This document shows positions 1-61,103 of a DNA stretch of 61,103 nucleotides, in pieces (position 1 is the stretch's first letter; every line of letters starts with the position of its first letter). A program made the position numbers and the translations under genes. The notes below the pieces were generated by a model. That model had not been told where the DNA came from and did not search any database. It was given only the letters and a program-made list of their open reading frames with translations. Origin of the DNA: Candidatus Omnitrophota bacterium (GTDB lineage: Bacteria > Omnitrophota > Gorgyraeia > Duberdicusellales > 4484-171); the NCBI GenBank assembly GCA_028692655.1, contig JAQUWY010000008.1, positions 1 through 61,103 of the forward strand. The letters are read 5' to 3'.

Positions 1-2
1 GC

Positions 3-608
3 TTTACGGGCGCTCATCTTACCTCTTAAAGAAGGTAAGCGGGGCTCGTTTATTTCTTTTACTACGGTAATTAAAGCCGGGAGTTTAACTTCCAGAAGTT
101 CATACCCTTCTTCCAGAAGGCGTTCGACTACAACCATTTTCGGAGTAGTATCCAGATGCACAGTATCAATGCGCCTCACATAAGTAGCCTGAGGTAGATC
201 AAGATGGGTAGCAATCCCAGGGCCCACCTGGGCAGTGTCACCGTCGGAAGCTTGCTTGCCGCAAATAACCAGGTCATAATCTTTGATTTTTTCCAAAGCT
301 TTAGCTAAAATCAAGCTTGTTGCCCAAGTATCTGAACCGGCAAAAGCCCTGTCGCAAAGGTGGACAGCTGAATCAACTCCCAGAGAAAGCGCCTCCCTCA
401 GGGAACTTTCAGCTTGAGGAGGCCCCATAGTTACTGCCACAACCTCCCCTGTAAAACGTTCTTTTAAGCGAATAGCTTCCTCAATTGCATACATATCAAA
501 AGGGTTTATTATCGAAGCCACGCCCTCCCTGATAAGAGTGTTGGTTTCGGGGTTAATCCTTACATCAGTGGTATCGGGAACCTGTTTTATGCAAACTACT
601 ATTTTCAT
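3..608 (-). CDS. etfB: Electron transfer flavoprotein beta subunit, 3' end cut by window edge
   Basis: EtfB carries AMP and forms half of the FAD-containing electron transfer flavoprotein that moves electrons between acyl-CoA or similar dehydrogenases and the quinone pool. The reading frame is open from an ATG at 608 to the left edge (about 202 of a usual 250-260 residues). It begins MKIVVCIKQVPDTTDVR and continues with NPFDMYAIEEAIRLKE, TMGPPQAE and CGKQASDGDTAQVGPG, all typical of EtfB and its AMP-binding region. etfA would be expected just beyond the left edge. A good promoter lies 60-87 bases upstream. No clear Shine-Dalgarno sequence precedes the ATG. Confidence 0.92.
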   Translation of the reverse strand, partial: MKIVVCIKQVPDTTDVRINPETNTLIREGVASIINPFDMYAIEEAIRLKERFTGEVVAVTMGPPQAESSLREALSLGVDSAVHLCDRAFAGSDTWATSLILAKALEKIKDYDLVICGKQASDGDTAQVGPGIATHLDLPQATYVRRIDTVHLDTTPKMVVVERLLEEGYELLEVKLPALITVVKEINEPRLPSLRGKMSARK

Positions 609-667
609 TTTTCGTGCTTAAGGCTCAATACGAAGCTTTTTATTTTTCTTCAAAGAATCGATACTAT

Positions 668-695
668 AAAATACTATATATTTTTTAATTGTCAA
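668..695 (-). promoter_or_regulatory. Sigma70-type promoter for etfB
   Basis: On the minus strand TTGACA (690-695) is followed after 16 bases by TATTTT (668-673). It sits between purC and etfB and reads into etfB, so etfB starts its own transcription unit. Confidence 0.6.
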
Positions 696-723
696 GGCTG
701 CTGCTTAAATGTCGGTGAAATTC

Positions 724-1608
724 TTAAATCGGCAGGTTCTGGCCGGTTAAAATTTCTAAAGCCTGCATATATTTACCTTGGGTTCTTCTCACAACATCTT
801 GAGGCAGTGGCGGAACCGGAGGAATTTTGTCCCAGCCGGAATTTTCCAAATAATCACGTACAAATTGTTTATCAAATGAACTTTGGCTCCTACCGGGTGA
901 GAATTTATCCCGGGGCCAGAAGCGGGAAGAATCCGGCGTAAGAACTTCGTCGATCAAAATCAAATCACCTTCATATATTCCAAACTCAAACTTTGTATCA
1001 GCTATAATTATTCCTTTTTCTTCGGCATACCTGTTGGCTTTATTATAAATGGAAAAGCTTATCCTGCGTATATCCTCGGCTAGCTGGCGGCCTATAGAAT
1101 TTATCATATACTCAAAACTTATATTTTCATCATGCCCGGATTCAGCTTTCGTAGCCGGGGTAAAAATAGGTTCTGGCAGTTTATCTGATTCTCTGAGGCC
1201 TTCAGGCAGTTTTATCCCGCAAACATGGCCGTTTTTACTATATTCTTTCCATCCGGAACCGGAAATATATCCTCTGACAACACACTCAAAAGGAACCACT
1301 TTACATTTGCGGGCAAGCATGAACCGCGATTCTATATCCTTGCCGTATTTCCTGAGCTCACCTGGCAAATTTTCTATTTCGGTAGCTACAATATGATTTT
1401 TTACCGTATCCTCAAGAAAAGAAAACCAAAAAGAAGATATCTTTGTCAAAATCTTTCCTTTTCCGGGAATCGGCGTAGGAAGAATAAAATCAAAACAGGA
1501 AATGCGGTCTGTAGCAATAATCAGAAGATTTTGGCCAAGATCATAAACATCTCTGACTTTCCCTTTTTTAAAAAGCTTCAATTCCTTTAAGAGCCGGCTA
1601 TCACTCAT
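724..1608 (-). CDS. purC: Phosphoribosylaminoimidazole-succinocarboxamide synthase (SAICAR synthetase)
   Basis: This cytosolic enzyme of purine synthesis joins CAIR and aspartate with ATP to give SAICAR. The 294-residue protein matches the long PurC form. It starts with the [11 protein letters not shown] nucleotide-binding segment (residues 15-25), has [33 protein letters not shown], an ADTKFEFG strand and [13 protein letters not shown], and ends with [11 protein letters not shown]. The gene begins 2 bases after the stop codon of the PEP carboxykinase gene, so the two are almost surely cotranscribed. No other purine genes are in the window. Confidence 0.95.
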
Positions 1609-1610
1609 TT

Positions 1611-3491
1611 TTATTTTTCCCCGCTAAAAAAAGATGGTTCAATATAATCCCCTCCGGCCTTACGGCATTCCTCAAGGCGCTGGCGTTGCGCAGATATTTC
1701 CCGCAATAGAGTTTCCGGAATCCCTTCCAGTTCTCTGTAGATGTTAGTTATTCTTTCTATTTTGGCTAAATTCTCCGGAACCCTTAAGCTAAACTGCCTC
1801 TTATAATCCCTGAAGCTGTAATCCTTGCTTAGAACTCTGCTAAACAAAGATTTAAGGTCTCCGTAAAAAGGGATCAAGCCCGTAGGAGTTGTTATAGCTT
1901 TTAGGCTCCTATCAATACGCAATCTTATCCATTTGAGCCAAACTCTTTTGTCCTGGATATCGTTTAAAAATTTTCCTTGGCTATCCCGCAGAAAATAATT
2001 AACTGAGAATATAAGCGGCGGGTTGGGAAGGCCGCTGGAAAAATTCAAATTCATCTCTATGTATTTACCTAAAGGTATTGATAAAAAATCCACATTAGAC
2101 ATAGGATTAAAAACTCTGACTCCTTCCTGGCCTAATGTCGCGGCGGTTGTCTCTGACTCAAGGCTTGCGGCTTTTAAAATAATACCATGATTCCAAGACA
2201 AAGCTTCCTCTACCGGAACTGAAGTATCTGAATCTCTCCCCCCATATATAAAGCCCCTTACATTAAGGCCCCCGGGATCATCCAGGCTGTCATCAACATT
2301 TTCAAGGCCTTTTAAGCCGATTGTGTAACGGGCATTCTTGTGAGAAGGCGGTATCTCCTGGCCTTGATTATCGGTCTTTCCGGGAAACCAGTGACCTGAG
2401 AAATTAATCCCTTTATGCGGAAGATCATCGTTTTTACCTATCCAAAAAGGGTGATTATCTTTATCTACCAAAATATTAGAAAAAATAATTTCACCCGGTG
2501 AATTCAAAGCATTAAAAAGCACCGCATCATTTTTTTCGTTAACATCTTTTATGATGCCAAATATCCCTCTTTCAACATTAACCGCATAAGCTTTGCCGTT
2601 ATTTTTTCGTATATAAGCTATGTCATCGCCAACTATAGATTCTCCGGAAAGCATAGCCGTAGAGGTCTTACCGCACATACTGGGATAAGCTCCGCAGAAA
2701 TATTCTTTCTTTCCCTTATCGTCATTTATTCCCATCAAAAACATATGCTCGGCCAGCCAGCCTTCTTTGCCGGCTTTTTGTATAGCTAACCGCAGGGCTA
2801 GCTTTTTAAGGCCTACTGTATTTCCGGCATACTGAGTATTCACGCTGTAGACAATGTCCTGGGATAAATCAATATAAACTCTCCTCTTTTCTATATCTTT
2901 GCTGACATTGCCTTCTAATTTTCCGGCACTGTGGACAAATTTAAAAAAACCTTTACGGGAGTTATTCTTTATCTCTTCATAACCCGGACGGTAGAGAATA
3001 TCTTCGGAGTGAGCCACGTAGAAAGAATCAGTTATCTGGATAGCTCCGATAGAAAAATCCGAATTTATAGGGCCTAAAGAAAAAAAACAAACCAGCATCT
3101 CTTTCTGCTTCATACTGGCCCGCAAAAGGCCTCTTATTTCCTTAAGGCCTGCTTCCCGTTCCAAGCTGTTAGCGTAACGATTTATCTTTTGCCCGCCTGT
3201 TACAAGATAGCGCGTAGCGCTTTTATCGCGGCCCTGGTCATTATAGCCATCAAAATGAACAGTATGGCCCTTAACACAAAGTTCTTTTTCCTCGTTTATA
3301 GAAACAGCCTGGCGGCGTATATACTCCTTATCCTGGCAGGAATCTGTACAGACAAAAACCGATTTTGGCTCACAGAGCTTAATATACTCGCCGACGAAGC
3401 TTAAAATTTCGGGATTATTAAGCTTTGAAAGTTTATTAAACTCCTTTGCCGAAAGAAACTCTTTTAAAAAATCTTCGTATGTTTTATCCAT
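1611..3491 (-). CDS. pckG: Phosphoenolpyruvate carboxykinase, GTP-dependent type
   Basis: It interconverts oxaloacetate plus GTP with PEP, CO2 and GDP, linking C4 acids to gluconeogenesis and so to the neighbouring glycogen genes. At 626 residues it has the length of the GTP family. The P-loop reads [13 protein letters not shown], where most homologues have SACGKT, so Met replaces Ala next to the reactive Cys. GDDIAYIR supplies the metal-binding Asp region and [22 protein letters not shown] is the conserved substrate-loop region seen in bacterial members. ATG start; the leader carries a plausible promoter at 3536-3564. purC follows after 2 bases. Confidence 0.93.
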
Positions 3492-3535
3492 AACCAGCCC
3501 TATTTATTTTGAATAATCAGCCTCATAGATTAGGT

Positions 3536-3564
3536 AATTTATCATAATATATTTTAGTTAGCAA
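3536..3564 (-). promoter_or_regulatory. Putative sigma70-type promoter for pckG-purC
   Basis: Minus strand TTGCTA (3559-3564), 17-base spacer, TAAATT (3536-3541). Further upstream (3578-3594) an AACTCT/AGAGTT inverted repeat overlaps a competing CTAAG/CTTAG pair, and a TTGTAACA octamer occurs on either side; these may be operator elements, but no regulator is known. Confidence 0.4.
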
Positions 3565-3646
3565 GCATTTTCCTGTTACAAACTCTAAGTCAGAGTTCCT
3601 TAGTCTTTGTGTTACAATTGATTAAAGAAATGAAAGTCAGGAAAGA

Positions 3647-6169
3647 TTATTCAGAAATTGTAGTTTGCCCTTTCGCGGGAACGCCCCATATATCCCTGGC
3701 ATAGCTTTTGATAGTTCTGTCACTGGAGAATTTACCCGAAGAGGCTACATTGATAATCGATTTTTTTATCCAGGATTTACTGTCTCTGTACTCCCGGGAA
3801 ACCTGCTCCTGCACAAAACAGTAATCTTTGAAATCCGCACAAATAAAATAAGGGTCCTGATGGGTCAGGTTTTCGACTATCGCCTCAAACAGGTTATGTT
3901 GGCCGGGTGAGAAAAAACCGCTTTGGATTAAGCGGATTATCTCATTTAATACGGGGGAGGCTTTAATGTAAACAGCGGGGTCGTAATTTTCTGAACTTAT
4001 TTTTTTTATTTCGGGGAATTTTAAACCGAATATAAAAATATTATTTTCCCCTGCTTCTTCAGCTATTTCAATATTAGCTCCGTCAAAAGTTCCGATAGTC
4101 AAAGCTCCATTCATCATAAACTTCATACAGCCTGTGCCGGAGGCTTCCGTTCCGGCGGTTGAAATTTGCTCGGAAAGCTCCGAGGCAGGAAATATTCTTT
4201 CAGCTAGAGAAACCCGATAATTTTCCAGAAAAATAACTTTCAATTTATCACCAACAACCTTATCGCTATTTACCTTATCAGCGATGCTGTTGATAAATTT
4301 AATTATCAATTTAGCCATAAAATACCCTGGAGCGGCTTTTCCGCTGACGATAAATGTTCTCGGGGTAACAAAAGACTTAGGGTCATGTTTTATTTTCAAA
4401 TACTGAGAAACTATAAAAAGCCCGAATAAAAGCTGGCGTTTATATTCGTGAATTCGCTTAATTTGAACATCAAAAAGGGATTCAGAATTAACCACGATGC
4501 CGGTTGTAGCATAGATATATTCAGCTAGGGTTTTTTTATTCGCTCTCTTTACCTCTTGCCACTTTTTCTGAAACTCAACCTTATCTTTTAAAGCCAAAAG
4601 TTTTTTTAACTGGTAAGAATCAATAATCCACCTATCTCCAATGGCTTCAGTAATAAGGTCTGACAGCCTGGAATTAGATTTGTAAAGCCAGCGCCGAGGG
4701 GATATACCGTTGGTTTTATTATTAAACTTTTCAGGAAACATTTCATAGAAATCCCTAAACAACTGGGTTTCTATTAAATGAGTGTGCAGTTGCGAAACTC
4801 CGTTGACAGAATGCGAGCCTATTATAGCCAGATAAGCCATACGAATTTTTTTTATTTTGCCTTCTTCAAACAAAGACATTCTGCTGGAGCGGCCGGGATC
4901 CGAAGGGAAACGGAGTGCTACCTGCTTAAGAAAACGAGCGTTTATTTCATAGATAATCTCAAGATGCCGGGGAAGAACTCTTTCTAACATATCAACCGGC
5001 CAGCTTTCTAAAGCTTCCGGCATTACAGTATGATTGGTATAAGAAAAAGTTTTCTGGGTAACCTGGAAGGCTGATTCCCAATCAAAACTCTCCTCGTCTA
5101 TGAGAATTCTCATCAGCTCCACAATGGCCAGAACCGGGTGTGTATCATTAAGCTGTATAGCCGCTTTATCCGGCAAAGTGTTAAAGTCGGAATTCTCCGC
5201 CTTGAACCTGCGTATAATATCTGATATGGAAGCAGCGGTAAAAAAATATTCCTGTTTCAGGCGCAATTCTTTCCCTTGATTGAGATTATCGTTAGGGTAA
5301 AGAACTTTGGAAATGTTTTCGGAAAATACTTTATTGTAAACTGCCTGCTCATAATCACCGTCGTTGAAATATTTGAAATCAAACTCATCGCAGCTTGCCG
5401 CTGACCAAAGCCTTAGTGTATTTACCGTATTATTTTTGTATCCTGATACGGGTATATCATAAGGAACGGCCAAGACGTCTTCGGTATCGGTCCATTTTAC
5501 CCGCAGGCTTCCTTCGGCGTCGTTAAAAGCCTCTGTGTGCCCGTAAAACTTTATCTTAGTTGTATATTCGAGACGGACAAATTCCCAGGGATTACCTTTA
5601 CTTAACCACTTATCAGGGCTTTCTACTTGATACCCATTGACTATTTTCTGATTAAAAATACCGTAGTCATAACGTATGCCGTAGCCGTGAGCCGGTATGC
5701 CCAAGGTAGCCATAGAGTCTAAAAAACAAGCAGCCAACCGGCCCAAGCCGCCGTTACCAAGCCCGGCATCCGATTCACATTCTCTGATTTCTTCTAAATC
5801 AAAACCCAGGTTCTCCATTGCCTGCTTAACTTCATCCCATATACCTAAATTAAGAATGTTGGTGCCCAGAAGGCGGCCGATAAGAAACTCCAGAGAAAGA
5901 TAATAGACTCTTTTTAAATTATTCTTATGGTAATACTGCTGGGTAGCTATCCATCGTTCAATTATCCTGTCTCTTATTGTAATTGCCAAAGCCAGGAAAT
6001 CGTCCTGTATGGTGGCGCTATGCTGGTCTTTAGCTAAAGAGTACTGGCGGTTAGAAAGAAAAGAGCGCTCTATCCCTTCTTGAGACATATCACGATGAAT
6101 AACCTGCCAATTTATACTCTTTTGCTTTTTCTTGCCTTGCGTGTTTTTTTTATCAGTTTTTTTTCTCAT
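3647..6169 (-). CDS. glgP: Glycogen (alpha-glucan) phosphorylase
   Basis: GlgP releases glucose-1-phosphate from non-reducing ends of glycogen. The 840-residue protein is full length for the GT35 family. EASGTGCMKFMMNGAL holds the pyridoxal-phosphate lysine (Lys683), and GLGNGGLGRLAACFLDS, GYGIRYDYGIF and QLNDTHP are the conserved N-terminal and active-site segments. The basic N-terminus (RKKTDKKNTQGKKKQK) is a short extension outside the family core. It lies 71 bases downstream of glgC and is the last gene of the glycogen operon. No terminator with a T-run is visible before pckG. Confidence 0.97.
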   Translation of the reverse strand: MRKKTDKKNTQGKKKQKSINWQVIHRDMSQEGIERSFLSNRQYSLAKDQHSATIQDDFLALAITIRDRIIERWIATQQYYHKNNLKRVYYLSLEFLIGRLLGTNILNLGIWDEVKQAMENLGFDLEEIRECESDAGLGNGGLGRLAACFLDSMATLGIPAHGYGIRYDYGIFNQKIVNGYQVESPDKWLSKGNPWEFVRLEYTTKIKFYGHTEAFNDAEGSLRVKWTDTEDVLAVPYDIPVSGYKNNTVNTLRLWSAASCDEFDFKYFNDGDYEQAVYNKVFSENISKVLYPNDNLNQGKELRLKQEYFFTAASISDIIRRFKAENSDFNTLPDKAAIQLNDTHPVLAIVELMRILIDEESFDWESAFQVTQKTFSYTNHTVMPEALESWPVDMLERVLPRHLEIIYEINARFLKQVALRFPSDPGRSSRMSLFEEGKIKKIRMAYLAIIGSHSVNGVSQLHTHLIETQLFRDFYEMFPEKFNNKTNGISPRRWLYKSNSRLSDLITEAIGDRWIIDSYQLKKLLALKDKVEFQKKWQEVKRANKKTLAEYIYATTGIVVNSESLFDVQIKRIHEYKRQLLFGLFIVSQYLKIKHDPKSFVTPRTFIVSGKAAPGYFMAKLIIKFINSIADKVNSDKVVGDKLKVIFLENYRVSLAERIFPASELSEQISTAGTEASGTGCMKFMMNGALTIGTFDGANIEIAEEAGENNIFIFGLKFPEIKKISSENYDPAVYIKASPVLNEIIRLIQSGFFSPGQHNLFEAIVENLTHQDPYFICADFKDYCFVQEQVSREYRDSKSWIKKSIINVASSGKFSSDRTIKSYARDIWGVPAKGQTTISE

Positions 6170-6240
6170 CTTCTAAAGAATATTCCTTTAAGCTCTAAAC
6201 CGGCCGGGCACCAAGCAATCATTTTCAAGATTTAACTAAG

Positions 6241-7494
6241 CTATATGACTGTTCCCGGAGCTATAACCGTATTCTTAGGTATAATCACAATCCCGTCTTT
6301 TATGGTGTATGATTCCGACTCGAAAGATTCCTTTTTATTTTTGTTTACTATTTTTGAACCCCTGCCGATACGGGCGTTTTTATCGATAATGGCTCCTCTA
6401 ATCAAGCAATTCTGCCCTATACCTATTGACGGTATTCCTTTTTTCTCATCGCCGGAAATATCATCCATAGACTGATAGAAATCGGCTCCCATAATTATTG
6501 AATCTTCTATACGGGAAGATTTCTCTATTCTTGAGCGCAAGCCGATAACTGAATGTTTAATTCGACAACTACATAATATAGAACCTTCGCCGACAATCGT
6601 TTTTTCAATGCTGCAGCGGTCAATCTTTGCCGGCGGCAGATAACGCGGCCGGGTAAAAAACTGCCATTGTTCATCAAACAAATCAAGCGGCGGCATTGAT
6701 TCGGTAAAACGCAGGCTCTCCTGATAAAAAGCTTTAATGGTCCCTATATCCCGCCAATACCCGTTATGGACATAAGCATAGGTGTCCTTGAAAGCAAAAG
6801 AGTCGGGTATAACTTCCCTGCCAAAATCAGTTTTTTTATTATTGCTTAATATCTCTATCAAAACATCTTTATTAAACAAATAAATCCCCATTGACGCCAG
6901 ATAAAAATTGCCGGATTCCCCGGTTAAAGACATCTGGGAAACTTGTTTTTCATCCTGGGGCTTCTCGACAAAACCCTTAATCTTAGACTTCAGGTCAACA
7001 TGCATTATTCCAAAATTCCTTATAAGTTCAGGTTTTACCGGATTGCAAGCTATGGTTATCTGAGATTTTTTTTCGTTATGAAAAGTAAGAAGCCGGCCGA
7101 AATCCATTTTATAAAGCTGGTCCCCGGAAAGCACAAGCACATATTTTATTCCCGGATAGTTAAAGTGCTTAAGACACCTGCGTACTGCATCGGCACTGCC
7201 TTGAAACCAGTCAGCACTCTCCATGGACTGCTCAGCCGCCATTATCTCAACAAACCCTTGAGAAAAATCATCCAGTTTATAAGTCCTTGCTATATGTTTA
7301 TTAAGAGACTCGGAATTAAACTGAGTGAGGACATAGATGTGATTAAATCCGGAATGGAGAGAATTACTTATTGGAATATCAACAAGCCTGTATTTACCGG
7401 AAAAAGGCACTGCTGGTTTTGACCTGTCTTTTGTTAAAGGATTAAGCCTTGTACCCCTGCCTCCCCCTAAAACTAAACATAATACTTCTTTCAT
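6241..7494 (-). CDS. glgC: Glucose-1-phosphate adenylyltransferase (ADP-glucose pyrophosphorylase)
   Basis: GlgC makes ADP-glucose from Glc-1-P and ATP, the controlled step of bacterial glycogen synthesis. The 417 residues have the usual length. Visible are the nucleotide loop GGGRGTRLNPLTKDRSKPAVP (residues 10 onward), DIPISNSLHSG, the sugar-binding VEKP, YWRDIGT, and a C-terminal left-handed beta-helix with isoleucine-patch repeats (IGRGSKIV, IIPKNTVIAPG). The ATG overlaps the glgA stop by 4 bases, so the two are translationally coupled. Confidence 0.96.
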   Translation of the reverse strand: MKEVLCLVLGGGRGTRLNPLTKDRSKPAVPFSGKYRLVDIPISNSLHSGFNHIYVLTQFNSESLNKHIARTYKLDDFSQGFVEIMAAEQSMESADWFQGSADAVRRCLKHFNYPGIKYVLVLSGDQLYKMDFGRLLTFHNEKKSQITIACNPVKPELIRNFGIMHVDLKSKIKGFVEKPQDEKQVSQMSLTGESGNFYLASMGIYLFNKDVLIEILSNNKKTDFGREVIPDSFAFKDTYAYVHNGYWRDIGTIKAFYQESLRFTESMPPLDLFDEQWQFFTRPRYLPPAKIDRCSIEKTIVGEGSILCSCRIKHSVIGLRSRIEKSSRIEDSIIMGADFYQSMDDISGDEKKGIPSIGIGQNCLIRGAIIDKNARIGRGSKIVNKNKKESFESESYTIKDGIVIIPKNTVIAPGTVI

Positions 7495-8948
7495 TTTTTA
7501 ACCCTCATTTTTCCATATAGTTTCATATATTTAAAAGCTGAGTTTCTCCATGAAAAGTCAGCTTTCATGGCCCTTACCATAAGGTTCTTCCATATTCTTT
7601 TATCCTTGTAGATTTCTATGGCCCGGGAAACAGCTTTGAGAAAATTATAACTGTTAAGAATTCTGAATTTAAACCCTGTGCCTTTACTGGGATTCTGCTG
7701 ATAATCGATAACTGTGTCCTCCAGGCCTCCTACAGAGTGGACAACCGGTATTGTCCCATATTTAAGGCTATACATCTGGTTTAATCCGCAGGGTTCAAAA
7801 TACGACGGCATAAGATACATATCGCAACCGGCTTCTATCTTGTGAGCGAGAGACTCATCAAACCCGATATGCACACCTAAGTAACGGGTATACTGCTGAG
7901 AAAGAGATCTAAGGACTCTTTCATATCTCTCTTCGCCTTTGCCCAAAACTACCAAGCTGCAGCCTAAATTTATGAGACCGGTAAAAGATTTAATAAGTAT
8001 ATCGATACCTTTCTGTTGTGCCAGGCGGCTGATGATTCCGCATAGGGGGCGATTTATATCCGGCTCCATTTTAAAACGTGATAAAATATCCCTCTTGCAT
8101 TCTGCTTTGTTAGCCAGGCTTTTATTATTATATCGCACCTTTATAAAATTGTCAGTTTCAGGATTCCATTTTGAATAATCTATGCCGTTTATTATACCAT
8201 AGATGTCTTTAGACCTGCTTTGCAAGAGGCCTTCCAGGCCGAAACCGAATTCCCCGGTCAATATATCACGGCTATAGGCCTCACTCACGGTATTCAGGGC
8301 ATCAGAATATAGTATGCCTGCTTTTATAAAACTAACCTGCCCGTAAAATTCCAATTCCTCTGGAATATAAAAACTCTGTTCTATTCCTATGCCGGGTAAA
8401 ACCTTGCTTGGGAAAAGCCCTTGATAGGCAAGATTATGAACGGTAAAAAGAGTTTTTGTCTCCGGAAAAAAATCTTTTTGTCCGGGTGATTTTTTTAAAT
8501 AAAAGGGTATTAGCGCTGTCTGCCATTCGTTACAATGTATAATATCCGGACTAATTTCTAGAACTTTAAGGCTGCTAAGGACGGCTTGAGAAAAAAAAGC
8601 AAACCTCAAAGCATTATCGGAATAATCTCCCAACGGCCCCCCATAAAGATATTCTCTGTCAAAGTAATCTTTTTTATTTATAAAATAAAAATCAACGCCT
8701 CTATGAAAGTAGCGGTAAAGAGAAAAATAAATATCCCTTTGGCCCAGGCTTACCTTAACTTTTTTCAATAACAGCTTTACGGCAAATTTCTGCTGCCGAG
8801 TTTGACGATAATAAGGAAGAAATACTCCTACTTTTGCGCCGGCTAAAGAAATAGCTTCCGGCAAGCTTCCCATAACATCACCTAAGCCTCCGGTTTTAGA
8901 AAAAGGGGCGGCTTCTGAAGCAGCAAATATTACATTAGAAGGTTTCAT
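7491..8948 (-). CDS. glgA: Glycogen synthase (ADP-glucose type)
   Basis: This GT5 enzyme elongates alpha-1,4-glucan from ADP-glucose. The 485 residues match GlgA. SKTGGLGDVMGSLPEA contains the KTGGL motif with Lys18, followed by HCNEWQTALIP, TVHNLAYQG, NGIDYSKWNPETD, SRLAQQKGID and the C-terminal YFEPCGLNQMYSLKYGTIPVV with the nucleotide-sugar Glu. It begins 3 bases after the stop of a GH57 gene and overlaps glgC by 4 bases, in the middle of a continuous operon. Confidence 0.97.
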   Translation of the reverse strand: MKPSNVIFAASEAAPFSKTGGLGDVMGSLPEAISLAGAKVGVFLPYYRQTRQQKFAVKLLLKKVKVSLGQRDIYFSLYRYFHRGVDFYFINKKDYFDREYLYGGPLGDYSDNALRFAFFSQAVLSSLKVLEISPDIIHCNEWQTALIPFYLKKSPGQKDFFPETKTLFTVHNLAYQGLFPSKVLPGIGIEQSFYIPEELEFYGQVSFIKAGILYSDALNTVSEAYSRDILTGEFGFGLEGLLQSRSKDIYGIINGIDYSKWNPETDNFIKVRYNNKSLANKAECKRDILSRFKMEPDINRPLCGIISRLAQQKGIDILIKSFTGLINLGCSLVVLGKGEERYERVLRSLSQQYTRYLGVHIGFDESLAHKIEAGCDMYLMPSYFEPCGLNQMYSLKYGTIPVVHSVGGLEDTVIDYQQNPSKGTGFKFRILNSYNFLKAVSRAIEIYKDKRIWKNLMVRAMKADFSWRNSAFKYMKLYGKMRVKK

Positions 8949-8951
8949 ACT

Positions 8952-10391
8952 TTATATATTTTTTATAATTTCCTGGCCGCGGCGGCATATTTCTTTGGCG
9001 TATTCGGTCCATATTCCTGAACCCCAGTAACGAAAACAACTTGTTTGAGACAATAGTAGATATGTCAACGCCTGGCGGTAAATTTCATCATCACGCTTAA
9101 ACTTGAGCTTATCAGCCTTTTTGTGAAAAGCAATACTTAAAGAATTAATCGGGCCTATTACATCTTTATAGCCCTTAACCCAATTGCGGTCACTGGTCCA
9201 GGAAGCTTTCTCAAGGCTGAATCCAGGATATTTTTCTTTGGCTTTACTTATAGCCAAAGCTAAGTCCATTTTAGCATCTGATTCAAAAAATTCCCAGATT
9301 TTGTGTTGAGAAACCGGCTGCACAGCAATGAAATCCTTCTCTTGAATGCCCGCGCTTTCTATTAAGGCAAGATATTGAGAACCATTCAAAGCCACTGTTC
9401 CCCGGGTGTTTATCTGCTCAAAAGCTCTTTTGTAAGCATCAGGAAACTCATTCATCATCACCCCGCCGTTTTCTCCGTCACTTATCTGAAGAACAAAAGC
9501 CGGAATTGTTTTTGAAGCATAATCCTCAAGTTGCCTTGTTTTTGCTTCATAGAAAGGCTGCATCTGAGCAACCAATTTAGTATCGGAGCCCTGGGTTTTT
9601 ATCAAAACGGTAATTTCAGCAGCTTCACCGTCAGAATTTCTTGCTATGAGCTTGTGCGGAAAATGAGGCCTTGCTATAGGGCTGCCGTTAAGATTTTCAA
9701 CCGTATGTTCTTGAACCATAAGCCATTGATAACCACAGGCTTTCAGAGCTTTTACGTATTCAAAACAAACATCCGGATGTATCGGCAAATGCATCTCGGG
9801 TGGGGAAAATCCTTTAACTCGGCTTAGAGCTTGCTGGCCAAAAATAGAAGAGAAGTGGCTCTGCCAGGCCCGTATATGGAGAATGATGTCCGGAACCGGA
9901 GTAGAAGAAACCACCGAATGGCTCCACATTGTCCCCAGCCATTCAACACAAGGATAATACTTTTTGTTTTGAGTGATAGACTTTAATTTCTCCAGGGCTT
10001 TGCCGCCTTCTATCTGGCTTAGGCCCCAGAGCAGGTTTCCCGAATAATCAAGCATTATTCTGGGATAGTGTCCAGAGTCAACAAGCTCCTGTATAAAATC
10101 AGCCATTCTCCAGTAACACCAAAAGAACACCGAAGCATTGTGGTTATCGCCAATATCGGGATGCTCCATCATATATTGTAAATTGCTTATAAGCCCGGCT
10201 GTATGCAAATTTTGTCCGGCTGCCGGAATAGTAGGCTGGTGCATATGAAGAGCTAAACCAAAAGAAGACTCTATGTCTTTAAAAAAGTTACTGTCTACAC
10301 AGGCAAAACTCTTTTTCGCGGAATTTTTTCCCCCCAAAGGCCCTGCGGCTTTTGAGCAAATATCAGGAAAATCTTTAATTACTCCGTCCAT
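8952..10391 (-). CDS. GH57-family glycoside hydrolase or glucanotransferase
   Basis: A 479-residue GH57 protein, probably an alpha-amylase or alpha-glucanotransferase acting on glycogen. The first catalytic-barrel motif is ALHMHQPTIPAAG (about residues 47-59); PPEMHLP is in the place of the usual catalytic Glu segment and ISDGENGGVMMNEFP may supply the acid. The first 40 residues look like a poorly ordered extension. It begins directly after the stop of the branching-enzyme gene (no spacer) and ends 3 bases before glgA, which argues for a step between branching and synthesis. Exact specificity cannot be read from sequence. Confidence 0.82.
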   Translation of the reverse strand: MDGVIKDFPDICSKAAGPLGGKNSAKKSFACVDSNFFKDIESSFGLALHMHQPTIPAAGQNLHTAGLISNLQYMMEHPDIGDNHNASVFFWCYWRMADFIQELVDSGHYPRIMLDYSGNLLWGLSQIEGGKALEKLKSITQNKKYYPCVEWLGTMWSHSVVSSTPVPDIILHIRAWQSHFSSIFGQQALSRVKGFSPPEMHLPIHPDVCFEYVKALKACGYQWLMVQEHTVENLNGSPIARPHFPHKLIARNSDGEAAEITVLIKTQGSDTKLVAQMQPFYEAKTRQLEDYASKTIPAFVLQISDGENGGVMMNEFPDAYKRAFEQINTRGTVALNGSQYLALIESAGIQEKDFIAVQPVSQHKIWEFFESDAKMDLALAISKAKEKYPGFSLEKASWTSDRNWVKGYKDVIGPINSLSIAFHKKADKLKFKRDDEIYRQALTYLLLSQTSCFRYWGSGIWTEYAKEICRRGQEIIKNI

Positions 10392-12029
10392 TTACTTCTT
10401 TTTAATTTCGCTTCTATCCCTTACGTAATTCTTCAAATAGTAATCGGCACAGTCCATGTCCAAAAAAATATTATCTCTTGCCTCAATACTCTCAAGCCAT
10501 TCTAAATTTATAGAATCGTTAATCAAGTCTTCATATAGACGAGTAAACCTTCCTATATGCAGGCTGACCCTTTTTTGGGCGTAAGCTACCATAGTCCCGG
10601 TTTTCATAATAAAAGCCCAGTCGCTGGCCTGAGCCAGGAGCAGTTCCCGAGCTGCCTGGTTAAGGGCTCGTTTCTGGATACTGGAAGCCTTTTTTTTAAG
10701 ACAGAAAGAGAATGTTTCCGTAATCTGCTGCATTCTTTCTCCAGCTTTATGTAGATGGCGGTAAAGCCAATCATTACTGCCTTCCACCCAAAATTCATTA
10801 TAACCCCTGTAGCCCCAGCTGGAAGCCGAAGGCAAAGACATTTGGTTGGTAGGATATTCATGCAAATATCCTAAAGGTGTAATCATTGATAGCTCATTCT
10901 GCTCGTAAAATATTTTGCGGGCTAAAAACTCTATCCACATAGGGCCCTCATACCACCAATGGCCAAAAAGCTCGGCATCATAGGGGGCAACGATAATCGG
11001 TTTTCTATCCATATGATGGCTGAAGTGTTCGATTTGTTTTTGCCGGTTAAACATAAAATTCCCGGCATGCATCTGAGCTTTTGCCCGGGCCCATTCAGGA
11101 ACATAAGCCTCCTTATACTCGCTATTTCCGGTTATCCTCCAATACTTTAAGCCTGTATTAATTCTTATTCCGGAAGGATGGATATATGGCTTTATGTAAT
11201 CATATTCAAGCTCATGTCCTATATCTTTATAGTACTCCCGGTAATCAGGATCTCCCGGATAGCCTTCTTTTGAGCTCCAGACCTGTTTAGAGGATTCATC
11301 GTCTCTTCCAAAAGCAGCTACCCCCGAGTCGCAATACACCGGAGCATATACTCCATAACGAGGCGAAGGATCAGCATTTATTATACCGTGAGAATCAACA
11401 AAAAAATACTTTATACCTGCTTCTTTCAGAAACTTGTCAAGGCCAGGATAGTAGCCGCATTCGGGCAGCCATATGCCTTTAGGCCTGCGGCCGAAAACTT
11501 TCCGGTAATAGTCAACTCCTACATTTATCTGCGCCTTAACATCTGAAGGGTTAATATTAAGCAGGGGCAGGAACCCGTGCGTTGCGCAACAAGTGATAAT
11601 TTCAAGATATCCCATATCCTGAAATTTTTTAAAAGCGTCTACTATATCTTTATGGTACTGAGTCAAAAACAGGTCTTTTGCTTCTTTGAGGCGGCGGTAA
11701 TACATAAGCGCCAGGCCATGAAAATGCGCCTGGTGCCCGGTCCTTTCTATCTCTTTGGCAGCTAACTCAATAAGCTTGTTCAAATGCCTTAGGTACCGCT
11801 CCTGGAGAAAAGGGTCTTTGAGCATAGAAACAAGCGTAGGTGTAAGTGACATGGTAAGCCTGAAATCCACACCGTCATCGATAAGCCTCTGGAAAACTTC
11901 AATTAAAGGAATGTAAGTTTCTGTGATAGCTTCGTACAACCAATTTTCTTCGAGGAAATATTCCTCTTCGGGATGGCGAACAAAGGGAAGGTGAGCATGT
12001 AAAACAAGACAAAGATATCCTTTAGCCAT
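10392..12029 (-). CDS. 1,4-alpha-glucan branching enzyme, GH57 type (DUF1957 family)
   Basis: It introduces alpha-1,6 branches into glycogen and replaces the GH13 GlgB, which is absent here. The 545 residues begin with GYLCLVLHAHLPFVRHPE (GH57 motif 1), then HFHGLAL, GIWLPECGYYPG with the likely nucleophile Glu190, and APYDAELFGHWWYEGP with the likely acid Asp351; WGYRGYNEFW follows. Spacing and motifs fit the characterised GH57 branching enzymes rather than GH57 amylases. A C-terminal helical segment (about 430-530) completes the usual architecture. It starts 17 bases after DUF4912. Confidence 0.92.
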   Translation of the reverse strand: MAKGYLCLVLHAHLPFVRHPEEEYFLEENWLYEAITETYIPLIEVFQRLIDDGVDFRLTMSLTPTLVSMLKDPFLQERYLRHLNKLIELAAKEIERTGHQAHFHGLALMYYRRLKEAKDLFLTQYHKDIVDAFKKFQDMGYLEIITCCATHGFLPLLNINPSDVKAQINVGVDYYRKVFGRRPKGIWLPECGYYPGLDKFLKEAGIKYFFVDSHGIINADPSPRYGVYAPVYCDSGVAAFGRDDESSKQVWSSKEGYPGDPDYREYYKDIGHELEYDYIKPYIHPSGIRINTGLKYWRITGNSEYKEAYVPEWARAKAQMHAGNFMFNRQKQIEHFSHHMDRKPIIVAPYDAELFGHWWYEGPMWIEFLARKIFYEQNELSMITPLGYLHEYPTNQMSLPSASSWGYRGYNEFWVEGSNDWLYRHLHKAGERMQQITETFSFCLKKKASSIQKRALNQAARELLLAQASDWAFIMKTGTMVAYAQKRVSLHIGRFTRLYEDLINDSINLEWLESIEARDNIFLDMDCADYYLKNYVRDRSEIKKK

Positions 12030-12046
12030 AAAAATATTCCCAGATA

Positions 12047-13312
12047 TTACCTGTACTTTGTATTTTTTTCAACACTTACGTTTATACTTTTCTCTTGCTG
12101 TTTATCAGCGGCTATGGCCCTAAATTCTAAAGGAATTTTGCCGTCTATAAGGACTCTTCTCATACTGAAAGTTCCGTCATCTCTTAAGGCAACCGGTTTA
12201 TCACCTAAAAAAACCTGAGCGTCCGGTTCGGTACGCCCGTAAACTATAAGCTCCGTATCAAGTTCAAAGAAGAATTTTCTCTTGCCGCGAAACTCCTGCA
12301 GATTATCACTGGCTGAAACAAAAACGTCTGTTTTCTGGCCTTGGCCAAGAATTAGAATCTCTTGAGAAGAACCGGCAGATAAACGCTTTATGGAATAACC
12401 TTCTCCCAGCATAGAAAAAAATTTTTGGCGGTCAAGTTTACTTTCCCCCTCCAGGATAAGCCTGTCGGGGAAAGTTTGTTTGAATAGTGAACCTTTCAGG
12501 CGGCGGGAAAGAACATCTCTTAATGAAGGGCTCAATTTACTGTAATAATTGCGGATGTCTTCTTCGGTAAGAGAAATTTTTCTAACTCTTGGAAGCTGAT
12601 GGCCGCTGGCTATTCCATTAATCTTTGAGTATGCAGCTTGGGAAGGTTTATACTCATCATCAGTAACATTCATCCATATCTGTTCGTTTCGCGATGAATG
12701 GCCGCTGCGGGGAGTATGGACAAAATTTGACCTGGCAAGAGAAAAAAATTCCCAGCCTATTTTTAGCCCGATTTCTCCCACATAAGAAACATCATCTGAC
12801 CATAATTTAATATACCAATTGCTCGCCTTAGGCCCTACTTCTATATCAAAATAATGGTTAGCGTTTCTACCGTTAAAATCTTTATAAGTTACATCATACA
12901 TCCTTAACGTCAGGCCGGCTTGGGAAAAATCCTTCTGGGGAAAACGGCTCTTTAAGAAATTGATCGCCCCGGCAGACACCTCCCAATAGGCATACAGCCA
13001 AAAAGGATCCTTAACCATTAAAACCAAGCGTGTAGAATCATAACTGAATGGTAATTTGTAGTCTTCCAATAGGGAGATTTTCGGCTTATACTCTACTTTG
13101 ACACTGCCTTTAGCCCGTTCTCGCTTAAGGGACTGTTTCTTTTTTATTGCTGAGGAAGCGATCGCAAGTTTGCGAATATTACCTGCAGGGATGCTGGAGC
13201 GTTTCTTCTTTAAAGAAGATACCTTTTTCTTTTTAGAAACCAAAGTGGTTTCTTTTCCTTTCTCGTAAATTCGCTTTATGACTTTTCTTTTCTTTGCCAA
13301 AATACTCCTCAC
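12047..13312 (-). CDS. DUF4912-domain protein, glycogen-operon associated
   Basis: A 421-residue protein of unknown biochemical role. The first 60 residues are very rich in Lys and Arg. The DUF4912 core runs from about residue 90 (RLVLMVKDPFWLYAYWEVS) to about 210 and looks like a beta-sandwich that could bind carbohydrate or protein. The C-terminal part (about 325-415: ELIVYGRTEPDAQVFLGDKPV, DGTFSMRRVL) resembles an Ig-like or CBM-like fold. It starts at GTG overlapping the stop of the upstream GT4 gene and sits directly before the GH57 branching enzyme. A role in polymer scaffolding or binding is inference. Confidence 0.8.
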   Translation of the reverse strand: MRSILAKKRKVIKRIYEKGKETTLVSKKKKVSSLKKKRSSIPAGNIRKLAIASSAIKKKQSLKRERAKGSVKVEYKPKISLLEDYKLPFSYDSTRLVLMVKDPFWLYAYWEVSAGAINFLKSRFPQKDFSQAGLTLRMYDVTYKDFNGRNANHYFDIEVGPKASNWYIKLWSDDVSYVGEIGLKIGWEFFSLARSNFVHTPRSGHSSRNEQIWMNVTDDEYKPSQAAYSKINGIASGHQLPRVRKISLTEEDIRNYYSKLSPSLRDVLSRRLKGSLFKQTFPDRLILEGESKLDRQKFFSMLGEGYSIKRLSAGSSQEILILGQGQKTDVFVSASDNLQEFRGKRKFFFELDTELIVYGRTEPDAQVFLGDKPVALRDDGTFSMRRVLIDGKIPLEFRAIAADKQQEKSINVSVEKNTKYR

Positions 13313-14493
13313 AGGCCAATCAGTGCCGGTTCAGGGTTAAAATAAATGTCCAGCACTTTCTCGGCTATCGAATCCCAGGAAAAAGCAGTCTCTACGGCTA
13401 TCCGGCCGTTTCTTCCCATCCAGCGTGCGTGCTCAAAATCAGAAAAGCAAGTTCCTATTCCCCAAGCTACGGAATCCGGATTAGGATAAATTTTAAGCCC
13501 ATTAATATCGTGCCAAACGACTTCCTCTGGGCCGCCGCAAACACTTGCCACCACGGGTTTTCCAGCACTCCAGGCTTCCAGCAAAACTATACCGAAAGGC
13601 TCATTGCGGCTGGGCATACAGACTAAATCTGAAGCTTTATATAAATCAACCAGCTTCCAGCCATTACAATACCCCAGGAAACGTGTAGCCTGGCTAACGC
13701 CTAAATACTCCGACCTTGCTTGAACCTGGCCCCGCATTTGCCCGTCACCTATAAAAACGAATTTAGTATTAGCGTGATATTTTAAAATATGAGGAATAGC
13801 TTCAACCAAAAGGTCAGGGCCTTTCTGATAGACCATTCTCCCCACAAACAAAACAAGCGGATCCATCGGGCCTATATCATAGAAACCTCTTACTGCGGCT
13901 GGATCTATCCACCCGTCATAATTACGATAATTTATACCATTATAAACAACTGCGACCTTTGACTTTGGAACTCCGTACATCCACATTATTTCATTTCTCA
14001 ACGCACCTGAAACAGCAATAACTTTGTCACAAAAAGATATACCCTGTATTTCATAATCACGTATCCGGGCTGAATCACCTCCAAAAAAATTATTACCGCA
14101 ACGGCCATATTCGGTAGAATGTATAGTCAATACCGCTTTATGCCTACGAGCTTCCTTTATCCAAACAAGAGCTTTTGCAGAAAGCCAATCGTGAGCGTGA
14201 ATAACATCGAAACTGCCGGACACATTTTCAGTTTGCAAAAAGCTCTCTACAAAGGAACGGCACATATTGTCTATCTCGTTAATGAACCCGCCGCCGCAGG
14301 TAAAAGGACAGCGGTGATAACAAACACCATGAATCTTTTCATACCAGCTCTGGTTAGATGAACCAAGGCGTGTAAACACATGGACCTCGTGGCCCTTACG
14401 TTCAAGGGCGCAGGCCAATTCCGTAACATGAAAAGCGACTCCTCCTACACTAATTGAATGCATGGATTCCCATGCAAAAAGTGCGATACGCAT
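13309..14493 (-). CDS. Glycosyltransferase family 4, probable alpha-glucan synthase type
   Basis: A GT-B enzyme of 394 residues. The N-terminus RIALFAWESMHSISVGGVAFHVTELA contains the acceptor-domain glycine loop; HAHDWLSAKALVWIKEARR, VYNGINYRNYDG, LFVGRMVYQKGPD and SRNEPFGIVLLEAWSAGKPVV give the donor site with the E-X7-E motif. Homologues next to GH57 branching enzymes are often called glycogen synthase or maltose-1-phosphate synthase-like, but a GT5 GlgA is also present, so this one may prime glycogen or use a different donor. ATG start, 22 bases after the CBM48 gene. Confidence 0.85.
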   Translation of the reverse strand: MRIALFAWESMHSISVGGVAFHVTELACALERKGHEVHVFTRLGSSNQSWYEKIHGVCYHRCPFTCGGGFINEIDNMCRSFVESFLQTENVSGSFDVIHAHDWLSAKALVWIKEARRHKAVLTIHSTEYGRCGNNFFGGDSARIRDYEIQGISFCDKVIAVSGALRNEIMWMYGVPKSKVAVVYNGINYRNYDGWIDPAAVRGFYDIGPMDPLVLFVGRMVYQKGPDLLVEAIPHILKYHANTKFVFIGDGQMRGQVQARSEYLGVSQATRFLGYCNGWKLVDLYKASDLVCMPSRNEPFGIVLLEAWSAGKPVVASVCGGPEEVVWHDINGLKIYPNPDSVAWGIGTCFSDFEHARWMGRNGRIAVETAFSWDSIAEKVLDIYFNPEPALIGL

Positions 14494-14515
14494 AATATAA
14501 ATTTTTGTGCTTGAA

Positions 14516-14821
14516 TCAAGCTATCTCAACGACAGAATTTTCTGTGCCGTAAGAGTTCTGGACACGGTCCTGATTGTTGGGATCGCTCATCCAGTTTCCG
14601 TCCACGACAAACTTGTACTCATAGCGGCCGGGGCCAAGAACAAGCTCTTTTTCCCAGACTTTTTTTCTGTTTTTACGCAAAGGTGTTGAGGAAGCTTTCC
14701 AGGCGTTGAAATCGCCCGCCAGCATAACCTTGCCTGCGGCAGGAACATCAATAGTAAACTTAACTTTTTTGCCTTTTGCTTTAACCTTTTTTACCAAACA
14801 GCTCTTTCTTGCCTTCTGCAT
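14516..14821 (-). CDS. Stand-alone CBM48 (isoamylase N-terminal-like) glycogen-binding protein
   Basis: A 101-residue basic protein holding a single CBM48 fold: KVMLAGDFNAWKASSTPL, then GPGRYEYKFVVDGNWMSDP and NSYGTENSVVEI, the pattern of glycogen-binding domains in AMPK-beta and branching enzymes. There is no catalytic domain. The ATG at 14821 was chosen because CGGAGGTG stands 4-5 bases upstream; the frame also stays open to a TTG at 14866, but that would put the ribosome-binding site inside the gene. It is first in the glycogen operon, ahead of the GT4. It could tether enzymes to the granule or act as a regulatory subunit (inference). Confidence 0.85.
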   Translation of the reverse strand: MQKARKSCLVKKVKAKGKKVKFTIDVPAAGKVMLAGDFNAWKASSTPLRKNRKKVWEKELVLGPGRYEYKFVVDGNWMSDPNNQDRVQNSYGTENSVVEIA

Positions 14822-14891
14822 TTTACACCTCCGTTTTTTCTGTTTTTTGTTCCGAGCATACCCCAATAGATATACTACATATAATAAAAAA

Positions 14892-14919
14892 GGTAAATAA
14901 GCAAAAGTGCTTATTTACC
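14892..14919 (-). terminator. Rho-independent terminator after the two-component operon
   Basis: A perfect 12-base stem GGTAAATAAGCA / TGCTTATTTACC with a 4-base loop. On the minus strand it is followed by TTTTTTATT and lies 82 bases beyond the response-regulator stop. A T-run also follows on the plus strand. It separates the GH57-HK-RR unit from the glycogen operon. Confidence 0.85.
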
Positions 14920-15001
14920 TATGTTTTTTTGCTTATCGATATATTGGGGGTAAACGCTTTTTAAAAACTTAAATCTACTATATCTGAGACAACCCACAGG
15001 C

Positions 15002-15652
15002 TCAAAGGCTGGATAGGCCCTCTTTTATGGCAAAACGTATAAGTTGAGCCTGATTATGAATGTTGAGTTTACGCATAATATTATTCCTGTGGACAAGAGT
15101 TGTCTTGAGCGCCAGATCTAATTTTTTAGCCACTTCCTTACTACTTAAGCCTTCGGAGATAAGCTGTAAGATTTCCCTCTCCCTATCGGTAAGCACAGAA
15201 ATACTTTTTAGAGCGGTAGCCCTGTTTTTTTTGCGGGCATACTCCCGGATGACAAGCGAAGACACCTTTGAGCTTAAGAAATAACCTCCGGAATAAACTT
15301 CACGTATCGCCCGGACTATTTCATCAGCTGCCGACTCCTTTAATATATAGCCCTTCGCTCCATAGCTCAAAGCCTTTTCTACAAAAACGTGATTTTCATG
15401 CATGCTTAGAATGAGGACTTTTGTGTTGCGGTTTTGGCGCAAAATTTGCCGAGTTGCCTCAAGCCCGTTAAGAAGCGGCAGGGTTATATCAATTATGGCA
15501 ATATCCGGTTTCTTATCCTTAGCTATCTTAACACCAGTAGCGCCGTCAGCAGCTTCTCCGACTATTGTAATGTCTTTCTCCCGGGATATCACAGCTCTTA
15601 TCCCCTGCCTCACTATTGAATGATCATCAATTAAAATAACTTCTATAGCCAT
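15002..15652 (-). CDS. NarL/LuxR-family response regulator
   Basis: A 216-residue DNA-binding regulator. The receiver domain (residues 1-120) has IDDHSIVRQG with acidic residues at 9-10, phospho-acceptor Asp55 in DIAIIDITLPLLNG, Ser84 and Lys106. The C-terminal LuxR helix-turn-helix (about 150-212) reads LTDREREILQLISEGLSSKEVA and HRNNIMRKLNI. It starts 3 bases after the histidine kinase stop, so the two form one system. A strong terminator follows. The likely targets are the flanking glycogen and trehalose operons, but no operator was identified. Confidence 0.92.
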   Translation of the reverse strand: MAIEVILIDDHSIVRQGIRAVISREKDITIVGEAADGATGVKIAKDKKPDIAIIDITLPLLNGLEATRQILRQNRNTKVLILSMHENHVFVEKALSYGAKGYILKESAADEIVRAIREVYSGGYFLSSKVSSLVIREYARKKNRATALKSISVLTDREREILQLISEGLSSKEVAKKLDLALKTTLVHRNNIMRKLNIHNQAQLIRFAIKEGLSSL

Positions 15653-15655
15653 TGC

Positions 15656-16405
15656 CTACTTCTCCAAAGGAAATACTACCGAAAGCCTTGTCCCTTTGCC
15701 GGGGCTGGATTTGACGAAGAATTTGCCCCCCAGGATATCGACTCTTTCCTGTATACCCCTAAGTCCAAGCTTAGCGAAATTATTCTGTTTTTTGTAATCG
15801 TCTATATCAAACCCTTTGCCATTATCTTCCATTACCAGTTCCAAATTCTTCTGATTTAGGAACAATTCCACTTTTACCTTATTGCAATGAGCATGCTTAA
15901 AAATATTAGTTATGGCTTCTTGTACTATTCGATAAACGGTAATTTCCAAATCTTCGCTTAATTTTACATCCTTAACATTTTCGTTAAACTCTACTTTCAC
16001 CGGGCCTGTATGAGTACATTTTGAAAAATAATCTCTCAGGACCGCCGAAAGCCCCAAAATATCCAGAGCCGGAGGCCTTAAATTTAAAGCCATAGCTTTC
16101 ATCCTTAAGGCTATTTCCTTGATAAGGTTTTTGTTTGCTTTTATTATACCCAGGGCTTTTGCGGCATCTCCCTCTTCCAGAGCCTGCTCAATAACACCCA
16201 GGGCTGTTCCTAAACCTACTACTATCTGGCCGGTTTCATCATGAAGGTCACGGGAAATTCTTTTCTTCTCTTCCTCCTGCATGATGAGCACCTTTCTGTA
16301 AAACTCCCGGGCCCCTTTTTGCTGATTACTTTCAAAAACCTGGCGCATAGCTGATTTAGAGGAGAAGGCCAGGCTGGGTTTTCTGTTTTTTTTGGGCTTT
16401 TTCAT
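15656..16405 (-). CDS. Cytosolic NarX/DegS-type sensor histidine kinase
   Basis: A 249-residue HisKA_3 kinase. RISRDLHDETGQIVVGLG contains the phosphorylated His55; NALRPP-like LNLRPPALDILGL follows, and the HATPase_c domain shows EAITNIFKHAHC (N box), EDNGKGFD (G1) and GLRGIQERVDILGG. There is no transmembrane segment and no recognisable sensory domain, only about 40 basic residues before the DHp helix, so it must sense a cytosolic cue or a partner protein. It is 19 bases downstream of a GH57 gene and 3 bases upstream of its response regulator. Confidence 0.9.
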   Translation of the reverse strand: MKKPKKNRKPSLAFSSKSAMRQVFESNQQKGAREFYRKVLIMQEEEKKRISRDLHDETGQIVVGLGTALGVIEQALEEGDAAKALGIIKANKNLIKEIALRMKAMALNLRPPALDILGLSAVLRDYFSKCTHTGPVKVEFNENVKDVKLSEDLEITVYRIVQEAITNIFKHAHCNKVKVELFLNQKNLELVMEDNGKGFDIDDYKKQNNFAKLGLRGIQERVDILGGKFFVKSSPGKGTRLSVVFPLEK

Positions 16406-16424
16406 AAAGCTTTAAAATAATTCT

Positions 16425-17729
16425 TTATACAGCTAACATAGCATCTCTGAGATTTGCAGCTATCCGGCGGCAGGCAGTTATTCTTTCCTGAAAAGCTTTT
16501 TTAATATCGCCGGCGGAAGAGTAATTTATTGCCATAAGAGAATTGAGTATCGCCTCTTCCTGCAGAATAAGCCCTTTGTTAATCAGGTTTATATCCCAGC
16601 GGCCGGTTTCTTTATTAGCCCACCAAAATTGGCAACTGAAAAGCGCTTTATCCAGGCTAATTCTGGCAATCACTGCAAAACGTTTACTTTGTTTATTCGA
16701 ACCCTTTATTTTTTCAGCTGCGTATACAAACCGGCAAGCTTCTTTCAAATGTTCCCATTGAAAACGATGGCATATATTATCTTCATCCAGCCAGAGTGGA
16801 TAAAATTTTTTCTTGGATATGTCTTGATTGGTAGTGCTCCAAGAAGACGGCCTGGGAAGTTTAGAATTTTTAATCGGAAATTTTTTAAAAAGTTCACTGA
16901 TGGTAGCGACTTTGATATCAAAAAACTCCTTTAGGCCTTTAAATTCTTTCCTGCAAGCGGCAGAAATTCTTTCCGGCTGGCCGCGGCTATACTTATCTCT
17001 AATATCGCGCATGCCTTTAATGATATCATATGTACGGGCTAAGAATTTATCTTCCCAGCCTTTTATATGGTGGCCGAAAGTTTCAGCATCCATTGCTGTA
17101 ATCACATAAGCATTCTTTTTATCCTTAGTTAATTCACGCAATTCATTGATAAAACCTATACTGTCAAGATTACGAAAGCTTATCTTGTTGCTTATAATAT
17201 CATCCCTGTACAAAACATTAATCGCTTGGCCGCCAAGTTTAACACGGGAAATAAAATCCATTGGCCAAATATCCTGGTTAGCTATTCCCGATACTAAGAC
17301 CCAATTGTAGCCGGCAGAGGCTAATATTCTTGCGACTCTGGCCGAATAACACATTTCCGGAGGGAAGGCTCCTTTGGGCCGGTAGAAACGGCCGAAGAAA
17401 TTTTCATTAGTCTTGTGATTTAATTTTAACTGCCTTTTTGCTTCCTTTGGAGATATAAGCGGTAATATAGTATGATATTTAGCAGATTCGACAAACTCAA
17501 TCTGGCTATTTTTGGCCAGTTTTGTCATACCTTCGATAATATCACTTCCTCCATGCTCATCAAGAAGGTCAGTGAGCACGCCTGACACATTTATAGTGGC
17601 TTTTGCTTCCGGGCGCCTAAGATACACTTCCAAGAGCGGCCGGTATGATTCACTGAATATCTTCTTTAATACAGAATGGAACTGTATCGAAGGCTGATAA
17701 AAATGAAGGAAAGGAACCCAATAGACCAT
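16425..17729 (-). CDS. GH57-family glycoside hydrolase, cotranscribed with a two-component system
   Basis: A 434-residue GH57 protein, probably an amylase-type enzyme. WVPFLHFYQPSIQF (residues 4-17) is motif 1 with the His-X-X-Gln-Pro signature; KGAFPPEMCYS aligns with the nucleophile region and ITAMDAETFGHHIKGWE supplies the second catalytic acidic residue. It is shorter than the branching enzyme and lacks its C-terminal helical domain. ATG start. It is the first gene of a three-gene unit with a histidine kinase and response regulator, so it may be a product-sensing partner as well as an enzyme (inference). Confidence 0.82.
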   Translation of the reverse strand: MVYWVPFLHFYQPSIQFHSVLKKIFSESYRPLLEVYLRRPEAKATINVSGVLTDLLDEHGGSDIIEGMTKLAKNSQIEFVESAKYHTILPLISPKEAKRQLKLNHKTNENFFGRFYRPKGAFPPEMCYSARVARILASAGYNWVLVSGIANQDIWPMDFISRVKLGGQAINVLYRDDIISNKISFRNLDSIGFINELRELTKDKKNAYVITAMDAETFGHHIKGWEDKFLARTYDIIKGMRDIRDKYSRGQPERISAACRKEFKGLKEFFDIKVATISELFKKFPIKNSKLPRPSSWSTTNQDISKKKFYPLWLDEDNICHRFQWEHLKEACRFVYAAEKIKGSNKQSKRFAVIARISLDKALFSCQFWWANKETGRWDINLINKGLILQEEAILNSLMAINYSSAGDIKKAFQERITACRRIAANLRDAMLAV

Positions 17730-17940
17730 ACTAACCTCTTAATTAAGAACACCGGCTATTAAAAATCCCAAATACCAGTACTACCAAATTCCAAATAAAT
17801 CCCAATATCAAAATCCCAAATAAAAATAATACCAATACTGCTAAATTCAGCCAGAGGCTGATCTGCCTTTGGCGGAAAATCCCAATATTACCAAATCCGA
17901 AAACCGATAACCGAACACCGATAATTAGGCTTATAGCTAT
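17730..17940. other. AT-rich intergenic spacer with AAATCCCAAAT-type repeats
   Basis: This 211-base gap holds many degenerate copies of a CCCAAATA/CCAAATTCC-like unit, an ACCGATAACCGA pair, and a 44-base palindromic element (17843-17886) repeated in opposite orientation at 38523-38566. No ORF with a ribosome-binding site is visible. Confidence 0.7.
17843..17886 (+). repeat. Dispersed 44-bp hairpin repeat, copy 1
   Basis: The core GCCAGAGGC-TGATC-TGCCTTTGGC folds into a hairpin. The 44 bases match the reverse complement of 38523-38566 with one mismatch (T for C in the loop-side arm). Flanking AAATCCCAAT-like sequence is also shared. Confidence 0.8.
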
Positions 17941-19452
17941 TTATATCCTTCCGTAAGTTTTAGTCATTGAAAACAATTGCTTCGCCAACTTAGAGTTTAA
18001 TTGGTCAGGGGAAAAGCACCATTGCCAATTGCCTTTAGATATAGCAGGCGTATTCATCCTGGCCTGGCTGTTCAAACCTAAAATATCCTGAAAAGGAGTT
18101 ATGGCTATCTTAGACACCGAAGCCATGGCCATCCTGATAAATTCCCAGTTAACATCTTTGTAAGATATCTTCCTTCCTATATAATTATATAAACGTTCCT
18201 TTGCCTTATGATCGGCTTCCTGCCTGAACCAACCTTTGACCGTATTGTTGTCATGGGTTCCTGTATAAACCAGAGAATTCCTTTCATACATGTAAGGTAA
18301 GTAAGGGTGCTTGGAATTATCTTCGCTAAAAGCAAATTGTAAAATTTTCATCCCCGGAATTTTAAATTTCTCCCTTACGCGCGTTACCTCCGGCGTGATC
18401 ATCCCCAGATCCTCAGCAATGAGAAAAGCTTCGGGATTTTTTTCAAAAACAACCCTTAAAAAATCTTGGGCCGGAGCATCCTGCCATTGCCCCTTGACGG
18501 CTGTTTTAGCTGTTGCCGGAACCTGCCAGAAATTTATTAAACCACGGAAATGGTCGATTCGTAAAGCATCAAATAACTGCAAAGAGAACCCTATGCGGTC
18601 AATCCACCAGGAATATTTTGTCATAGCTAACTGGCTCCAATCATAAACCGGGTTTCCCCAGAGTTGTCCGGTTGAGCTGAAATAATCAGGCGGCACTCCA
18701 GCCACAAACACAGGCTGTTTATCATCGTTTAGCTTAAAGATAGAAGCATTGGCCCATACATCGGCACTATCATAGCTTACATATATAGGTAAGTCCCCCA
18801 TGATCATAACTTCTTTTTGCAGGCAATAACCCTTAAGTGCCAGCCACTGTTTAAAAAAAAGATACTGAAAGAATTTCTCTTTCTCTATGCTCTGGTAATG
18901 TTCTTTTTTAATCCTATCGAGAGCGTTCTTTTCTCTATCCCTCAAATCTTTAGGCCAATTGTACCAGCACCGGCCGGAAAACATCTTCTTTATAATTTTA
19001 AAAAGGGCGAAATCATCCAGCCAGAAAGTATTATTCCTGCAGAATTTTTTGTACCTCTCTTCAGACAGTTCTTTACCGGCGGCAGGGCTTCTATACGCTT
19101 TTTCTAGAAGTTCTTCTTTTAAGATGGTGGCCCGATAATAGTCACAGCTATCTTGGAAGCCGGGCTTAGAAGAAATGTCCTTATTTGACAGAAAACCTTC
19201 TTGAACAAGCACCTCGGGGCTTATTAGAAGTGTGTTGCCGGCAAAAGCCGATATGCTGCTGTAAGGTGAATTTCCGTAAATCGGATCCGTAAATGATAAA
19301 GGCAGAATCTGCCAGAATCTTTGCCCGGCGGCAGAAAGAAAATCCGCAAAAGAAGAGGCTGCCGGGCCAATATCTCCCACACCCCACAAAGAAGGTAAAG
19401 AAGTAATATGTAAAAGCACGCCGCTGGACCTTTTATGTTTATTCATGCTCAC
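17941..19452 (-). CDS. malQ: 4-alpha-glucanotransferase (amylomaltase, GH77)
   Basis: MalQ disproportionates maltodextrins released from glycogen, returning longer chains for phosphorylase. The 503-residue length is standard. SSGVLLHITSLPSLWGVGDIG opens the protein; MGDLPIYVSYDSADVWAN, DALRIDHFRGLINFW (nucleophile Asp), FLIAEDLGMITPEV (acid-base Glu) and YTGTHDNNTVKGWF are the GH77 catalytic blocks. It lies 38 bases after otsB, at the end of the trehalose run. Confidence 0.96.
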   Translation of the reverse strand: MSMNKHKRSSGVLLHITSLPSLWGVGDIGPAASSFADFLSAAGQRFWQILPLSFTDPIYGNSPYSSISAFAGNTLLISPEVLVQEGFLSNKDISSKPGFQDSCDYYRATILKEELLEKAYRSPAAGKELSEERYKKFCRNNTFWLDDFALFKIIKKMFSGRCWYNWPKDLRDREKNALDRIKKEHYQSIEKEKFFQYLFFKQWLALKGYCLQKEVMIMGDLPIYVSYDSADVWANASIFKLNDDKQPVFVAGVPPDYFSSTGQLWGNPVYDWSQLAMTKYSWWIDRIGFSLQLFDALRIDHFRGLINFWQVPATAKTAVKGQWQDAPAQDFLRVVFEKNPEAFLIAEDLGMITPEVTRVREKFKIPGMKILQFAFSEDNSKHPYLPYMYERNSLVYTGTHDNNTVKGWFRQEADHKAKERLYNYIGRKISYKDVNWEFIRMAMASVSKIAITPFQDILGLNSQARMNTPAISKGNWQWCFSPDQLNSKLAKQLFSMTKTYGRI

Positions 19453-19490
19453 TATGTTTTTTGCCTTGGTATATATTATATAGCCTCACT

Positions 19491-20279
19491 TTATAAATCT
19501 AGTTTTGACACAAAATCAAGAAATTTTCCTACCTCGGAAGTATTCTTTAAGAAATATTCGGCAGCTGAAAGTTTACTTTTCCCTACACGGATACCGATAT
19601 CCCTCCTGTCAAGGTTTTTAAAAATATCTTCATCTGTTAGGTCGTCGCCGACGAATACCGTAATATCATTATTTTTCTTATTTATTTTTTTATAAAAGAA
19701 CTTTACAGCATCAAACTTACCAAAAGAAACCCTGGGAACAACCTCTATGACTTTTTTGCCGTATTTGAGCCGTAAGCCGCCTGCCCTACGAACATCGGAG
19801 ACATTATCCTTTACCTCTTTAACTACCCTCCGAGCCTGAGAAAAAGTCATATTCCTGTAGTGGATTGAAAATGTAAAAGGTTTGTCTTCATAAATAACTC
19901 CCGGAAACCTTTTAAACGCCGTTTTTATCCTTCTTTTTACAATACCGAGAAGTTTACCGGATGAACCTTTAGCTATTTTCGGTATAATAAATTTCTTACC
20001 CCTGAAAAATATCTCGGCCCCGTGGCTTCCGGCAAAAAAGAGGTTTTTTACCCCTGTCTTTTCACGGACATCTTTAAGGCTCCTGCCGCTTATTATACCT
20101 ATCAATATTTTCTTCCTTTTCAACAGGCATTCAAGCTTCTTTTTTATTACAGGCGGCATCTTTGCTAATGAAGGATTTTTTACTATGGGAGCAAGCGTGC
20201 CGTCATAATCAAGCAAGAGAAACACTCTGCGGGCATTTTTAAATAACTTATTTAAATCCTGGCTGAAAAAATATTTCAT
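19491..20279 (-). CDS. otsB: Trehalose-6-phosphate phosphatase
   Basis: A HAD-family phosphatase that releases trehalose from trehalose-6-phosphate. The 262 residues match OtsB. LLLDYDGTLAP holds the DXD catalytic pair (Asp24, Asp26); GIISGRSLKDV, AGSHGAEI, Lys-containing GKKVIEVVP and FVGDDLTDEDIF complete the HAD and TPP motifs. It is 63 bases downstream of otsA, its pathway partner. Confidence 0.94.
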   Translation of the reverse strand: MKYFFSQDLNKLFKNARRVFLLLDYDGTLAPIVKNPSLAKMPPVIKKKLECLLKRKKILIGIISGRSLKDVREKTGVKNLFFAGSHGAEIFFRGKKFIIPKIAKGSSGKLLGIVKRRIKTAFKRFPGVIYEDKPFTFSIHYRNMTFSQARRVVKEVKDNVSDVRRAGGLRLKYGKKVIEVVPRVSFGKFDAVKFFYKKINKKNNDITVFVGDDLTDEDIFKNLDRRDIGIRVGKSKLSAAEYFLKNTSEVGKFLDFVSKLDL

Positions 20280-20342
20280 AATCCTATAGGCATGCTGAGA
20301 GGCTGGATGATTACTTTTTCTGGTACCGATGAATTCTAAACC

Positions 20343-21815
20343 TTATTCCTCCTGAACAATTCCAGAAGCAATTTTTCCAATCCACTTCCAGATATCATTA
20401 CGATGAACTAATTGCTGAAGCTGTTTCCTGTATTTTTTCCTTTCGGCCTCAGGCATATTGAGAGCTTTAAAAATAACATTGCTTGTTTCTTCAATATGGT
20501 AAGGATTTATTAACAGGGCGTTCTTTAGTTCCCTGCTGGCTCCGGTAAATTTACTCAGCACCAATACCCCCTCTTTCTCACTTTTCACCGAAATAAACTC
20601 TTTCGCCACCAGGTTCATACCGTCATGCAGAGAACTGACCACGCAAACATCGGCTATTTTATAGAAAGCTAAAACCTCTTTGAAATCAAGGTGCCGGCGT
20701 AAAAAAATTATCGGTTTCCAATACTTTCTTGAGTGTTTAAAATTTACCTCTTCAACCAAAGTGTTCACACTTTCATTCAAGTGCTTATACTGGCTAAGGT
20801 GTATGCGGGAAATTTCTCCCATTTGCACAAAAACTACCTTTTCTTTCAATTCCGGATGCATATCCAGGAGTTTATCAACAGCTTTTATTCTTTCAATAAT
20901 ACCCTTAGTATAATCAATACGGTCTAAGCCGATTATGATTTTTTTGTCCTGGAGGCCGAATTCTTCTTTTAGAGATGACGCTAAAGTTTTGACTTGCTCT
21001 TCTCCCGACACAGAGTTAATTCCCTCGAAATCAACACTTATGGGATAACCCCTGACGAACGTTTCATGCCCCTTATAGTGCACGGACTGATGTTCTTTAT
21101 TTATTTTTGCTTCCATTTCGTTAGCTACGGCGTCAAAAAAGTTATTGCAGAAGTAGCGTATCTGAAAACCCAGCGTATCATATGAAAGTAAACCGGCTAA
21201 TAACTCCTGGCGCTGCGGTAATATCCGAAAAACATCGTAAGTCGGCCAGGGTATGTGCCAGAATAAAAGCGTTGTTACTTGCGGCAGCATCTCTTTTAAA
21301 TATTTACTTACCAGGGCAAGATGATAATCTTGAACGAAAACTATAGCTTTTTTACCTTTGATTTCATTGTAGATGCTCTGGGCAAATTTTTTGTTTACCT
21401 GTTTATACACCTTCCAGTGCTCATTACTGAAGCTAGGTTTCATAAAAACAAGATGCGATAACGGCCATAAACCCTGGTTGGAATAACCATAGTAATAACC
21501 AATGTTCTCTTCTTTATTCAGCCATATATATTTAACCTCGTAAGAAGGGTCATTGGACGGGACTCTAACTTTAGAATTCTTAGCCACAAGCCTGTCTGCC
21601 TCTCCGCTGCCGCAACAAACCCACAGGCCTCTTAACTCTCTCATAATCGGATCTAAAGCCGTTACTACCCCTCCCGGGCCCCGGGTACATTCTATTTTGC
21701 CCCGGAACATCTTATGAATATACGGCTGACGATTGGATACTACAACAAAAGTATAATCCGATAGCCTGTCTCTCATAAAATTTAAAACATTTTTTTTACT
21801 CCAGGCTCTAATCAC
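20343..21815 (-). CDS. otsA: Trehalose-6-phosphate synthase (GT20)
   Basis: It joins a nucleotide-activated glucose and glucose-6-phosphate. The 490-residue protein has FVVVSNRQPYI, RGPGGVVTALDPIM (donor glycine loop), VQDYHLALVSKYL, FWHIPWPTYDVFRILP, GLDRIDYTKGI and DGMNLVAKEFIS. The GTG start at 21815 overlaps the preceding GT4 stop by 8 bases. A 15-residue N-terminal segment precedes the family core. With otsB this is a complete trehalose pathway for osmoprotection or storage. Confidence 0.95.
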   Translation of the reverse strand: MIRAWSKKNVLNFMRDRLSDYTFVVVSNRQPYIHKMFRGKIECTRGPGGVVTALDPIMRELRGLWVCCGSGEADRLVAKNSKVRVPSNDPSYEVKYIWLNKEENIGYYYGYSNQGLWPLSHLVFMKPSFSNEHWKVYKQVNKKFAQSIYNEIKGKKAIVFVQDYHLALVSKYLKEMLPQVTTLLFWHIPWPTYDVFRILPQRQELLAGLLSYDTLGFQIRYFCNNFFDAVANEMEAKINKEHQSVHYKGHETFVRGYPISVDFEGINSVSGEEQVKTLASSLKEEFGLQDKKIIIGLDRIDYTKGIIERIKAVDKLLDMHPELKEKVVFVQMGEISRIHLSQYKHLNESVNTLVEEVNFKHSRKYWKPIIFLRRHLDFKEVLAFYKIADVCVVSSLHDGMNLVAKEFISVKSEKEGVLVLSKFTGASRELKNALLINPYHIEETSNVIFKALNMPEAERKKYRKQLQQLVHRNDIWKWIGKIASGIVQEE

Positions 21816-23001
21816 AATCTGCCTCCAATACTTTCCTATAAACTGCTATCGTATCCTGGGTTACTTTCTGTTTAGTATACTGGGATTCAACAATTTGCCG
21901 GCCCGTGTATCCAAACCGGCGTTTAAGCTTAACATCTTCTAAGAGCTGAGATATTTTAGCCGCCAGAGCTTCAAAATCTCTCACCGGAACAATAAATCCG
22001 TTTATCCCGTCCTTGATTACTTCCGGCATCCCGCCGGCATTAGTAACTACCATAGGCTTTGCCATAGCCATAGCTTCAAGCATAGTGAGGCCGAAAGGTT
22101 CCGGCCCTGTTGAGGGATACAGACATATCTCACTAAGCTCATACAGCTCCTTAACTTCATCCAAAGAATACATATCTATTAAAACTTTATCTTTTAAGCC
22201 AAAATGCTCTATGAGGTTTACCATATAAGCTATATCTTTCTGCTGGCTGCCCCCCCAGTCAATAATATTTTTGGACCCTGCCAGGACCAGCATAACATCG
22301 GGAAACATTTGAATAACTAAATTTATCGCTTTTATGCTTGTGTCACACCCCTTGGCCAAACCGATACGGGCCGGATGGAATACGATGCGTTTGCCTTTAA
22401 GTTGAGGGTAAGATTTTAAAATTCCTTCGGTGCTTACCCCCGGCTGAAACTTTTCCTGGTCAATACCGTGATGCACTACAGTTATTTTACGGTCATCGAC
22501 CCCCACTCCGATAATCTCTTTTTTTATAAAATGGCTCACGGCTATAATATGAGCCCAGTTTATTTTTAAAGTAAGTTCTAAAAATAGAAGCTCATCCCAA
22601 ACATTATGAGCGGTAAGAACCAGGGGAATTTTACGTTCCTTGCACATACTATCCAGGATTCTAGTGTGTATCTGGCTGAAATAATGCATATTATGTGCGT
22701 GAACTACATCCGGCTCGTTTTTGTCGAGAAATGTAGAAAAAACTCTCCTGACTTCTTCTTCTAATCCCTGCAAGCCCCTTTTATAGAGCCAGTTTAAATC
22801 CATTAACGGGGTACGGTTGATATCCACGCCCTGATACTTATAGTTACCTTTAACACCCTCAACGGCCCCGGTTAAAAGGCTGGCTTTGTGCCCGCAAGAA
22901 ACAAGCTGCGGCAAAAGAATAGTTAAATGCGTCTCAACGCCTCCGATTATCGGAGGAAAACCCCAATGGAGATGAGCTATTTTAAGTTTTTCTTTATCCA
23001 T
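21808..23001 (-). CDS. Glycosyltransferase family 4, trehalose cluster
   Basis: A 397-residue GT-B retaining glycosyltransferase. GVETHLTILLPQLVSCGHKA, HAHNMHYFSQIH, VVHHGIDQEKFQPG, FHPARIGLAKG and GPEPFGLTMLEAMAMAKPMVV (E-X7-E) are visible. It lies between GH65 (2-base gap) and otsA (8-base overlap), so it works with disaccharide metabolism or a compatible solute. Trehalose synthase TreT and glucosyl-transfer to glycerate are options; sequence alone does not decide. Confidence 0.83.
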   Translation of the reverse strand: MDKEKLKIAHLHWGFPPIIGGVETHLTILLPQLVSCGHKASLLTGAVEGVKGNYKYQGVDINRTPLMDLNWLYKRGLQGLEEEVRRVFSTFLDKNEPDVVHAHNMHYFSQIHTRILDSMCKERKIPLVLTAHNVWDELLFLELTLKINWAHIIAVSHFIKKEIIGVGVDDRKITVVHHGIDQEKFQPGVSTEGILKSYPQLKGKRIVFHPARIGLAKGCDTSIKAINLVIQMFPDVMLVLAGSKNIIDWGGSQQKDIAYMVNLIEHFGLKDKVLIDMYSLDEVKELYELSEICLYPSTGPEPFGLTMLEAMAMAKPMVVTNAGGMPEVIKDGINGFIVPVRDFEALAAKISQLLEDVKLKRRFGYTGRQIVESQYTKQKVTQDTIAVYRKVLEADCD

Positions 23002-23003
23002 AA

Positions 23004-25331
23004 TTAATAGTGCTCCTCTTGCCTCTTACCTGTGGAAGCCTGTTGCTTAAACGTATAGGCTTTATTAATGTTTAAATTAAGAAGTTTATTGAAGATTCCC
23101 AGCTTTATGCTTTTATTTTTTTTAGAAACAGCTTTGACTTTTACCTCTTCGTTTGTCAGCTCCAGTTTAATCAAACAGCCTCTCCAAAAAATGTTAAAAA
23201 TTATTTTCCTCCAGGAAAGCGGCATCCTCGGATTTATAAATAAATTCTCGTGTTTAACTTTGACCCCGGCAAACCCTAAAATCAAGGCTTGCCAGGTGCC
23301 CCCTAAGGAAGCTGCGTGGATACCTTCAAAAGTATTGCCGTAAAGATTGCTTATATCTGCCCGCAAGCTTACATTGAAGAAGCTGTAAGCTTTCTGCAAG
23401 TCCCCTACTTCACAGGCAATCAAAGCATGCATAGGAGCACTTAATGATGACTTATGGACAGTTCGGGAAATGTAAAAATCGTAATTCTTCTTTTTGGTCT
23501 TGAAACTAAAAACATCATCAAGAAGGCACAAGAGCATAAGCACGTCCGCCTGCTTTACGAGTTGAGTCTTGCCTAAATCTTTAGCTTTAAGTTTTGAAGG
23601 AATAAACGGTATGCCGTTTTCATCTGTCTTATCAACCTCTACTTTACGCAGTTTGAAATATCCCTGGAACTGCTCGATAATATTTTTTTTATTAATACTT
23701 ATAAATATTTTTGAAGCAACTTTACGCCAAAATTTTATTTCTTTTTCCTTAAATTCGAGTTTATTCTTGAGCCTTTTATAGATTCTATTTTTCTTTTTTA
23801 ATTCAACCGTCATCTTAGCCGCAATCAAAAGGTTCCACTTAGCCATCATATTTGTAAAAGCATTATTATCTATGCCTACATGGAATTCGTCCGGGCCGAT
23901 AACGCGGTTAATTTCCCACTTACGAGTTTTCTTATTTTCTTTAGCCCGGCTCACCCAGAAACGAGCCGTTTCAATGAGTATCTCGTAACCGTAATTATCC
24001 ATAAATTTGTAGTCGCCGGTAGCCAAATAATATTTATAAACCGCATACGCGACATCTGCGGTTATATGCTGCTCCATCTCATGCGTATGTATGCTGACAA
24101 TCGTCCTATCTATATCTCGAGCCCATTGGGGAGTTTCTTCGGCCCCGGTATCAGCTGATTCCCAAGCGAATTGGGCTCCCTTATAACCATTACCCTTTGC
24201 CAGCTTTCTTGACTCCGGAAGGCATCTGTAGCGGTATAAAAGCATATTTTTTGCGACCTTAGGAAACATAAACAAGTAAAATGGCAAAAGAAATATTTCT
24301 GCGTCCCAGAAAATGTGGCCGCGGTAGCCTTCACCGCTTAATGTCCTGGCTCCAATGCTGGAAAATCCCTGGTTATAACAGCCGCAAATAAGCATATGAT
24401 ATATGTTAAACCTTACATTCTGCTGAATATTAGCAGTACCTTCTATGAGAATATCGGCTCTGGCCCAGATTTTTTCCCAGACTTTTGCGTGCTCCTGAAA
24501 GAGCAGGGAAAAATCACTCCTAAAAGCTTTGTAAAAAATACTGAAAGCGTCTTTTTTTTGAGAAAGAAATTCTTTTCGGCGGGGATAATGCTTAATGCAG
24601 AATACTTTGGTAAAAACAACTGTCCGGCCTTTCTTGAGTTTTAAGCGGAAAATATTATCATTGGCAATTACCTTTTTACCGTTAATTTTATAATAGAAAC
24701 CAGCCCAATAAACAATTGTGTGTTTTTTTTCGAAGGTATCAGCCACGAGATATCCGGCTGAGCGCTGCTGCCCTAATTCCCGTATCCTAAAGTGCTTCTT
24801 TCTGCCTTCGCTCAAAATTCCGGCATTGGAAACTGAGGTATCTATTCCTGTACTGATATCAGCCAAACAGGTTGAATCAAGAGCGGTAAGAGCAATTTGG
24901 ACCACGCCTATATTTCTGTTGCTTTGAGATAAAAAACGAACCGATTGGTAATCATAACGCCTGCCCTTATTATCCTTATATACGGTACGCCTGGCCAAAA
25001 CCGCCTTTTTCATATTAAGCACCCTTTTGTGCTCAAGAACATCCATGGCAATTGCATCTAGCTTTTCACCCTCAATAGTGAATTGAAAATTTACAGGATT
25101 TGGCAGGTTTACCAGCTCGCTCACCTGAGAAGCCATTTTATCGTAAATACCGCAGAGAAAAGTGCCGGGACGGCAATCATAAGGAATCTCTTCGTAAATG
25201 CCCCTTGTTCCCATATAACCGTTACCTAAGGAAAACTGAGACTCCCGAATTCCCTGCAGGCCTTTGACCCATTCAGTCTCTTTTATAAGCCAATAGTCAT
25301 CTTTGGCATGTCCGGAAAAAATGTCTTTCAT
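23004..25331 (-). CDS. GH65 alpha-glucoside phosphorylase (trehalose, kojibiose, nigerose or maltose phosphorylase)
   Basis: A cytosolic inverting phosphorylase of 775 residues giving beta-glucose-1-phosphate. The N-terminal beta-sandwich starts with RESQFSLGNGYMGTRGIYEE; the (alpha/alpha)6 barrel has GHIFWDAEIFLLPFY, the general acid Glu482 in IGPDEFHVGIDNNAFTN, TQLVKQADVLMLLC and a C-terminal EGIHAASLGGTWQA. The stop of the beta-phosphoglucomutase gene overlaps its start by 4 bases, the classic pairing. Beside otsAB, trehalose or kojibiose are the best substrate guesses. Confidence 0.9.
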   Translation of the reverse strand: MKDIFSGHAKDDYWLIKETEWVKGLQGIRESQFSLGNGYMGTRGIYEEIPYDCRPGTFLCGIYDKMASQVSELVNLPNPVNFQFTIEGEKLDAIAMDVLEHKRVLNMKKAVLARRTVYKDNKGRRYDYQSVRFLSQSNRNIGVVQIALTALDSTCLADISTGIDTSVSNAGILSEGRKKHFRIRELGQQRSAGYLVADTFEKKHTIVYWAGFYYKINGKKVIANDNIFRLKLKKGRTVVFTKVFCIKHYPRRKEFLSQKKDAFSIFYKAFRSDFSLLFQEHAKVWEKIWARADILIEGTANIQQNVRFNIYHMLICGCYNQGFSSIGARTLSGEGYRGHIFWDAEIFLLPFYLFMFPKVAKNMLLYRYRCLPESRKLAKGNGYKGAQFAWESADTGAEETPQWARDIDRTIVSIHTHEMEQHITADVAYAVYKYYLATGDYKFMDNYGYEILIETARFWVSRAKENKKTRKWEINRVIGPDEFHVGIDNNAFTNMMAKWNLLIAAKMTVELKKKNRIYKRLKNKLEFKEKEIKFWRKVASKIFISINKKNIIEQFQGYFKLRKVEVDKTDENGIPFIPSKLKAKDLGKTQLVKQADVLMLLCLLDDVFSFKTKKKNYDFYISRTVHKSSLSAPMHALIACEVGDLQKAYSFFNVSLRADISNLYGNTFEGIHAASLGGTWQALILGFAGVKVKHENLFINPRMPLSWRKIIFNIFWRGCLIKLELTNEEVKVKAVSKKNKSIKLGIFNKLLNLNINKAYTFKQQASTGKRQEEHY

Positions 25332-25978
25332 AAAAATAATCCTTTCAATTCTAAAAGCCCTATCTCTGACAAATCACTTACCACAATATCCGCTTTCGAC
25401 AGCCTTTGGGGACTATCGTAACGGTCAATTCCAACGCATTTCATCGAAGCCTTTTTAGCGGCTTCTACTCCTAAAACAGCGTCTTCAAACACAACGCACC
25501 CTTCATTTCTTAAACCCAACCTTTCCGCTGCCGCCAGAAATATATCCGGCGCAGGTTTCCCTTTTATCCCGTCTTTACCGGTAATTATTGCCTCAAACAA
25601 ATCTATTATTTTAACCTGGCGCAAAATTGAAAGGCAATTCTTACTTGAAGAAATTGCGGCTATTTTTACACTCTCCTCTTTAAGCAAGATTATCAGATCT
25701 AATGTGCTCTGATATACCTCTACCCCCTGAGAATTGAGCAGCTCTAAGAAATAATCTTGTTTAAGACTGGCGGCTTTTTCTAATTCCGGAGGAGACAGCT
25801 GAGTTAAAATAGCTCTGGCTCCATCAATGCGCGGTATCCCGTCAACCTTGTTTTTATAATCTTCAAAGTTTATATCTTTACCGTACTCCCTAAACATCTT
25901 CTGCCAGGCTTTAAAATGCAAAGGAACAGTATTAACGATAACGCCGTCTAAATCGAATATAGCACCTTTAAAACTCAT
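25328..25978 (-). CDS. pgmB: Beta-phosphoglucomutase (HAD superfamily)
   Basis: PgmB turns the beta-glucose-1-phosphate made by GH65 phosphorylases into glucose-6-phosphate. The 216 residues have the catalytic IFDLDGVIVNTVPLHFKAW (nucleophile Asp9, acid-base Asp11), a helical cap (20-90), AAISSSKN, GKPAPDIFLAAAERLG and FEDAVLGVEAAKKA. It is first of the GH65-GT4-otsA-otsB-malQ run and is translationally coupled to GH65. Confidence 0.9.
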   Translation of the reverse strand: MSFKGAIFDLDGVIVNTVPLHFKAWQKMFREYGKDINFEDYKNKVDGIPRIDGARAILTQLSPPELEKAASLKQDYFLELLNSQGVEVYQSTLDLIILLKEESVKIAAISSSKNCLSILRQVKIIDLFEAIITGKDGIKGKPAPDIFLAAAERLGLRNEGCVVFEDAVLGVEAAKKASMKCVGIDRYDSPQRLSKADIVVSDLSEIGLLELKGLFL

Positions 25979-25995
25979 ATTTGCACTCTCAATCT

Positions 25996-26146
25996 CGTAT
26001 ATCGGTAAACGGTTGCGTAGCGCGAAACGTAATTCGTTGAACGTCTATCGTAAAAAAATAATGCAATTAAAAGAAACACTTTGGCGCAACCCATCAACAT
26101 AAGACGCTTCGAGTTGCACAACCTTTCAACGGTTAACGCAATTTAG
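25996..26146. repeat. Diverged copy of the intergenic repeat found beside the oligosaccharyltransferase gene
   Basis: Shares ACGGTTGCGTA, a CGTAATTCGTT-like block and CTTCGAGTTGCACAACC with 50049-50200 and 53375-53515, but alignment is patchy. It fills the 168-base gap between pgmB and the MscS gene. No ORF is apparent. Confidence 0.45.
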
Positions 26147-26791
26147 TCAGGTTTTTCTTTCCTGGCCATAAGTATAATTAATAATTTTACTCTTGCTTAA
26201 ATCTACGTTGGGCATAATTATTATTGCTTTGTCTTGTGCTAAAAACTTAGACCGCCTTATCCCGATTTCAAGAACTTCCACCACTTCCCCGGAAGGTATC
26301 TTGATGGAATCTCCTATTCTAAAAGGCTTATCGATCATTATCATAAACCCAGAAATTATATTGGCTATCGTATCCTGAGCTGCTAAAGCAATAGCCAGAG
26401 AGCTCACTCCTAAAGTAGCGATGAGAGCGTTTATATTGATCCCGTAAAGCGGCAATATTATCAAAAATGCTATAACCCAGACACATATCTTGGATACCCT
26501 CCGAGCCAACGGAATCAGCTCATCATCAAGCCGGGTTTTGGTTTTAGGGGCTATTTTATCCTTATACCAGCAGGCGACCGCTCCGATAGCTCTCTGAAGA
26601 ATAAACACAATTGTTATAATGAGTATAGCAAGTAAATGTTTTTTAAGGCTCTCCTGCAGAGAAATCGGAATATGAACGGACAATTTCAAGCGGTAGAATA
26701 CATATCCTGCTATAAACAATAAAAAGATGCAAACCGGAAAAAATATTTTTTTTGCTATTTCCCAAGAAACTTTTTCAGATGTTTTATGCAT
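26147..26791 (-). CDS. Small-conductance mechanosensitive channel (MscS family)
   Basis: A pore protein that relieves osmotic downshock, in keeping with the nearby trehalose genes. Three transmembrane segments are followed by the pore-lining helix and beta domain: LGVSSLAIALAAQDTIANIISGFMIMIDKPFRIGDSI and EVLEIGIRRSKFLAQDKAIIIMPN. The protein stops soon after the beta domain, lacking the C-terminal alpha/beta cage domain of E. coli MscS. The ATG at 26791 was preferred (214 residues); the frame extends to GTG 26863 but that stretch contains a GGCGGC/GCCGCC hairpin and looks noncoding. Confidence 0.85.
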   Translation of the reverse strand: MHKTSEKVSWEIAKKIFFPVCIFLLFIAGYVFYRLKLSVHIPISLQESLKKHLLAILIITIVFILQRAIGAVACWYKDKIAPKTKTRLDDELIPLARRVSKICVWVIAFLIILPLYGININALIATLGVSSLAIALAAQDTIANIISGFMIMIDKPFRIGDSIKIPSGEVVEVLEIGIRRSKFLAQDKAIIIMPNVDLSKSKIINYTYGQERKT

Positions 26792-26885
26792 ATTTATTAA
26801 AGCTTGTATCCTTCGGCGGCTGTTTGCCGCCGGCAGTAATTTTTTATTATGATATAAACGCACTCTTACAAAACAGGCTGGTAAC

Positions 26886-27257
26886 CTATTTAAAAAATAA
26901 AAGAAGGCTTAACCCTATTAAAATATATACCACGGCTGCACCCCTAAACATTACAACAGGTTTTGAATATAACCACTCCGCTATTTTGGAAGCAGCCTTC
27001 TTCCTTAGAAAAACGAATAGCTTAAAAGCGGCGATAATTCCTATAAGCGCTAAGACTTTAGGCAAAGGCCCTCTTGTCTTAAAGGCTACTGCCAGTAGCG
27101 TTGATAAAATCCCTATAAGAATAAAAAATAGAATTCCCTTTAACTTTTTATTTCCTTTTTTCTGCAAACCTTTCTGCAATAAAGAAGGTTTGAGCAAAAA
27201 GATAATACCGCTGATTATCCAAAGCCAGGCTATAACTTTTAACAGCATATTCCTCAT
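26886..27257 (-). CDS. Small integral membrane protein, unknown function
   Basis: A 123-residue hydrophobic protein with four likely transmembrane helices (about 4-22, 43-61, 67-85, 100-121) and basic loops (KKGNKKLK, RKKAAS). No family was recognised. A TATAAT hexamer (27271-27276 on the minus strand) lies only about 13 bases before the ATG, so the transcript probably has almost no leader. It is divergent from the radical SAM gene and just upstream of the MscS gene, perhaps in one unit. Confidence 0.65.
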   Translation of the reverse strand: MRNMLLKVIAWLWIISGIIFLLKPSLLQKGLQKKGNKKLKGILFFILIGILSTLLAVAFKTRGPLPKVLALIGIIAAFKLFVFLRKKAASKIAEWLYSKPVVMFRGAAVVYILIGLSLLLFFK

Positions 27258-27301
27258 TTTTTTGTAATATATTATAGCACAAGCTGCCCAGAAACAAAAT
27301 G

Positions 27302-27330
27302 TTGACTCTTTATCCGGTTTTACCTAAAAT
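27302..27330 (+). promoter_or_regulatory. Promoter of the radical SAM gene, near-leaderless
   Basis: TTGACT (27302-27307), 17-base spacer, TAAAAT (27325-27330). The expected start of transcription is about 6 bases before the ATG at 27343, and no Shine-Dalgarno sequence is present. Confidence 0.65.
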
Positions 27331-27342
27331 TAACCAATATAT

Positions 27343-28206
27343 ATGTCTCTTATTTCAAAATTCGACCCCTGGAAAAATAAACTCTGCAGCTGCCTTCCTA
27401 AATTGAGCCTTTGCGCTTATACTGGATGCGGCCACGGCTGTATTTATTGTTACGCTTCTTCTTATATATTTGATTTTTTTCGGCCCAGGCCGAAAAAAGA
27501 CTTTTTAGAAAGACTCAAAAGAGAAATAAAAAGAGTCCCTGCCGGGACAACCATTTCTATGGCTAATTCCTCCGACCCATACCAACAGTTAGAGAAAAAA
27601 CTGCGTATAACAAGAGACGGCTTGAAGATATTGGCGAATATCCCTGTAAAAATACTGTTCATCACTAAATCCTGTCTTATAATTCGAGATATAGACATTA
27701 TCCGAAATTTGCTTGGAGCTGTTGTATGCTTTTCCTTTACAACGCTGGATAAAAAGCTGGCGAAAAAGTTAGAACCCGGGGCTCCTGAACCAGAATGCAG
27801 ACTAAAAGCTCTCAGTGTTTTATCCCGTTATGTCCCTACGGCAGCCAGACTAGACCCTCTTGTATGGCCGTTAACCACCTCGGATATTGCCGGGACTATT
27901 AAAATTTTAAAAGCCGCCGGGGCCAAGCAAATAATTACATCTACATACAAAGCAAGACCCCTTAATTTTAAAAAAATGTTTCAAGTTTTTCCCGAATATA
28001 GCAAAATCTGGAAGAAAGCTTACGCTGAAGAAGGAAAAAGTATAGAGGGCTCATGCTATCTTCCTGAAAATAAAAGGAAAAGGTTAATCCAAAAGGTAAG
28101 AGATGCCAGTTTATCCGAAGGAATACTTTTTTCATCCTGCCGGGAAGGCATGGTAAGCCTAAATACAGCTCTTTGCGATGGACAACAGCTTTTTGGCCGG
28201 CTTTGA
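27343..28206 (+). CDS. Radical SAM protein, SplB (spore photoproduct lyase-like) family
   Basis: A 287-residue radical SAM enzyme. The cluster motif is CGHGCIYC with Cys29, Cys33 and Cys36; TISMANSSDPYQQLEKKLRITR follows and matches the SplB-related group (COG1533). It lacks the longer spore photoproduct lyase N-terminus, so DNA repair is not assured. One of only two plus-strand genes; it ends one base before the convergent feoB stop. The substrate is unknown. Confidence 0.85.
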   Translation: MSLISKFDPWKNKLCSCLPKLSLCAYTGCGHGCIYCYASSYIFDFFRPRPKKDFLERLKREIKRVPAGTTISMANSSDPYQQLEKKLRITRDGLKILANIPVKILFITKSCLIIRDIDIIRNLLGAVVCFSFTTLDKKLAKKLEPGAPEPECRLKALSVLSRYVPTAARLDPLVWPLTTSDIAGTIKILKAAGAKQIITSTYKARPLNFKKMFQVFPEYSKIWKKAYAEEGKSIEGSCYLPENKRKRLIQKVRDASLSEGILFSSCREGMVSLNTALCDGQQLFGRL

Positions 28207-29925
28207 CTATATACCTAGAATTTTCAAACCGAAATTTAGCAATGCCCCGATTGAAACGGCGGTAAAAATCATAATGATTATCGATTTAATCATATCTTTC
28301 AGGCCCAGCTCTTTTGCTAAAACTACAAAAGTAGCCATGCAGGGGAAATAAACAGCCAGAATTGTGACTCCGACTATGATCTGGTGCAAAGATAAATCCA
28401 GTGGCCGAAGCATTCCCACGGCAATATCTTTGCGCAAGAAACCTATCAATAAAGCTCCTATCATCTCTTTTGGAAGGCCCCATAATTTGGTTATAACCGG
28501 AGAAAATACAAAAGCTAACGCATCAATTACTCTAAAAAAATAAAGAATGTTGACTATAAGAATACCAAGCAATACCAAAGGAAGTGCTTCCTTAAAAAAC
28601 CAGCTTATCCTGTACCAGAGCTTTTTCAAAACGTTTAACAAATGAGGCCGGCGATAGGGCGGTATTTCTATCAAAATCTCAGGACTTTGCCCTTTCACAA
28701 AAAAATTCATTATTTTGCCCAAAACTACCCAGAGGCAAAAAATAATAAAAAAAACACCTAGAACATACTGGCCGCCAAATCTTCCCAGAAGATTGATAAT
28801 CATAGCGGTTTGGGCCATGCAAGGAACAGCTATGGCTAACAATGTAGCGGCGATAAACTTTTCTCTTCGCTCCTGGAAAAGACGGTTAGCTAACGCCCCG
28901 GGAACATTGCACCCCAAACCTAAAACCATAGGAACAATAGCGTAACCGTGCAGGCCTATCTTATGGAAAAATCTGTCTCCCAGAATGGCCAACCGGGGCA
29001 AATAGCCCCAATCTTCCATAAATCCTAAGACAAAATAAAAACTTATAATATAAGGCAAAACTGCGCCCAGAGGAACATATAAACCGGTAGTAAGCAGACC
29101 AAAAGAAGCGCTATAGTCTATATTGCCGTCTACAAGTTGGCCAATAAGGACAGTCTGTAGAAAACTTCCCGGAGCCAGTAAGGCGTTCAGCTTCATCACC
29201 AGAGGCGTATAAGCATAATCAAACAAGGGATTAAATAAGTGGTTAATGAGGCCCTCTCCTATAAAACGAATGAGCACAAAAGAAAAGAATACAAGTGCAA
29301 CCGCCACAAAAAAAGAAAAAGGCGGCCGGATACTCAGTTCTTCAAAAAAGTCCCATAAGGTGTGCCGCTTATGCGATAATTTCTGGACTTTTTCAATCAA
29401 ATTACCGATTTCCGTCCATATAGGGAGGTTAAATTTAAAACCGGAATTTTTTGCTTTGCTTATTGAAAGAGCCAAATCTTTTATCCCCTCTCCGCTTAAA
29501 GCACAAGTGGTTACTACTGGAAGGCCTAATATTTTTTCCAGCTCTTCCTTATCAATGGCAATGCCCTTATGGCGGGTTTCATCCCACATATTAAGAACTA
29601 TCAAAAGAGGCTTTTTCACGCTTTTTATCAACTCTAGAGTAAGCCGGAGATTTCTTTCTAAATTAGTCGCATCTATAACGTTAACCAAAACATCCGCTTT
29701 TTCAAGCAATTTAACGGCAACCTCTTCGGCTTTGTTAGTAGGGCTTAAACTGTATATGCCCGGAGAGTCGATTATTTTTCCTTTAATACCAAAAAAATTC
29801 ATAACCCCCTCGGTAAATTCAACGGTTGTTCCGGGATAGTTAGAAGCTATTACTTTCGCACCGGTAAGCCTTGAAAATACCAGGCTCTTGCCTACGTTGG
29901 GGTTTCCTACTAATAATATATTCAT
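28207..29925 (-). CDS. feoB: Ferrous iron transport protein B
   Basis: FeoB imports Fe(II) across the inner membrane. The cytosolic G domain opens with GNPNVGKS (residues 7-14), then NYPGTTVEF (G2), DSPGIYSL (G3) and NMWDE (G4). Two Gate regions with cysteines follow (GLGCNVPGALANR; AVYFPCMATFVVL). At 572 residues it is short, with a compact helical linker and trimmed C-terminus, though both gates are intact. It is 38 bases downstream of feoA in the fur-feoA-feoB unit and converges with the radical SAM gene. Confidence 0.94.
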   Translation of the reverse strand: MNILLVGNPNVGKSLVFSRLTGAKVIASNYPGTTVEFTEGVMNFFGIKGKIIDSPGIYSLSPTNKAEEVAVKLLEKADVLVNVIDATNLERNLRLTLELIKSVKKPLLIVLNMWDETRHKGIAIDKEELEKILGLPVVTTCALSGEGIKDLALSISKAKNSGFKFNLPIWTEIGNLIEKVQKLSHKRHTLWDFFEELSIRPPFSFFVAVALVFFSFVLIRFIGEGLINHLFNPLFDYAYTPLVMKLNALLAPGSFLQTVLIGQLVDGNIDYSASFGLLTTGLYVPLGAVLPYIISFYFVLGFMEDWGYLPRLAILGDRFFHKIGLHGYAIVPMVLGLGCNVPGALANRLFQERREKFIAATLLAIAVPCMAQTAMIINLLGRFGGQYVLGVFFIIFCLWVVLGKIMNFFVKGQSPEILIEIPPYRRPHLLNVLKKLWYRISWFFKEALPLVLLGILIVNILYFFRVIDALAFVFSPVITKLWGLPKEMIGALLIGFLRKDIAVGMLRPLDLSLHQIIVGVTILAVYFPCMATFVVLAKELGLKDMIKSIIIMIFTAVSIGALLNFGLKILGI

Positions 29926-29963
29926 TTTTGCTTTTACGTTTTTGGAGGATTGTTTTTTAGTTG

Positions 29964-30191
29964 CTATAAAAGTTCAACCGTTATCTTAGACGCCATACCA
30001 TGGCCTAAGGCTATTTGGGTAGAGCCTACTTTTACGACTACCGGCCCCCGGGAAGACTCTTGAGAAATCTTTTTTACAAGGCTGCCCGGGCAAAGCCCAA
30101 GATTCTCGAGTTTCTGGCAACAATTGCTGCCTTTATCGATTGAAATGACCTTAGCCTGTCGGCCGCGCGTAAGTTTATCTAAGCTAAGCAT
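29964..30191 (-). CDS. feoA: Ferrous iron transport protein A
   Basis: A 75-residue SH3-like cytosolic partner of FeoB. LGLCPGSLVKKISQESSRGPVVVKVGSTQIALGHGMASKI shows the family beta-barrel pattern. Its start overlaps the fur stop by 8 bases, so it is translated with fur. Confidence 0.88.
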   Translation of the reverse strand: MLSLDKLTRGRQAKVISIDKGSNCCQKLENLGLCPGSLVKKISQESSRGPVVVKVGSTQIALGHGMASKITVELL

Positions 30192-30603
30192 TGTCGCACT
30201 CCCTGCATAAACCCAATATTTTAAGGCTGTGTTTTAAAGGTTTAAACTTTTTTTCCTTACAGACTTTAGTCTGTAAATTTTCAATTGCCCTATTTTCGAA
30301 TTCTATAATTTTTCCGCAATTCAAGCAGTAAAGATGGTCATGATGGTTTTTGTCAAAAGAAGTTTCATACATTTGCCATCGTTTGTTTAAATCTACGGGG
30401 CGTAAGACGCCTCTCTTAGAAAAAAGCTTTACCAGCCGGTAAGCGCTTGCCCGGGAAACTTTAATCTCTTTTTTACGCAGCCTTTCAATTACTTCTTCCG
30501 CACAGAAATGCTTATGCCGTAAAGAAATAATCGCTTTGGCTATTTCTTGGCGAGCCTTGGTGCTTCTAATACTATATTTGGATAAAAGCTTATTTGTGTC
30601 CAT
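30184..30603 (-). CDS. fur: Fur-family metalloregulator
   Basis: A 139-residue repressor, probably Fe(II)-sensing. The winged helix (residues 1-80) contains HFCAEEVIERL and RASAYRLVKLFSKRG; the dimer domain has HHDHLYCLNCGKIIEF with the metal-site histidines and first CXXC, and a second CXXC (CRECDNA) at the end. It heads fur-feoA-feoB. A perfect 23-base palindrome overlaps its transcription start, implying autoregulation. PerR or Zur cannot be excluded by sequence, but feoAB linkage favours iron. Confidence 0.9.
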   Translation of the reverse strand: MDTNKLLSKYSIRSTKARQEIAKAIISLRHKHFCAEEVIERLRKKEIKVSRASAYRLVKLFSKRGVLRPVDLNKRWQMYETSFDKNHHDHLYCLNCGKIIEFENRAIENLQTKVCKEKKFKPLKHSLKILGLCRECDNA

Positions 30604-30605
30604 AA

Positions 30606-30628
30606 TTGTTGAGACTGAGTCTCAACAA
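30606..30628. promoter_or_regulatory. Perfect 23-bp palindrome, predicted Fur operator
   Basis: Two 11-base arms, TTGTTGAGACT and AGTCTCAACAA, around a central G. The inner TGAGACT-N-AGTCTCA has the 7-1-7 layout of Fur boxes. It ends 2 bases before the fur ATG and covers the expected transcription start. Confidence 0.8.
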
Positions 30629-30656
30629 AGTATACTATAAGCCTTCACGCTGTCAA
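30629..30656 (-). promoter_or_regulatory. fur: Promoter of fur-feoA-feoB
   Basis: Consensus TTGACA (30651-30656), 16-base spacer, TATACT (30629-30634), directly abutting the operator palindrome. The leader would be under 20 bases with no Shine-Dalgarno sequence. Confidence 0.8.
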
Positions 30657-30668
30657 GCCTGTAAACTC

Positions 30669-32408
30669 TTAAAATGCATAGGCAAGATTTATTTTATACC
30701 AGCGGCCGCTTCCCTCTATATCCTGGGCTTCCTCGTAACTAGCATTGAAGATGTTTAAACCTTCAAGGGAAACATTGAACCTGCCTAACTGCCTTTGTAT
30801 CCTTATGTCCACAGTAGTATAATTTTTGCGGGCCCGGGGAAAATTGGAGTTTATATCGGTGTCTATAAGAAAACTTCCGGCTTCGAACCCCAGGCCGGCA
30901 ACTATTTTGTGCCGGTTATAATCAAATACATACTTGGAAAAATTGTAAGGGTTCTTTTCTTTGAGATTTAAATATGTGTAGCTTACCCCGGCACGTTTAA
31001 TGAATTTATTGATTTCAAGAAAGTTTCCCGAAAAATCAACTCCCTCAACGGAGATATTGCCTGCATTGCGAGCCTCCCAGGGACTAGAAGAATAATTTTT
31101 CACCCAATCGATTGTATCTTTCTGCCAGCGTTTAAACACTGCGGCCCTGGCTTTAGCCCAGCTTAAAGAGTACTCCAGGCCTAATTCAATGTTGTCTGTC
31201 CTCTGGCTCTTCAGTTGAGGATCCCCTATATTCGCAGGGGAAGAATAATACAACTCTGTAAAGGAAGGTACCCGGTGAAATCTATCGAGGGAAAGAAGCA
31301 ATTTAAAATTATTTTTAAAGATGTATCCTGCCGAAAGATGAATCTTTTCAAGCGCGTTCCATTTTTTATAATAGTCCAGGCCGGCCGTAAAATCAAAAAC
31401 TAAATCTTTTATTCGCTTTTCTTTGAACCCGAAAAAAAAACCCTCCCGCAATCGATTATGGCTACCAAGATTAGTACTGGTTATTTTCTCCTCTTCAAGC
31501 AAAGCTTCGGCAAAATTTCCGTTTATTAGGTTAAACTGAGTTTTTATTCCATACACATAGGTAGTGTGGTAGTTAGTATAAAATGATTCCTGGTGCCGGT
31601 CTAATACATACTTGTCTGTATGGCGGCGGTAATATAAAGTATTTTCCCAGTTATACCTCTGGGTGCGCGGGCCAGCCTTAAGCCATAACAACTGCTGGGT
31701 TATATGCTCAGCTTCCTGAGGATAAGCGGCCGAATAAAAACTGTCAGCTCCGAAATCTTTTTTTGTGGAGCCGAATAGAAATTCTATCTTTTTTGCTTCA
31801 TCCTCAAGCAAAGAGTGAAAAGATATGTTGTATATCTCGAAATCCGTATCCTGCCGGGAACCCGAAGATATCTTATGTTCCAGAGAAAAACGAGTATTAA
31901 AAACTCCGAGGGGAAATTGCAAAGAAAGAAGATTTTCCCAGAGAGCGTGTTGGCCAAAAGACGCCTTTAATAAAAAACCTTTGTCGCGGGGTTTTTTTAC
32001 TTGAAAATTTACCGCCTGAGAATTTGCTGATATCTGCGCCTTTTCTATATCTGCACTGGTTAAAGGTATCTCAAGGCTATAGTGGCCTGTCTGAGGGTCA
32101 TTTACCTCTAAGCCGTCTATATTGATACTAACGTCTTCAAAGCTTGATGCCCTTATGGATATATCCTGCTGAACACCGAAGGGAGCCCTTTGGATAAGGT
32201 CAACATCGGAAGAGAATCCCATTATATCCTCGGGAGAATAAATAACGAAATCCTGGGGGTTGAGATATTCCGAATCTTGGTAAGAATCGAGAAAAAAAGC
32301 TGGTTCAACAGTGATTTTCTCAAGGGATATAGTCTCGGAAAAAGAAACCAAAGGAAGGCAGCTTAGAAAAATAAAAATTAGTATTCGAAAACAAAATGTA
32401 TTGGGCAC
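30669..32408 (-). CDS. TonB-dependent outer-membrane receptor (BtuB/CirA-like)
   Basis: A 579-residue receptor, small for the family. A signal peptide (1-24, SCLPLVSFS) leads to a TonB-box-like ETISLEKITVEP, a plug domain (DISIRASSFEDVSINIDGLEVNDPQTGHY, about 75-125) and a 22-strand-type barrel ending KINLAYAF with the C-terminal Phe used for outer-membrane assembly. It starts at GTG with no good ribosome-binding site. It follows fur-feoAB and precedes no obvious ligand genes, so an iron chelate or cobalamin are both possible. Confidence 0.88.
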   Translation of the reverse strand: MPNTFCFRILIFIFLSCLPLVSFSETISLEKITVEPAFFLDSYQDSEYLNPQDFVIYSPEDIMGFSSDVDLIQRAPFGVQQDISIRASSFEDVSINIDGLEVNDPQTGHYSLEIPLTSADIEKAQISANSQAVNFQVKKPRDKGFLLKASFGQHALWENLLSLQFPLGVFNTRFSLEHKISSGSRQDTDFEIYNISFHSLLEDEAKKIEFLFGSTKKDFGADSFYSAAYPQEAEHITQQLLWLKAGPRTQRYNWENTLYYRRHTDKYVLDRHQESFYTNYHTTYVYGIKTQFNLINGNFAEALLEEEKITSTNLGSHNRLREGFFFGFKEKRIKDLVFDFTAGLDYYKKWNALEKIHLSAGYIFKNNFKLLLSLDRFHRVPSFTELYYSSPANIGDPQLKSQRTDNIELGLEYSLSWAKARAAVFKRWQKDTIDWVKNYSSSPWEARNAGNISVEGVDFSGNFLEINKFIKRAGVSYTYLNLKEKNPYNFSKYVFDYNRHKIVAGLGFEAGSFLIDTDINSNFPRARKNYTTVDIRIQRQLGRFNVSLEGLNIFNASYEEAQDIEGSGRWYKINLAYAF

Positions 32409-32475
32409 GATTGATTTTATTTTTCAGTTTAGGCCGAAAGAAAAGTGTCTGGGGAAATAATTAGGCCTTTTAATG

Positions 32476-32553
32476 TCATGCCCAGGACTTGCTACAGCAG
32501 CCTTCTTTACAATGTGCAGGCGGACGCAGCATGTACCTTACTGTAATGTCCAT
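32476..32553 (-). CDS. 25-residue Cys-rich peptide, unknown
   Basis: A short ORF with an excellent ribosome-binding site (AAAGGAGGTG ending 5 bases before the ATG). The peptide starts MDITVRYMLRPPAHC and ends CKEGCCSKSWA, so it has four... more exactly three cysteines in the last eleven residues: one in HCKEG and a CC pair. It lies 82 bases after the NIL-ferredoxin stop and before the TonB receptor. A TTGACA stands 29-34 bases upstream of the ATG but without a well-spaced -10. It may be a sulfur or metal carrier tail, a leader peptide, or chance; nothing similar was recognised. Confidence 0.5.
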   Translation of the reverse strand: MDITVRYMLRPPAHCKEGCCSKSWA

Positions 32554-32635
32554 AGCCACACCTCCTTTTATACACTATAAATATTGTCAAAGCCTGCTTG
32601 AGTTACAAACGCCTATTTCATAAATCCCGGAATAG

Positions 32636-33043
32636 TTACAGGCTCATTTTCAAAGCTGTATAAGGGCAATTCTTAATACATATACCGCAGGCAATACACT
32701 TGTCCTGAGCAAAAATAACTTTTCTTGATTGTTGATCAAAACTGAAAGCTTGGGCCGGGCAAATAGTAACACAGGCTCCGCAATGGACACACTTTTTTTC
32801 ATCGCGGCTGACATCTCTTGATAAAGTCTGAACTTTTACTTTTTCTTTTTGGAGATATTTGACGGCTCGCTCGTATTCTGCTTTCTGGCCTTTCAGCTCA
32901 AGAACCATCAGTCCCTCTTCTTCAGGGTTAACCAAAGCTTTGAGGATATTAAATTCCAGCTTAAAATCTTTTGATAACCGATAAATCAGTGGCTTGCCTA
33001 CAAGTTGGGAAGGGAAATTAAGTACTATTTTTTTAGAATACAT
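32636..33043 (-). CDS. NIL-domain two-cluster ferredoxin, partner of DUF39 homocysteine synthesis
   Basis: A 135-residue protein with an N-terminal NIL domain (residues 3-75) and a two-[4Fe-4S] ferredoxin: Cys85, 88, 91, 95 (CVHCGACVTICP) and Cys116, 119, 122, 126 (CIACGICIKNCP). Such proteins partner DUF39 in direct sulfur insertion from sulfide into aspartate semialdehyde to give homocysteine, supplying electrons. It starts 3 bases after the DUF39 stop, which supports that pairing. Confidence 0.9.
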   Translation of the reverse strand: MYSKKIVLNFPSQLVGKPLIYRLSKDFKLEFNILKALVNPEEEGLMVLELKGQKAEYERAVKYLQKEKVKVQTLSRDVSRDEKKCVHCGACVTICPAQAFSFDQQSRKVIFAQDKCIACGICIKNCPYTALKMSL

Positions 33044-33046
33044 AGC

Positions 33047-34264
33047 TTACTCACCCCCCTTTACTTCTCTTATTTTTAACCCTTTGGAAGCATACCCCGA
33101 TTTTGGGCCAGGCAAGGCTGCTACGGCTTCGGTTAGTAAAAATTTTCCTTTTTGTATCCACTTCTTGAGTTCCTGTGATATTTCACGGGCCTTAAAATAA
33201 CTTGAAAGGCACCCCACCGGAACACTTTTACCCATAATCTTAATCTTGCCTGATTTAAGCTCTGCATAGCTGATGCTTCCTAAAACTTCGCCGGTACCTT
33301 TAGGATAAGCTTTACTGTAATCAACAATTTGGGTGGTTATATCCTCATCCGTTACAGAAGTATACCTGGCAATTTCTTCGTTAAGGATTGGTATAGGAAC
33401 ACCTATGCCCACAGCAAGAGAAGCCCCATATCCTAACAGGCTGACGCCTTTAAGCCACTTGGCGTCCATTTGTTTTAAATCCCCGATTACAGCAGCCGTA
33501 CCCGCGGGTGAAAGCGGAGTGCTGTTACGAGCACGTTTTACCGAAGGATTATGCTGAGTTCCCCAAAAACTGATAAACCCTACTCCTCCGCCTAAAAATA
33601 TTTTTGTGCCGATTCCTATCGTCTTGTATAAAGGGTCATTTAAAAGAGGCGATAACTGGCCGCAGCTGCAATAATTAGCATTTCCTAAGTTCGGCCGCAG
33701 AGCACCCATATAAGTGTATATTATTTTACTGGAGAGATTAACCGCAACATTGTAGCTTTGATATAGGTTCCTGGGATTAAACAGGACCGCTTCATTAATA
33801 TCTTTTAAGTTGATCAAAGTCTTTAAGTTCCTGCGGGGATAACAATCCGTACCGTAAGCAGAAGCCTCTAAGATTAAATCTTTACCCTTAAGCAAATCTT
33901 CAATTACATGCCCGCCGCCATATTTGAATTCTCCGGGGTAAACTTTATTCCTGGGGTCATCTTCGGCCAGAGCTGCAGCTCCAATAAAAATATCAGCTGC
34001 GGCAAGCCCGCAATAAGCCTCTACGCCATTGAGAGTGGCTTTACCTGCGCCGAGTTTTATTTTGGGCTTGGGATGCCCCAAATTAAGATAGACCCCGGAA
34101 GAACACATGGGGCCAAAAGTAGCAGTGGTTACAACATCAACTTGCCTGGCAGCTTTTTTTAGGCCGCTCTTACGAACAAGCCGTTTCATTTCTTCGGCAG
34201 TAATAACTACTACTTTTCCTTTTTTTATTTTCTCGTTTATCTGGGCTATAGTTTTTGCCATCAT
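33047..34264 (-). CDS. DUF39 homocysteine biosynthesis protein (aspartate semialdehyde sulfurtransferase)
   Basis: A 405-residue member of the DUF39 family, known from methanogens and sulfate reducers to make homocysteine without O-acyl-homoserine. Conserved cysteines are Cys54 (GPMCSSGVYLNLGHP), Cys85 (EAYCGLAAADIF) and Cys141 (YGTDCYPR), the likely persulfide carriers; GGGVGFISFWGTQHNPS is the family glycine-rich block. It is followed at 3 bases by the NIL-ferredoxin and preceded by the Thi4-type gene. With cysK close by it gives both sulfur amino acids from sulfide. Confidence 0.9.
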   Translation of the reverse strand: MMAKTIAQINEKIKKGKVVVITAEEMKRLVRKSGLKKAARQVDVVTTATFGPMCSSGVYLNLGHPKPKIKLGAGKATLNGVEAYCGLAAADIFIGAAALAEDDPRNKVYPGEFKYGGGHVIEDLLKGKDLILEASAYGTDCYPRRNLKTLINLKDINEAVLFNPRNLYQSYNVAVNLSSKIIYTYMGALRPNLGNANYCSCGQLSPLLNDPLYKTIGIGTKIFLGGGVGFISFWGTQHNPSVKRARNSTPLSPAGTAAVIGDLKQMDAKWLKGVSLLGYGASLAVGIGVPIPILNEEIARYTSVTDEDITTQIVDYSKAYPKGTGEVLGSISYAELKSGKIKIMGKSVPVGCLSSYFKAREISQELKKWIQKGKFLLTEAVAALPGPKSGYASKGLKIREVKGGE

Positions 34265-34320
34265 TACACCCCCCTAAGAAAATCTATGCGCTTTTTAAAA
34301 GCTTTTATTTCTATTATATA

Positions 34321-35094
34321 TTATTTTATCTTATTTTTTAAAATAGAGGCTATTTTTTTTCCTGATAAAAGCATCCCTCCAAAAATAGGCCCCATTCTGG
34401 GAGTACCAAATACTGCATTAGCTGCCATACCGCAAACGTAAAGTCCGGGGCAGACTTCTTTAGTGTTATTGATTACGCTGTTTTCCGCCTCATCGGCCCA
34501 CATTGATTTTTCACCCAGAATTTTGCCGGTTTTAGTTTTTAGTTTTATTCCCGATTTTCTTTCAACGACCTTGACAACTTCACAGGGATGCCCGGTTGAC
34601 TCAACTACAGCTTTAGCCCGTATAGTCAGCGGGTCAACATGTAAATTAGCGGTTTGGGCGGCTGACCAATTTATAACTAAGCCGCATACTTTGTTCTTTC
34701 TGACCATAACATCTTCCACAGATACCCCATTTATGATAACGGCTCCCTTTTTGGCAGCATGATACCCCAAGGAACAAACACACTCTACGGAATCGGCAAG
34801 GTAGTAATCTTTTTGGTATCTTTTGCTTCTAATAGAAAACTCATCAAGTATCTTTTTTGCTGAGGCTTGGACAACGATTTCATTAAACATCATGCCTCCG
34901 CCCCACATGCCTCCGCCAATGGATAGTTTTCTTTCAAAAACAACAACGCTCCTGCCGGCTTCAGCCAAATAAGCTGCGCATACCAAGCCGGACGGCCCGG
35001 CTCCGGCAATTGCTACGTCAACATCTAAAACTTTAATGAGTTTTTCCTTATATGACTCGATAATAGCTTTTGAAATTATGATTTCGTCTAACAT
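34321..35094 (-). CDS. thi4: Sulfide-dependent thiazole synthase, Thi4 family
   Basis: Makes the thiamine thiazole precursor from NAD, glycine and sulfur. The 257-residue flavin-fold protein has GAGPSG (31-36), [20 protein letters not shown], and the family ESTGHPCEV and [21 protein letters not shown]. At the position of the suicide Cys of yeast and plant Thi4 it has His152 (NLHVDPLTI), as in archaeal enzymes that use free sulfide and turn over. That fits the sulfide-based neighbours. A ribulose-1,5-bisphosphate isomerase-like archaeal paralogue is less likely. No TPP riboswitch is visible upstream. Confidence 0.88.
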
Positions 35095-35228
35095 TTGTTA
35101 CTCCCTTTTTCAACACAGATTTTGACACTAACTTATAATTAATTGGCTATCGAGTTTTACATCTTAGTTTGATGTACCAAGTTATTTTAAAAATGCTTGC
35201 ATTTTATACCTGCAGCTTGTAGCACCTT

Positions 35229-36137
35229 TTAAACCGAAAGGTATCTTTCTCCCGTATCCGGCAATATTACGACTATCAACTTGCCCTTACTTTGGCTCCT
35301 TTTAGCTACCTCTACAGCCGCCCAAACTGCTGCTCCGCTTGATATGCCAGCCAGAATACCCTCTCCCCTGGCAAGCTCTTTTGCAGTAACTACGGCGTCT
35401 TTATATTCTACACTAATTATTTCGTCAAGCAACTCCTGTTTAAGGACGCCGGGCACAAACCCCGCTCCGATTCCTTGGATTTTGTGTGGTCCGGCAGGGC
35501 CGCCAGAAAGAACTGCCGAATCTTTAGGCTCGACGGCAATGGCTCGAAAAGAAGGTTTTTTCTTTTTTATAAACTCAGTTATACCAGTAATCGTTCCGCC
35601 TGTTCCTACTCCGGCAACGACCATATCAACTTTTCCGTCAGTATCCTGCCAAATTTCCGAAGCGGTCGTACGAACGTGTATCCCGGGATTCGCCGGATTA
35701 TCAAACTGTTGAGGAATAAAAGAATCGGGATATTCTTTCTTAAGCTCTTGAGCCCTATTAAGAGCGCCCTTCATTCCTTCGGCATGAGGAGTTAATACTA
35801 CTTCGGCTCCCAGAAGAGTGAGTAGTTTGCGCCTTTCAACAGACATAGACTCGGGCATGGTAAGAATCAACCTGTAACCCCTCTGGGCGCATACGAATGC
35901 CAGGCCGATACCTGTATTGCCGCTAGTCGGTTCGATTATTACCGTATTTTCATTAATTAATCCTTTTTGTTCGGCATCTTTAATCATGGCTAAACCAATC
36001 CTATCTTTTATACTTGAGCAAGGGTTGAAAAATTCAAGCTTTGCCGCCAGTACAGTATCTTTTCCGGAAAACATTTTGTTTAATCTCACCAAGGGAGTGT
36101 TGCCTGTTAACTCTGTGATATTATCCGCTATCTTCAT
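35229..36137 (-). CDS. cysK: Cysteine synthase (O-acetylserine sulfhydrylase)
   Basis: A PLP enzyme that builds cysteine from O-acetylserine and sulfide. The 302-residue protein has the PLP lysine Lys44 in [11 protein letters not shown], the substrate loop [13 protein letters not shown], the phosphate loop [25 protein letters not shown] and [10 protein letters not shown]. It is 35 bases after the PP-loop gene and probably in the Rrf2-led unit. No serine acetyltransferase gene is in the window. Confidence 0.94.
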
Positions 36138-36172
36138 TTCTCACCTCTTTTATTTTTAAAAGACATTTTACT

Positions 36173-37162
36173 TTAAACTCTCAGTGCCCTCAACTGCTCC
36201 TCATCCAAAGCCTTAGCCTTGAATCTCTGGGCAGCAGTTTCGGGAATTTTCTTATAGAGAACCTCTACTTCTTGCCCAGAGCAGGTATATCTTGCTATTA
36301 TAGCCGCAGAGATTATTTTCTCTTTTACACCGCAAAGCCCCCTGCCTAATCCGCTGGGCCCGGGAATATCTGCCGGTTCAATCCAAACATCGCCTTTTTT
36401 AGTAAAAACCTCCAGCTGGCTGTTTTCTTTTTCGTTTCTGCCAACTATAAATTTAAATTCCGGACTGAGCCGGAAATGCCTGCCTACAGTTAATAATTCA
36501 AAATCCTCCAAAAAGTTTCGGCAATAAGACTTTTTATCTTTTAACCTATGGCAAAAAGATGCCTCAGTCAAAAGGCATCCTCCCGCCGGCCAGGGATATT
36601 GCCTTATCCCCAGCCTTTGGGCCAAAGCAATCTGGATTTTTCTGGAACGGCCGGAAATACCTAATAAGGCTTCGGGCTTAAGCCAGCCTTTTTGTTCGGC
36701 AATCGTGGCCTCAAATAACTTAGCAGAAAGAAGCCTTACTAAAATTCCTTCCAGGCCGCTTTCTTTTTCTATAAGTTTCATCGATTCCCTGTTTTGAGAC
36801 ATGGGCCTTTGCCCCAGGACTTCTCCGCTGACTACAAAACCCGCTCTCTGCTCATCCATCAACTCTTTTGCCCGCCGAAACATAAAAATCTTGCAGTCAA
36901 TACAGGGATTGAAATTTTTTCCATATCCATAACGAGGATTTTGCATCGCCTGAAAATATTTCTCGTTAAGGTTTTCTAAAATAAGTTTTACCCCCAGGCT
37001 CCGGCTCATATTTTTAAGAGCATCTTCCATCATTTTGATTTTATCCTGTTTATAAAAAGGCGTCCGGAAATGAACAGCTACGGGCTCAATGCCTTGAGCC
37101 TGCAGCAGCCTTACTACTAAATAACTATCAAGGCCTCCGGAAACAAGAACAATGGCTTTCAT
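36173..37162 (-). CDS. PP-loop ATPase with NFACT-R-like C-terminal domain (ThiI/MnmA-like thiolation protein)
   Basis: A 329-residue cytosolic protein. SGGLDSYL (8-15) is the PP-loop that adenylates uridine in tRNA thiolases; NPCIDCKIFMFRRA resembles the MnmA CXXC region, and PAGGCLLTE holds a possible second catalytic Cys. From about 230 the GRHFRLSPEFKFIVGRNEKEN segment matches the RNA-binding NFACT-R_2 module. It lacks a THUMP domain. Between cysK and an Rrf2 gene, a tRNA or other sulfur-transfer role is likely, but the substrate is unknown. Confidence 0.75.
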   Translation of the reverse strand: MKAIVLVSGGLDSYLVVRLLQAQGIEPVAVHFRTPFYKQDKIKMMEDALKNMSRSLGVKLILENLNEKYFQAMQNPRYGYGKNFNPCIDCKIFMFRRAKELMDEQRAGFVVSGEVLGQRPMSQNRESMKLIEKESGLEGILVRLLSAKLFEATIAEQKGWLKPEALLGISGRSRKIQIALAQRLGIRQYPWPAGGCLLTEASFCHRLKDKKSYCRNFLEDFELLTVGRHFRLSPEFKFIVGRNEKENSQLEVFTKKGDVWIEPADIPGPSGLGRGLCGVKEKIISAAIIARYTCSGQEVEVLYKKIPETAAQRFKAKALDEEQLRALRV

Positions 37163-37183
37163 TATTTTTACCGTTTCTTAACT

Positions 37184-37624
37184 TTATATAGAATAAGTAA
37201 GGTTATCCCCGGATTTATTTAAAAACTCTTCTACCAAGTCTCTCAGCGTTACTGCCTCTAGAGTCTGTATTATCTTGTTGTTTAATAAATCCCAAACGCC
37301 ACGGGTAGGGCATTTCATCGATCGTTTACACAAAGATGAGTTATTAAGGCAATCTAAAATACTTAGACCGCCTTCTAAAATTTCAACTATTTCTCTGAGA
37401 TTAATTTCCGACGGATCTCTGGCTAAAGCGTAACCGCCGCAAGGCCCCCGAAAAGAAATAATGAGCCCCTTAGCTTTTAAAGGAATAATTATCTGGCTCA
37501 AGTACTTCTCAGAAATACCTTCATTGTTTGCTATCTCTCTCAGAGAAATACCTCTATCACCGTAAGAAAGCGCTAATTCAAACATAAGCCTGGCCCCATA
37601 ACGGGCTCGAGTAGATATCTTCAT
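37184..37624 (-). CDS. Rrf2-family transcriptional regulator, IscR-like Fe-S ligands
   Basis: A 146-residue regulator with winged helix (1-60; SLREIANNEGISEKYLSQIIIPLKAKGL) and dimerisation helix. Cys92, Cys99 and Cys105 (spacing 6 and 5) are close to the three cluster ligands of IscR, so it probably binds an Fe-S cluster. It is first in a unit with the PP-loop gene and cysK and is likely to sense Fe-S or sulfur status. Its promoter carries paired inverted repeats. The best Shine-Dalgarno (AAGGAG) is unusually far, 18 bases from the ATG. Confidence 0.88.
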   Translation of the reverse strand: MKISTRARYGARLMFELALSYGDRGISLREIANNEGISEKYLSQIIIPLKAKGLIISFRGPCGGYALARDPSEINLREIVEILEGGLSILDCLNNSSLCKRSMKCPTRGVWDLLNNKIIQTLEAVTLRDLVEEFLNKSGDNLTYSI

Positions 37625-37653
37625 TTTTACTGCTGTTTATAACTCCTTGATAA

Positions 37654-37709
37654 TAATAGTGATGCTGTTTACTACTAAAACCATTAAATAAGTAGTATTT
37701 ACACTATTA
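37654..37709. promoter_or_regulatory. Two nested inverted repeats, predicted Rrf2 operators
   Basis: Outer arms TAATAGTG (37654-37661) and CACTATTA (37702-37709), inner arms TACTACT (37670-37676) and AGTAGTA (37691-37697). The inner right arm overlaps the -10 box and the outer right arm lies in the promoter spacer. Confidence 0.55.
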
Positions 37710-37724
37710 AAACTTCTTTGTCAA
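37696..37724 (-). promoter_or_regulatory. Promoter of the Rrf2-PP-loop-cysK unit
   Basis: TTGACA (37719-37724), 17-base spacer, TAAATA (37696-37701) on the minus strand. Confidence 0.65.
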
Positions 37725-37776
37725 GAGAATTCTTTCTGAATAAAAATTGCCTTTGGGCGCTTCTTTTAGGATAAAA

Positions 37777-38496
37777 TTAAGGATTTTTAAAAATATCTTT
37801 CAGAAGAGAAATTTCATTTTTACTAAGCGAGGTACGCAAAAAAAGCCTCTTTAAGGAACTTAAGCTGGTTTTAACCCGGTCTTTTTTTACTTTGAGACTG
37901 AGGTAATCTTTAAGGTAGTCAAAAAACGTTTCGTACTCACCTCGAGAAGCCGGTTTAAAAGTTGAAACCGTATATAACTTGTCTATGACAGTTGCTATTT
38001 CATAACAAACTATGCCTACAGCCTGTGATAAATTATAAGAGGAAAACTCCGGATTTGCCGGTATGTAAAAAACGCCTGTACACTCTTTTATTTGGTGGCT
38101 GCAAAGCCCAAAACTCTCCTTGCCGAATACAATACTTATGCGCCCGGCCTTGGCTAAAGAAATAATTAGATATTTTATATCATTAAAATTATGTATGTTC
38201 ATGCCCCGATGCTTACGGCTGCTGGCCCCAAATACGAATTGCGAGCTGGATAGAGCTTCACTCAGGCTATTATAAACTTTGGCTTCTTCTAAAATATCTT
38301 TGGCCCGTCTTGCTACTTCAGATGCTTTTTGATTAAGGCAAGGCCTTACCAGCGAAAGGTTTGGAAAAGAAGTATTTTTCAAAACTCTGGCAGCTAAGCC
38401 TATATTTTCCGGGATTTTCGGCTCTGCCAGAACAATATTTATATTATCTAATATCTTTTGTTTATCCTTTAGCATAATTTTATAAAACCTGCTCAA
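37777..38496 (-). CDS. SpoU/TrmH-family RNA methyltransferase, TrmJ-like
   Basis: A 239-residue SPOUT methyltransferase using SAM to 2'-O-methylate RNA. NIVLAEPKIPENIGLAARVLKN opens the domain; SIVFGKESFGLCSHQIKEC and YIPANPEFSSYNLSQAVGIVCYEI are the knotted SAM-binding motifs 2 and 3, as in TrmJ (tRNA position 32). ATG 38496 gives a 20-residue lead; Met8 is an alternative start. Upstream of it lies a dispersed repeat. Not obviously linked to its neighbours. Confidence 0.88.
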   Translation of the reverse strand: MSRFYKIMLKDKQKILDNINIVLAEPKIPENIGLAARVLKNTSFPNLSLVRPCLNQKASEVARRAKDILEEAKVYNSLSEALSSSQFVFGASSRKHRGMNIHNFNDIKYLIISLAKAGRISIVFGKESFGLCSHQIKECTGVFYIPANPEFSSYNLSQAVGIVCYEIATVIDKLYTVSTFKPASRGEYETFFDYLKDYLSLKVKKDRVKTSLSSLKRLFLRTSLSKNEISLLKDIFKNP

Positions 38497-38522
38497 TGAG
38501 CTGTTTTGTTTGGGATTTTGAA

Positions 38523-38566
38523 ATTGGGATTTTCCGCCAAAGGCGGATCAGCCTCTGGCTGAATTT
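38523..38566 (-). repeat. Dispersed 44-bp hairpin repeat, copy 2
   Basis: Reverse complement of 17843-17886 with one mismatch; lies between the methyltransferase and the radical SAM gene, again flanked by AATTTGGAATTTGG-type sequence. Confidence 0.8.
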
Positions 38567-38694
38567 GGAATTTGGTATTATTTGAGATTGGAATTTTATC
38601 TAAACAATTCATTTTTATGCGTTTCCATATATTTCTACCGTATTTCTACTAAAAAGTGGCTTAGTATTTTTCTCAGCCTTTACCTTAACTTTCT

Positions 38695-39954
38695 TCAGAA
38701 CTGTTCCTTTGGCAGATTAAAGTAACCTATTTTTAAACCTGGACAACAACGTTTTATTTTCTCTATTAAGGAAATAATTCCTTGTGGATTAAATCTTTTC
38801 TTTTTAAGAACGCTAAGGTATAGTTCAGGATCAATATTAATATTTCGCAGCTGAACCATATTTATGTTTTTAGATTTGATGAGTTTAACTAAACTTTCGA
38901 TTTGCTCTTTAGAATCAGTAAATCCGGGAAAAACAAACAAGTTTATTGAAACAAATTTCTTATACTTCTTTGCCGTATCTATAGAAGCTATGACATCTCC
39001 AAAAGAGTATTTTTTCGGCCTGAAATAAGCATTGTAATCCTTGGGCTGGGGACTGCTAAGGCTTACTCTAAAAGAATCAACTCCAGCCTTACACAAAAGC
39101 TCTATTTTTTTTGGCAAGCTGGCGTTAGTATTTACATTTATAGTGCCTCGGCTCAGGTTCTTTCTTAAGATATGTACACTTTCGGCTATAATGTCAGCCT
39201 CTAACAAAGGTTCCCCCTCGCACCCTTGTCCAAAACTTACTATTGCTTCAGGAGCAAGCTTTAAATGGTGTGCCATAACTTCCACAATTTCATTAACTTG
39301 CGGGCGAAAATTGATCCGTTGATGAGAAGGAAGGCATTCTGAATCCTGATAGCTAAGGCATCCCAGGCAACGGGCATTACAGCTTTGAGAAGTAGGCAGG
39401 GGCGCTTCCCAACGCGTCATGAAAAGATTCTTAGCGGCCAGGCAATTATAATTCAGTGCGCAATAGCTAAGGTGCTCGTAGAGCCTGTTACCCGGAAACT
39501 TATCAAGAAATACTTTCACATTTTTCTTTATTATTCTATCATCGTAAAACCGGGGGCTTTGGCGAACACGCCGGTCAACTCTTACAGCAGAGGCATACCA
39601 TCTCGAGCCGTTAACTCCGCAGGCCGTATAAGCCCAAAGAGGAAGAACTGTTTTCTTTTTAACAAGTGCGGCCGGATTATACAAACGCAAATACGCCGGC
39701 GGCATGAATACGGACAAAGCAAAAACTTCTTTACCCTGGAATTTTTCTACAACCTGAAATTTATTGGCTTGGGTATCAAAGCCGACAGGTAAACGTCCCG
39801 GTAAATAGAAAAAAGTTGAACCTTGGGGCAGTGAAATGAGTTCATGGCTGGCGGGACAAATAAGCTTATGCCCTGCTGAAGCAGCCATTCTTAAAAAAGG
39901 GTGCTGATAAATATTTCCTTTTCGGTCCGAAAAAACTAAATAAGGTAAATTCAT
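38695..39954 (-). CDS. Radical SAM protein with about 180-residue N-terminal domain
   Basis: A 419-residue protein. The [4Fe-4S] motif CNARCLGC has Cys192, Cys196 and Cys199, followed by SFGQGCEGEPLLEADIIAES (SAM-binding GGEP-like), NVNTNASLPKKIELLCKAG and SVRVSLSSP-type FRVSLSSPQPKDYNAYF. The N-terminal 180 residues have VFSDRKGNIYQHPFLRMAASAG and extra cysteines (C165, C171) and no recognised domain. The same architecture occurs in uncharacterised deltaproteobacterial and related proteins. It ends up 8 bases after the DsbD-like gene, so the two may cooperate. Substrate unknown. Confidence 0.8.
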   Translation of the reverse strand: MNLPYLVFSDRKGNIYQHPFLRMAASAGHKLICPASHELISLPQGSTFFYLPGRLPVGFDTQANKFQVVEKFQGKEVFALSVFMPPAYLRLYNPAALVKKKTVLPLWAYTACGVNGSRWYASAVRVDRRVRQSPRFYDDRIIKKNVKVFLDKFPGNRLYEHLSYCALNYNCLAAKNLFMTRWEAPLPTSQSCNARCLGCLSYQDSECLPSHQRINFRPQVNEIVEVMAHHLKLAPEAIVSFGQGCEGEPLLEADIIAESVHILRKNLSRGTINVNTNASLPKKIELLCKAGVDSFRVSLSSPQPKDYNAYFRPKKYSFGDVIASIDTAKKYKKFVSINLFVFPGFTDSKEQIESLVKLIKSKNINMVQLRNINIDPELYLSVLKKKRFNPQGIISLIEKIKRCCPGLKIGYFNLPKEQF

Positions 39955-39962
39955 TAGCTGGC

Positions 39963-41102
39963 TCAGCTTAAACCTATAATGAAGCCTCCTAGAGCAAAAA
40001 ATACTAAGGCCATAATGAGTTTTATAATTCCAAGATGTTTTTTTAGAAACCTGTTAAAAACAATAGATTTAACACCGGCTAAGGAAAGAAGAAAAATAAA
40101 TACCAGCGGGAGAATAAACATAAGATTGTATAAAATTAGATATACCCAAGCCTTAAGCCTCAGAGAAGTATCTTTAAGAATAAAGACTATTGTAGGAACA
40201 TAGACCTGTCCGGTGCATACAGCTTCCAGCAGGGAAACTAAAACCCCTACGATGAAGGAAGTAAATATAAGGCTGACTACGCTGCGGCCCTCTCTGTGGC
40301 GCAGCCGCGAGCCAATGACAAAATTTATTCTTTTCTTTAGGAACCCTGGCAGCTGTAGGATAGCTTCCCGTGAATCTTTGGTCTTCTGAAACCTGAAATA
40401 ATCATACAACGCAGCTAACCCCATAACAAAACAAAAAAAAGCCACAAAATAATAAAAGCCTTTTATAAAAAAATGAATATTGCTGGCTGCGTATAAAAAT
40501 TTAAAAAGCCCCAGGCCAATAAGTAGATAAGTTAAAAATACTGCTAGACAATAGAAGCTGCCTACATAAACTATCTCTTTTCTGCGGTATCCATAAACCG
40601 CTAAAAACGAAATAAAAAAAACAATCACGGCAAAAGCGCAAGGGTTTATACCGTCAGCAAGGCCGCTTCCCATAATTGTAAATAGTGACAATTTTCTGAA
40701 TATGCTGGCCAGGTCGGCTTTGGGAATATCCCTGGTAACTGAACCTTTTTTAAGGGCAATTTCAAGTGCTTGAGGCAAATTTTTTTCTATTTCATTAAAC
40801 CCCACCAGAAAAGTATCTCCCACAAAAACAGCCGGGACAAGGGCTTTTTTGCGGTTAAATTCTTTAGCCAAGCTTTCCAGCATACGCAAATTATCAGCCT
40901 CGGCAGTATCAAGCTCAAGCCAATATACACTGTCAGAGTATTCCTCTTTCAAAGGAGGCAAGATTTGTTGACGGACGCTAAAACAAAGTCGGCAATGGCT
41001 GGAAAAAAACACCATAACCGTAGGCTTATCCTGAGCTCTAGCGGTTACCGCTGATAATAAAAGTAACGATATTATGGTAATATTTCTTAAAATCGTCTTC
41101 AT
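39963..41102 (-). CDS. Thioredoxin-like domain fused to CcdA/DsbD-type membrane domain
   Basis: A 379-residue envelope protein. Signal peptide (1-23, AVTARA) then a periplasmic thioredoxin fold with Cys37-Arg-Leu-Cys40, then about six transmembrane helices (from residue 145). The membrane part has GLADGINPCAFAVIVFFISFL and LEAVCTGQVYVPTIVFIL, the CcdA/DsbD cysteines that move electrons from cytosolic thioredoxin outward. The order (thioredoxin first) is the reverse of DsbD. Promoter consensus is close to perfect and the leader is only about 15 bases. Confidence 0.85.
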   Translation of the reverse strand: MKTILRNITIISLLLLSAVTARAQDKPTVMVFFSSHCRLCFSVRQQILPPLKEEYSDSVYWLELDTAEADNLRMLESLAKEFNRKKALVPAVFVGDTFLVGFNEIEKNLPQALEIALKKGSVTRDIPKADLASIFRKLSLFTIMGSGLADGINPCAFAVIVFFISFLAVYGYRRKEIVYVGSFYCLAVFLTYLLIGLGLFKFLYAASNIHFFIKGFYYFVAFFCFVMGLAALYDYFRFQKTKDSREAILQLPGFLKKRINFVIGSRLRHREGRSVVSLIFTSFIVGVLVSLLEAVCTGQVYVPTIVFILKDTSLRLKAWVYLILYNLMFILPLVFIFLLSLAGVKSIVFNRFLKKHLGIIKLIMALVFFALGGFIIGLS

Positions 41103-41123
41103 ATTCTTATATATTTGCGTATA

Positions 41124-41152
41124 ATTATACCAGATAGCTTAACTAAACTCAA
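41124..41152 (-). promoter_or_regulatory. Promoter of the DsbD-like gene
   Basis: Minus strand TTGAGT (41147-41152), 17-base spacer, TATAAT (41124-41129). Transcription would start about 15 bases before the ATG. It is back to back with the plus-strand promoter at 41164-41191. Confidence 0.75.
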
Positions 41153-41163
41153 ACTGGATAAGT

Positions 41164-41191
41164 TTGAAAAAGTCTTAATTTGTTGTAGAAT
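41164..41191 (+). promoter_or_regulatory. Promoter of the GH94 gene
   Basis: TTGAAA (41164-41169), 16-base spacer, TAGAAT (41186-41191). It gives a leader of roughly 55-60 bases to the ATG at 41255. Confidence 0.65.
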
Positions 41192-41254
41192 ATATCAGGC
41201 AGAGTTATTCTCCGGAATTTATGATCTTTTCAGCAAAGTAACTATTATCCAAAT

Positions 41255-43879
41255 ATGCTTTATAAATTTATAGACAACAAAGGCACTTTTCGCATAGATA
41301 ACCCTCAAGGATTAGGGCTCTATTTTCCTTTGACTGATAATTCAGGTGAAATTTTAAGTTCTATCAGCCCTAATTTAGGCGGGGATATTAAAAAAGATAA
41401 CGGCCACTTTCTCACACCTCCGGCAAGCATAACCGACGTCGAGAGCAACCTTCTTTGCCGCAGAGACTTTTTTATATCGGTTAACAACAAGCTTCTTCGG
41501 GCATCTTACCCTTGGAAAGATACCCTGGAAGCCGGCTTTCTTTATCATAAACTTACAAAAACATACGGAAATTTATGTTTAGAGATTATTAATTTCGTGC
41601 CTTATGATCTCGGTGTTGAAGTTATGTGGGTTAAGGCAATCAACCGCGGCCGCAAAAACATAACAATATCTCCGGTATCATGCCTACCCCTTTACGGACG
41701 GGGAGAAAATAATCTCAGAGACCACCGCCATGTAAGCAGCCTGCTCAACCGCCTTCAAGTACACCCTTACGGCCTATCTCTTAAACCGGAAATGACCTTT
41801 AATGAAAAGGGGCACTCTTTAAATACAGCTGTTTATTTTTGTTTTGGGTTCGAGAATAATTTTCTGGCTCCTATTGGGCAGTTCCCCACCCTTGAGCTTT
41901 TCTGCGGAAAAGGAAACCTTTTTTTTCCTGAAGCAATTCTGAAAAATAAGCCCGGTATAACAAAGGCTTTTCCTGCCTTGCAAGGTAAGGAAGCTTTGGC
42001 CGCCTTCCGCTTTAGGGAAAGAAAGCTTAAACCTGGCCAAGAATCAAATTATTTTCTCATTATGGGAATTGAAACAGGAATTAAAAATTCCACGAATAAA
42101 GCAATTAAAAGAGTACTGAAAAAATTAAACACTCCCCGTAAAATTTCCAAGAGTCTTGAAGAAACAAAAAAATACTGGCTCAACTACACTTCAAAAGTAA
42201 CTTTCGATTTTAAAAACAGGGATCTCAACAATTGGCTGCGCTGGGTAACTTTTCAGCCGACTTTAAGAAAACTTTTCGGATGTTCTTTCCTGCCCCATTT
42301 TGATTATGGAAAAGGCGGCAGGGGCTGGAGAGACCTCTGGCAGGACGCTCTGACCCTTCTTATAAGTGAACCGGAAGAAGCCGGGAAATTAATAACTAAA
42401 AGTTTTCAGGGAATACGCATTGACGGCTCCAACGCTACAATAATCACAAAAAATAATGATTTTCTCTCCGACCGTAACAGCATCCCTAGAATATGGATGG
42501 ATCACGGTATATGGCCATATTTGTGCCTTTGTTTTTACATAAACAAAACGGGCGATTTAAATATTTTAGAAAAAGACCTGGCTTATTTCCAGGATCATTT
42601 TCGCAAGCGCAACAAAGAAACCTTTGCCGCCGGCAAAGATTTTATCCTGCGTACTGGAAAAGGAAGGATATACAAAGGAAGTGTTTTAGAACATATCCTG
42701 GTGCAACACCTGACTTCTTTTTTTAACGTTGGGCGCCATAATATAATCCGGCTTGAAAACGCCGACTGGAATGATGGGCTGGATATGGCTCCGGAATTCG
42801 GTGAAAGTGTAACTTTCAGCTTTATGTTTGCTCACAACTTAAAAGATGTTTGCAACTTTTTAAGAGAGCTGAAAAAAACAAGAAAAACTGTTTTTTTGCT
42901 TAAAGAGCTAGGGCTTCTATTGGATAAAATAAACAGGCCCCTGGATTATAACAGCTTCGAAAATAAACAGGCCAGATTAAAAGAGTACCTGGATAAAACA
43001 AATAATTTAACCGGTAGAAGAATACCTTTTAGTATTGACAGCCTGATTTATGATTTAGAAAAAAAGTCCCAGCACTTGTCAAACTGGATATTAAAACACG
43101 AGTGGCTAAAGGAAGGTTTTTTTAACGGTTATTATGATAACCGTGGGCGCAAAGTCGAAGGCAAAAAAGGTAAAAAAACAAAGATGATGCTTGCCTCTCA
43201 AGTTTTTGCGATTATGAGCGGTATAGCTTCTAAAAAACAGATTAAAGAACTCTGGACTGAAATAACCCGTAATTTACAGGATAAAGCTCTGGGAGGGTTT
43301 CGCCTGAATACAGATTTTGGCTCGTTATATCCTGAACTAGGGAGAGCTTTCGGATTTTCCTACGGAGATAAAGAAAACGGTGCTTTTTTCAGCCACATGT
43401 CCATACTCCTGGCTAACGCTCTTTATAAACAGGGTTTTACAGCTCAAGCAAGAAAAGTTTTTAATTCACTTTATCAGATGTCGACATCTGATAATAGCCT
43501 AATATATCCCTGCCTGCCTGAATACTTTAATTCCCAAGGCAGGGGCCTCTATCTTTATCTAACAGGTTCTGCAAGTTGGTATACTTATACCCTACTGCAG
43601 GAAACACTGGGCATAAATTTTGTTATGGGTAATATTAAACTCCAACCCAAACTAACCGCTGATGATTTTATCAAGAACCGCATCGAAATTTGCCTTCCTT
43701 TTGCGGGAAAAATTATTAAATTTATATACCTGGCTAAAAAAAGAAAAAGAATATATTCGCTAGAAAAAGTTTTTCTAGAAAAAGCCCAGCTTCACCCTGA
43801 TAGCTGCTTTATCATTACCGCCAGAACCCTTAAGACGATAAAGAAACCTCTGGTAACTGTGAAACTTTATCTTAATTAG
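41255..43879 (+). CDS. GH94-family glycoside phosphorylase (cellobiose or related)
   Basis: An 874-residue inverting phosphorylase that yields alpha-glucose-1-phosphate from beta-glucosides. An N-terminal beta-sandwich (to about 280) precedes an (alpha/alpha)6 barrel with GKGGRGWRDLWQDALTLL, DGSNATIITKN, ENADWNDGLDMAPEFGE (Asp504 and Asp507 region of the general acid), and a C-terminal GSASWYTYTLLQETLGI. Family and fold are clear; the disaccharide is not, with cellobiose, laminaribiose and cyclic glucan types all possible. It stands alone, convergent with the pilus cluster. Confidence 0.85.
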   Translation: MLYKFIDNKGTFRIDNPQGLGLYFPLTDNSGEILSSISPNLGGDIKKDNGHFLTPPASITDVESNLLCRRDFFISVNNKLLRASYPWKDTLEAGFLYHKLTKTYGNLCLEIINFVPYDLGVEVMWVKAINRGRKNITISPVSCLPLYGRGENNLRDHRHVSSLLNRLQVHPYGLSLKPEMTFNEKGHSLNTAVYFCFGFENNFLAPIGQFPTLELFCGKGNLFFPEAILKNKPGITKAFPALQGKEALAAFRFRERKLKPGQESNYFLIMGIETGIKNSTNKAIKRVLKKLNTPRKISKSLEETKKYWLNYTSKVTFDFKNRDLNNWLRWVTFQPTLRKLFGCSFLPHFDYGKGGRGWRDLWQDALTLLISEPEEAGKLITKSFQGIRIDGSNATIITKNNDFLSDRNSIPRIWMDHGIWPYLCLCFYINKTGDLNILEKDLAYFQDHFRKRNKETFAAGKDFILRTGKGRIYKGSVLEHILVQHLTSFFNVGRHNIIRLENADWNDGLDMAPEFGESVTFSFMFAHNLKDVCNFLRELKKTRKTVFLLKELGLLLDKINRPLDYNSFENKQARLKEYLDKTNNLTGRRIPFSIDSLIYDLEKKSQHLSNWILKHEWLKEGFFNGYYDNRGRKVEGKKGKKTKMMLASQVFAIMSGIASKKQIKELWTEITRNLQDKALGGFRLNTDFGSLYPELGRAFGFSYGDKENGAFFSHMSILLANALYKQGFTAQARKVFNSLYQMSTSDNSLIYPCLPEYFNSQGRGLYLYLTGSASWYTYTLLQETLGINFVMGNIKLQPKLTADDFIKNRIEICLPFAGKIIKFIYLAKKRKRIYSLEKVFLEKAQLHPDSCFIITARTLKTIKKPLVTVKLYLN

Positions 43880-43903
43880 TTTATAAAAATATTCAGGAGT
43901 TCC

Positions 43904-44386
43904 TTAAAACGGCAAGGATAACTTTAAAGTTTCTTCAGTCGCGGGATTGAGCAGTTCCACTGTTTTCTGGGTTATTTTTACTACTTTAAAGTTACCGATC
44001 ATCTCAGACTCTCTCAAGAAAGTTTCATTTACAATAGCGATTGCGGATCCATCCTCATAAACAATCCCTTCAAGAACAAGCCCTTCGCCAATATTGGGTT
44101 TGGGAGAAATTTTTCTTGTTAGATAATCCTTAAATCCTGAGGCATCTTTTATTTTAGCAGCTTGATGGGACTTTTGCGCTATTGAAAAAACCGGAACTTT
44201 TTCTTTTTTATAACCCATAAAGAAATATCCTAGAACAAGCACCGGAAATAGAATGATTAAAAAGAGAATAAGTAAAACTTTTTTAAAACCTCTTTTACCG
44301 GCAGCTTTTAGCAGAAGCTTAGGCTCTATACTCTTAGCTTTGCTGCCGGAATCTATTTTTTTCAGGGCATCATAAATAATACTCAT
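43904..44386 (-). CDS. GspB-like single-pass membrane protein
   Basis: A 160-residue protein starting MSIIYDALKKI, the typical GspB opening. One transmembrane helix (about 33-51) anchors it; the C-terminal domain (about 100-160: LVLEGIVYEDGSAIAIVNE, MIGNFKVVKI) is periplasmic and PilP/GspC-like. The ATG at 44386 has AAGGAG 5 bases upstream and overlaps the ExeA-like stop by 4 bases; an in-frame ATG at 44404 is less likely. In other bacteria the ExeA-ExeB pair places the secretin in the peptidoglycan. Confidence 0.8.
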   Translation of the reverse strand: MSIIYDALKKIDSGSKAKSIEPKLLLKAAGKRGFKKVLLILFLIILFPVLVLGYFFMGYKKEKVPVFSIAQKSHQAAKIKDASGFKDYLTRKISPKPNIGEGLVLEGIVYEDGSAIAIVNETFLRESEMIGNFKVVKITQKTVELLNPATEETLKLSLPF

Positions 44387-45180
44387 GCTATCTCCTTGAT
44401 GCATTCAGAGAACATCTCAGGGCCAAAAACTTTGCTTTCTGTAACAAAACCCAGAAGCAATGCCCTGTCGCAAAGCATATTTATAAGCCGGGGCACCCCT
44501 TTAGAAAATTCATATATAATGTCATAGCTCTCAGGTGTAATCATAATACGGCCTCCTCCGGCGGCTTTGAGCCTGAAGTCAACATAGCCTTGAATCTCCT
44601 CAGGAGCTAAGGGCTTGAGATTATGCTTTACAAAAATTCTCTGCTTTATCTGTCGTAAATTAATTTTATTGAGCTTGTCAAGTAATTCCGGTTGTCCGGA
44701 TAAAACTATCTGCAACAGCTTATCCCGGGAAGTTTCCAGATTTGAAAGTAACCTTATCTGCTCAAGCTGGCGGCTGCTTAAATTCTGGGCTTCATCAATT
44801 ATCAACACAGCCGTAGCCTGCCGGCTGTTAATGTCTACAAGAAAAGCATTGAGCTGTTTTATTATCTCTAAACGGCTCTTTTTCTCTGCTTGTATCCCAA
44901 AATCTTCCACTATTGCCTGCAGGAGCTGAACTTCGCTGAAGTAAGGATTAAGCAGCAGGGATGTTTTTATACCGGGTTCAAGCCTTTCCAGCAAAGCCTT
45001 GCAAAGAGTAGTTTTACCTGTCCCGACTTCGCCGGTTATAAGAATAATCCCTTTTCTGTTATGTATGCCGTATATAAGCGTAGAAAGGGCCTCCCGGTGA
45101 GAGGTACTTTCGAAAAAGAAATCAGGGTCACTGGTAACATTAAAAGGAGAAGCTTTGAGGCCATACATCTGGCTATACAT
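44383..45180 (-). CDS. ExeA/GspA-like AAA ATPase
   Basis: A 265-residue AAA ATPase. Walker A GEVGTGKTT (50-58), Walker B VLIIDEAQNLS, sensor LLSNLETSRDKLLQIVLSGQPEL and a C-terminal helical lid. The first line MYSQMYGLKASPFNVTSDPDFFF is the ExeA signature. No peptidoglycan-binding or membrane segment is fused, unlike Aeromonas ExeA. It is 20 bases after PilQ and coupled to the GspB-like gene. Confidence 0.9.
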   Translation of the reverse strand: MYSQMYGLKASPFNVTSDPDFFFESTSHREALSTLIYGIHNRKGIILITGEVGTGKTTLCKALLERLEPGIKTSLLLNPYFSEVQLLQAIVEDFGIQAEKKSRLEIIKQLNAFLVDINSRQATAVLIIDEAQNLSSRQLEQIRLLSNLETSRDKLLQIVLSGQPELLDKLNKINLRQIKQRIFVKHNLKPLAPEEIQGYVDFRLKAAGGGRIMITPESYDIIYEFSKGVPRLINMLCDRALLLGFVTESKVFGPEMFSECIKEIA

Positions 45181-45200
45181 AACTTTTAGTTAAACAATTA

Positions 45201-46736
45201 TTACTTTTCTTCTTCAAATCGAGAAGTAACCGCAGCTGTACCCATGAATTCTTCGGCGATTAACTCTCCCGGTTTAACTATTTTAGCAGTAATAAAAATT
45301 AGAAGGTCTATCTTCTCGGTATCGTGTGTGGTGCGTTTAAAAAACTGCCCTATGTAAGGTAAATCCTTCAGGAAAGGTATTCCTATGTCGTAGTCGGTCC
45401 TGACATCTTTTAAAAGCCCTCCTATAGCTATAGTCTCGCCATCTCTTATTATAACCTGAGTCTCCGCTTCCCGGGTAGTCAGCTTAGGATAACTGACTAT
45501 CGGCGTATCGTTAGCTGAAGCTTTAACATCAACCGTGCCATCCTGAGAAGTCACCGCCGGATGGACAATCATACTTATAAATTCCTCATTCTCTCCGGCT
45601 ATTTGAGGAACAACATTAAGCTGAATTCCTATATCCTGGTAATAATCAAGAGAGCCTCCGGTTATCCGGGAAGTCTCAGTGCTTATCTCGGTTTTTATAA
45701 TCGGGAATTTATCCCCCACCAAAATAGAAGCTTCCTGATTGTTAAGAGTAAGTATCACCGGAGCAGAAAGAGTATTGACTCTGCCGTCTTCTTCAAGAGC
45801 ATGAAAAATAACTTCAAATTGTGTTCCTGTTAATTTCTGGTATATCACTTTAAAGGCATTTTCGGTTAAACCGGCAGTTTTGGCTCCTGATCCGGCCGGT
45901 GTAGGCAAAACCACATGTGAAGCTATTTGTGCCAAATCTATGCCGTTTTTCTTATCGGCTGGAGTAAAAACAAAAGTATCAGCGTCATCGGCTCCGGTTG
46001 AACCGGTACCGTAGTCAAAGCCGATATCCCTAAGAACATCCTGGCCGACTTCCATAATTTTAGTCTTTATCAAAATCTGTTTGGGCTCAACGTCTATTTT
46101 GTCAAGCAGGGCGTCTATTTCATCAAGTTTTTTTGAAATGTCAGAAACCAGCATTATTTTTGTCCGGGACACTTTGCTTTCCCTGGCCCTGGTGCGCTTG
46201 GCAATATCAGTACCAAACTCCCAACCCGCCTGGCCGGTAACTTCCAGTATTGAAATCCTGCCCATAGGAGAAACCATAGTTTCTATGGCTTTTTTAGCAT
46301 CACTCGCATCAATATACTTTAACTGATAAACTTTGGTCCTGACCGGCTCTACCTCTTGGCGCTCTTTAGCCTGGGCTTCGCGCTGACTTATTTTTTCCAT
46401 AGTATCAACCAAAACTATATTGTTCCCTATCCACTCGTACCCATAATTGTATGGCCGGATTATTGCTTCCAGGGCTGTAAACCAGTCGACATCTTCTAAA
46501 TTTACACTGACAGTGCCTATAACATCAGGGCTGACTACAATATTCACATTTTTACCGTCCTTGGTGGCTTTCTGAGATATTGATTCAAGGACTATCTTGA
46601 TATCTACATCTTTGAATTTTATGGCCGGGATTAAATTTTCCTGAGCCGAAACAAAGCTGGTTCCGAAAAAAACCAACACCACGATAAATACTGCCGCCAT
46701 TTTTAATAGAGCTTTTTTATATTTCCTTAATCTCAT
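45201..46736 (-). CDS. pilQ: Type IV pilus/type II secretion secretin
   Basis: Forms the outer-membrane ring through which the pilus passes. The 511-residue protein has a signal peptide (about 1-31), an STN/N0-like domain (AIKFKDVDIKIVLESISQKA, residues 37-105), an N1-type domain (KVYQLKYIDASDAKKAIETM) and the secretin core (ILIKTKIMEVGQDVLRDIGFDYG to RDGETIAIGGLLKD and FLKDLPYIGQFFK). It lacks AMIN domains and is shorter than proteobacterial PilQ. Its start overlaps the PilP-like stop by 4 bases. Confidence 0.92.
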   Translation of the reverse strand: MRLRKYKKALLKMAAVFIVVLVFFGTSFVSAQENLIPAIKFKDVDIKIVLESISQKATKDGKNVNIVVSPDVIGTVSVNLEDVDWFTALEAIIRPYNYGYEWIGNNIVLVDTMEKISQREAQAKERQEVEPVRTKVYQLKYIDASDAKKAIETMVSPMGRISILEVTGQAGWEFGTDIAKRTRARESKVSRTKIMLVSDISKKLDEIDALLDKIDVEPKQILIKTKIMEVGQDVLRDIGFDYGTGSTGADDADTFVFTPADKKNGIDLAQIASHVVLPTPAGSGAKTAGLTENAFKVIYQKLTGTQFEVIFHALEEDGRVNTLSAPVILTLNNQEASILVGDKFPIIKTEISTETSRITGGSLDYYQDIGIQLNVVPQIAGENEEFISMIVHPAVTSQDGTVDVKASANDTPIVSYPKLTTREAETQVIIRDGETIAIGGLLKDVRTDYDIGIPFLKDLPYIGQFFKRTTHDTEKIDLLIFITAKIVKPGELIAEEFMGTAAVTSRFEEEK

Positions 46737-47080
46737 TCTTCCTCCAAGGTTAAGGTAAAACTTTCATTACCTTTTTTTAAAATTACCCTTTTTACTTCTA
46801 TTTGGACAACATTGTAATCTCCTATATAATCTCCCTGCTTAACAACTTCACCGTTGATTATAGCCAGGGGCAAATCCTTCGAATAAATAATCCCCTGGAC
46901 AGCCAATCCGGTAACATCTATCTCTTTAGGTATGAGTATAAAACCTGCCTTATTTACGAGGGGCTCAAAAGGATCCCGGGCACTATCATTAAAAGCATAC
47001 CGGGAACTTTGCGAAAAGCCATTCTGGAAAAAATTTGAAAGAAACGCGGCTAAAAGAAGCGGGAATATTTTTTTGCGCAT
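46733..47080 (-). CDS. pilP: PilP-like periplasmic protein
   Basis: A 115-residue exported protein, the usual link between the PilMNO inner-membrane assembly and the secretin. Signal peptide (1-23), a DPFEPL motif (37-42) and a beta domain with LAVQGIIYSKDLPLAIINGEV and KQGDYIGDYNVVQIEVKRVIL. It is shorter than classical PilP, and the same C-terminal fold recurs in the GspB-like protein downstream. It lies between PilO and PilQ, coupled to PilQ. Confidence 0.78.
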   Translation of the reverse strand: MRKKIFPLLLAAFLSNFFQNGFSQSSRYAFNDSARDPFEPLVNKAGFILIPKEIDVTGLAVQGIIYSKDLPLAIINGEVVKQGDYIGDYNVVQIEVKRVILKKGNESFTLTLEEE

Positions 47081-47124
47081 TTTTTATATTTTCGAAAAGA
47101 TAGCTTCAACCTCTGCCGAAGGTT

Positions 47125-47685
47125 TTATTGTTTAAGACCCTCCGGAACTTCCTTCATAATCCCGTATAGCACCATATCAATTTTATCACCGGATAACCCG
47201 GTAGCTATACTTATTTTTTTAACATCAAAAAAGTATTTGCTCGACTGCAGATAATTAAAAAACAAAGCGAGATTATGGTACTTACTGCTGCCGCTTATAT
47301 GAATGGGCAAATATTTAAATTTCCCCTGCTCTAAGCCGTTATAATCCTCGCTTTTTTCGGAAGAAAATGATTTTATGTCAAACCCCAAGGATTTACCTGC
47401 TGAAGATATAAATGAAAGCAGCTGAGATTCCTGGTCAAAAGAAACAAACTTCTTCTGAATTACTTTTATTTCTTCTTCTAAAAGAAGCTCCTGGTTGTCA
47501 TAATCGTCTTTCTTGGGCCACTCTCTCGCTATATCCTTAAGTTTAAGGGAAAAACCGGAGATCTCTCTATTTAAAACGATTATCTGCCTGACGCTTAAAG
47601 GCAGCATCACTACTGCCTCGAGAATCAAAAAGATGCTTAGGCCGATAAAAATAATGCTTTGTTTGTCTAAAGTTATCTTCTGCAT
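47125..47685 (-). CDS. pilO: PilO-like pilus assembly protein
   Basis: A 186-residue inner-membrane protein: short cytosolic tail, transmembrane helix (about 10-30), a periplasmic coiled coil (35-85, KLKDIAREWPKKDDYDNQELLLEEE) and a ferredoxin-like fold (LPIHISGSSKYHNLALFFNYLQSSKYFFDVKKISI). Position after PilN, with a 13-base overlap, and the fold support PilO. Sequence similarity in this family is low, so the call rests on architecture and order. Confidence 0.8.
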   Translation of the reverse strand: MQKITLDKQSIIFIGLSIFLILEAVVMLPLSVRQIIVLNREISGFSLKLKDIAREWPKKDDYDNQELLLEEEIKVIQKKFVSFDQESQLLSFISSAGKSLGFDIKSFSSEKSEDYNGLEQGKFKYLPIHISGSSKYHNLALFFNYLQSSKYFFDVKKISIATGLSGDKIDMVLYGIMKEVPEGLKQ

Positions 47686-48248
47686 TCTATGAAAAACCTC
47701 AATACTTCGACACCGTTTACTTTGTCTATTTGAGAATTTTTTATTTTTACCTTACTGAAGACTGACGAGAAATACTTCTTTTTTCGCAGAGAATTTATAA
47801 ATTTGTCTAAAGAAACAAGATGATCCTCCTGCCATCTGACTACGTATCCGCGTAAATCCAAAAAGTCTTTATCAAGAACAAACCCCTCAAACCATATATT
47901 TTTAGGCAAGGAGGAAAAAATATCTTCCAGAAGAAAAACCATTTCATACTTAGGAGTCAGCACTTCCTGCAAGGATTCTTTTTCTTTATTTAGAAGCGCT
48001 GTTTCCGATTTTACATCTTTAATGAGAGAGGCTCTGTCTTCCCACTCAAGCCATTCGTTCCTATAAATACGGGCTGTGTACATTTTCCTTAAACCCACCG
48101 CCTGAAGAAGAATAATGATAACCAAAACAACGGCAGCAGCCAGGCCAATCAAAGGGGTGTAATTACTGAAATTCTGCAAAGTCAGGTTTGCGGCTTCTTT
48201 TTTCTGGGGATTTAAGTTTATGTAAATTTTTTTGAGGTCTTTGTGCAT
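47673..48248 (-). CDS. pilN: PilN-like pilus assembly protein
   Basis: A 191-residue inner-membrane protein. The cytosolic tail IYINLNPQKKE (8-18) matches the PilN INLLP-type segment that binds PilM; a transmembrane helix (31-51), coiled coil (60-105) and ferredoxin-like domain (IWFEGFVLDKDFLDLRGYV) follow. It sits between PilM (58-base gap) and PilO. Confidence 0.83.
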   Translation of the reverse strand: MHKDLKKIYINLNPQKKEAANLTLQNFSNYTPLIGLAAAVVLVIIILLQAVGLRKMYTARIYRNEWLEWEDRASLIKDVKSETALLNKEKESLQEVLTPKYEMVFLLEDIFSSLPKNIWFEGFVLDKDFLDLRGYVVRWQEDHLVSLDKFINSLRKKKYFSSVFSKVKIKNSQIDKVNGVEVLRFFIECRR

Positions 48249-48306
48249 AGGCCTTTTATTCTTGTAAGAAAATCTTCTGCTATTATGCCTTAAGGGCCGA
48301 AAGTGC

Positions 48307-49299
48307 CTAAGATATCAACCCGAATACAGCCGGGAAACCATGTTTTATGGGCTGAAAACTTTCTCGAGAAAAAGAAGGGCTAAAAATATCTTGGGATACC
48401 GGTATAGCCTCTAAAACATTTATTTTTACCTCGAGGAAATCCGAAAGTGCTTTGGACATACCATCAATGCCGGAAAGCCCTCCGCTTACATAAAGAGAGT
48501 CAATATGGCCGCCTTTGTTGACTTCGAAATAATCGAAAGAGCTTTTTATTTCCTTGCTTAAATTAGAAAGACTGTCCTGCACTATGTCGGATAAAAGCTG
48601 TCCGTTCTTAGAAGCCTTAAGCCACTCCTGAACATCGCAAATTTGTATGTTTTGAGTGCGGGATATAACCTGAAAAATATCCTGGGCGCTAAACTTTATA
48701 TCACGGGTAAGAAAAGGGACTCCTTTATTAAGAATGGTTATGGCGGAAAACTTATAACCTATATCAAGAATGCAGGCATTAGCATTAAGATTTTCCTTAT
48801 AATTATCAAGAAAAAAGTTTATTAAGCATACGCTATCAAGAGTTATTTCTGAGACTTTCAAATTTATTTTTTTAAGGTCTTCCAGGATACCGTCAAGGAA
48901 GTCTTTTTTTGCCACTGCCAAAAGTATCATGAGCTCCGAAGGATTGTTTTCCTTTAAAACAAAATAGTCATAATAAACCTCTTCGGGAGAGAAGGGTATG
49001 AACTTGCTCATTTCGTAAAAAAGAGCTTCTTTTAACCTTTTTTTTTCCATTTTAGGAAAGGGGAAATACCTGATAAGGCAGGCAGGATCTTTCAAAGATA
49101 TTTTAACTTTTCTTTCACTTATTTTCTTATCAATCCAGATCTTTTTCAAGGCTTCAGACAAAACTTCTTTTTTTTCCATAAAGTAATCAGAAACTTTTCC
49201 TTCCTTGACAATAAGCCCTTTAAGGTAAAGATTACCCATGTCTATGCCCACAAAACTATCACTGCTGGGCCCCAAAAACTTATTCTGCAGGTGGATCAT
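48307..49299 (-). CDS. pilM: PilM-like actin-fold pilus assembly protein
   Basis: A 330-residue cytosolic ATPase-fold protein that binds the tail of PilN. FVGIDMGNLYLKGLIV (phosphate-1-like), YDYFVLKE, CILDIGYKFSAITIL (phosphate-2-like) and DSLYVSGGLSGIDGMSKAL (adenosine region) are visible. The start overlaps the upstream pilin by 20 bases, so translation is likely coupled. Confidence 0.88.
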   Translation of the reverse strand: MIHLQNKFLGPSSDSFVGIDMGNLYLKGLIVKEGKVSDYFMEKKEVLSEALKKIWIDKKISERKVKISLKDPACLIRYFPFPKMEKKRLKEALFYEMSKFIPFSPEEVYYDYFVLKENNPSELMILLAVAKKDFLDGILEDLKKINLKVSEITLDSVCLINFFLDNYKENLNANACILDIGYKFSAITILNKGVPFLTRDIKFSAQDIFQVISRTQNIQICDVQEWLKASKNGQLLSDIVQDSLSNLSKEIKSSFDYFEVNKGGHIDSLYVSGGLSGIDGMSKALSDFLEVKINVLEAIPVSQDIFSPSFSRESFQPIKHGFPAVFGLIS

Positions 49300-49720
49300 T
49301 GTCAGTTGCTTCTCCTTCTGAATTAACCCTTAAGACGTTGGTCTCATCAAGGTAAAAATACCTTGTCCCGGTTTTACCCGGCGTGCGGGGATTAACGTTG
49401 ATATGGAAAGAATCCGGGCCGTCATATATATAATTAAACAAATACCCCGACTTAGAACCGCTCGCTAATTGAGATGTGGTGTAACCCACTAACTGGCTCA
49501 ATTCTGTAGGGTATCTCTTATTATTGTCGGTATAATACATTTGAAGCGAGGTATATAAGGCCCTGACATTAGCAACAGCGGTGGCCTCATTTGAGGTAAC
49601 TCTGGCTCTGAGCATACTCGGAACGAAAGCAAAAACCAAAATCATAATCACGGTCACAACAATCATGATTTCAACCAGGGTAAAATCGCGGCATTTTAGA
49701 GAGAAAGAATGTTTTTTCAT
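49280..49720 (-). CDS. Type IV pilin-like protein with an atypical cleavage site
   Basis: A 146-residue GspG/PilE-like pilin. The hydrophobic helix FTLVEIMIVVTVIMILVFAF starts at Phe13 with Glu17 as position +5. The residue before the cut is Asp12 instead of the usual Gly, so processing may be poor or use a different enzyme. The C-terminal domain has the GspG-like PRTPGKTGTRYFYLDETNVLRVNSEGEA. It lacks N-X-S/T sequons. It heads the pilMNOPQ unit behind a strong promoter and a leader of about 120 bases. Confidence 0.85.
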   Translation of the reverse strand: MKKHSFSLKCRDFTLVEIMIVVTVIMILVFAFVPSMLRARVTSNEATAVANVRALYTSLQMYYTDNNKRYPTELSQLVGYTTSQLASGSKSGYLFNYIYDGPDSFHINVNPRTPGKTGTRYFYLDETNVLRVNSEGEATDNDPPAE

Positions 49721-49849
49721 AAAATCTTACCTCGCTGAAACAATACTTTGTGTTGGAAAGATTTGATAAGTTAATACCCGGCTAATATTTCTTTTAATCA
49801 CGAAAATATAGAAGTACTCCACGTCCCGCGCAGCACCTTTATACTATAT

Positions 49850-49878
49850 ATATTATTATAGTTATTCAGGGTTGTCAA
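49850..49878 (-). promoter_or_regulatory. Promoter of the pilin-pilMNOPQ unit
   Basis: TTGACA (49873-49878), 17-base spacer, TAATAT (49850-49855) on the minus strand. The implied leader is about 120 bases. Confidence 0.75.
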
Positions 49879-49936
49879 CGCTATACTGGAGACATAACGG
49901 GAAGCATAAAGAAACCAACAGTCTATAAAATATATA

Positions 49937-49985
49937 GGTTGAGGTTAAGATTAAGGTTAAGGTTAAGGTTGAGGCTAAGATTAAG
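49937..49985. repeat. Degenerate GGTTAA/GGTTGA hexamer array
   Basis: Eight or so head-to-tail six-base units (GGTTGA, GGTTAA, GATTAA). Complementary CTCAAC-type units recur at 50297-50325 and GGTTGA units at 53051-53070. Confidence 0.7.
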
Positions 49986-50048
49986 AAAAACCAGAAGAAG
50001 CTATAAGTTGCAAGCTTTAAGCCGTAAGCTTCGGATATATAATTCTTA

Positions 50049-50135
50049 AGATGTGTTTACATATTTTGTGTAAAGGCAAACGGTATACGGTTGCGTAACT
50101 CGTATCGTTATTCGTTTGCCGGCTGCGTTAATAAA
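50049..50135 (+). repeat. 87-bp direct repeat, copy 1 (left of stt3)
   Basis: Identical over 87 bases to 53375-53461, and still similar for about 60 more. The GGCAAACG/CGTTTGCC ends at 50075-50120 can form an imperfect hairpin. Confidence 0.9.
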
Positions 50136-50183
50136 ATCTTATGAATAGAGGCGATTAACGTTCAACGACAGCCGCTTCGAGCT

Positions 50184-50308
50184 GCCTGCCTACCGGTAGG
50201 CAAGGTCTTAACTTCCCTATTCTTTATGTTTTTCAGTCTTTCTGTTTTTAGTTCTTTAGTTTTCTGTTTTTTTGTCTTTTGGTTTTTTAGTTTTTCTCAA
50301 CCTCAACC
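50184..50308 (+). repeat. Inverted repeat, left arm (beside stt3)
   Basis: Reverse-complementary to 53058-53230. The stretch 50230-50308 matches perfectly over 79 bases, and 50184-50233 matches with one difference; the right arm has about 48 extra bases between these blocks. Begins with a CCTGCCTACCGGTAGG palindrome. Confidence 0.9.
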
Positions 50309-50338
50309 TTAGCCTTTGCCTCAACCTGCATTCCTATT

Positions 50339-52879
50339 TCAGTTTGCATCCGGCCAATCAATCATAAAGGCATATAAAGAATTTTTATCATCTGCAACTA
50401 AAGGCTTAAAATATTTAAGGCCCTCTCCTTTGGCAAAATACAGACGGCTAAACAGGCTTTTCCCTAAACCCTCGTTGGTTAAACCCACGGATTTCCACCC
50501 AAGTTTGTTCCTGACAATAAGGCACCCTGTTTTAAGCGTATCTTCTGAGGCTTCATTTTTTTTATACATTAACCTGCCGCCATCAAAAAACAGCACATAT
50601 TTAAACATCCTGTATTGTTTCTGTTGGCCCAAATATATCCTGGCTTTGCCGCTGTCGGGATAAAAAATTACGCCGTTATCAAAATAAACAGCCTCTTCTT
50701 GCTGGCTACCGGTGCCCACGGTTCCGGAAAACTGCCAACGCCGAGACAGTTCTTCGCTCTTTTCTTTTCCTGAATAAGCTAGCAGCGCCTCTTCATACAA
50801 AAGCTCAACCCTGCTTGTATTTAACCCAAAAGTATTCTTGGTTCCTTCAATGACGATTTCTTTGTCTAAGCCTATGTGTTTAGCAATATAGACTTTAGAA
50901 AAATCCCAATTACCTAAAAAGGATAGGTTTGATATATACCTGGTCATTTTCTTATTAACTAGAATGCAGGCCGGTGCGGGGCGGCGCGAAAAAATCGTTT
51001 CTTTTATACGAATACGCAAGGCTTTCGACAATCCGTATTCAAGCATTATTGCATCGGCAGATTTAGCCTCTGATTTTAGTATCTTATTGAGGCAAGCTAT
51101 CGCTCTAAATTCATCGCCCAATGCGCTTTCTATTTCCATAAAAAGTTTATCGGAAGAATTATTTATCATTCTCAATATCCTGAGAGCCTCCTCTTCGTTT
51201 TCGGCTAAAAAAACTCTTGCCATCCAATAGGTAATGGGGCCGCCTTGAACCTGAGGATCCACCACGGAACGGCGCCGAGAAACTTCTTTTATCCAGTTAC
51301 CGTAATCCCACCAGGCATTTACTATGCAGTTTGTTGGGGTTTGTTTTTTTATTTTAATTAAAAAATCGTTCCAGGCGTCATTCATTAACGGCGTTTGCCT
51401 TTGAGCCTGGATAATCCCCCTATTAGTTAAAAAAACGACGCCTAAGCTTATAAAAAATACAATCAAATACCGAAAAACTCTCTTCCAAGAAGCACTCCTT
51501 AACTCTTCTATAAAAGACCAAAGCTTCTTTGCGGCTTCACTGAGCCCTAAACCCAAAAAAACGCTTAGAGGAAGGCAGAGAAAAAATGTAAAACGCAGGC
51601 CTTTCAAACTGGCAAAAACCATAAAAAACATCCAAAGCGTTAATAAGATTAAACTGTCGGCCTGTTTGGTTTTTCTGCGCGTTATATACTGCCATAGAAA
51701 CCCTGCTATAGCTAAAATAAATAAAAAAGAGCCTCCCGTATACACAGGAATACTTCTAAAATCTCCGGGTGTTAGTTCAGAAACAGTGTAAACAACTAAT
51801 GGCCATATAGAAATGGTCATAGATACTCCCAGGCCTAAATTCTCTCTTATAGCTGCATAAGTGCTTGATATTGGCTCAAGGCCTGCCACGGTGAAGCAGA
51901 AAACCTCACTAAAAACCAGAAAAACAACAAAAGACAACAAGTAATCGCTTAAATCTTTTATTGTAGTTTGACGGCCATGCAATAGGATAAGCTTGTTTAA
52001 AATAGTTATTATGAAAAAAATGATTACAGTAAGATATATGAACCACCAGCCAATCCAGGTATAAGCGAATACAGCTAAAAATAAAGCCGATAAAATTGTT
52101 AAAAATATGTTTTTAAAGTATTTTGAGCTTTTTAGGCCGGCGGCCAAAGACCAAACGGCCAATAACGGCAAAATAAGGCTTAAGGTATCCTGGTCAAACC
52201 ATCCGGCACAACTGCGGCTAATAAAAGCCGGCGAAAGGCCTAAAAACAAAACCGCTAAAATTCCAGAACTTTTTGTAAAAATATGCCGGCAGAATAAATA
52301 AAGAATCAAAAAAAGTAAACCCGCATAAAATACTGGTAGGTAAAAAACAAATGCCTCAAGGCTTAAAGCCGGTATGAATATAGCAGGTACCCGGTACAAC
52401 CAGGCTGAAAGATAATAGAGAAACCTGTAGGAAGGAACTTGGCTGCCCAGAGGAGCCAGCATAAATGTATCATATACTTTCCCGCCTTCGATTTTGTTTC
52501 CGGGATAGCCATTCTCAAGAATAAGCCTGGTAAAACGCAGGCGGCAATAAGGGTCCACTTCCAGAAGAAAAGTCTGCCCGGAATCATCCTGATATTTACT
52601 CTTTAGCTTTTTATATTCTTTATACGTATCTTCTTTGAAAAGCTTTCTGTTTTTTTTACGGGCAGTTACTACTTCTTTAGCTATTTTTTCTTTGACTAAA
52701 GGGTTAAACTCCGGCCTTGTCTTCTCGACAAATTCATAGGCCTCCTGAAACATTTTTTTATCTACATTAAAGACTGCTTGTTCTTTGTATTGAGGAAAAT
52801 ACGCAGGAAATAATAAGAGGTAAATATTGAAGCCCGCGGCAAGAAAAAGAAAGCAAATAGGAAATATTTTTTTTCTCAT
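50339..52879 (-). CDS. STT3/PglB/AglB-type oligosaccharyltransferase
   Basis: An 846-residue membrane enzyme that moves a lipid-linked glycan to Asn in N-X-S/T. All STT3 signatures are present: VDPYCRLR with Asp109 in the first loop, GWFDQDT (226-232), a TVSE motif (365-368) and WWDYG (523-527), which binds the sequon. About 12 transmembrane helices lie between residues 5 and 490, with a soluble C-terminal domain. A 95-residue periplasmic insert follows the first helix. It stands alone between two pilin genes, flanked by direct and inverted repeats. No glycan-assembly (pgl) genes are in the window. Confidence 0.92.
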   Translation of the reverse strand: MRKKIFPICFLFLAAGFNIYLLLFPAYFPQYKEQAVFNVDKKMFQEAYEFVEKTRPEFNPLVKEKIAKEVVTARKKNRKLFKEDTYKEYKKLKSKYQDDSGQTFLLEVDPYCRLRFTRLILENGYPGNKIEGGKVYDTFMLAPLGSQVPSYRFLYYLSAWLYRVPAIFIPALSLEAFVFYLPVFYAGLLFLILYLFCRHIFTKSSGILAVLFLGLSPAFISRSCAGWFDQDTLSLILPLLAVWSLAAGLKSSKYFKNIFLTILSALFLAVFAYTWIGWWFIYLTVIIFFIITILNKLILLHGRQTTIKDLSDYLLSFVVFLVFSEVFCFTVAGLEPISSTYAAIRENLGLGVSMTISIWPLVVYTVSELTPGDFRSIPVYTGGSFLFILAIAGFLWQYITRRKTKQADSLILLTLWMFFMVFASLKGLRFTFFLCLPLSVFLGLGLSEAAKKLWSFIEELRSASWKRVFRYLIVFFISLGVVFLTNRGIIQAQRQTPLMNDAWNDFLIKIKKQTPTNCIVNAWWDYGNWIKEVSRRRSVVDPQVQGGPITYWMARVFLAENEEEALRILRMINNSSDKLFMEIESALGDEFRAIACLNKILKSEAKSADAIMLEYGLSKALRIRIKETIFSRRPAPACILVNKKMTRYISNLSFLGNWDFSKVYIAKHIGLDKEIVIEGTKNTFGLNTSRVELLYEEALLAYSGKEKSEELSRRWQFSGTVGTGSQQEEAVYFDNGVIFYPDSGKARIYLGQQKQYRMFKYVLFFDGGRLMYKKNEASEDTLKTGCLIVRNKLGWKSVGLTNEGLGKSLFSRLYFAKGEGLKYFKPLVADDKNSLYAFMIDWPDAN

Positions 52880-53057
52880 ATTTCAGGTAGTTTATTTTAT
52901 CATATTAAAGCAAGCAGGCAATACGAATGTGGCTAAAGGTTACGGGTCAAAAGCTATAAATAGCATATACCATGCAGGTTGAGGCTTAAAAAAAGTCCAC
53001 GGTCCACGGTCGATAGTCCATGGTCCATAGACGATAGGCTGTACAGGTTAAGGTTGC

Positions 53058-53230
53058 GGTTGAGGTTGAGAAAAACTAAAAAACCAAAAGACAAAAAAAC
53101 AGAAAACTAAAGAACTAAAAACAGAAAGACTGAAAAGCTGAAAGACCAAAAAACCGAAGAACATAAAAACTAAAAGATTGAAAAACATAAAGAATAGGGA
53201 AGTTAAGACCCTGCCTACCGGTAGGCAGGC
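53058..53230 (-). repeat. Inverted repeat, right arm (beside stt3)
   Basis: Mate of 50184-50308 in opposite orientation, with a perfect 79-base block at 53058-53136. Ends with the 20-base palindrome CCTGCCTACC/GGTAGGCAGG at 53210-53229. The middle holds an about 48-base extra stretch of the same A-rich style. Confidence 0.9.
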
Positions 53231-53374
53231 GCTAACCAAAAACCGAAAGAACATTTCTTTAGCGGAAATACGGTAGAATTATACAGAAATAGATAGAAAT
53301 AACTCGTTTCAACAAAGTTTCAAGCAGAATAAGTTCTAAGCCCTAAGTTATAAGCTCTAAGTGTAAAATTGTAG

Positions 53375-53461
53375 AGATGTGTTTACATATTTTGTGTAAA
53401 GGCAAACGGTATACGGTTGCGTAACTCGTATCGTTATTCGTTTGCCGGCTGCGTTAATAAA
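53375..53461 (+). repeat. 87-bp direct repeat, copy 2 (right of stt3)
   Basis: Same orientation and sequence as 50049-50135. Beyond position 53461 it differs by a one-base gap and scattered changes. Confidence 0.9.
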
Positions 53462-53630
53462 TCTCATGAATAGAGACGGTTGACGTTTAACAACAGCCAT
53501 TTCGAGTCGTGCAACCCTCTAACGATGAATGATACGGTTATAGAGTAGACTGTAAATATAACTTTCGAATAATACAGGATTTGTTTAGAGTTTAGTATTT
53601 CGGATTTAGGATTTTTCCGGTGTCCTGTGC

Positions 53631-53680
53631 TTGTCCTGAGCCCTTCGATTTCACTCAGGATAAACGAAGTCGAAGGAGCG
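53631..53680. repeat. REP-like palindromic element
   Basis: Two interleaved pairs: CCTGAG (53635-53640) with CTCAGG (53654-53659), and CCTTCG (53642-53647) with CGAAGG (53671-53676). Elements of this type are widespread in many bacterial genomes between genes. Confidence 0.55.
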
Positions 53681-53731
53681 CTCTTGAAAGTGCTAATCGA
53701 ACCATCTGGCATTTTCGAGCAAGGCCTCATT

Positions 53732-53763
53732 AAAAAAAGGCGGTGGTTTAAACCACCGCCTTT
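53732..53763 (-). terminator. Rho-independent terminator of the main pilin gene
   Basis: Perfect stem GGCGGTGG / CCACCGCC around TTTAAA, extended by AAA/TTT; on the minus strand it ends in a seven-base T run. It lies 20 bases after the pilin stop. Confidence 0.92.
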
Positions 53764-53783
53764 AAATTCTACTATTACCTTGT

Positions 53784-54242
53784 TTATTCTACTTCAGCAA
53801 ATCCAGTCGGACATCCTGAACCAGTGTGAGTTGTAGGCGCACTGGTATTCGTAGAATTAGACCTGCATAAAACTCCGTCTTCATCAATGTAAAAAGTATG
53901 AGCTTGACTTAAAGTCTGAGGAGCTGCAGTCGCTATAAACTGCGAACCTGTGCTTCCAGACACCGGAGTAGCGGTAAAGTTATAACCTTGCTTAGCTCCG
54001 GCGGCCAAAGTGGAATCAACATACGGCGGGTCATCATCATCAAGATTAGCCAAAGCAGCATAGGCAGAATGTGTTGCCCTATACTGAACTTCCGCGGCAG
54101 CTATCGTATGCAAAGCTGCAGCGGCGGCGGCTTCCTGAGCAGAAACCCTTGCTCTCAACAGGTTAGGAATAGCTATAGCTGCTAAAAGAGCGATAATGGC
54201 CACAACGATCATAATTTCGACTAAAGTAAAACCTTTCTTCAT
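53784..54242 (-). CDS. pilA: Major type IV pilin
   Basis: A 152-residue prepilin with the classic short leader MKKG then FTLVEIMIVVAIIALLAAIA (Gly4 at -1, Glu9 at +5), and NLLRARVSAQEAAA after the hydrophobic helix. Cys126 and Cys144 bound a C-terminal disulfide loop. Sequons are N88-F-T, N129-S-T and N132-T-S, the last two inside that loop. The ATG has GGAGGTG 5 bases upstream. Own promoter and terminator make it a single-gene, highly expressed unit. It is the best candidate for the major pilin; the glycosylation idea is inference. Confidence 0.93.
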   Translation of the reverse strand: MKKGFTLVEIMIVVAIIALLAAIAIPNLLRARVSAQEAAAAAALHTIAAAEVQYRATHSAYAALANLDDDDPPYVDSTLAAGAKQGYNFTATPVSGSTGSQFIATAAPQTLSQAHTFYIDEDGVLCRSNSTNTSAPTTHTGSGCPTGFAEVE

Positions 54243-54388
54243 CTTACACCTCCATTCCTTAAATGGTTTGGCCCTCTGTTTTGCTTTTTACACCTCCTTT
54301 TATCAAAGAGCCTTAATAAATAATATAATATTATAAAGACTATTCTACGCCATTTAAACTATAGCATATCTACCTAAAGATGTCAACG
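54243..54388. other. Leader and promoter region of pilA
   Basis: A 146-base gap between pilC and pilA. It holds the pilA promoter and a leader of about 110 bases that contains a second Shine-Dalgarno-like AAAAGGAGGTG (54290-54305 region) without a usable ORF. Confidence 0.55.
54358..54386 (-). promoter_or_regulatory. pilA: Promoter of pilA
   Basis: TTGACA (54381-54386), 17-base spacer, TATAGT (54358-54363). It begins 3 bases after the pilC stop and reads into pilA. Confidence 0.8.
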
Positions 54389-55603
54389 TTAGTGCATCCC
54401 ACCTATATATTGAGTGATTTTTATAATCGGCAGGAATAAAGAGACCACTATTCCTCCCACAACTACGCCCAAAAAAGCAATTACCATCGGCTCGATAAGG
54501 CTGGCCAGGCCGGCTACCATAGCATCGGTCTGTTCTTCGTAAAACTGAGCTATTTTAGAAAGCATCTCTTCCAGCCGGCCGCTTCTTTCTCCAATAGCTA
54601 CCATTTTAACTACCATGGGAGGAAAAACTCCTGTCCGCTCAAGAGGAACAGAAATAGGCTGGCCTTCTTGAATGGATTTCTTCGAAGCCAGCACCGCTTC
54701 TTCGATAATTTTATTTCCCGAAGTTTTAGCGACAATATCCAAGCAATTCATGATTGAAACTCCGCTCTTAGCAAGAGTAGCAAATGTCCGGGAAAATTTG
54801 GCAATTGCCATTTTCCTTATAAGCTCTCCGAATACGGGCAGCTTAAGGAGCATTTTATGGAAATTTCTCTTGCCCTTATCTGTTCTAATATACCTTTTAA
54901 AAATGAAAGAAACTATTATAAGGATTCCAAGTATAGACAGAAGAATGACAGGCTTTCTTATAAAATCAGAAAAAGCTATCAGTATCTGTGTAGGAAGCGG
55001 CAGGACTCCGCCTAAAGAAGCAAATATTTCCTTAAATGTAGGAATTACTTTAAAAACTAAAAATCCGGTTATAGCTATAGCCATCAATATTATAACAACC
55101 GGATAATACAAAGCAGATAAGACTTTCTTTCTCAAAGCACTGCTTTTTTCAAGATACACCGAAACCCTGTTTAAAATATCGGGCAGATTCCCTGAAGCTT
55201 CCGCTGCTTCAACCATGCTAAGGTAGATATCCGGAAAAACATCTTTGTGTTTTTTGAAAGCTGCTGAAAGCGATGCCCCCTCTTTTACTTCTCTGAGGCT
55301 GTCAGTAATAACACTTTTAAAATAAGCGGTTTCTACCTGGCTTTCCAATATCCCCAAACACTCTACAACCGGTATCCCGCTCTCTATAAGAGTGGTAAAT
55401 TGCCTTGAGAACACCACCAAATCATCGGTTTTAACACCGCGGTGAGCTTTCTTTTTCGGTTTAACTTTAGTTTCGCTGATAGAAAAAATTAACTGCTGCT
55501 GTTTATGAAAATGCTGGATTAAAGACTCTTTGGTTTCAGCCTCAACAGTCCCTTTGGTAACATTGCCGTCTTTGTCCTTGACAACGTAAGCAAATAATTT
55601 CAT
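54389..55603 (-). CDS. pilC: Type IV pilus inner-membrane platform protein (PilC/GspF)
   Basis: A 404-residue polytopic protein. Two T2SSF repeats are visible: FSRQFTTLIESGIPVVECLGILE (from residue 65) and FSRTFATLAKSGVSIMNCLDIVA (from about 268), each followed by helical and transmembrane segments (GFLVFKVIPTFKEIF; MVIAFLGVVVGGIVVSLFLPII). The N-terminus YVVKDKDGNVTKGTVEA is the usual PilC start. It is 1 base after the PilB stop. Confidence 0.95.
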   Translation of the reverse strand: MKLFAYVVKDKDGNVTKGTVEAETKESLIQHFHKQQQLIFSISETKVKPKKKAHRGVKTDDLVVFSRQFTTLIESGIPVVECLGILESQVETAYFKSVITDSLREVKEGASLSAAFKKHKDVFPDIYLSMVEAAEASGNLPDILNRVSVYLEKSSALRKKVLSALYYPVVIILMAIAITGFLVFKVIPTFKEIFASLGGVLPLPTQILIAFSDFIRKPVILLSILGILIIVSFIFKRYIRTDKGKRNFHKMLLKLPVFGELIRKMAIAKFSRTFATLAKSGVSIMNCLDIVAKTSGNKIIEEAVLASKKSIQEGQPISVPLERTGVFPPMVVKMVAIGERSGRLEEMLSKIAQFYEEQTDAMVAGLASLIEPMVIAFLGVVVGGIVVSLFLPIIKITQYIGGMH

Positions 55604-55604
55604 A

Positions 55605-57314
55605 TTATTCTGAAGTTACCCTTATAACCTCTTCCAATGACGTAACGCCTTCGGCACATTTAAGAAAACCGTCTTCTTTCAACGACTTGTACTCCCGATA
55701 TTGACGGGAATATTGAGTAATTGTTTCTTCCGGAACTTTTTCTATAATCATTTCTTTTATCTTATCATCTAAAAGAATGATTTCAAGAACAGCTATTCTT
55801 CCCCGATAACCGCTGTTATTACAGTATTGGCACCCTTTAGGAGAATAAAATTCCCGTGTCTTGTGCTGGCGGCAAAATTCATCTATACCCAGGCGCTTAC
55901 TCTCTGCCTCTTGCAAAATATACTTCTCTTTACACCTTGGGCATAATTTTCTGGCAAGCCTCTGAGCGGTTAAAGCTACCAGGGAAGAGGCAAGCAGAAA
56001 AGGCTCAGTGCCCATATCCCGCAGACGGGTAATAGCCCCTACAGCACTGTTGGTATGCAGAGTTGAAAGTATTGTTTCGCCCGTCAAAGAAGCTTTAATG
56101 GCAATATCGGCTGTTTCAGAATCTCTGATTTCTCCTACCATAATCACGTCGGGAGACTGCCTTAATACCGAGCGCAGGCCGGCTGAAAAAGTCAAGCCGA
56201 TATCCGCATTAACTTGTATTTGGGTTATGCCTTCTAAGTGGTATTCAACCGGGTCCTCAATGGTGACTATATTTTTTTCAGGAGTATTGATTTGATTGAT
56301 TATTGAATAAAGCGTTGTAGACTTACCGCTGCCGGTAGGCCCGGTAACAAGAATTATCCCAAAAGGTGCTTTTACGGCCTGATCAAATAATTCCAAAGGC
56401 TTTGAAGAAAACCCCAGTTTTTTAAGCCCTATGGAAAGGCTTTCTTTATCAAGGACTCTTAAAACAAACTTTTCACCAAAATTAGTCGGAAGGCTTGAAA
56501 CTCTGAAATCTATTTCCCGGCTTTCAAATTTTGCCCGGAACCGGCCGTCCTGCGGCAGGCGTGATTCGGTTATATCTAAAGATGAAATTATTTTGAGCCT
56601 GGCGATTACGGCTTGCTGATTAGCTTTAGGAAAACTGAATTCATCACTCAAAACCCCGTCTATTCTGTATCTGACAACCAACTTATCCTCATAAGGCTCA
56701 ATATGAATATCTGAAGCTCTTTTCTTAAGAGCATTATATATAATAACATCTATTGCCCGAACAATAGGGGGGTGCTTGCTTTCCTTGACAAGAGTCTCTA
56801 AATCATCCCTTTTTTCTCCTTCCCCGTAAGAAGCTTCCGGCTCAAAATAAGTGTCTTTATCAAAGCTTTCGGCAATCTCCTGGTTTGTTTTATACAAATC
56901 ATTAATGGCTTTGGCGATATCATTTTGGCGGGAAAGAACTAAATCCACCTTTTCGACCCCAGTGATTATTTTAATATCATCATAAATGATAATATCCAAG
57001 GGGTTGGATGTAGCTAAAGTAAGCGCATTTCCTATTTTGCATAAAGGCAGGACTTTATACTTAACCGCTGCCTCCTTCGGCAAAAAAGCCTGGTTTCCAT
57101 AAGGCAATTTGTATTTACGCAGGTCCAAAAAAGGTATTTTCAGCTCTTTTGAAAAAATCAAAAGAAGCTCCTCTTCATTGGCAAGGCCATTTTCGATTAA
57201 AAGTTTTTTAAAATCATCGTAGCCTTTGGTTTTTTTATCTATTTCTGATAAAAGTTTAGAAGCGCTTTTTTTATTATTTTCTATATACTGAAGTATTTTC
57301 TGCTTTACAGTCAT
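55605..57314 (-). CDS. pilB: Type IV pilus/type II secretion assembly ATPase (PilB/GspE), copy 1
   Basis: A 569-residue hexameric motor. N-terminal MshEN-like domain (1-160), then RIDGVLSDEFSFP, Walker A GPTGSGKST, Asp box TIEDPVEYHLEGI, Walker B VIMVGEIRDSETADIA and the His box LHTNSAVGAI. A tetracysteine zinc motif (LCPRCKEKY ... CQYCNNSG) is near residue 460-510. It is 32 bases after a second PilB-like gene and just before pilC, which suggests it is the one that drives PilC. Confidence 0.95.
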   Translation of the reverse strand: MTVKQKILQYIENNKKSASKLLSEIDKKTKGYDDFKKLLIENGLANEEELLLIFSKELKIPFLDLRKYKLPYGNQAFLPKEAAVKYKVLPLCKIGNALTLATSNPLDIIIYDDIKIITGVEKVDLVLSRQNDIAKAINDLYKTNQEIAESFDKDTYFEPEASYGEGEKRDDLETLVKESKHPPIVRAIDVIIYNALKKRASDIHIEPYEDKLVVRYRIDGVLSDEFSFPKANQQAVIARLKIISSLDITESRLPQDGRFRAKFESREIDFRVSSLPTNFGEKFVLRVLDKESLSIGLKKLGFSSKPLELFDQAVKAPFGIILVTGPTGSGKSTTLYSIINQINTPEKNIVTIEDPVEYHLEGITQIQVNADIGLTFSAGLRSVLRQSPDVIMVGEIRDSETADIAIKASLTGETILSTLHTNSAVGAITRLRDMGTEPFLLASSLVALTAQRLARKLCPRCKEKYILQEAESKRLGIDEFCRQHKTREFYSPKGCQYCNNSGYRGRIAVLEIILLDDKIKEMIIEKVPEETITQYSRQYREYKSLKEDGFLKCAEGVTSLEEVIRVTSE

Positions 57315-57346
57315 GGCCTTACGTCTTTATTTCTTTATAAGTTTTT

Positions 57347-59056
57347 TTAATCTTTTTTAATCGCTTCATCCGGTTCAGTAACTTTAAGAACCTCTTCCAG
57401 GGTAGTTATTCCCTTCTCCAATTTAATAATTCCGTCCTCGCGTAAAGTTCGCATACCCAATGAACGCGCCTGTTTCTTGATTGAGCCTTGTGAAGCCGAA
57501 GAGTTTATAAGGCTTCTTATCTGATGAGAAACCTTTAAATACTCACAAAGAGATACTCTTCCTCTATATCCTGTGTTATGGCATCTTCGGCACCCCTTAG
57601 CTTTATATATTATTGCTTTTTCGCTGATAAGGTATTTCTCTCTGACACTTTTAGGCATATCAATTTTCTCTTTACATTCCGGACAAAGCAGACGAACAAG
57701 CCTCTGGGTGAGAACTCCTATCAAAGTAGAAGATAATAAAAACGGTTCAACACCCATATTGATAAGACGGGTTACTGAACCGGCACTGGTAGTAGTATGT
57801 AGTGTTGAAAGGACCAAATGGCCTGTAAGAGCCGATTTTATAGCCATATCTGCAGTGTCGGCATCTCTTATTTCTCCAATCATAATTATATCGGGATCCT
57901 GGCGTAATATAGACCGCAAAGCAGATGCAAAAGTCAGATCTATGGCCGGATTAATACTAACCTGATTAATTCCTTTTAATTGATACTCTATGGGATCTTC
58001 TACTGTAACGATATTCTTTTCGGGGCTGTGAATGTGGCTTAAGACAGAGTACAAAGTAGTAGTTTTGCCTGCCCCTGTAGGCCCACAAGTCAAAATTAAT
58101 CCATGAGCCTTGAGGCTGTCTTCTTTCATATCTCTTAAAACATAATCCTCAAACCCCAAAAGATCTAAATTCAAGAGGGCTGTTGTTTTATCTAATACAC
58201 GAATGGCGATTTTTTCACCCATACTGGTAGGAAGCACCGAAACTCTAAAATCCACATCCTTATTCAGGATTTTTCCCCGGAACCTCCCCTCCTGGGGAAG
58301 CCGGTGTTCAGCAATGTTGAGATTGCACATAACTTTTATTCTCGAAACGACAAAAGGATGTATTTTCTTGGAAAATGGTTCCAACTCTTTTAACAAACCG
58401 TCTACCCGCAAACGTATTCTGCTAACATCCTCCAGGGGCTCAATAAGTATATCGGAAGTTTTATCTTCAACCGCCCGCTCAAGAAGAGAGTTGGTAAATT
58501 TTATTACCGGGGCTTCTTCGATAGAGACAACAGCTTCTTCCTGTGTTTCTGATTTTTTACTCCTTTTTATAATTTCTAGATTTTCTACATTATGGTCCTT
58601 GATAATATCTTCTATGGCTTCAACCGGTGCCTGGCTATACTGGGTTGATATAACTTCTTTTATTTCTGAAAAAGGGGCGATTATAGGATTGACTTCACAT
58701 TTAGTCATTTTTTTTACGTTATCAATAGCAAGGACATTGAGGGGGTCTGCCATAGCTAAAGTCACGGCATTGCCTATTTTACCTATTGGTAGAATATTGT
58801 TTTCTCTGGCTATACGTTCCGGAATTAAAGCCAGGACATCTTTGGCTATAGCAATATTAAGAATTCTGATTGGCGGGATAGAAAGATAGTCTGCCAGTGC
58901 ATTGACTAACTGCGGCTCCTTTATGTATCCAAGCTTAGCCAAGAGTTCTACCAGGGAACCTTTGGTTTTTTTATGCACATCCAGGACTTTCTGGAGGCTG
59001 TTTTTATCAAGCAATCCTTCATCAAGAAGGTATTCTGTAAATTTCTTTTTACTCAT
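57347..59056 (-). CDS. Type IV pilus/type II secretion assembly ATPase (PilB/GspE), copy 2
   Basis: A second 569-residue PilB/GspE ATPase, clearly diverged from copy 1. MshEN domain with FTEYLLDEGLLDKNSLQKVL, Walker A GPTGAGKTT, TVEDPIEYQLKGI, IIMIGEIRDADTADMA, LHTTTSAGSV and zinc cysteines (LCPECKEKI ... CRRCHNTG). It is upstream of copy 1. One may power elongation of the GspG-like pilin and the other PilA; a retraction role is unlikely as neither looks like PilT. Confidence 0.93.
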   Translation of the reverse strand: MSKKKFTEYLLDEGLLDKNSLQKVLDVHKKTKGSLVELLAKLGYIKEPQLVNALADYLSIPPIRILNIAIAKDVLALIPERIARENNILPIGKIGNAVTLAMADPLNVLAIDNVKKMTKCEVNPIIAPFSEIKEVISTQYSQAPVEAIEDIIKDHNVENLEIIKRSKKSETQEEAVVSIEEAPVIKFTNSLLERAVEDKTSDILIEPLEDVSRIRLRVDGLLKELEPFSKKIHPFVVSRIKVMCNLNIAEHRLPQEGRFRGKILNKDVDFRVSVLPTSMGEKIAIRVLDKTTALLNLDLLGFEDYVLRDMKEDSLKAHGLILTCGPTGAGKTTTLYSVLSHIHSPEKNIVTVEDPIEYQLKGINQVSINPAIDLTFASALRSILRQDPDIIMIGEIRDADTADMAIKSALTGHLVLSTLHTTTSAGSVTRLINMGVEPFLLSSTLIGVLTQRLVRLLCPECKEKIDMPKSVREKYLISEKAIIYKAKGCRRCHNTGYRGRVSLCEYLKVSHQIRSLINSSASQGSIKKQARSLGMRTLREDGIIKLEKGITTLEEVLKVTEPDEAIKKD

Positions 59057-59193
59057 TATCTATCCAAGAGAGGCTGTTTAAAAAAGCACCACACCCAAGC
59101 ACTAGTGTTTTTATCAACTTCTCCGAAAAGAAAGCTTCAACCGGAAACTTTTTCTAAATATAGGAACTTGATACTATAAACATGACTCCGGGT

Positions 59194-59643
59194 TTAAGCT
59201 TGCTGGTGATAAAACTTTTTTATTCCCGCCCGTATATCGGAAGGAGTACTGACAAAAATCTGTATATCGCACTGAGTCGTATCTTCCAAGTCTTCTATGG
59301 CCTGGATATTTAAGGGATTTGCCATAGCTACAGTAAGAGTGTTACCTATTTTATCTATGGGTATAAGGCAATAATGCCCGCAGACATTTTCCGATACCAG
59401 TTTTATGACTTCTGCTGATATATCATAATTTTCCAGAGGAAGATAAGGATAACCAAATTGCAATGACAGGCAGTAAGCAATATCCTCTTCTTTGGCAAAT
59501 CCCAAATTCACTATAACTTCTCCTATAAGCCCTCCCTTAGCCTTCTGAGCTTCAAGAGCCTCTTTAAGCTGGGTATTATTAATAACCCCTCTCTCGACTA
59601 AAATCTGGCCTAAAGGTTTATCTACTTTTCTATGAGACTTCAT
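59194..59643 (-). CDS. Stand-alone MshEN (GspE N-terminal) domain protein
   Basis: A 149-residue protein made only of an MshEN domain. Two tandem motifs (LGQILVERGVINNTQLKEA, then IGEVIVNLGFAKEEDIAYCL) match the c-di-GMP-binding repeat; the C-terminal half (IPIDKIGNTLTVAMANPLN) is the usual second subdomain. It lies between the two-ATPase genes and the GGDEF-like gene, so it may relay c-di-GMP to the motors (inference). Confidence 0.85.
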   Translation of the reverse strand: MKSHRKVDKPLGQILVERGVINNTQLKEALEAQKAKGGLIGEVIVNLGFAKEEDIAYCLSLQFGYPYLPLENYDISAEVIKLVSENVCGHYCLIPIDKIGNTLTVAMANPLNIQAIEDLEDTTQCDIQIFVSTPSDIRAGIKKFYHQQA

Positions 59644-59659
59644 TTGGTTTACGAATTAA

Positions 59660-60964
59660 TTATGAATTAATATTGTTGTTGGCAAACTTTACAAGTTCTC
59701 CGGCATTAACCCCATCCACCGGGCTTTCAGCTATAGAGAACCCCAGAGACATTTTTGGCGAACAGAGTTGTCCTAGGTCTTTCTTGAGCACTCCTATCAC
59801 TTCCTGACATTGCCGTTTATTTTTTTCGATAAGAACCGCTCCCAAAGCTGCCGGAGAGACTCTTCCGGATATATCAACAGTTCTTAAAGCTTTTTTAAAA
59901 ACTTTAGCCATTTTTTTAAGCATTTTTTCTGTCTCTATCAGGCCGAATTCTTTCTGGTAATCATCATAGTTGGCTATACTGACCTGAATAAACCCGCAGG
60001 GCCTTTGGTAAAGAGTGGCCCTGCTTATCTCCTCGTCTAAACGCTTCAGAATTGTCTTTTCATTATATAAGCCGGTTAAGTAATCCAGGATTTCCAGTTC
60101 TTCTATTTTTGAAGAAAGCCTTTCATGCTCCCAGATAAGAGTAACATTTTGAGAAAAAAGATTGAGCACATCCAAGTCATCTTTCGAGAAAATATAATCT
60201 CCTTTATTGTTACCAACACCTACAACCCCTATAGCTTTCCCATTAGAAACAACCGGGCAAGCAACTAAATTTTTAGCACCCAGCAAACCTGCCCATTCCA
60301 TATAGTTTTTAGGTTGATTTTCTTTATCTACTAATACGACTTTGCCTAAAGACGAAAGATCTTTATCATGTAAATCGACGAATTTTTTTATCATAGCACT
60401 GTCAATGCCCGAAGAGGCCACAGTCTTTATTTTTCCCATGGAGTTTTCTCTCAAACTGCAGAAATATATCTCACCTTCTAAAAGTTTAGTGAGATGATTA
60501 CTTAAAAATTTTATGACTTCCTCAGCCGGTGCCTCACGTGAAAACAAATCGTTTGCCTGCAAGATAGCTGAAAGAATCAAAACTTTTTTAGTAACCTCCC
60601 GGTTAAGTTCTTCGGTTTGCTTGGTAAAATCTTTAAGCTGTTCAAACCCCCCCCTTACTTTATCGGAAAGAAGATTGATTACCGCTTCTAAACTCTGCAC
60701 CTCATTAGGTATAACCGGAGGCTCCTCACCCAAATCTTTGAGCTTATTTTTAGACTGCGTATAAATTTTAACTACCGATGAGAAAACATCGAAAATTACC
60801 CCCCAGCCAAGAACAATTACAACCGCCAAGATCAGCGTGGCCCAATTAGATATGTAAAATCCGTAAAAATGATACGCTAACACAATCAAAGGCATCAAAG
60901 AAACCAATGCAACCGCAATCCAAACCCTTCTTTTAAGGCTTAAGTTAGTTATTGAACTCTTCAC
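59660..60964 (-). CDS. Membrane GAF-GGDEF protein with degenerate active site
   Basis: A 434-residue protein: two transmembrane helices (13-31, 40-58), a linker coiled coil (70-130), a GAF domain (about 145-275) and a GGDEF fold (about 285-430; LDYLTGLYNEKTILKRLDEEI). At the signature place it reads GRVSPAALG where active cyclases have a GGDEF motif, so c-di-GMP synthesis is not expected. It begins at GTG with AAGGAGG 9 bases upstream, and is the first gene of the pilus run. Confidence 0.85.
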   Translation of the reverse strand: MKSSITNLSLKRRVWIAVALVSLMPLIVLAYHFYGFYISNWATLILAVVIVLGWGVIFDVFSSVVKIYTQSKNKLKDLGEEPPVIPNEVQSLEAVINLLSDKVRGGFEQLKDFTKQTEELNREVTKKVLILSAILQANDLFSREAPAEEVIKFLSNHLTKLLEGEIYFCSLRENSMGKIKTVASSGIDSAMIKKFVDLHDKDLSSLGKVVLVDKENQPKNYMEWAGLLGAKNLVACPVVSNGKAIGVVGVGNNKGDYIFSKDDLDVLNLFSQNVTLIWEHERLSSKIEELEILDYLTGLYNEKTILKRLDEEISRATLYQRPCGFIQVSIANYDDYQKEFGLIETEKMLKKMAKVFKKALRTVDISGRVSPAALGAVLIEKNKRQCQEVIGVLKKDLGQLCSPKMSLGFSIAESPVDGVNAGELVKFANNNINS

Positions 60965-60976
60965 TTTTATTTTCCT

Positions 60977-61014
60977 CCTTTTGGCAAGGCTTTATTTATA
61001 AGAATTCCAAAAGG
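60977..61014 (-). promoter_or_regulatory. Hairpin masking the ribosome-binding site of the GGDEF-like gene
   Basis: The 5' arm CCTTTTGG (61007-61014) can pair over 8 bases with CCAAAAGG (60977-60984), which contains most of the Shine-Dalgarno sequence. The loop is 22 bases. Confidence 0.45.
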
Positions 61015-61073
61015 CTGCCGCTTGAATTCATACCGGTAAAAAGAAACACAATTTGTTTTATCTTTGTGCCTAA

Positions 61074-61102
61074 ATATTATCACTTTTAATATATGCTGTC
61101 AA
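61074..61102 (-). promoter_or_regulatory. Promoter of the GGDEF-MshEN-pilB-pilB-pilC unit
   Basis: TTGACA (61097-61102), 17-base spacer, TAATAT (61074-61079) on the minus strand, at the right edge of the window. The leader would be about 105 bases. Confidence 0.75.
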
Positions 61103-61103
61103 C

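Follow-up and report, generated by a model that had tools for sequence, protein, structure and literature searches.

A type IV pilus locus of Omnitrophota encodes an STT3-family oligosaccharyltransferase with the adjacent pilins as its probable clients

In Bacteria, N-glycosylation is experimentally known from few lineages only, and the bacterial pilin glycosylation known to us so far is O-linked. In Archaea, AglB attaches N-glycans to pilins (PMC5131992). For PglB, a structural review (PMC7226087) names D56, D154/D156, E319, R375, and the WWD motif as important; the roles it assigns are in activating the Asn, in binding metal, at the lipid phosphate, and in recognizing the +2 Ser/Thr. In the TfpO/TfpW cassettes of Pseudomonas, the accessory gene was proposed to be expressed at a lower level owing to an intrinsic terminator (PMC11841053). 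The main genome paper on Omnitrophota counts T4aP and Tad pili among symbiosis-related genes, and its main text mentions neither glycosylation nor STT3 (PMC10066038). In the literature searched, outside of which lay most subscription papers, neither an Omnitrophota STT3 nor an STT3 devoted to the pilins of bacteria was found to be described.

The locus described here lies in a 61,103-nucleotide stretch of DNA from a Candidatus Omnitrophota bacterium (contig JAQUWY010000008.1), called the window below. It contains the single STT3 gene of the genome (1.65 Mb, 62 contigs, 91% complete). The product matched the Pfam STT3 family over residues 95-476 with 124.9 bits (curated cut-off, 24.5 bits), and residues 519-584 matched the core domains of AglB and PglB below threshold. 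A GT-C membrane domain (residues ~1-495) is followed by soluble C-terminal domains (496-846). Searching with phmmer retrieved the structures of human STT3A, PglB, and AglB, and a profile of 55 relatives matched AglB (3waj, E 3e-28), STT3A (E 3e-20), and PglB (E 2e-15) in the PDB. The scores were below the cut-offs of the NCBIfam PglB equivalog NF050801 (46.2 versus 1300 bits) and of the archaeosortase-associated archaeal STT3 TIGR04154 (91.8 versus 450 bits), placing the predicted protein outside both subfamilies. The four hallmark motifs and the reading frame (846 aa) at the position given by the first-pass annotation were all confirmed (Table 1).

Read along the minus strand, STT3 is preceded by the genes for two PilB/MshE-type ATPases, PilC, and pilin A, then by an intrinsic terminator and a gap filled with repeats. 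After STT3 come another gap filled with repeats and the genes for pilin B, PilM, PilN- and PilO-like proteins, a small protein of T2SSB-like type, a secretin, and an AAA ATPase. Rfam detected no RNA features near the STT3 locus. A gene for a GH94-like protein (41255-43879, plus strand) adjoins the operon; such a gene also flanks the type IV pilus (T4P) operon of locus L108, and a relative of it is directly beside STT3 in L116.

Table 1. Features of the STT3 gene and the surrounding pilus locus (positions in the window)
Feature	Position	Strand	Evidence
PilB/MshE-type ATPase	57347..59056	-	Pfam T2SSE E 1.7e-127
PilB-type ATPase	55605..57314	-	Pfam T2SSE E 1.5e-135
PilC/GspF platform protein	54389..55603	-	Pfam T2SSF E 7.5e-58
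Pilin A, probable major type IV pilin, three N-X-S/T sequons	53784..54242	-	Pfam N_methyl E 1.5e-7
N-F-T sequon, pilin A (precursor N88, strand 87-93)	53973..53981	-	Sequon scan and structure
N-S-T-N-T-S, two adjacent sequons (precursor N129, N132), pilin A D-loop	53841..53858	-	Coil between two C-terminal Cys
Intrinsic terminator, 12-bp stem, directly 3' of pilin A	53736..53763	-	Hairpin
Dispersed intergenic repeats, pilin A-STT3 gap	52880..53735		61 matches genome-wide
STT3-type oligosaccharyltransferase, 846 aa	50339..52879	-	Pfam PF02516 E 7.5e-36; AlphaFold; PglB 6gxc fold match
VDPY, residues 108-111 (D109 = PglB D56 counterpart)	52547..52558	-	D109 invariant, 55 homologues
FDQD, residues 228-231, metal-binding DxD	52187..52198	-	D229 and D231 invariant, 55 homologues
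TVSE, residues 365-368 (E368 = PglB E319 counterpart)	51776..51787	-	E368 invariant, 55 homologues
WWDYG, residues 523-527, +2 Ser/Thr recognition motif	51299..51313	-	Alignment of 55
STT3-pilin B gap, copies of same repeats at 50003-50181, 50221-50316	49721..50338		Repeat matches
Pilin B (minor pilin / GspG-like), no sequon	49280..49720	-	Pfam T2SSG E 0.001; NCBIfam PilA/GspG-like
PilM	48307..49299	-	Pfam PilM_2 E 2.8e-22
PilN-like gene	47673-48248	-	Position only
PilO-like gene	47125-47685	-	Pfam PilO E 9.7e-5
PilQ-type secretin	45201..46736	-	Pfam Secretin E 5.1e-44

Such an enzyme had been expected to be unusual in this kind of bacterium. This expectation was not borne out at the level of the phylum, since STT3 was found above the Pfam cut-off in 128 of 384 Omnitrophota genomes. 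In family f4, STT3 is present in 27 of 79 genomes. In a survey of neighboring genes, T4P or type II secretion system (T2SS) genes were present at a distance of at most 8 kb at 36 of the 81 STT3 loci examined, and near 16 of 356 random genes (~4.5%) from three genomes. The corresponding binomial p of 5e-27 overstates the case, because related loci were counted together and the background was small, with each of its 16 positives coming from the same genome. STT3 is located inside or beside the corresponding T4P operon in L001, L085, L108, L109, L111, and L113, as well as at eight loci of other families. In L108 and L109 it lies between PilC/pilins and pilin/PilM, its position in the window, but without the large gaps seen there. 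A contig end falls inside the STT3 gene of L111, with a pilin and PilM next to it; in L001 and L113 the gene follows the pilins and precedes glycosyltransferases; and in L085, which is cut by a contig end, a pilin is upstream. T4P placement is recurrent; the case that would have spoken against the first-pass annotation, with the gene away from pilus loci in every relative, did not arise. Five T4P loci of the same family lack STT3 (L193, L195, L197, L198, and L202), and their genomes contain no match to the window protein. Other STT3 genes are located between QueA and TGT or beside an AglJ-like GT2 only, showing that pilus placement is frequent, not universal.

A tree was calculated from Omnitrophota and archaeal STT3 sequences only. 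A starred branch unites the window STT3 with its five nearest relatives, all of them in T4P context. Six changes are required on the tree for T4P context (four of them forced by starred branches) and six for T2SS context, indicating either several origins of the association or repeated losses. The 81 Omnitrophota sequences are separated from the archaeal ones by a branch with a support of 100; this clean separation lends no support to a recent transfer from archaea. The STT3 proteins of L117 (G025) and L118 (G010), both from family f1 genomes, nest among family f4 sequences, which suggests transfer within the phylum.

Two further groups were noted. A probable conserved cluster with STT3 is found in other Omnitrophota families (L211-L214, L217, L218, L220, L223, L225, L229, L247, and L248); in L225, its one Pfam-typed member, STT3 is exactly between QueA and TGT of the queuosine pathway. 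A second STT3 branch is located at the end of GspE-F-G-K-L-M type II secretion operons, usually in convergent orientation (L120, L122, L124, L239, L245, L246, L250-L255, L258, L261-L265, and L267), and in some of these loci a PDZ/S41 protease gene adjoins STT3.

Sequons (N-X-S/T, X not Pro) were counted in pilins beyond the N-terminal helix, and the expected numbers were obtained by shuffling residues within each pilin. Pilins encoded in an operon with STT3 contained 35 sequons in families f1/f2 (13 pilins; 19.0 ± 3.8 expected) and 77 in other families (24 pilins; 37.1 ± 5.4 expected). Shuffling in local blocks of 15 residues gave the same outcome. No enrichment was seen in T4P-operon pilins of STT3-less genomes (10 sequons, 8.2 expected), in pilins of genomes with STT3 elsewhere (7 sequons, 7.0 expected), or in T2SS pseudopilins beside convergent STT3_b (25 sequons, 21.7 expected); on the last result, these pseudopilins were rejected as clients of STT3_b. 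In a stricter control with the reversed motif, the signal was weak in f1 (L085 left out; 28 sequons versus 20 reversed, p 0.16), and 77 sequons versus 49 reversed (p 0.008) were counted in the other families. In L303 (G289:C16), some ten genes for Flp-type pilins (QSTxEYA) are arrayed in tandem and show a marked N-X-S/T excess, with 31 sequons versus ~12 expected when the rows are summed; this genome, G289, has STT3 in a T4P operon.

In pilin A of the window, the coil flanked by the two C-terminal cysteines holds two of the three sequons. Of the six closest STT3-linked pilins, four have sequons in this D-loop; the two orthologues from STT3-less loci (L193 and L197) have none there. In the aligned loops, they were found in L109 (both pilins) and L111 and were missing from L108, L193, and L197. 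It counts against the pilins as clients that the three sequons of pilin A (~0.8 expected) are not significant when taken alone and that pilin B has none. In addition, repeats and a terminator stand between STT3 and pilin A, so that co-transcription of the two in this genome is only putative.

From the placement of the gene, the first-pass annotation had proposed glycosylation of pilins or secreted proteins. The pilin part is strengthened by the recurrent T4P placement and by a sequon enrichment confined to STT3-linked pilins, whereas the secreted-protein part found no backing: 38 exported proteins of the window genome contained 46 sequons, a ratio of 1.00 to the shuffled expectation, and N-glycosylation across the secretome was rejected for this genome. 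The ratio of 1.29 for exported proteins of the STT3-bearing G289 is uninformative, because STT3-less G014 matches it (1.25). These data bear on the possibility that the enzyme is a general-purpose N-oligosaccharyltransferase (N-OST) for many envelope or secreted proteins, for which the pilus locus was a convenient insertion site with no functional link. The many Omnitrophota STT3 genes away from pilus genes, such as those between QueA and TGT, speak for it. We nevertheless regard it as unlikely, given that a sequon excess is found in STT3-linked pilins and not in exported proteins, and that T4P placement recurs with four to six changes on the tree.

Residue conservation was analyzed in an alignment of 55 Omnitrophota homologues with 22-45% identity to the window STT3. 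D109, D229, D231, E368, R429, and W524 are invariant in all 55 and correspond to the PglB set listed above. In WWDYG, W523 is conserved in 53, W524 in 55, D525 in 47, and G527 in 54 of the 55 sequences. In the C-terminal region of the MXXI (PglB) or DK (AglB/STT3) motif, the alignment shows a nearly invariant M571 and a DK-like pair at 577-578. The AlphaFold model has a pLDDT of 93 and a pTM of 0.91, and its sole segment with pLDDT below 50 is at residues 349-354, just ahead of TVSE. At this place, known OSTs have a mobile loop. In a Foldseek comparison with the PDB, the best match was PglB 6gxc (E 7e-21, TM 0.67 by target length), and the top 19 matches were all OSTs. The predicted fold is in line with the first-pass annotation, and a failure of the catalytic residues to align, which would have refuted it, did not occur. 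By every decidable criterion of sequence and predicted fold, the product belongs to the STT3/PglB/AglB oligosaccharyltransferase family.

An OST-fold GT-C enzyme could also make another product, acting as a DPY19-like C-mannosyltransferase or as a lipid or polysaccharide glycosyltransferase with pilin or envelope acceptors. After the OSTs, DPY19 (C-mannosyltransferase; E 9e-9) and AftA (E 8e-8) are the next fold matches, and neither the MXXI nor the DK sub-motif could be assigned in the window STT3. Against this stand the retention of all OST-specific residues (E368 in TVSE, and WWD as the motif for recognizing the +2 Ser/Thr), the 19 of 19 best fold matches to OSTs, and a pilin enrichment for exactly the OST sequon; we therefore consider another product very improbable.

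The gene had also been described as sitting alone between two pilin genes. STT3 is indeed the sole gene there, but the gaps of 0.9 kb on the pilin A side and 0.6 kb on the pilin B side hold dispersed repeats. A hairpin like the terminator of pilin A is also present 3' of the pilin in L108, L109, and STT3-less L193, and its presence in L193 means that the pilin-terminator arrangement is not specific to STT3. That STT3 is decaying or horizontally inserted cargo without a current role, as the same-family repeats on both flanks and the STT3-less T4P operons in same-family genomes might suggest, is hardly credible in view of its intact frame of 846 codons, the catalytic residues invariant across distant homologues, and its retention at the same position without large gaps in the near relatives L108 and L109.

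The glycan donor is the weakest link of the N-glycosylation proposal. An AglJ-like GT2 is encoded directly 3' of STT3 in many relatives. AglJ is an archaeal N-glycosylation enzyme that charges dolichol phosphate. It is the best NCBIfam model for this GT2, with 168.5 bits (below the cut-off of 325 bits). No AglJ-like GT2 was found in the window genome or in G005, G006, and G028, so the donor there must come by another route. A glycan-assembly cluster within the window was considered and rejected: the genes at 1-26 kb belong to glycogen, trehalose, and PEPCK metabolism, not to the synthesis of lipid-linked oligosaccharides. They encode glycogen phosphorylase, GlgC, a glycogen synthase-like protein, a GH57 branching enzyme, GH77, trehalose-6-phosphate synthase and phosphatase, GH65, and PEPCK.

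Taken together, the fold predicted for STT3, its invariant catalytic residues, its place in the pilus operon, and the excess of sequons in pilins linked to it lead us to propose, with good though not full confidence, that STT3 is a pilin-dedicated, single-subunit bacterial N-OST whose main clients are the pilins encoded beside it. We infer its activity, sequon use here, donor lipid and glycan, timing, and biological role as follows. STT3 in the inner membrane would take a polyprenyl-linked glycan and transfer it to the asparagine of N-X-S/T at the outer face of this membrane. The adjacent type IV pilin subunits would be modified in the membrane, before or during pilus assembly, and the glycans would end on exposed loops, in the window genome mainly on the pilin A loop between the two C-terminal cysteines. 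Since pilins beside STT3 in relatives have about twice the chance number of sequons, the pili are probably sugar-coated by the window enzyme. The coat may, for example, help to evade phages, aid adhesion, or protect pili that contact a host. More broadly, we see an even chance that Omnitrophota harbor an old bacterial STT3 lineage spread across the phylum, within which one branch specialized in the N-glycosylation of type IV filament subunits (T4P pilins and, in some members, arrays of Flp pilins). With its N-linked glycans, this branch would parallel the O-linked glycosylation of pilins known in Proteobacteria, perhaps shielding the pili of these small, host-contacting cells.

If correct, a pilin-dedicated STT3 across a large uncultured phylum would widen the range of bacterial N-glycosylation, adding N-glycosylated bacterial type IV pili as a function. 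It would explain a sequon pattern that is directly checkable in environmental metaproteomes, and it would offer a source of diverse single-subunit OSTs with natural acceptors encoded alongside.

Among known systems, the bacterial single-subunit N-OST PglB of Campylobacter shares the fold (best PDB match 6gxc/5ogl) and the catalytic Asp/DxD/Glu/Arg/WWD set. In contrast, identity over the fold alignment is only ~16%, the NCBIfam PglB score is far from the cut-off (46 versus 1300 bits), and the window STT3 is linked to a pilus operon instead of a pgl sugar operon. Archaeal AglB is the strongest sequence-profile match (3waj, E 3e-28) and has in common the WWDYG-type motif, an AglJ-like partner (in Omnitrophota relatives), and pilins as clients, which the genes suggest for the Omnitrophota enzyme. 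It differs in that the Omnitrophota sequences are across the branch with a support of 100, in the NCBIfam archaeal STT3 score (92 versus 450 bits), and in its setting, which in Omnitrophota is bacterial T4P machinery with a secretin. Eukaryotic STT3A and STT3B have the same fold and catalytic residues but are part of a multisubunit ER complex. With Pseudomonas TfpO/TfpW, the likeness is a functional analogy only: in those cassettes, too, the gene for a dedicated pilin-modifying enzyme comes after the pilin gene and an intrinsic terminator (PMC11841053), an order also seen here, with the terminator between pilin A and STT3 and with STT3 adjoining pilins in relatives. The TfpO/TfpW enzymes are non-STT3 and add O-antigen units or arabinofuranose, whereas the window enzyme belongs to the N-linking STT3 family.
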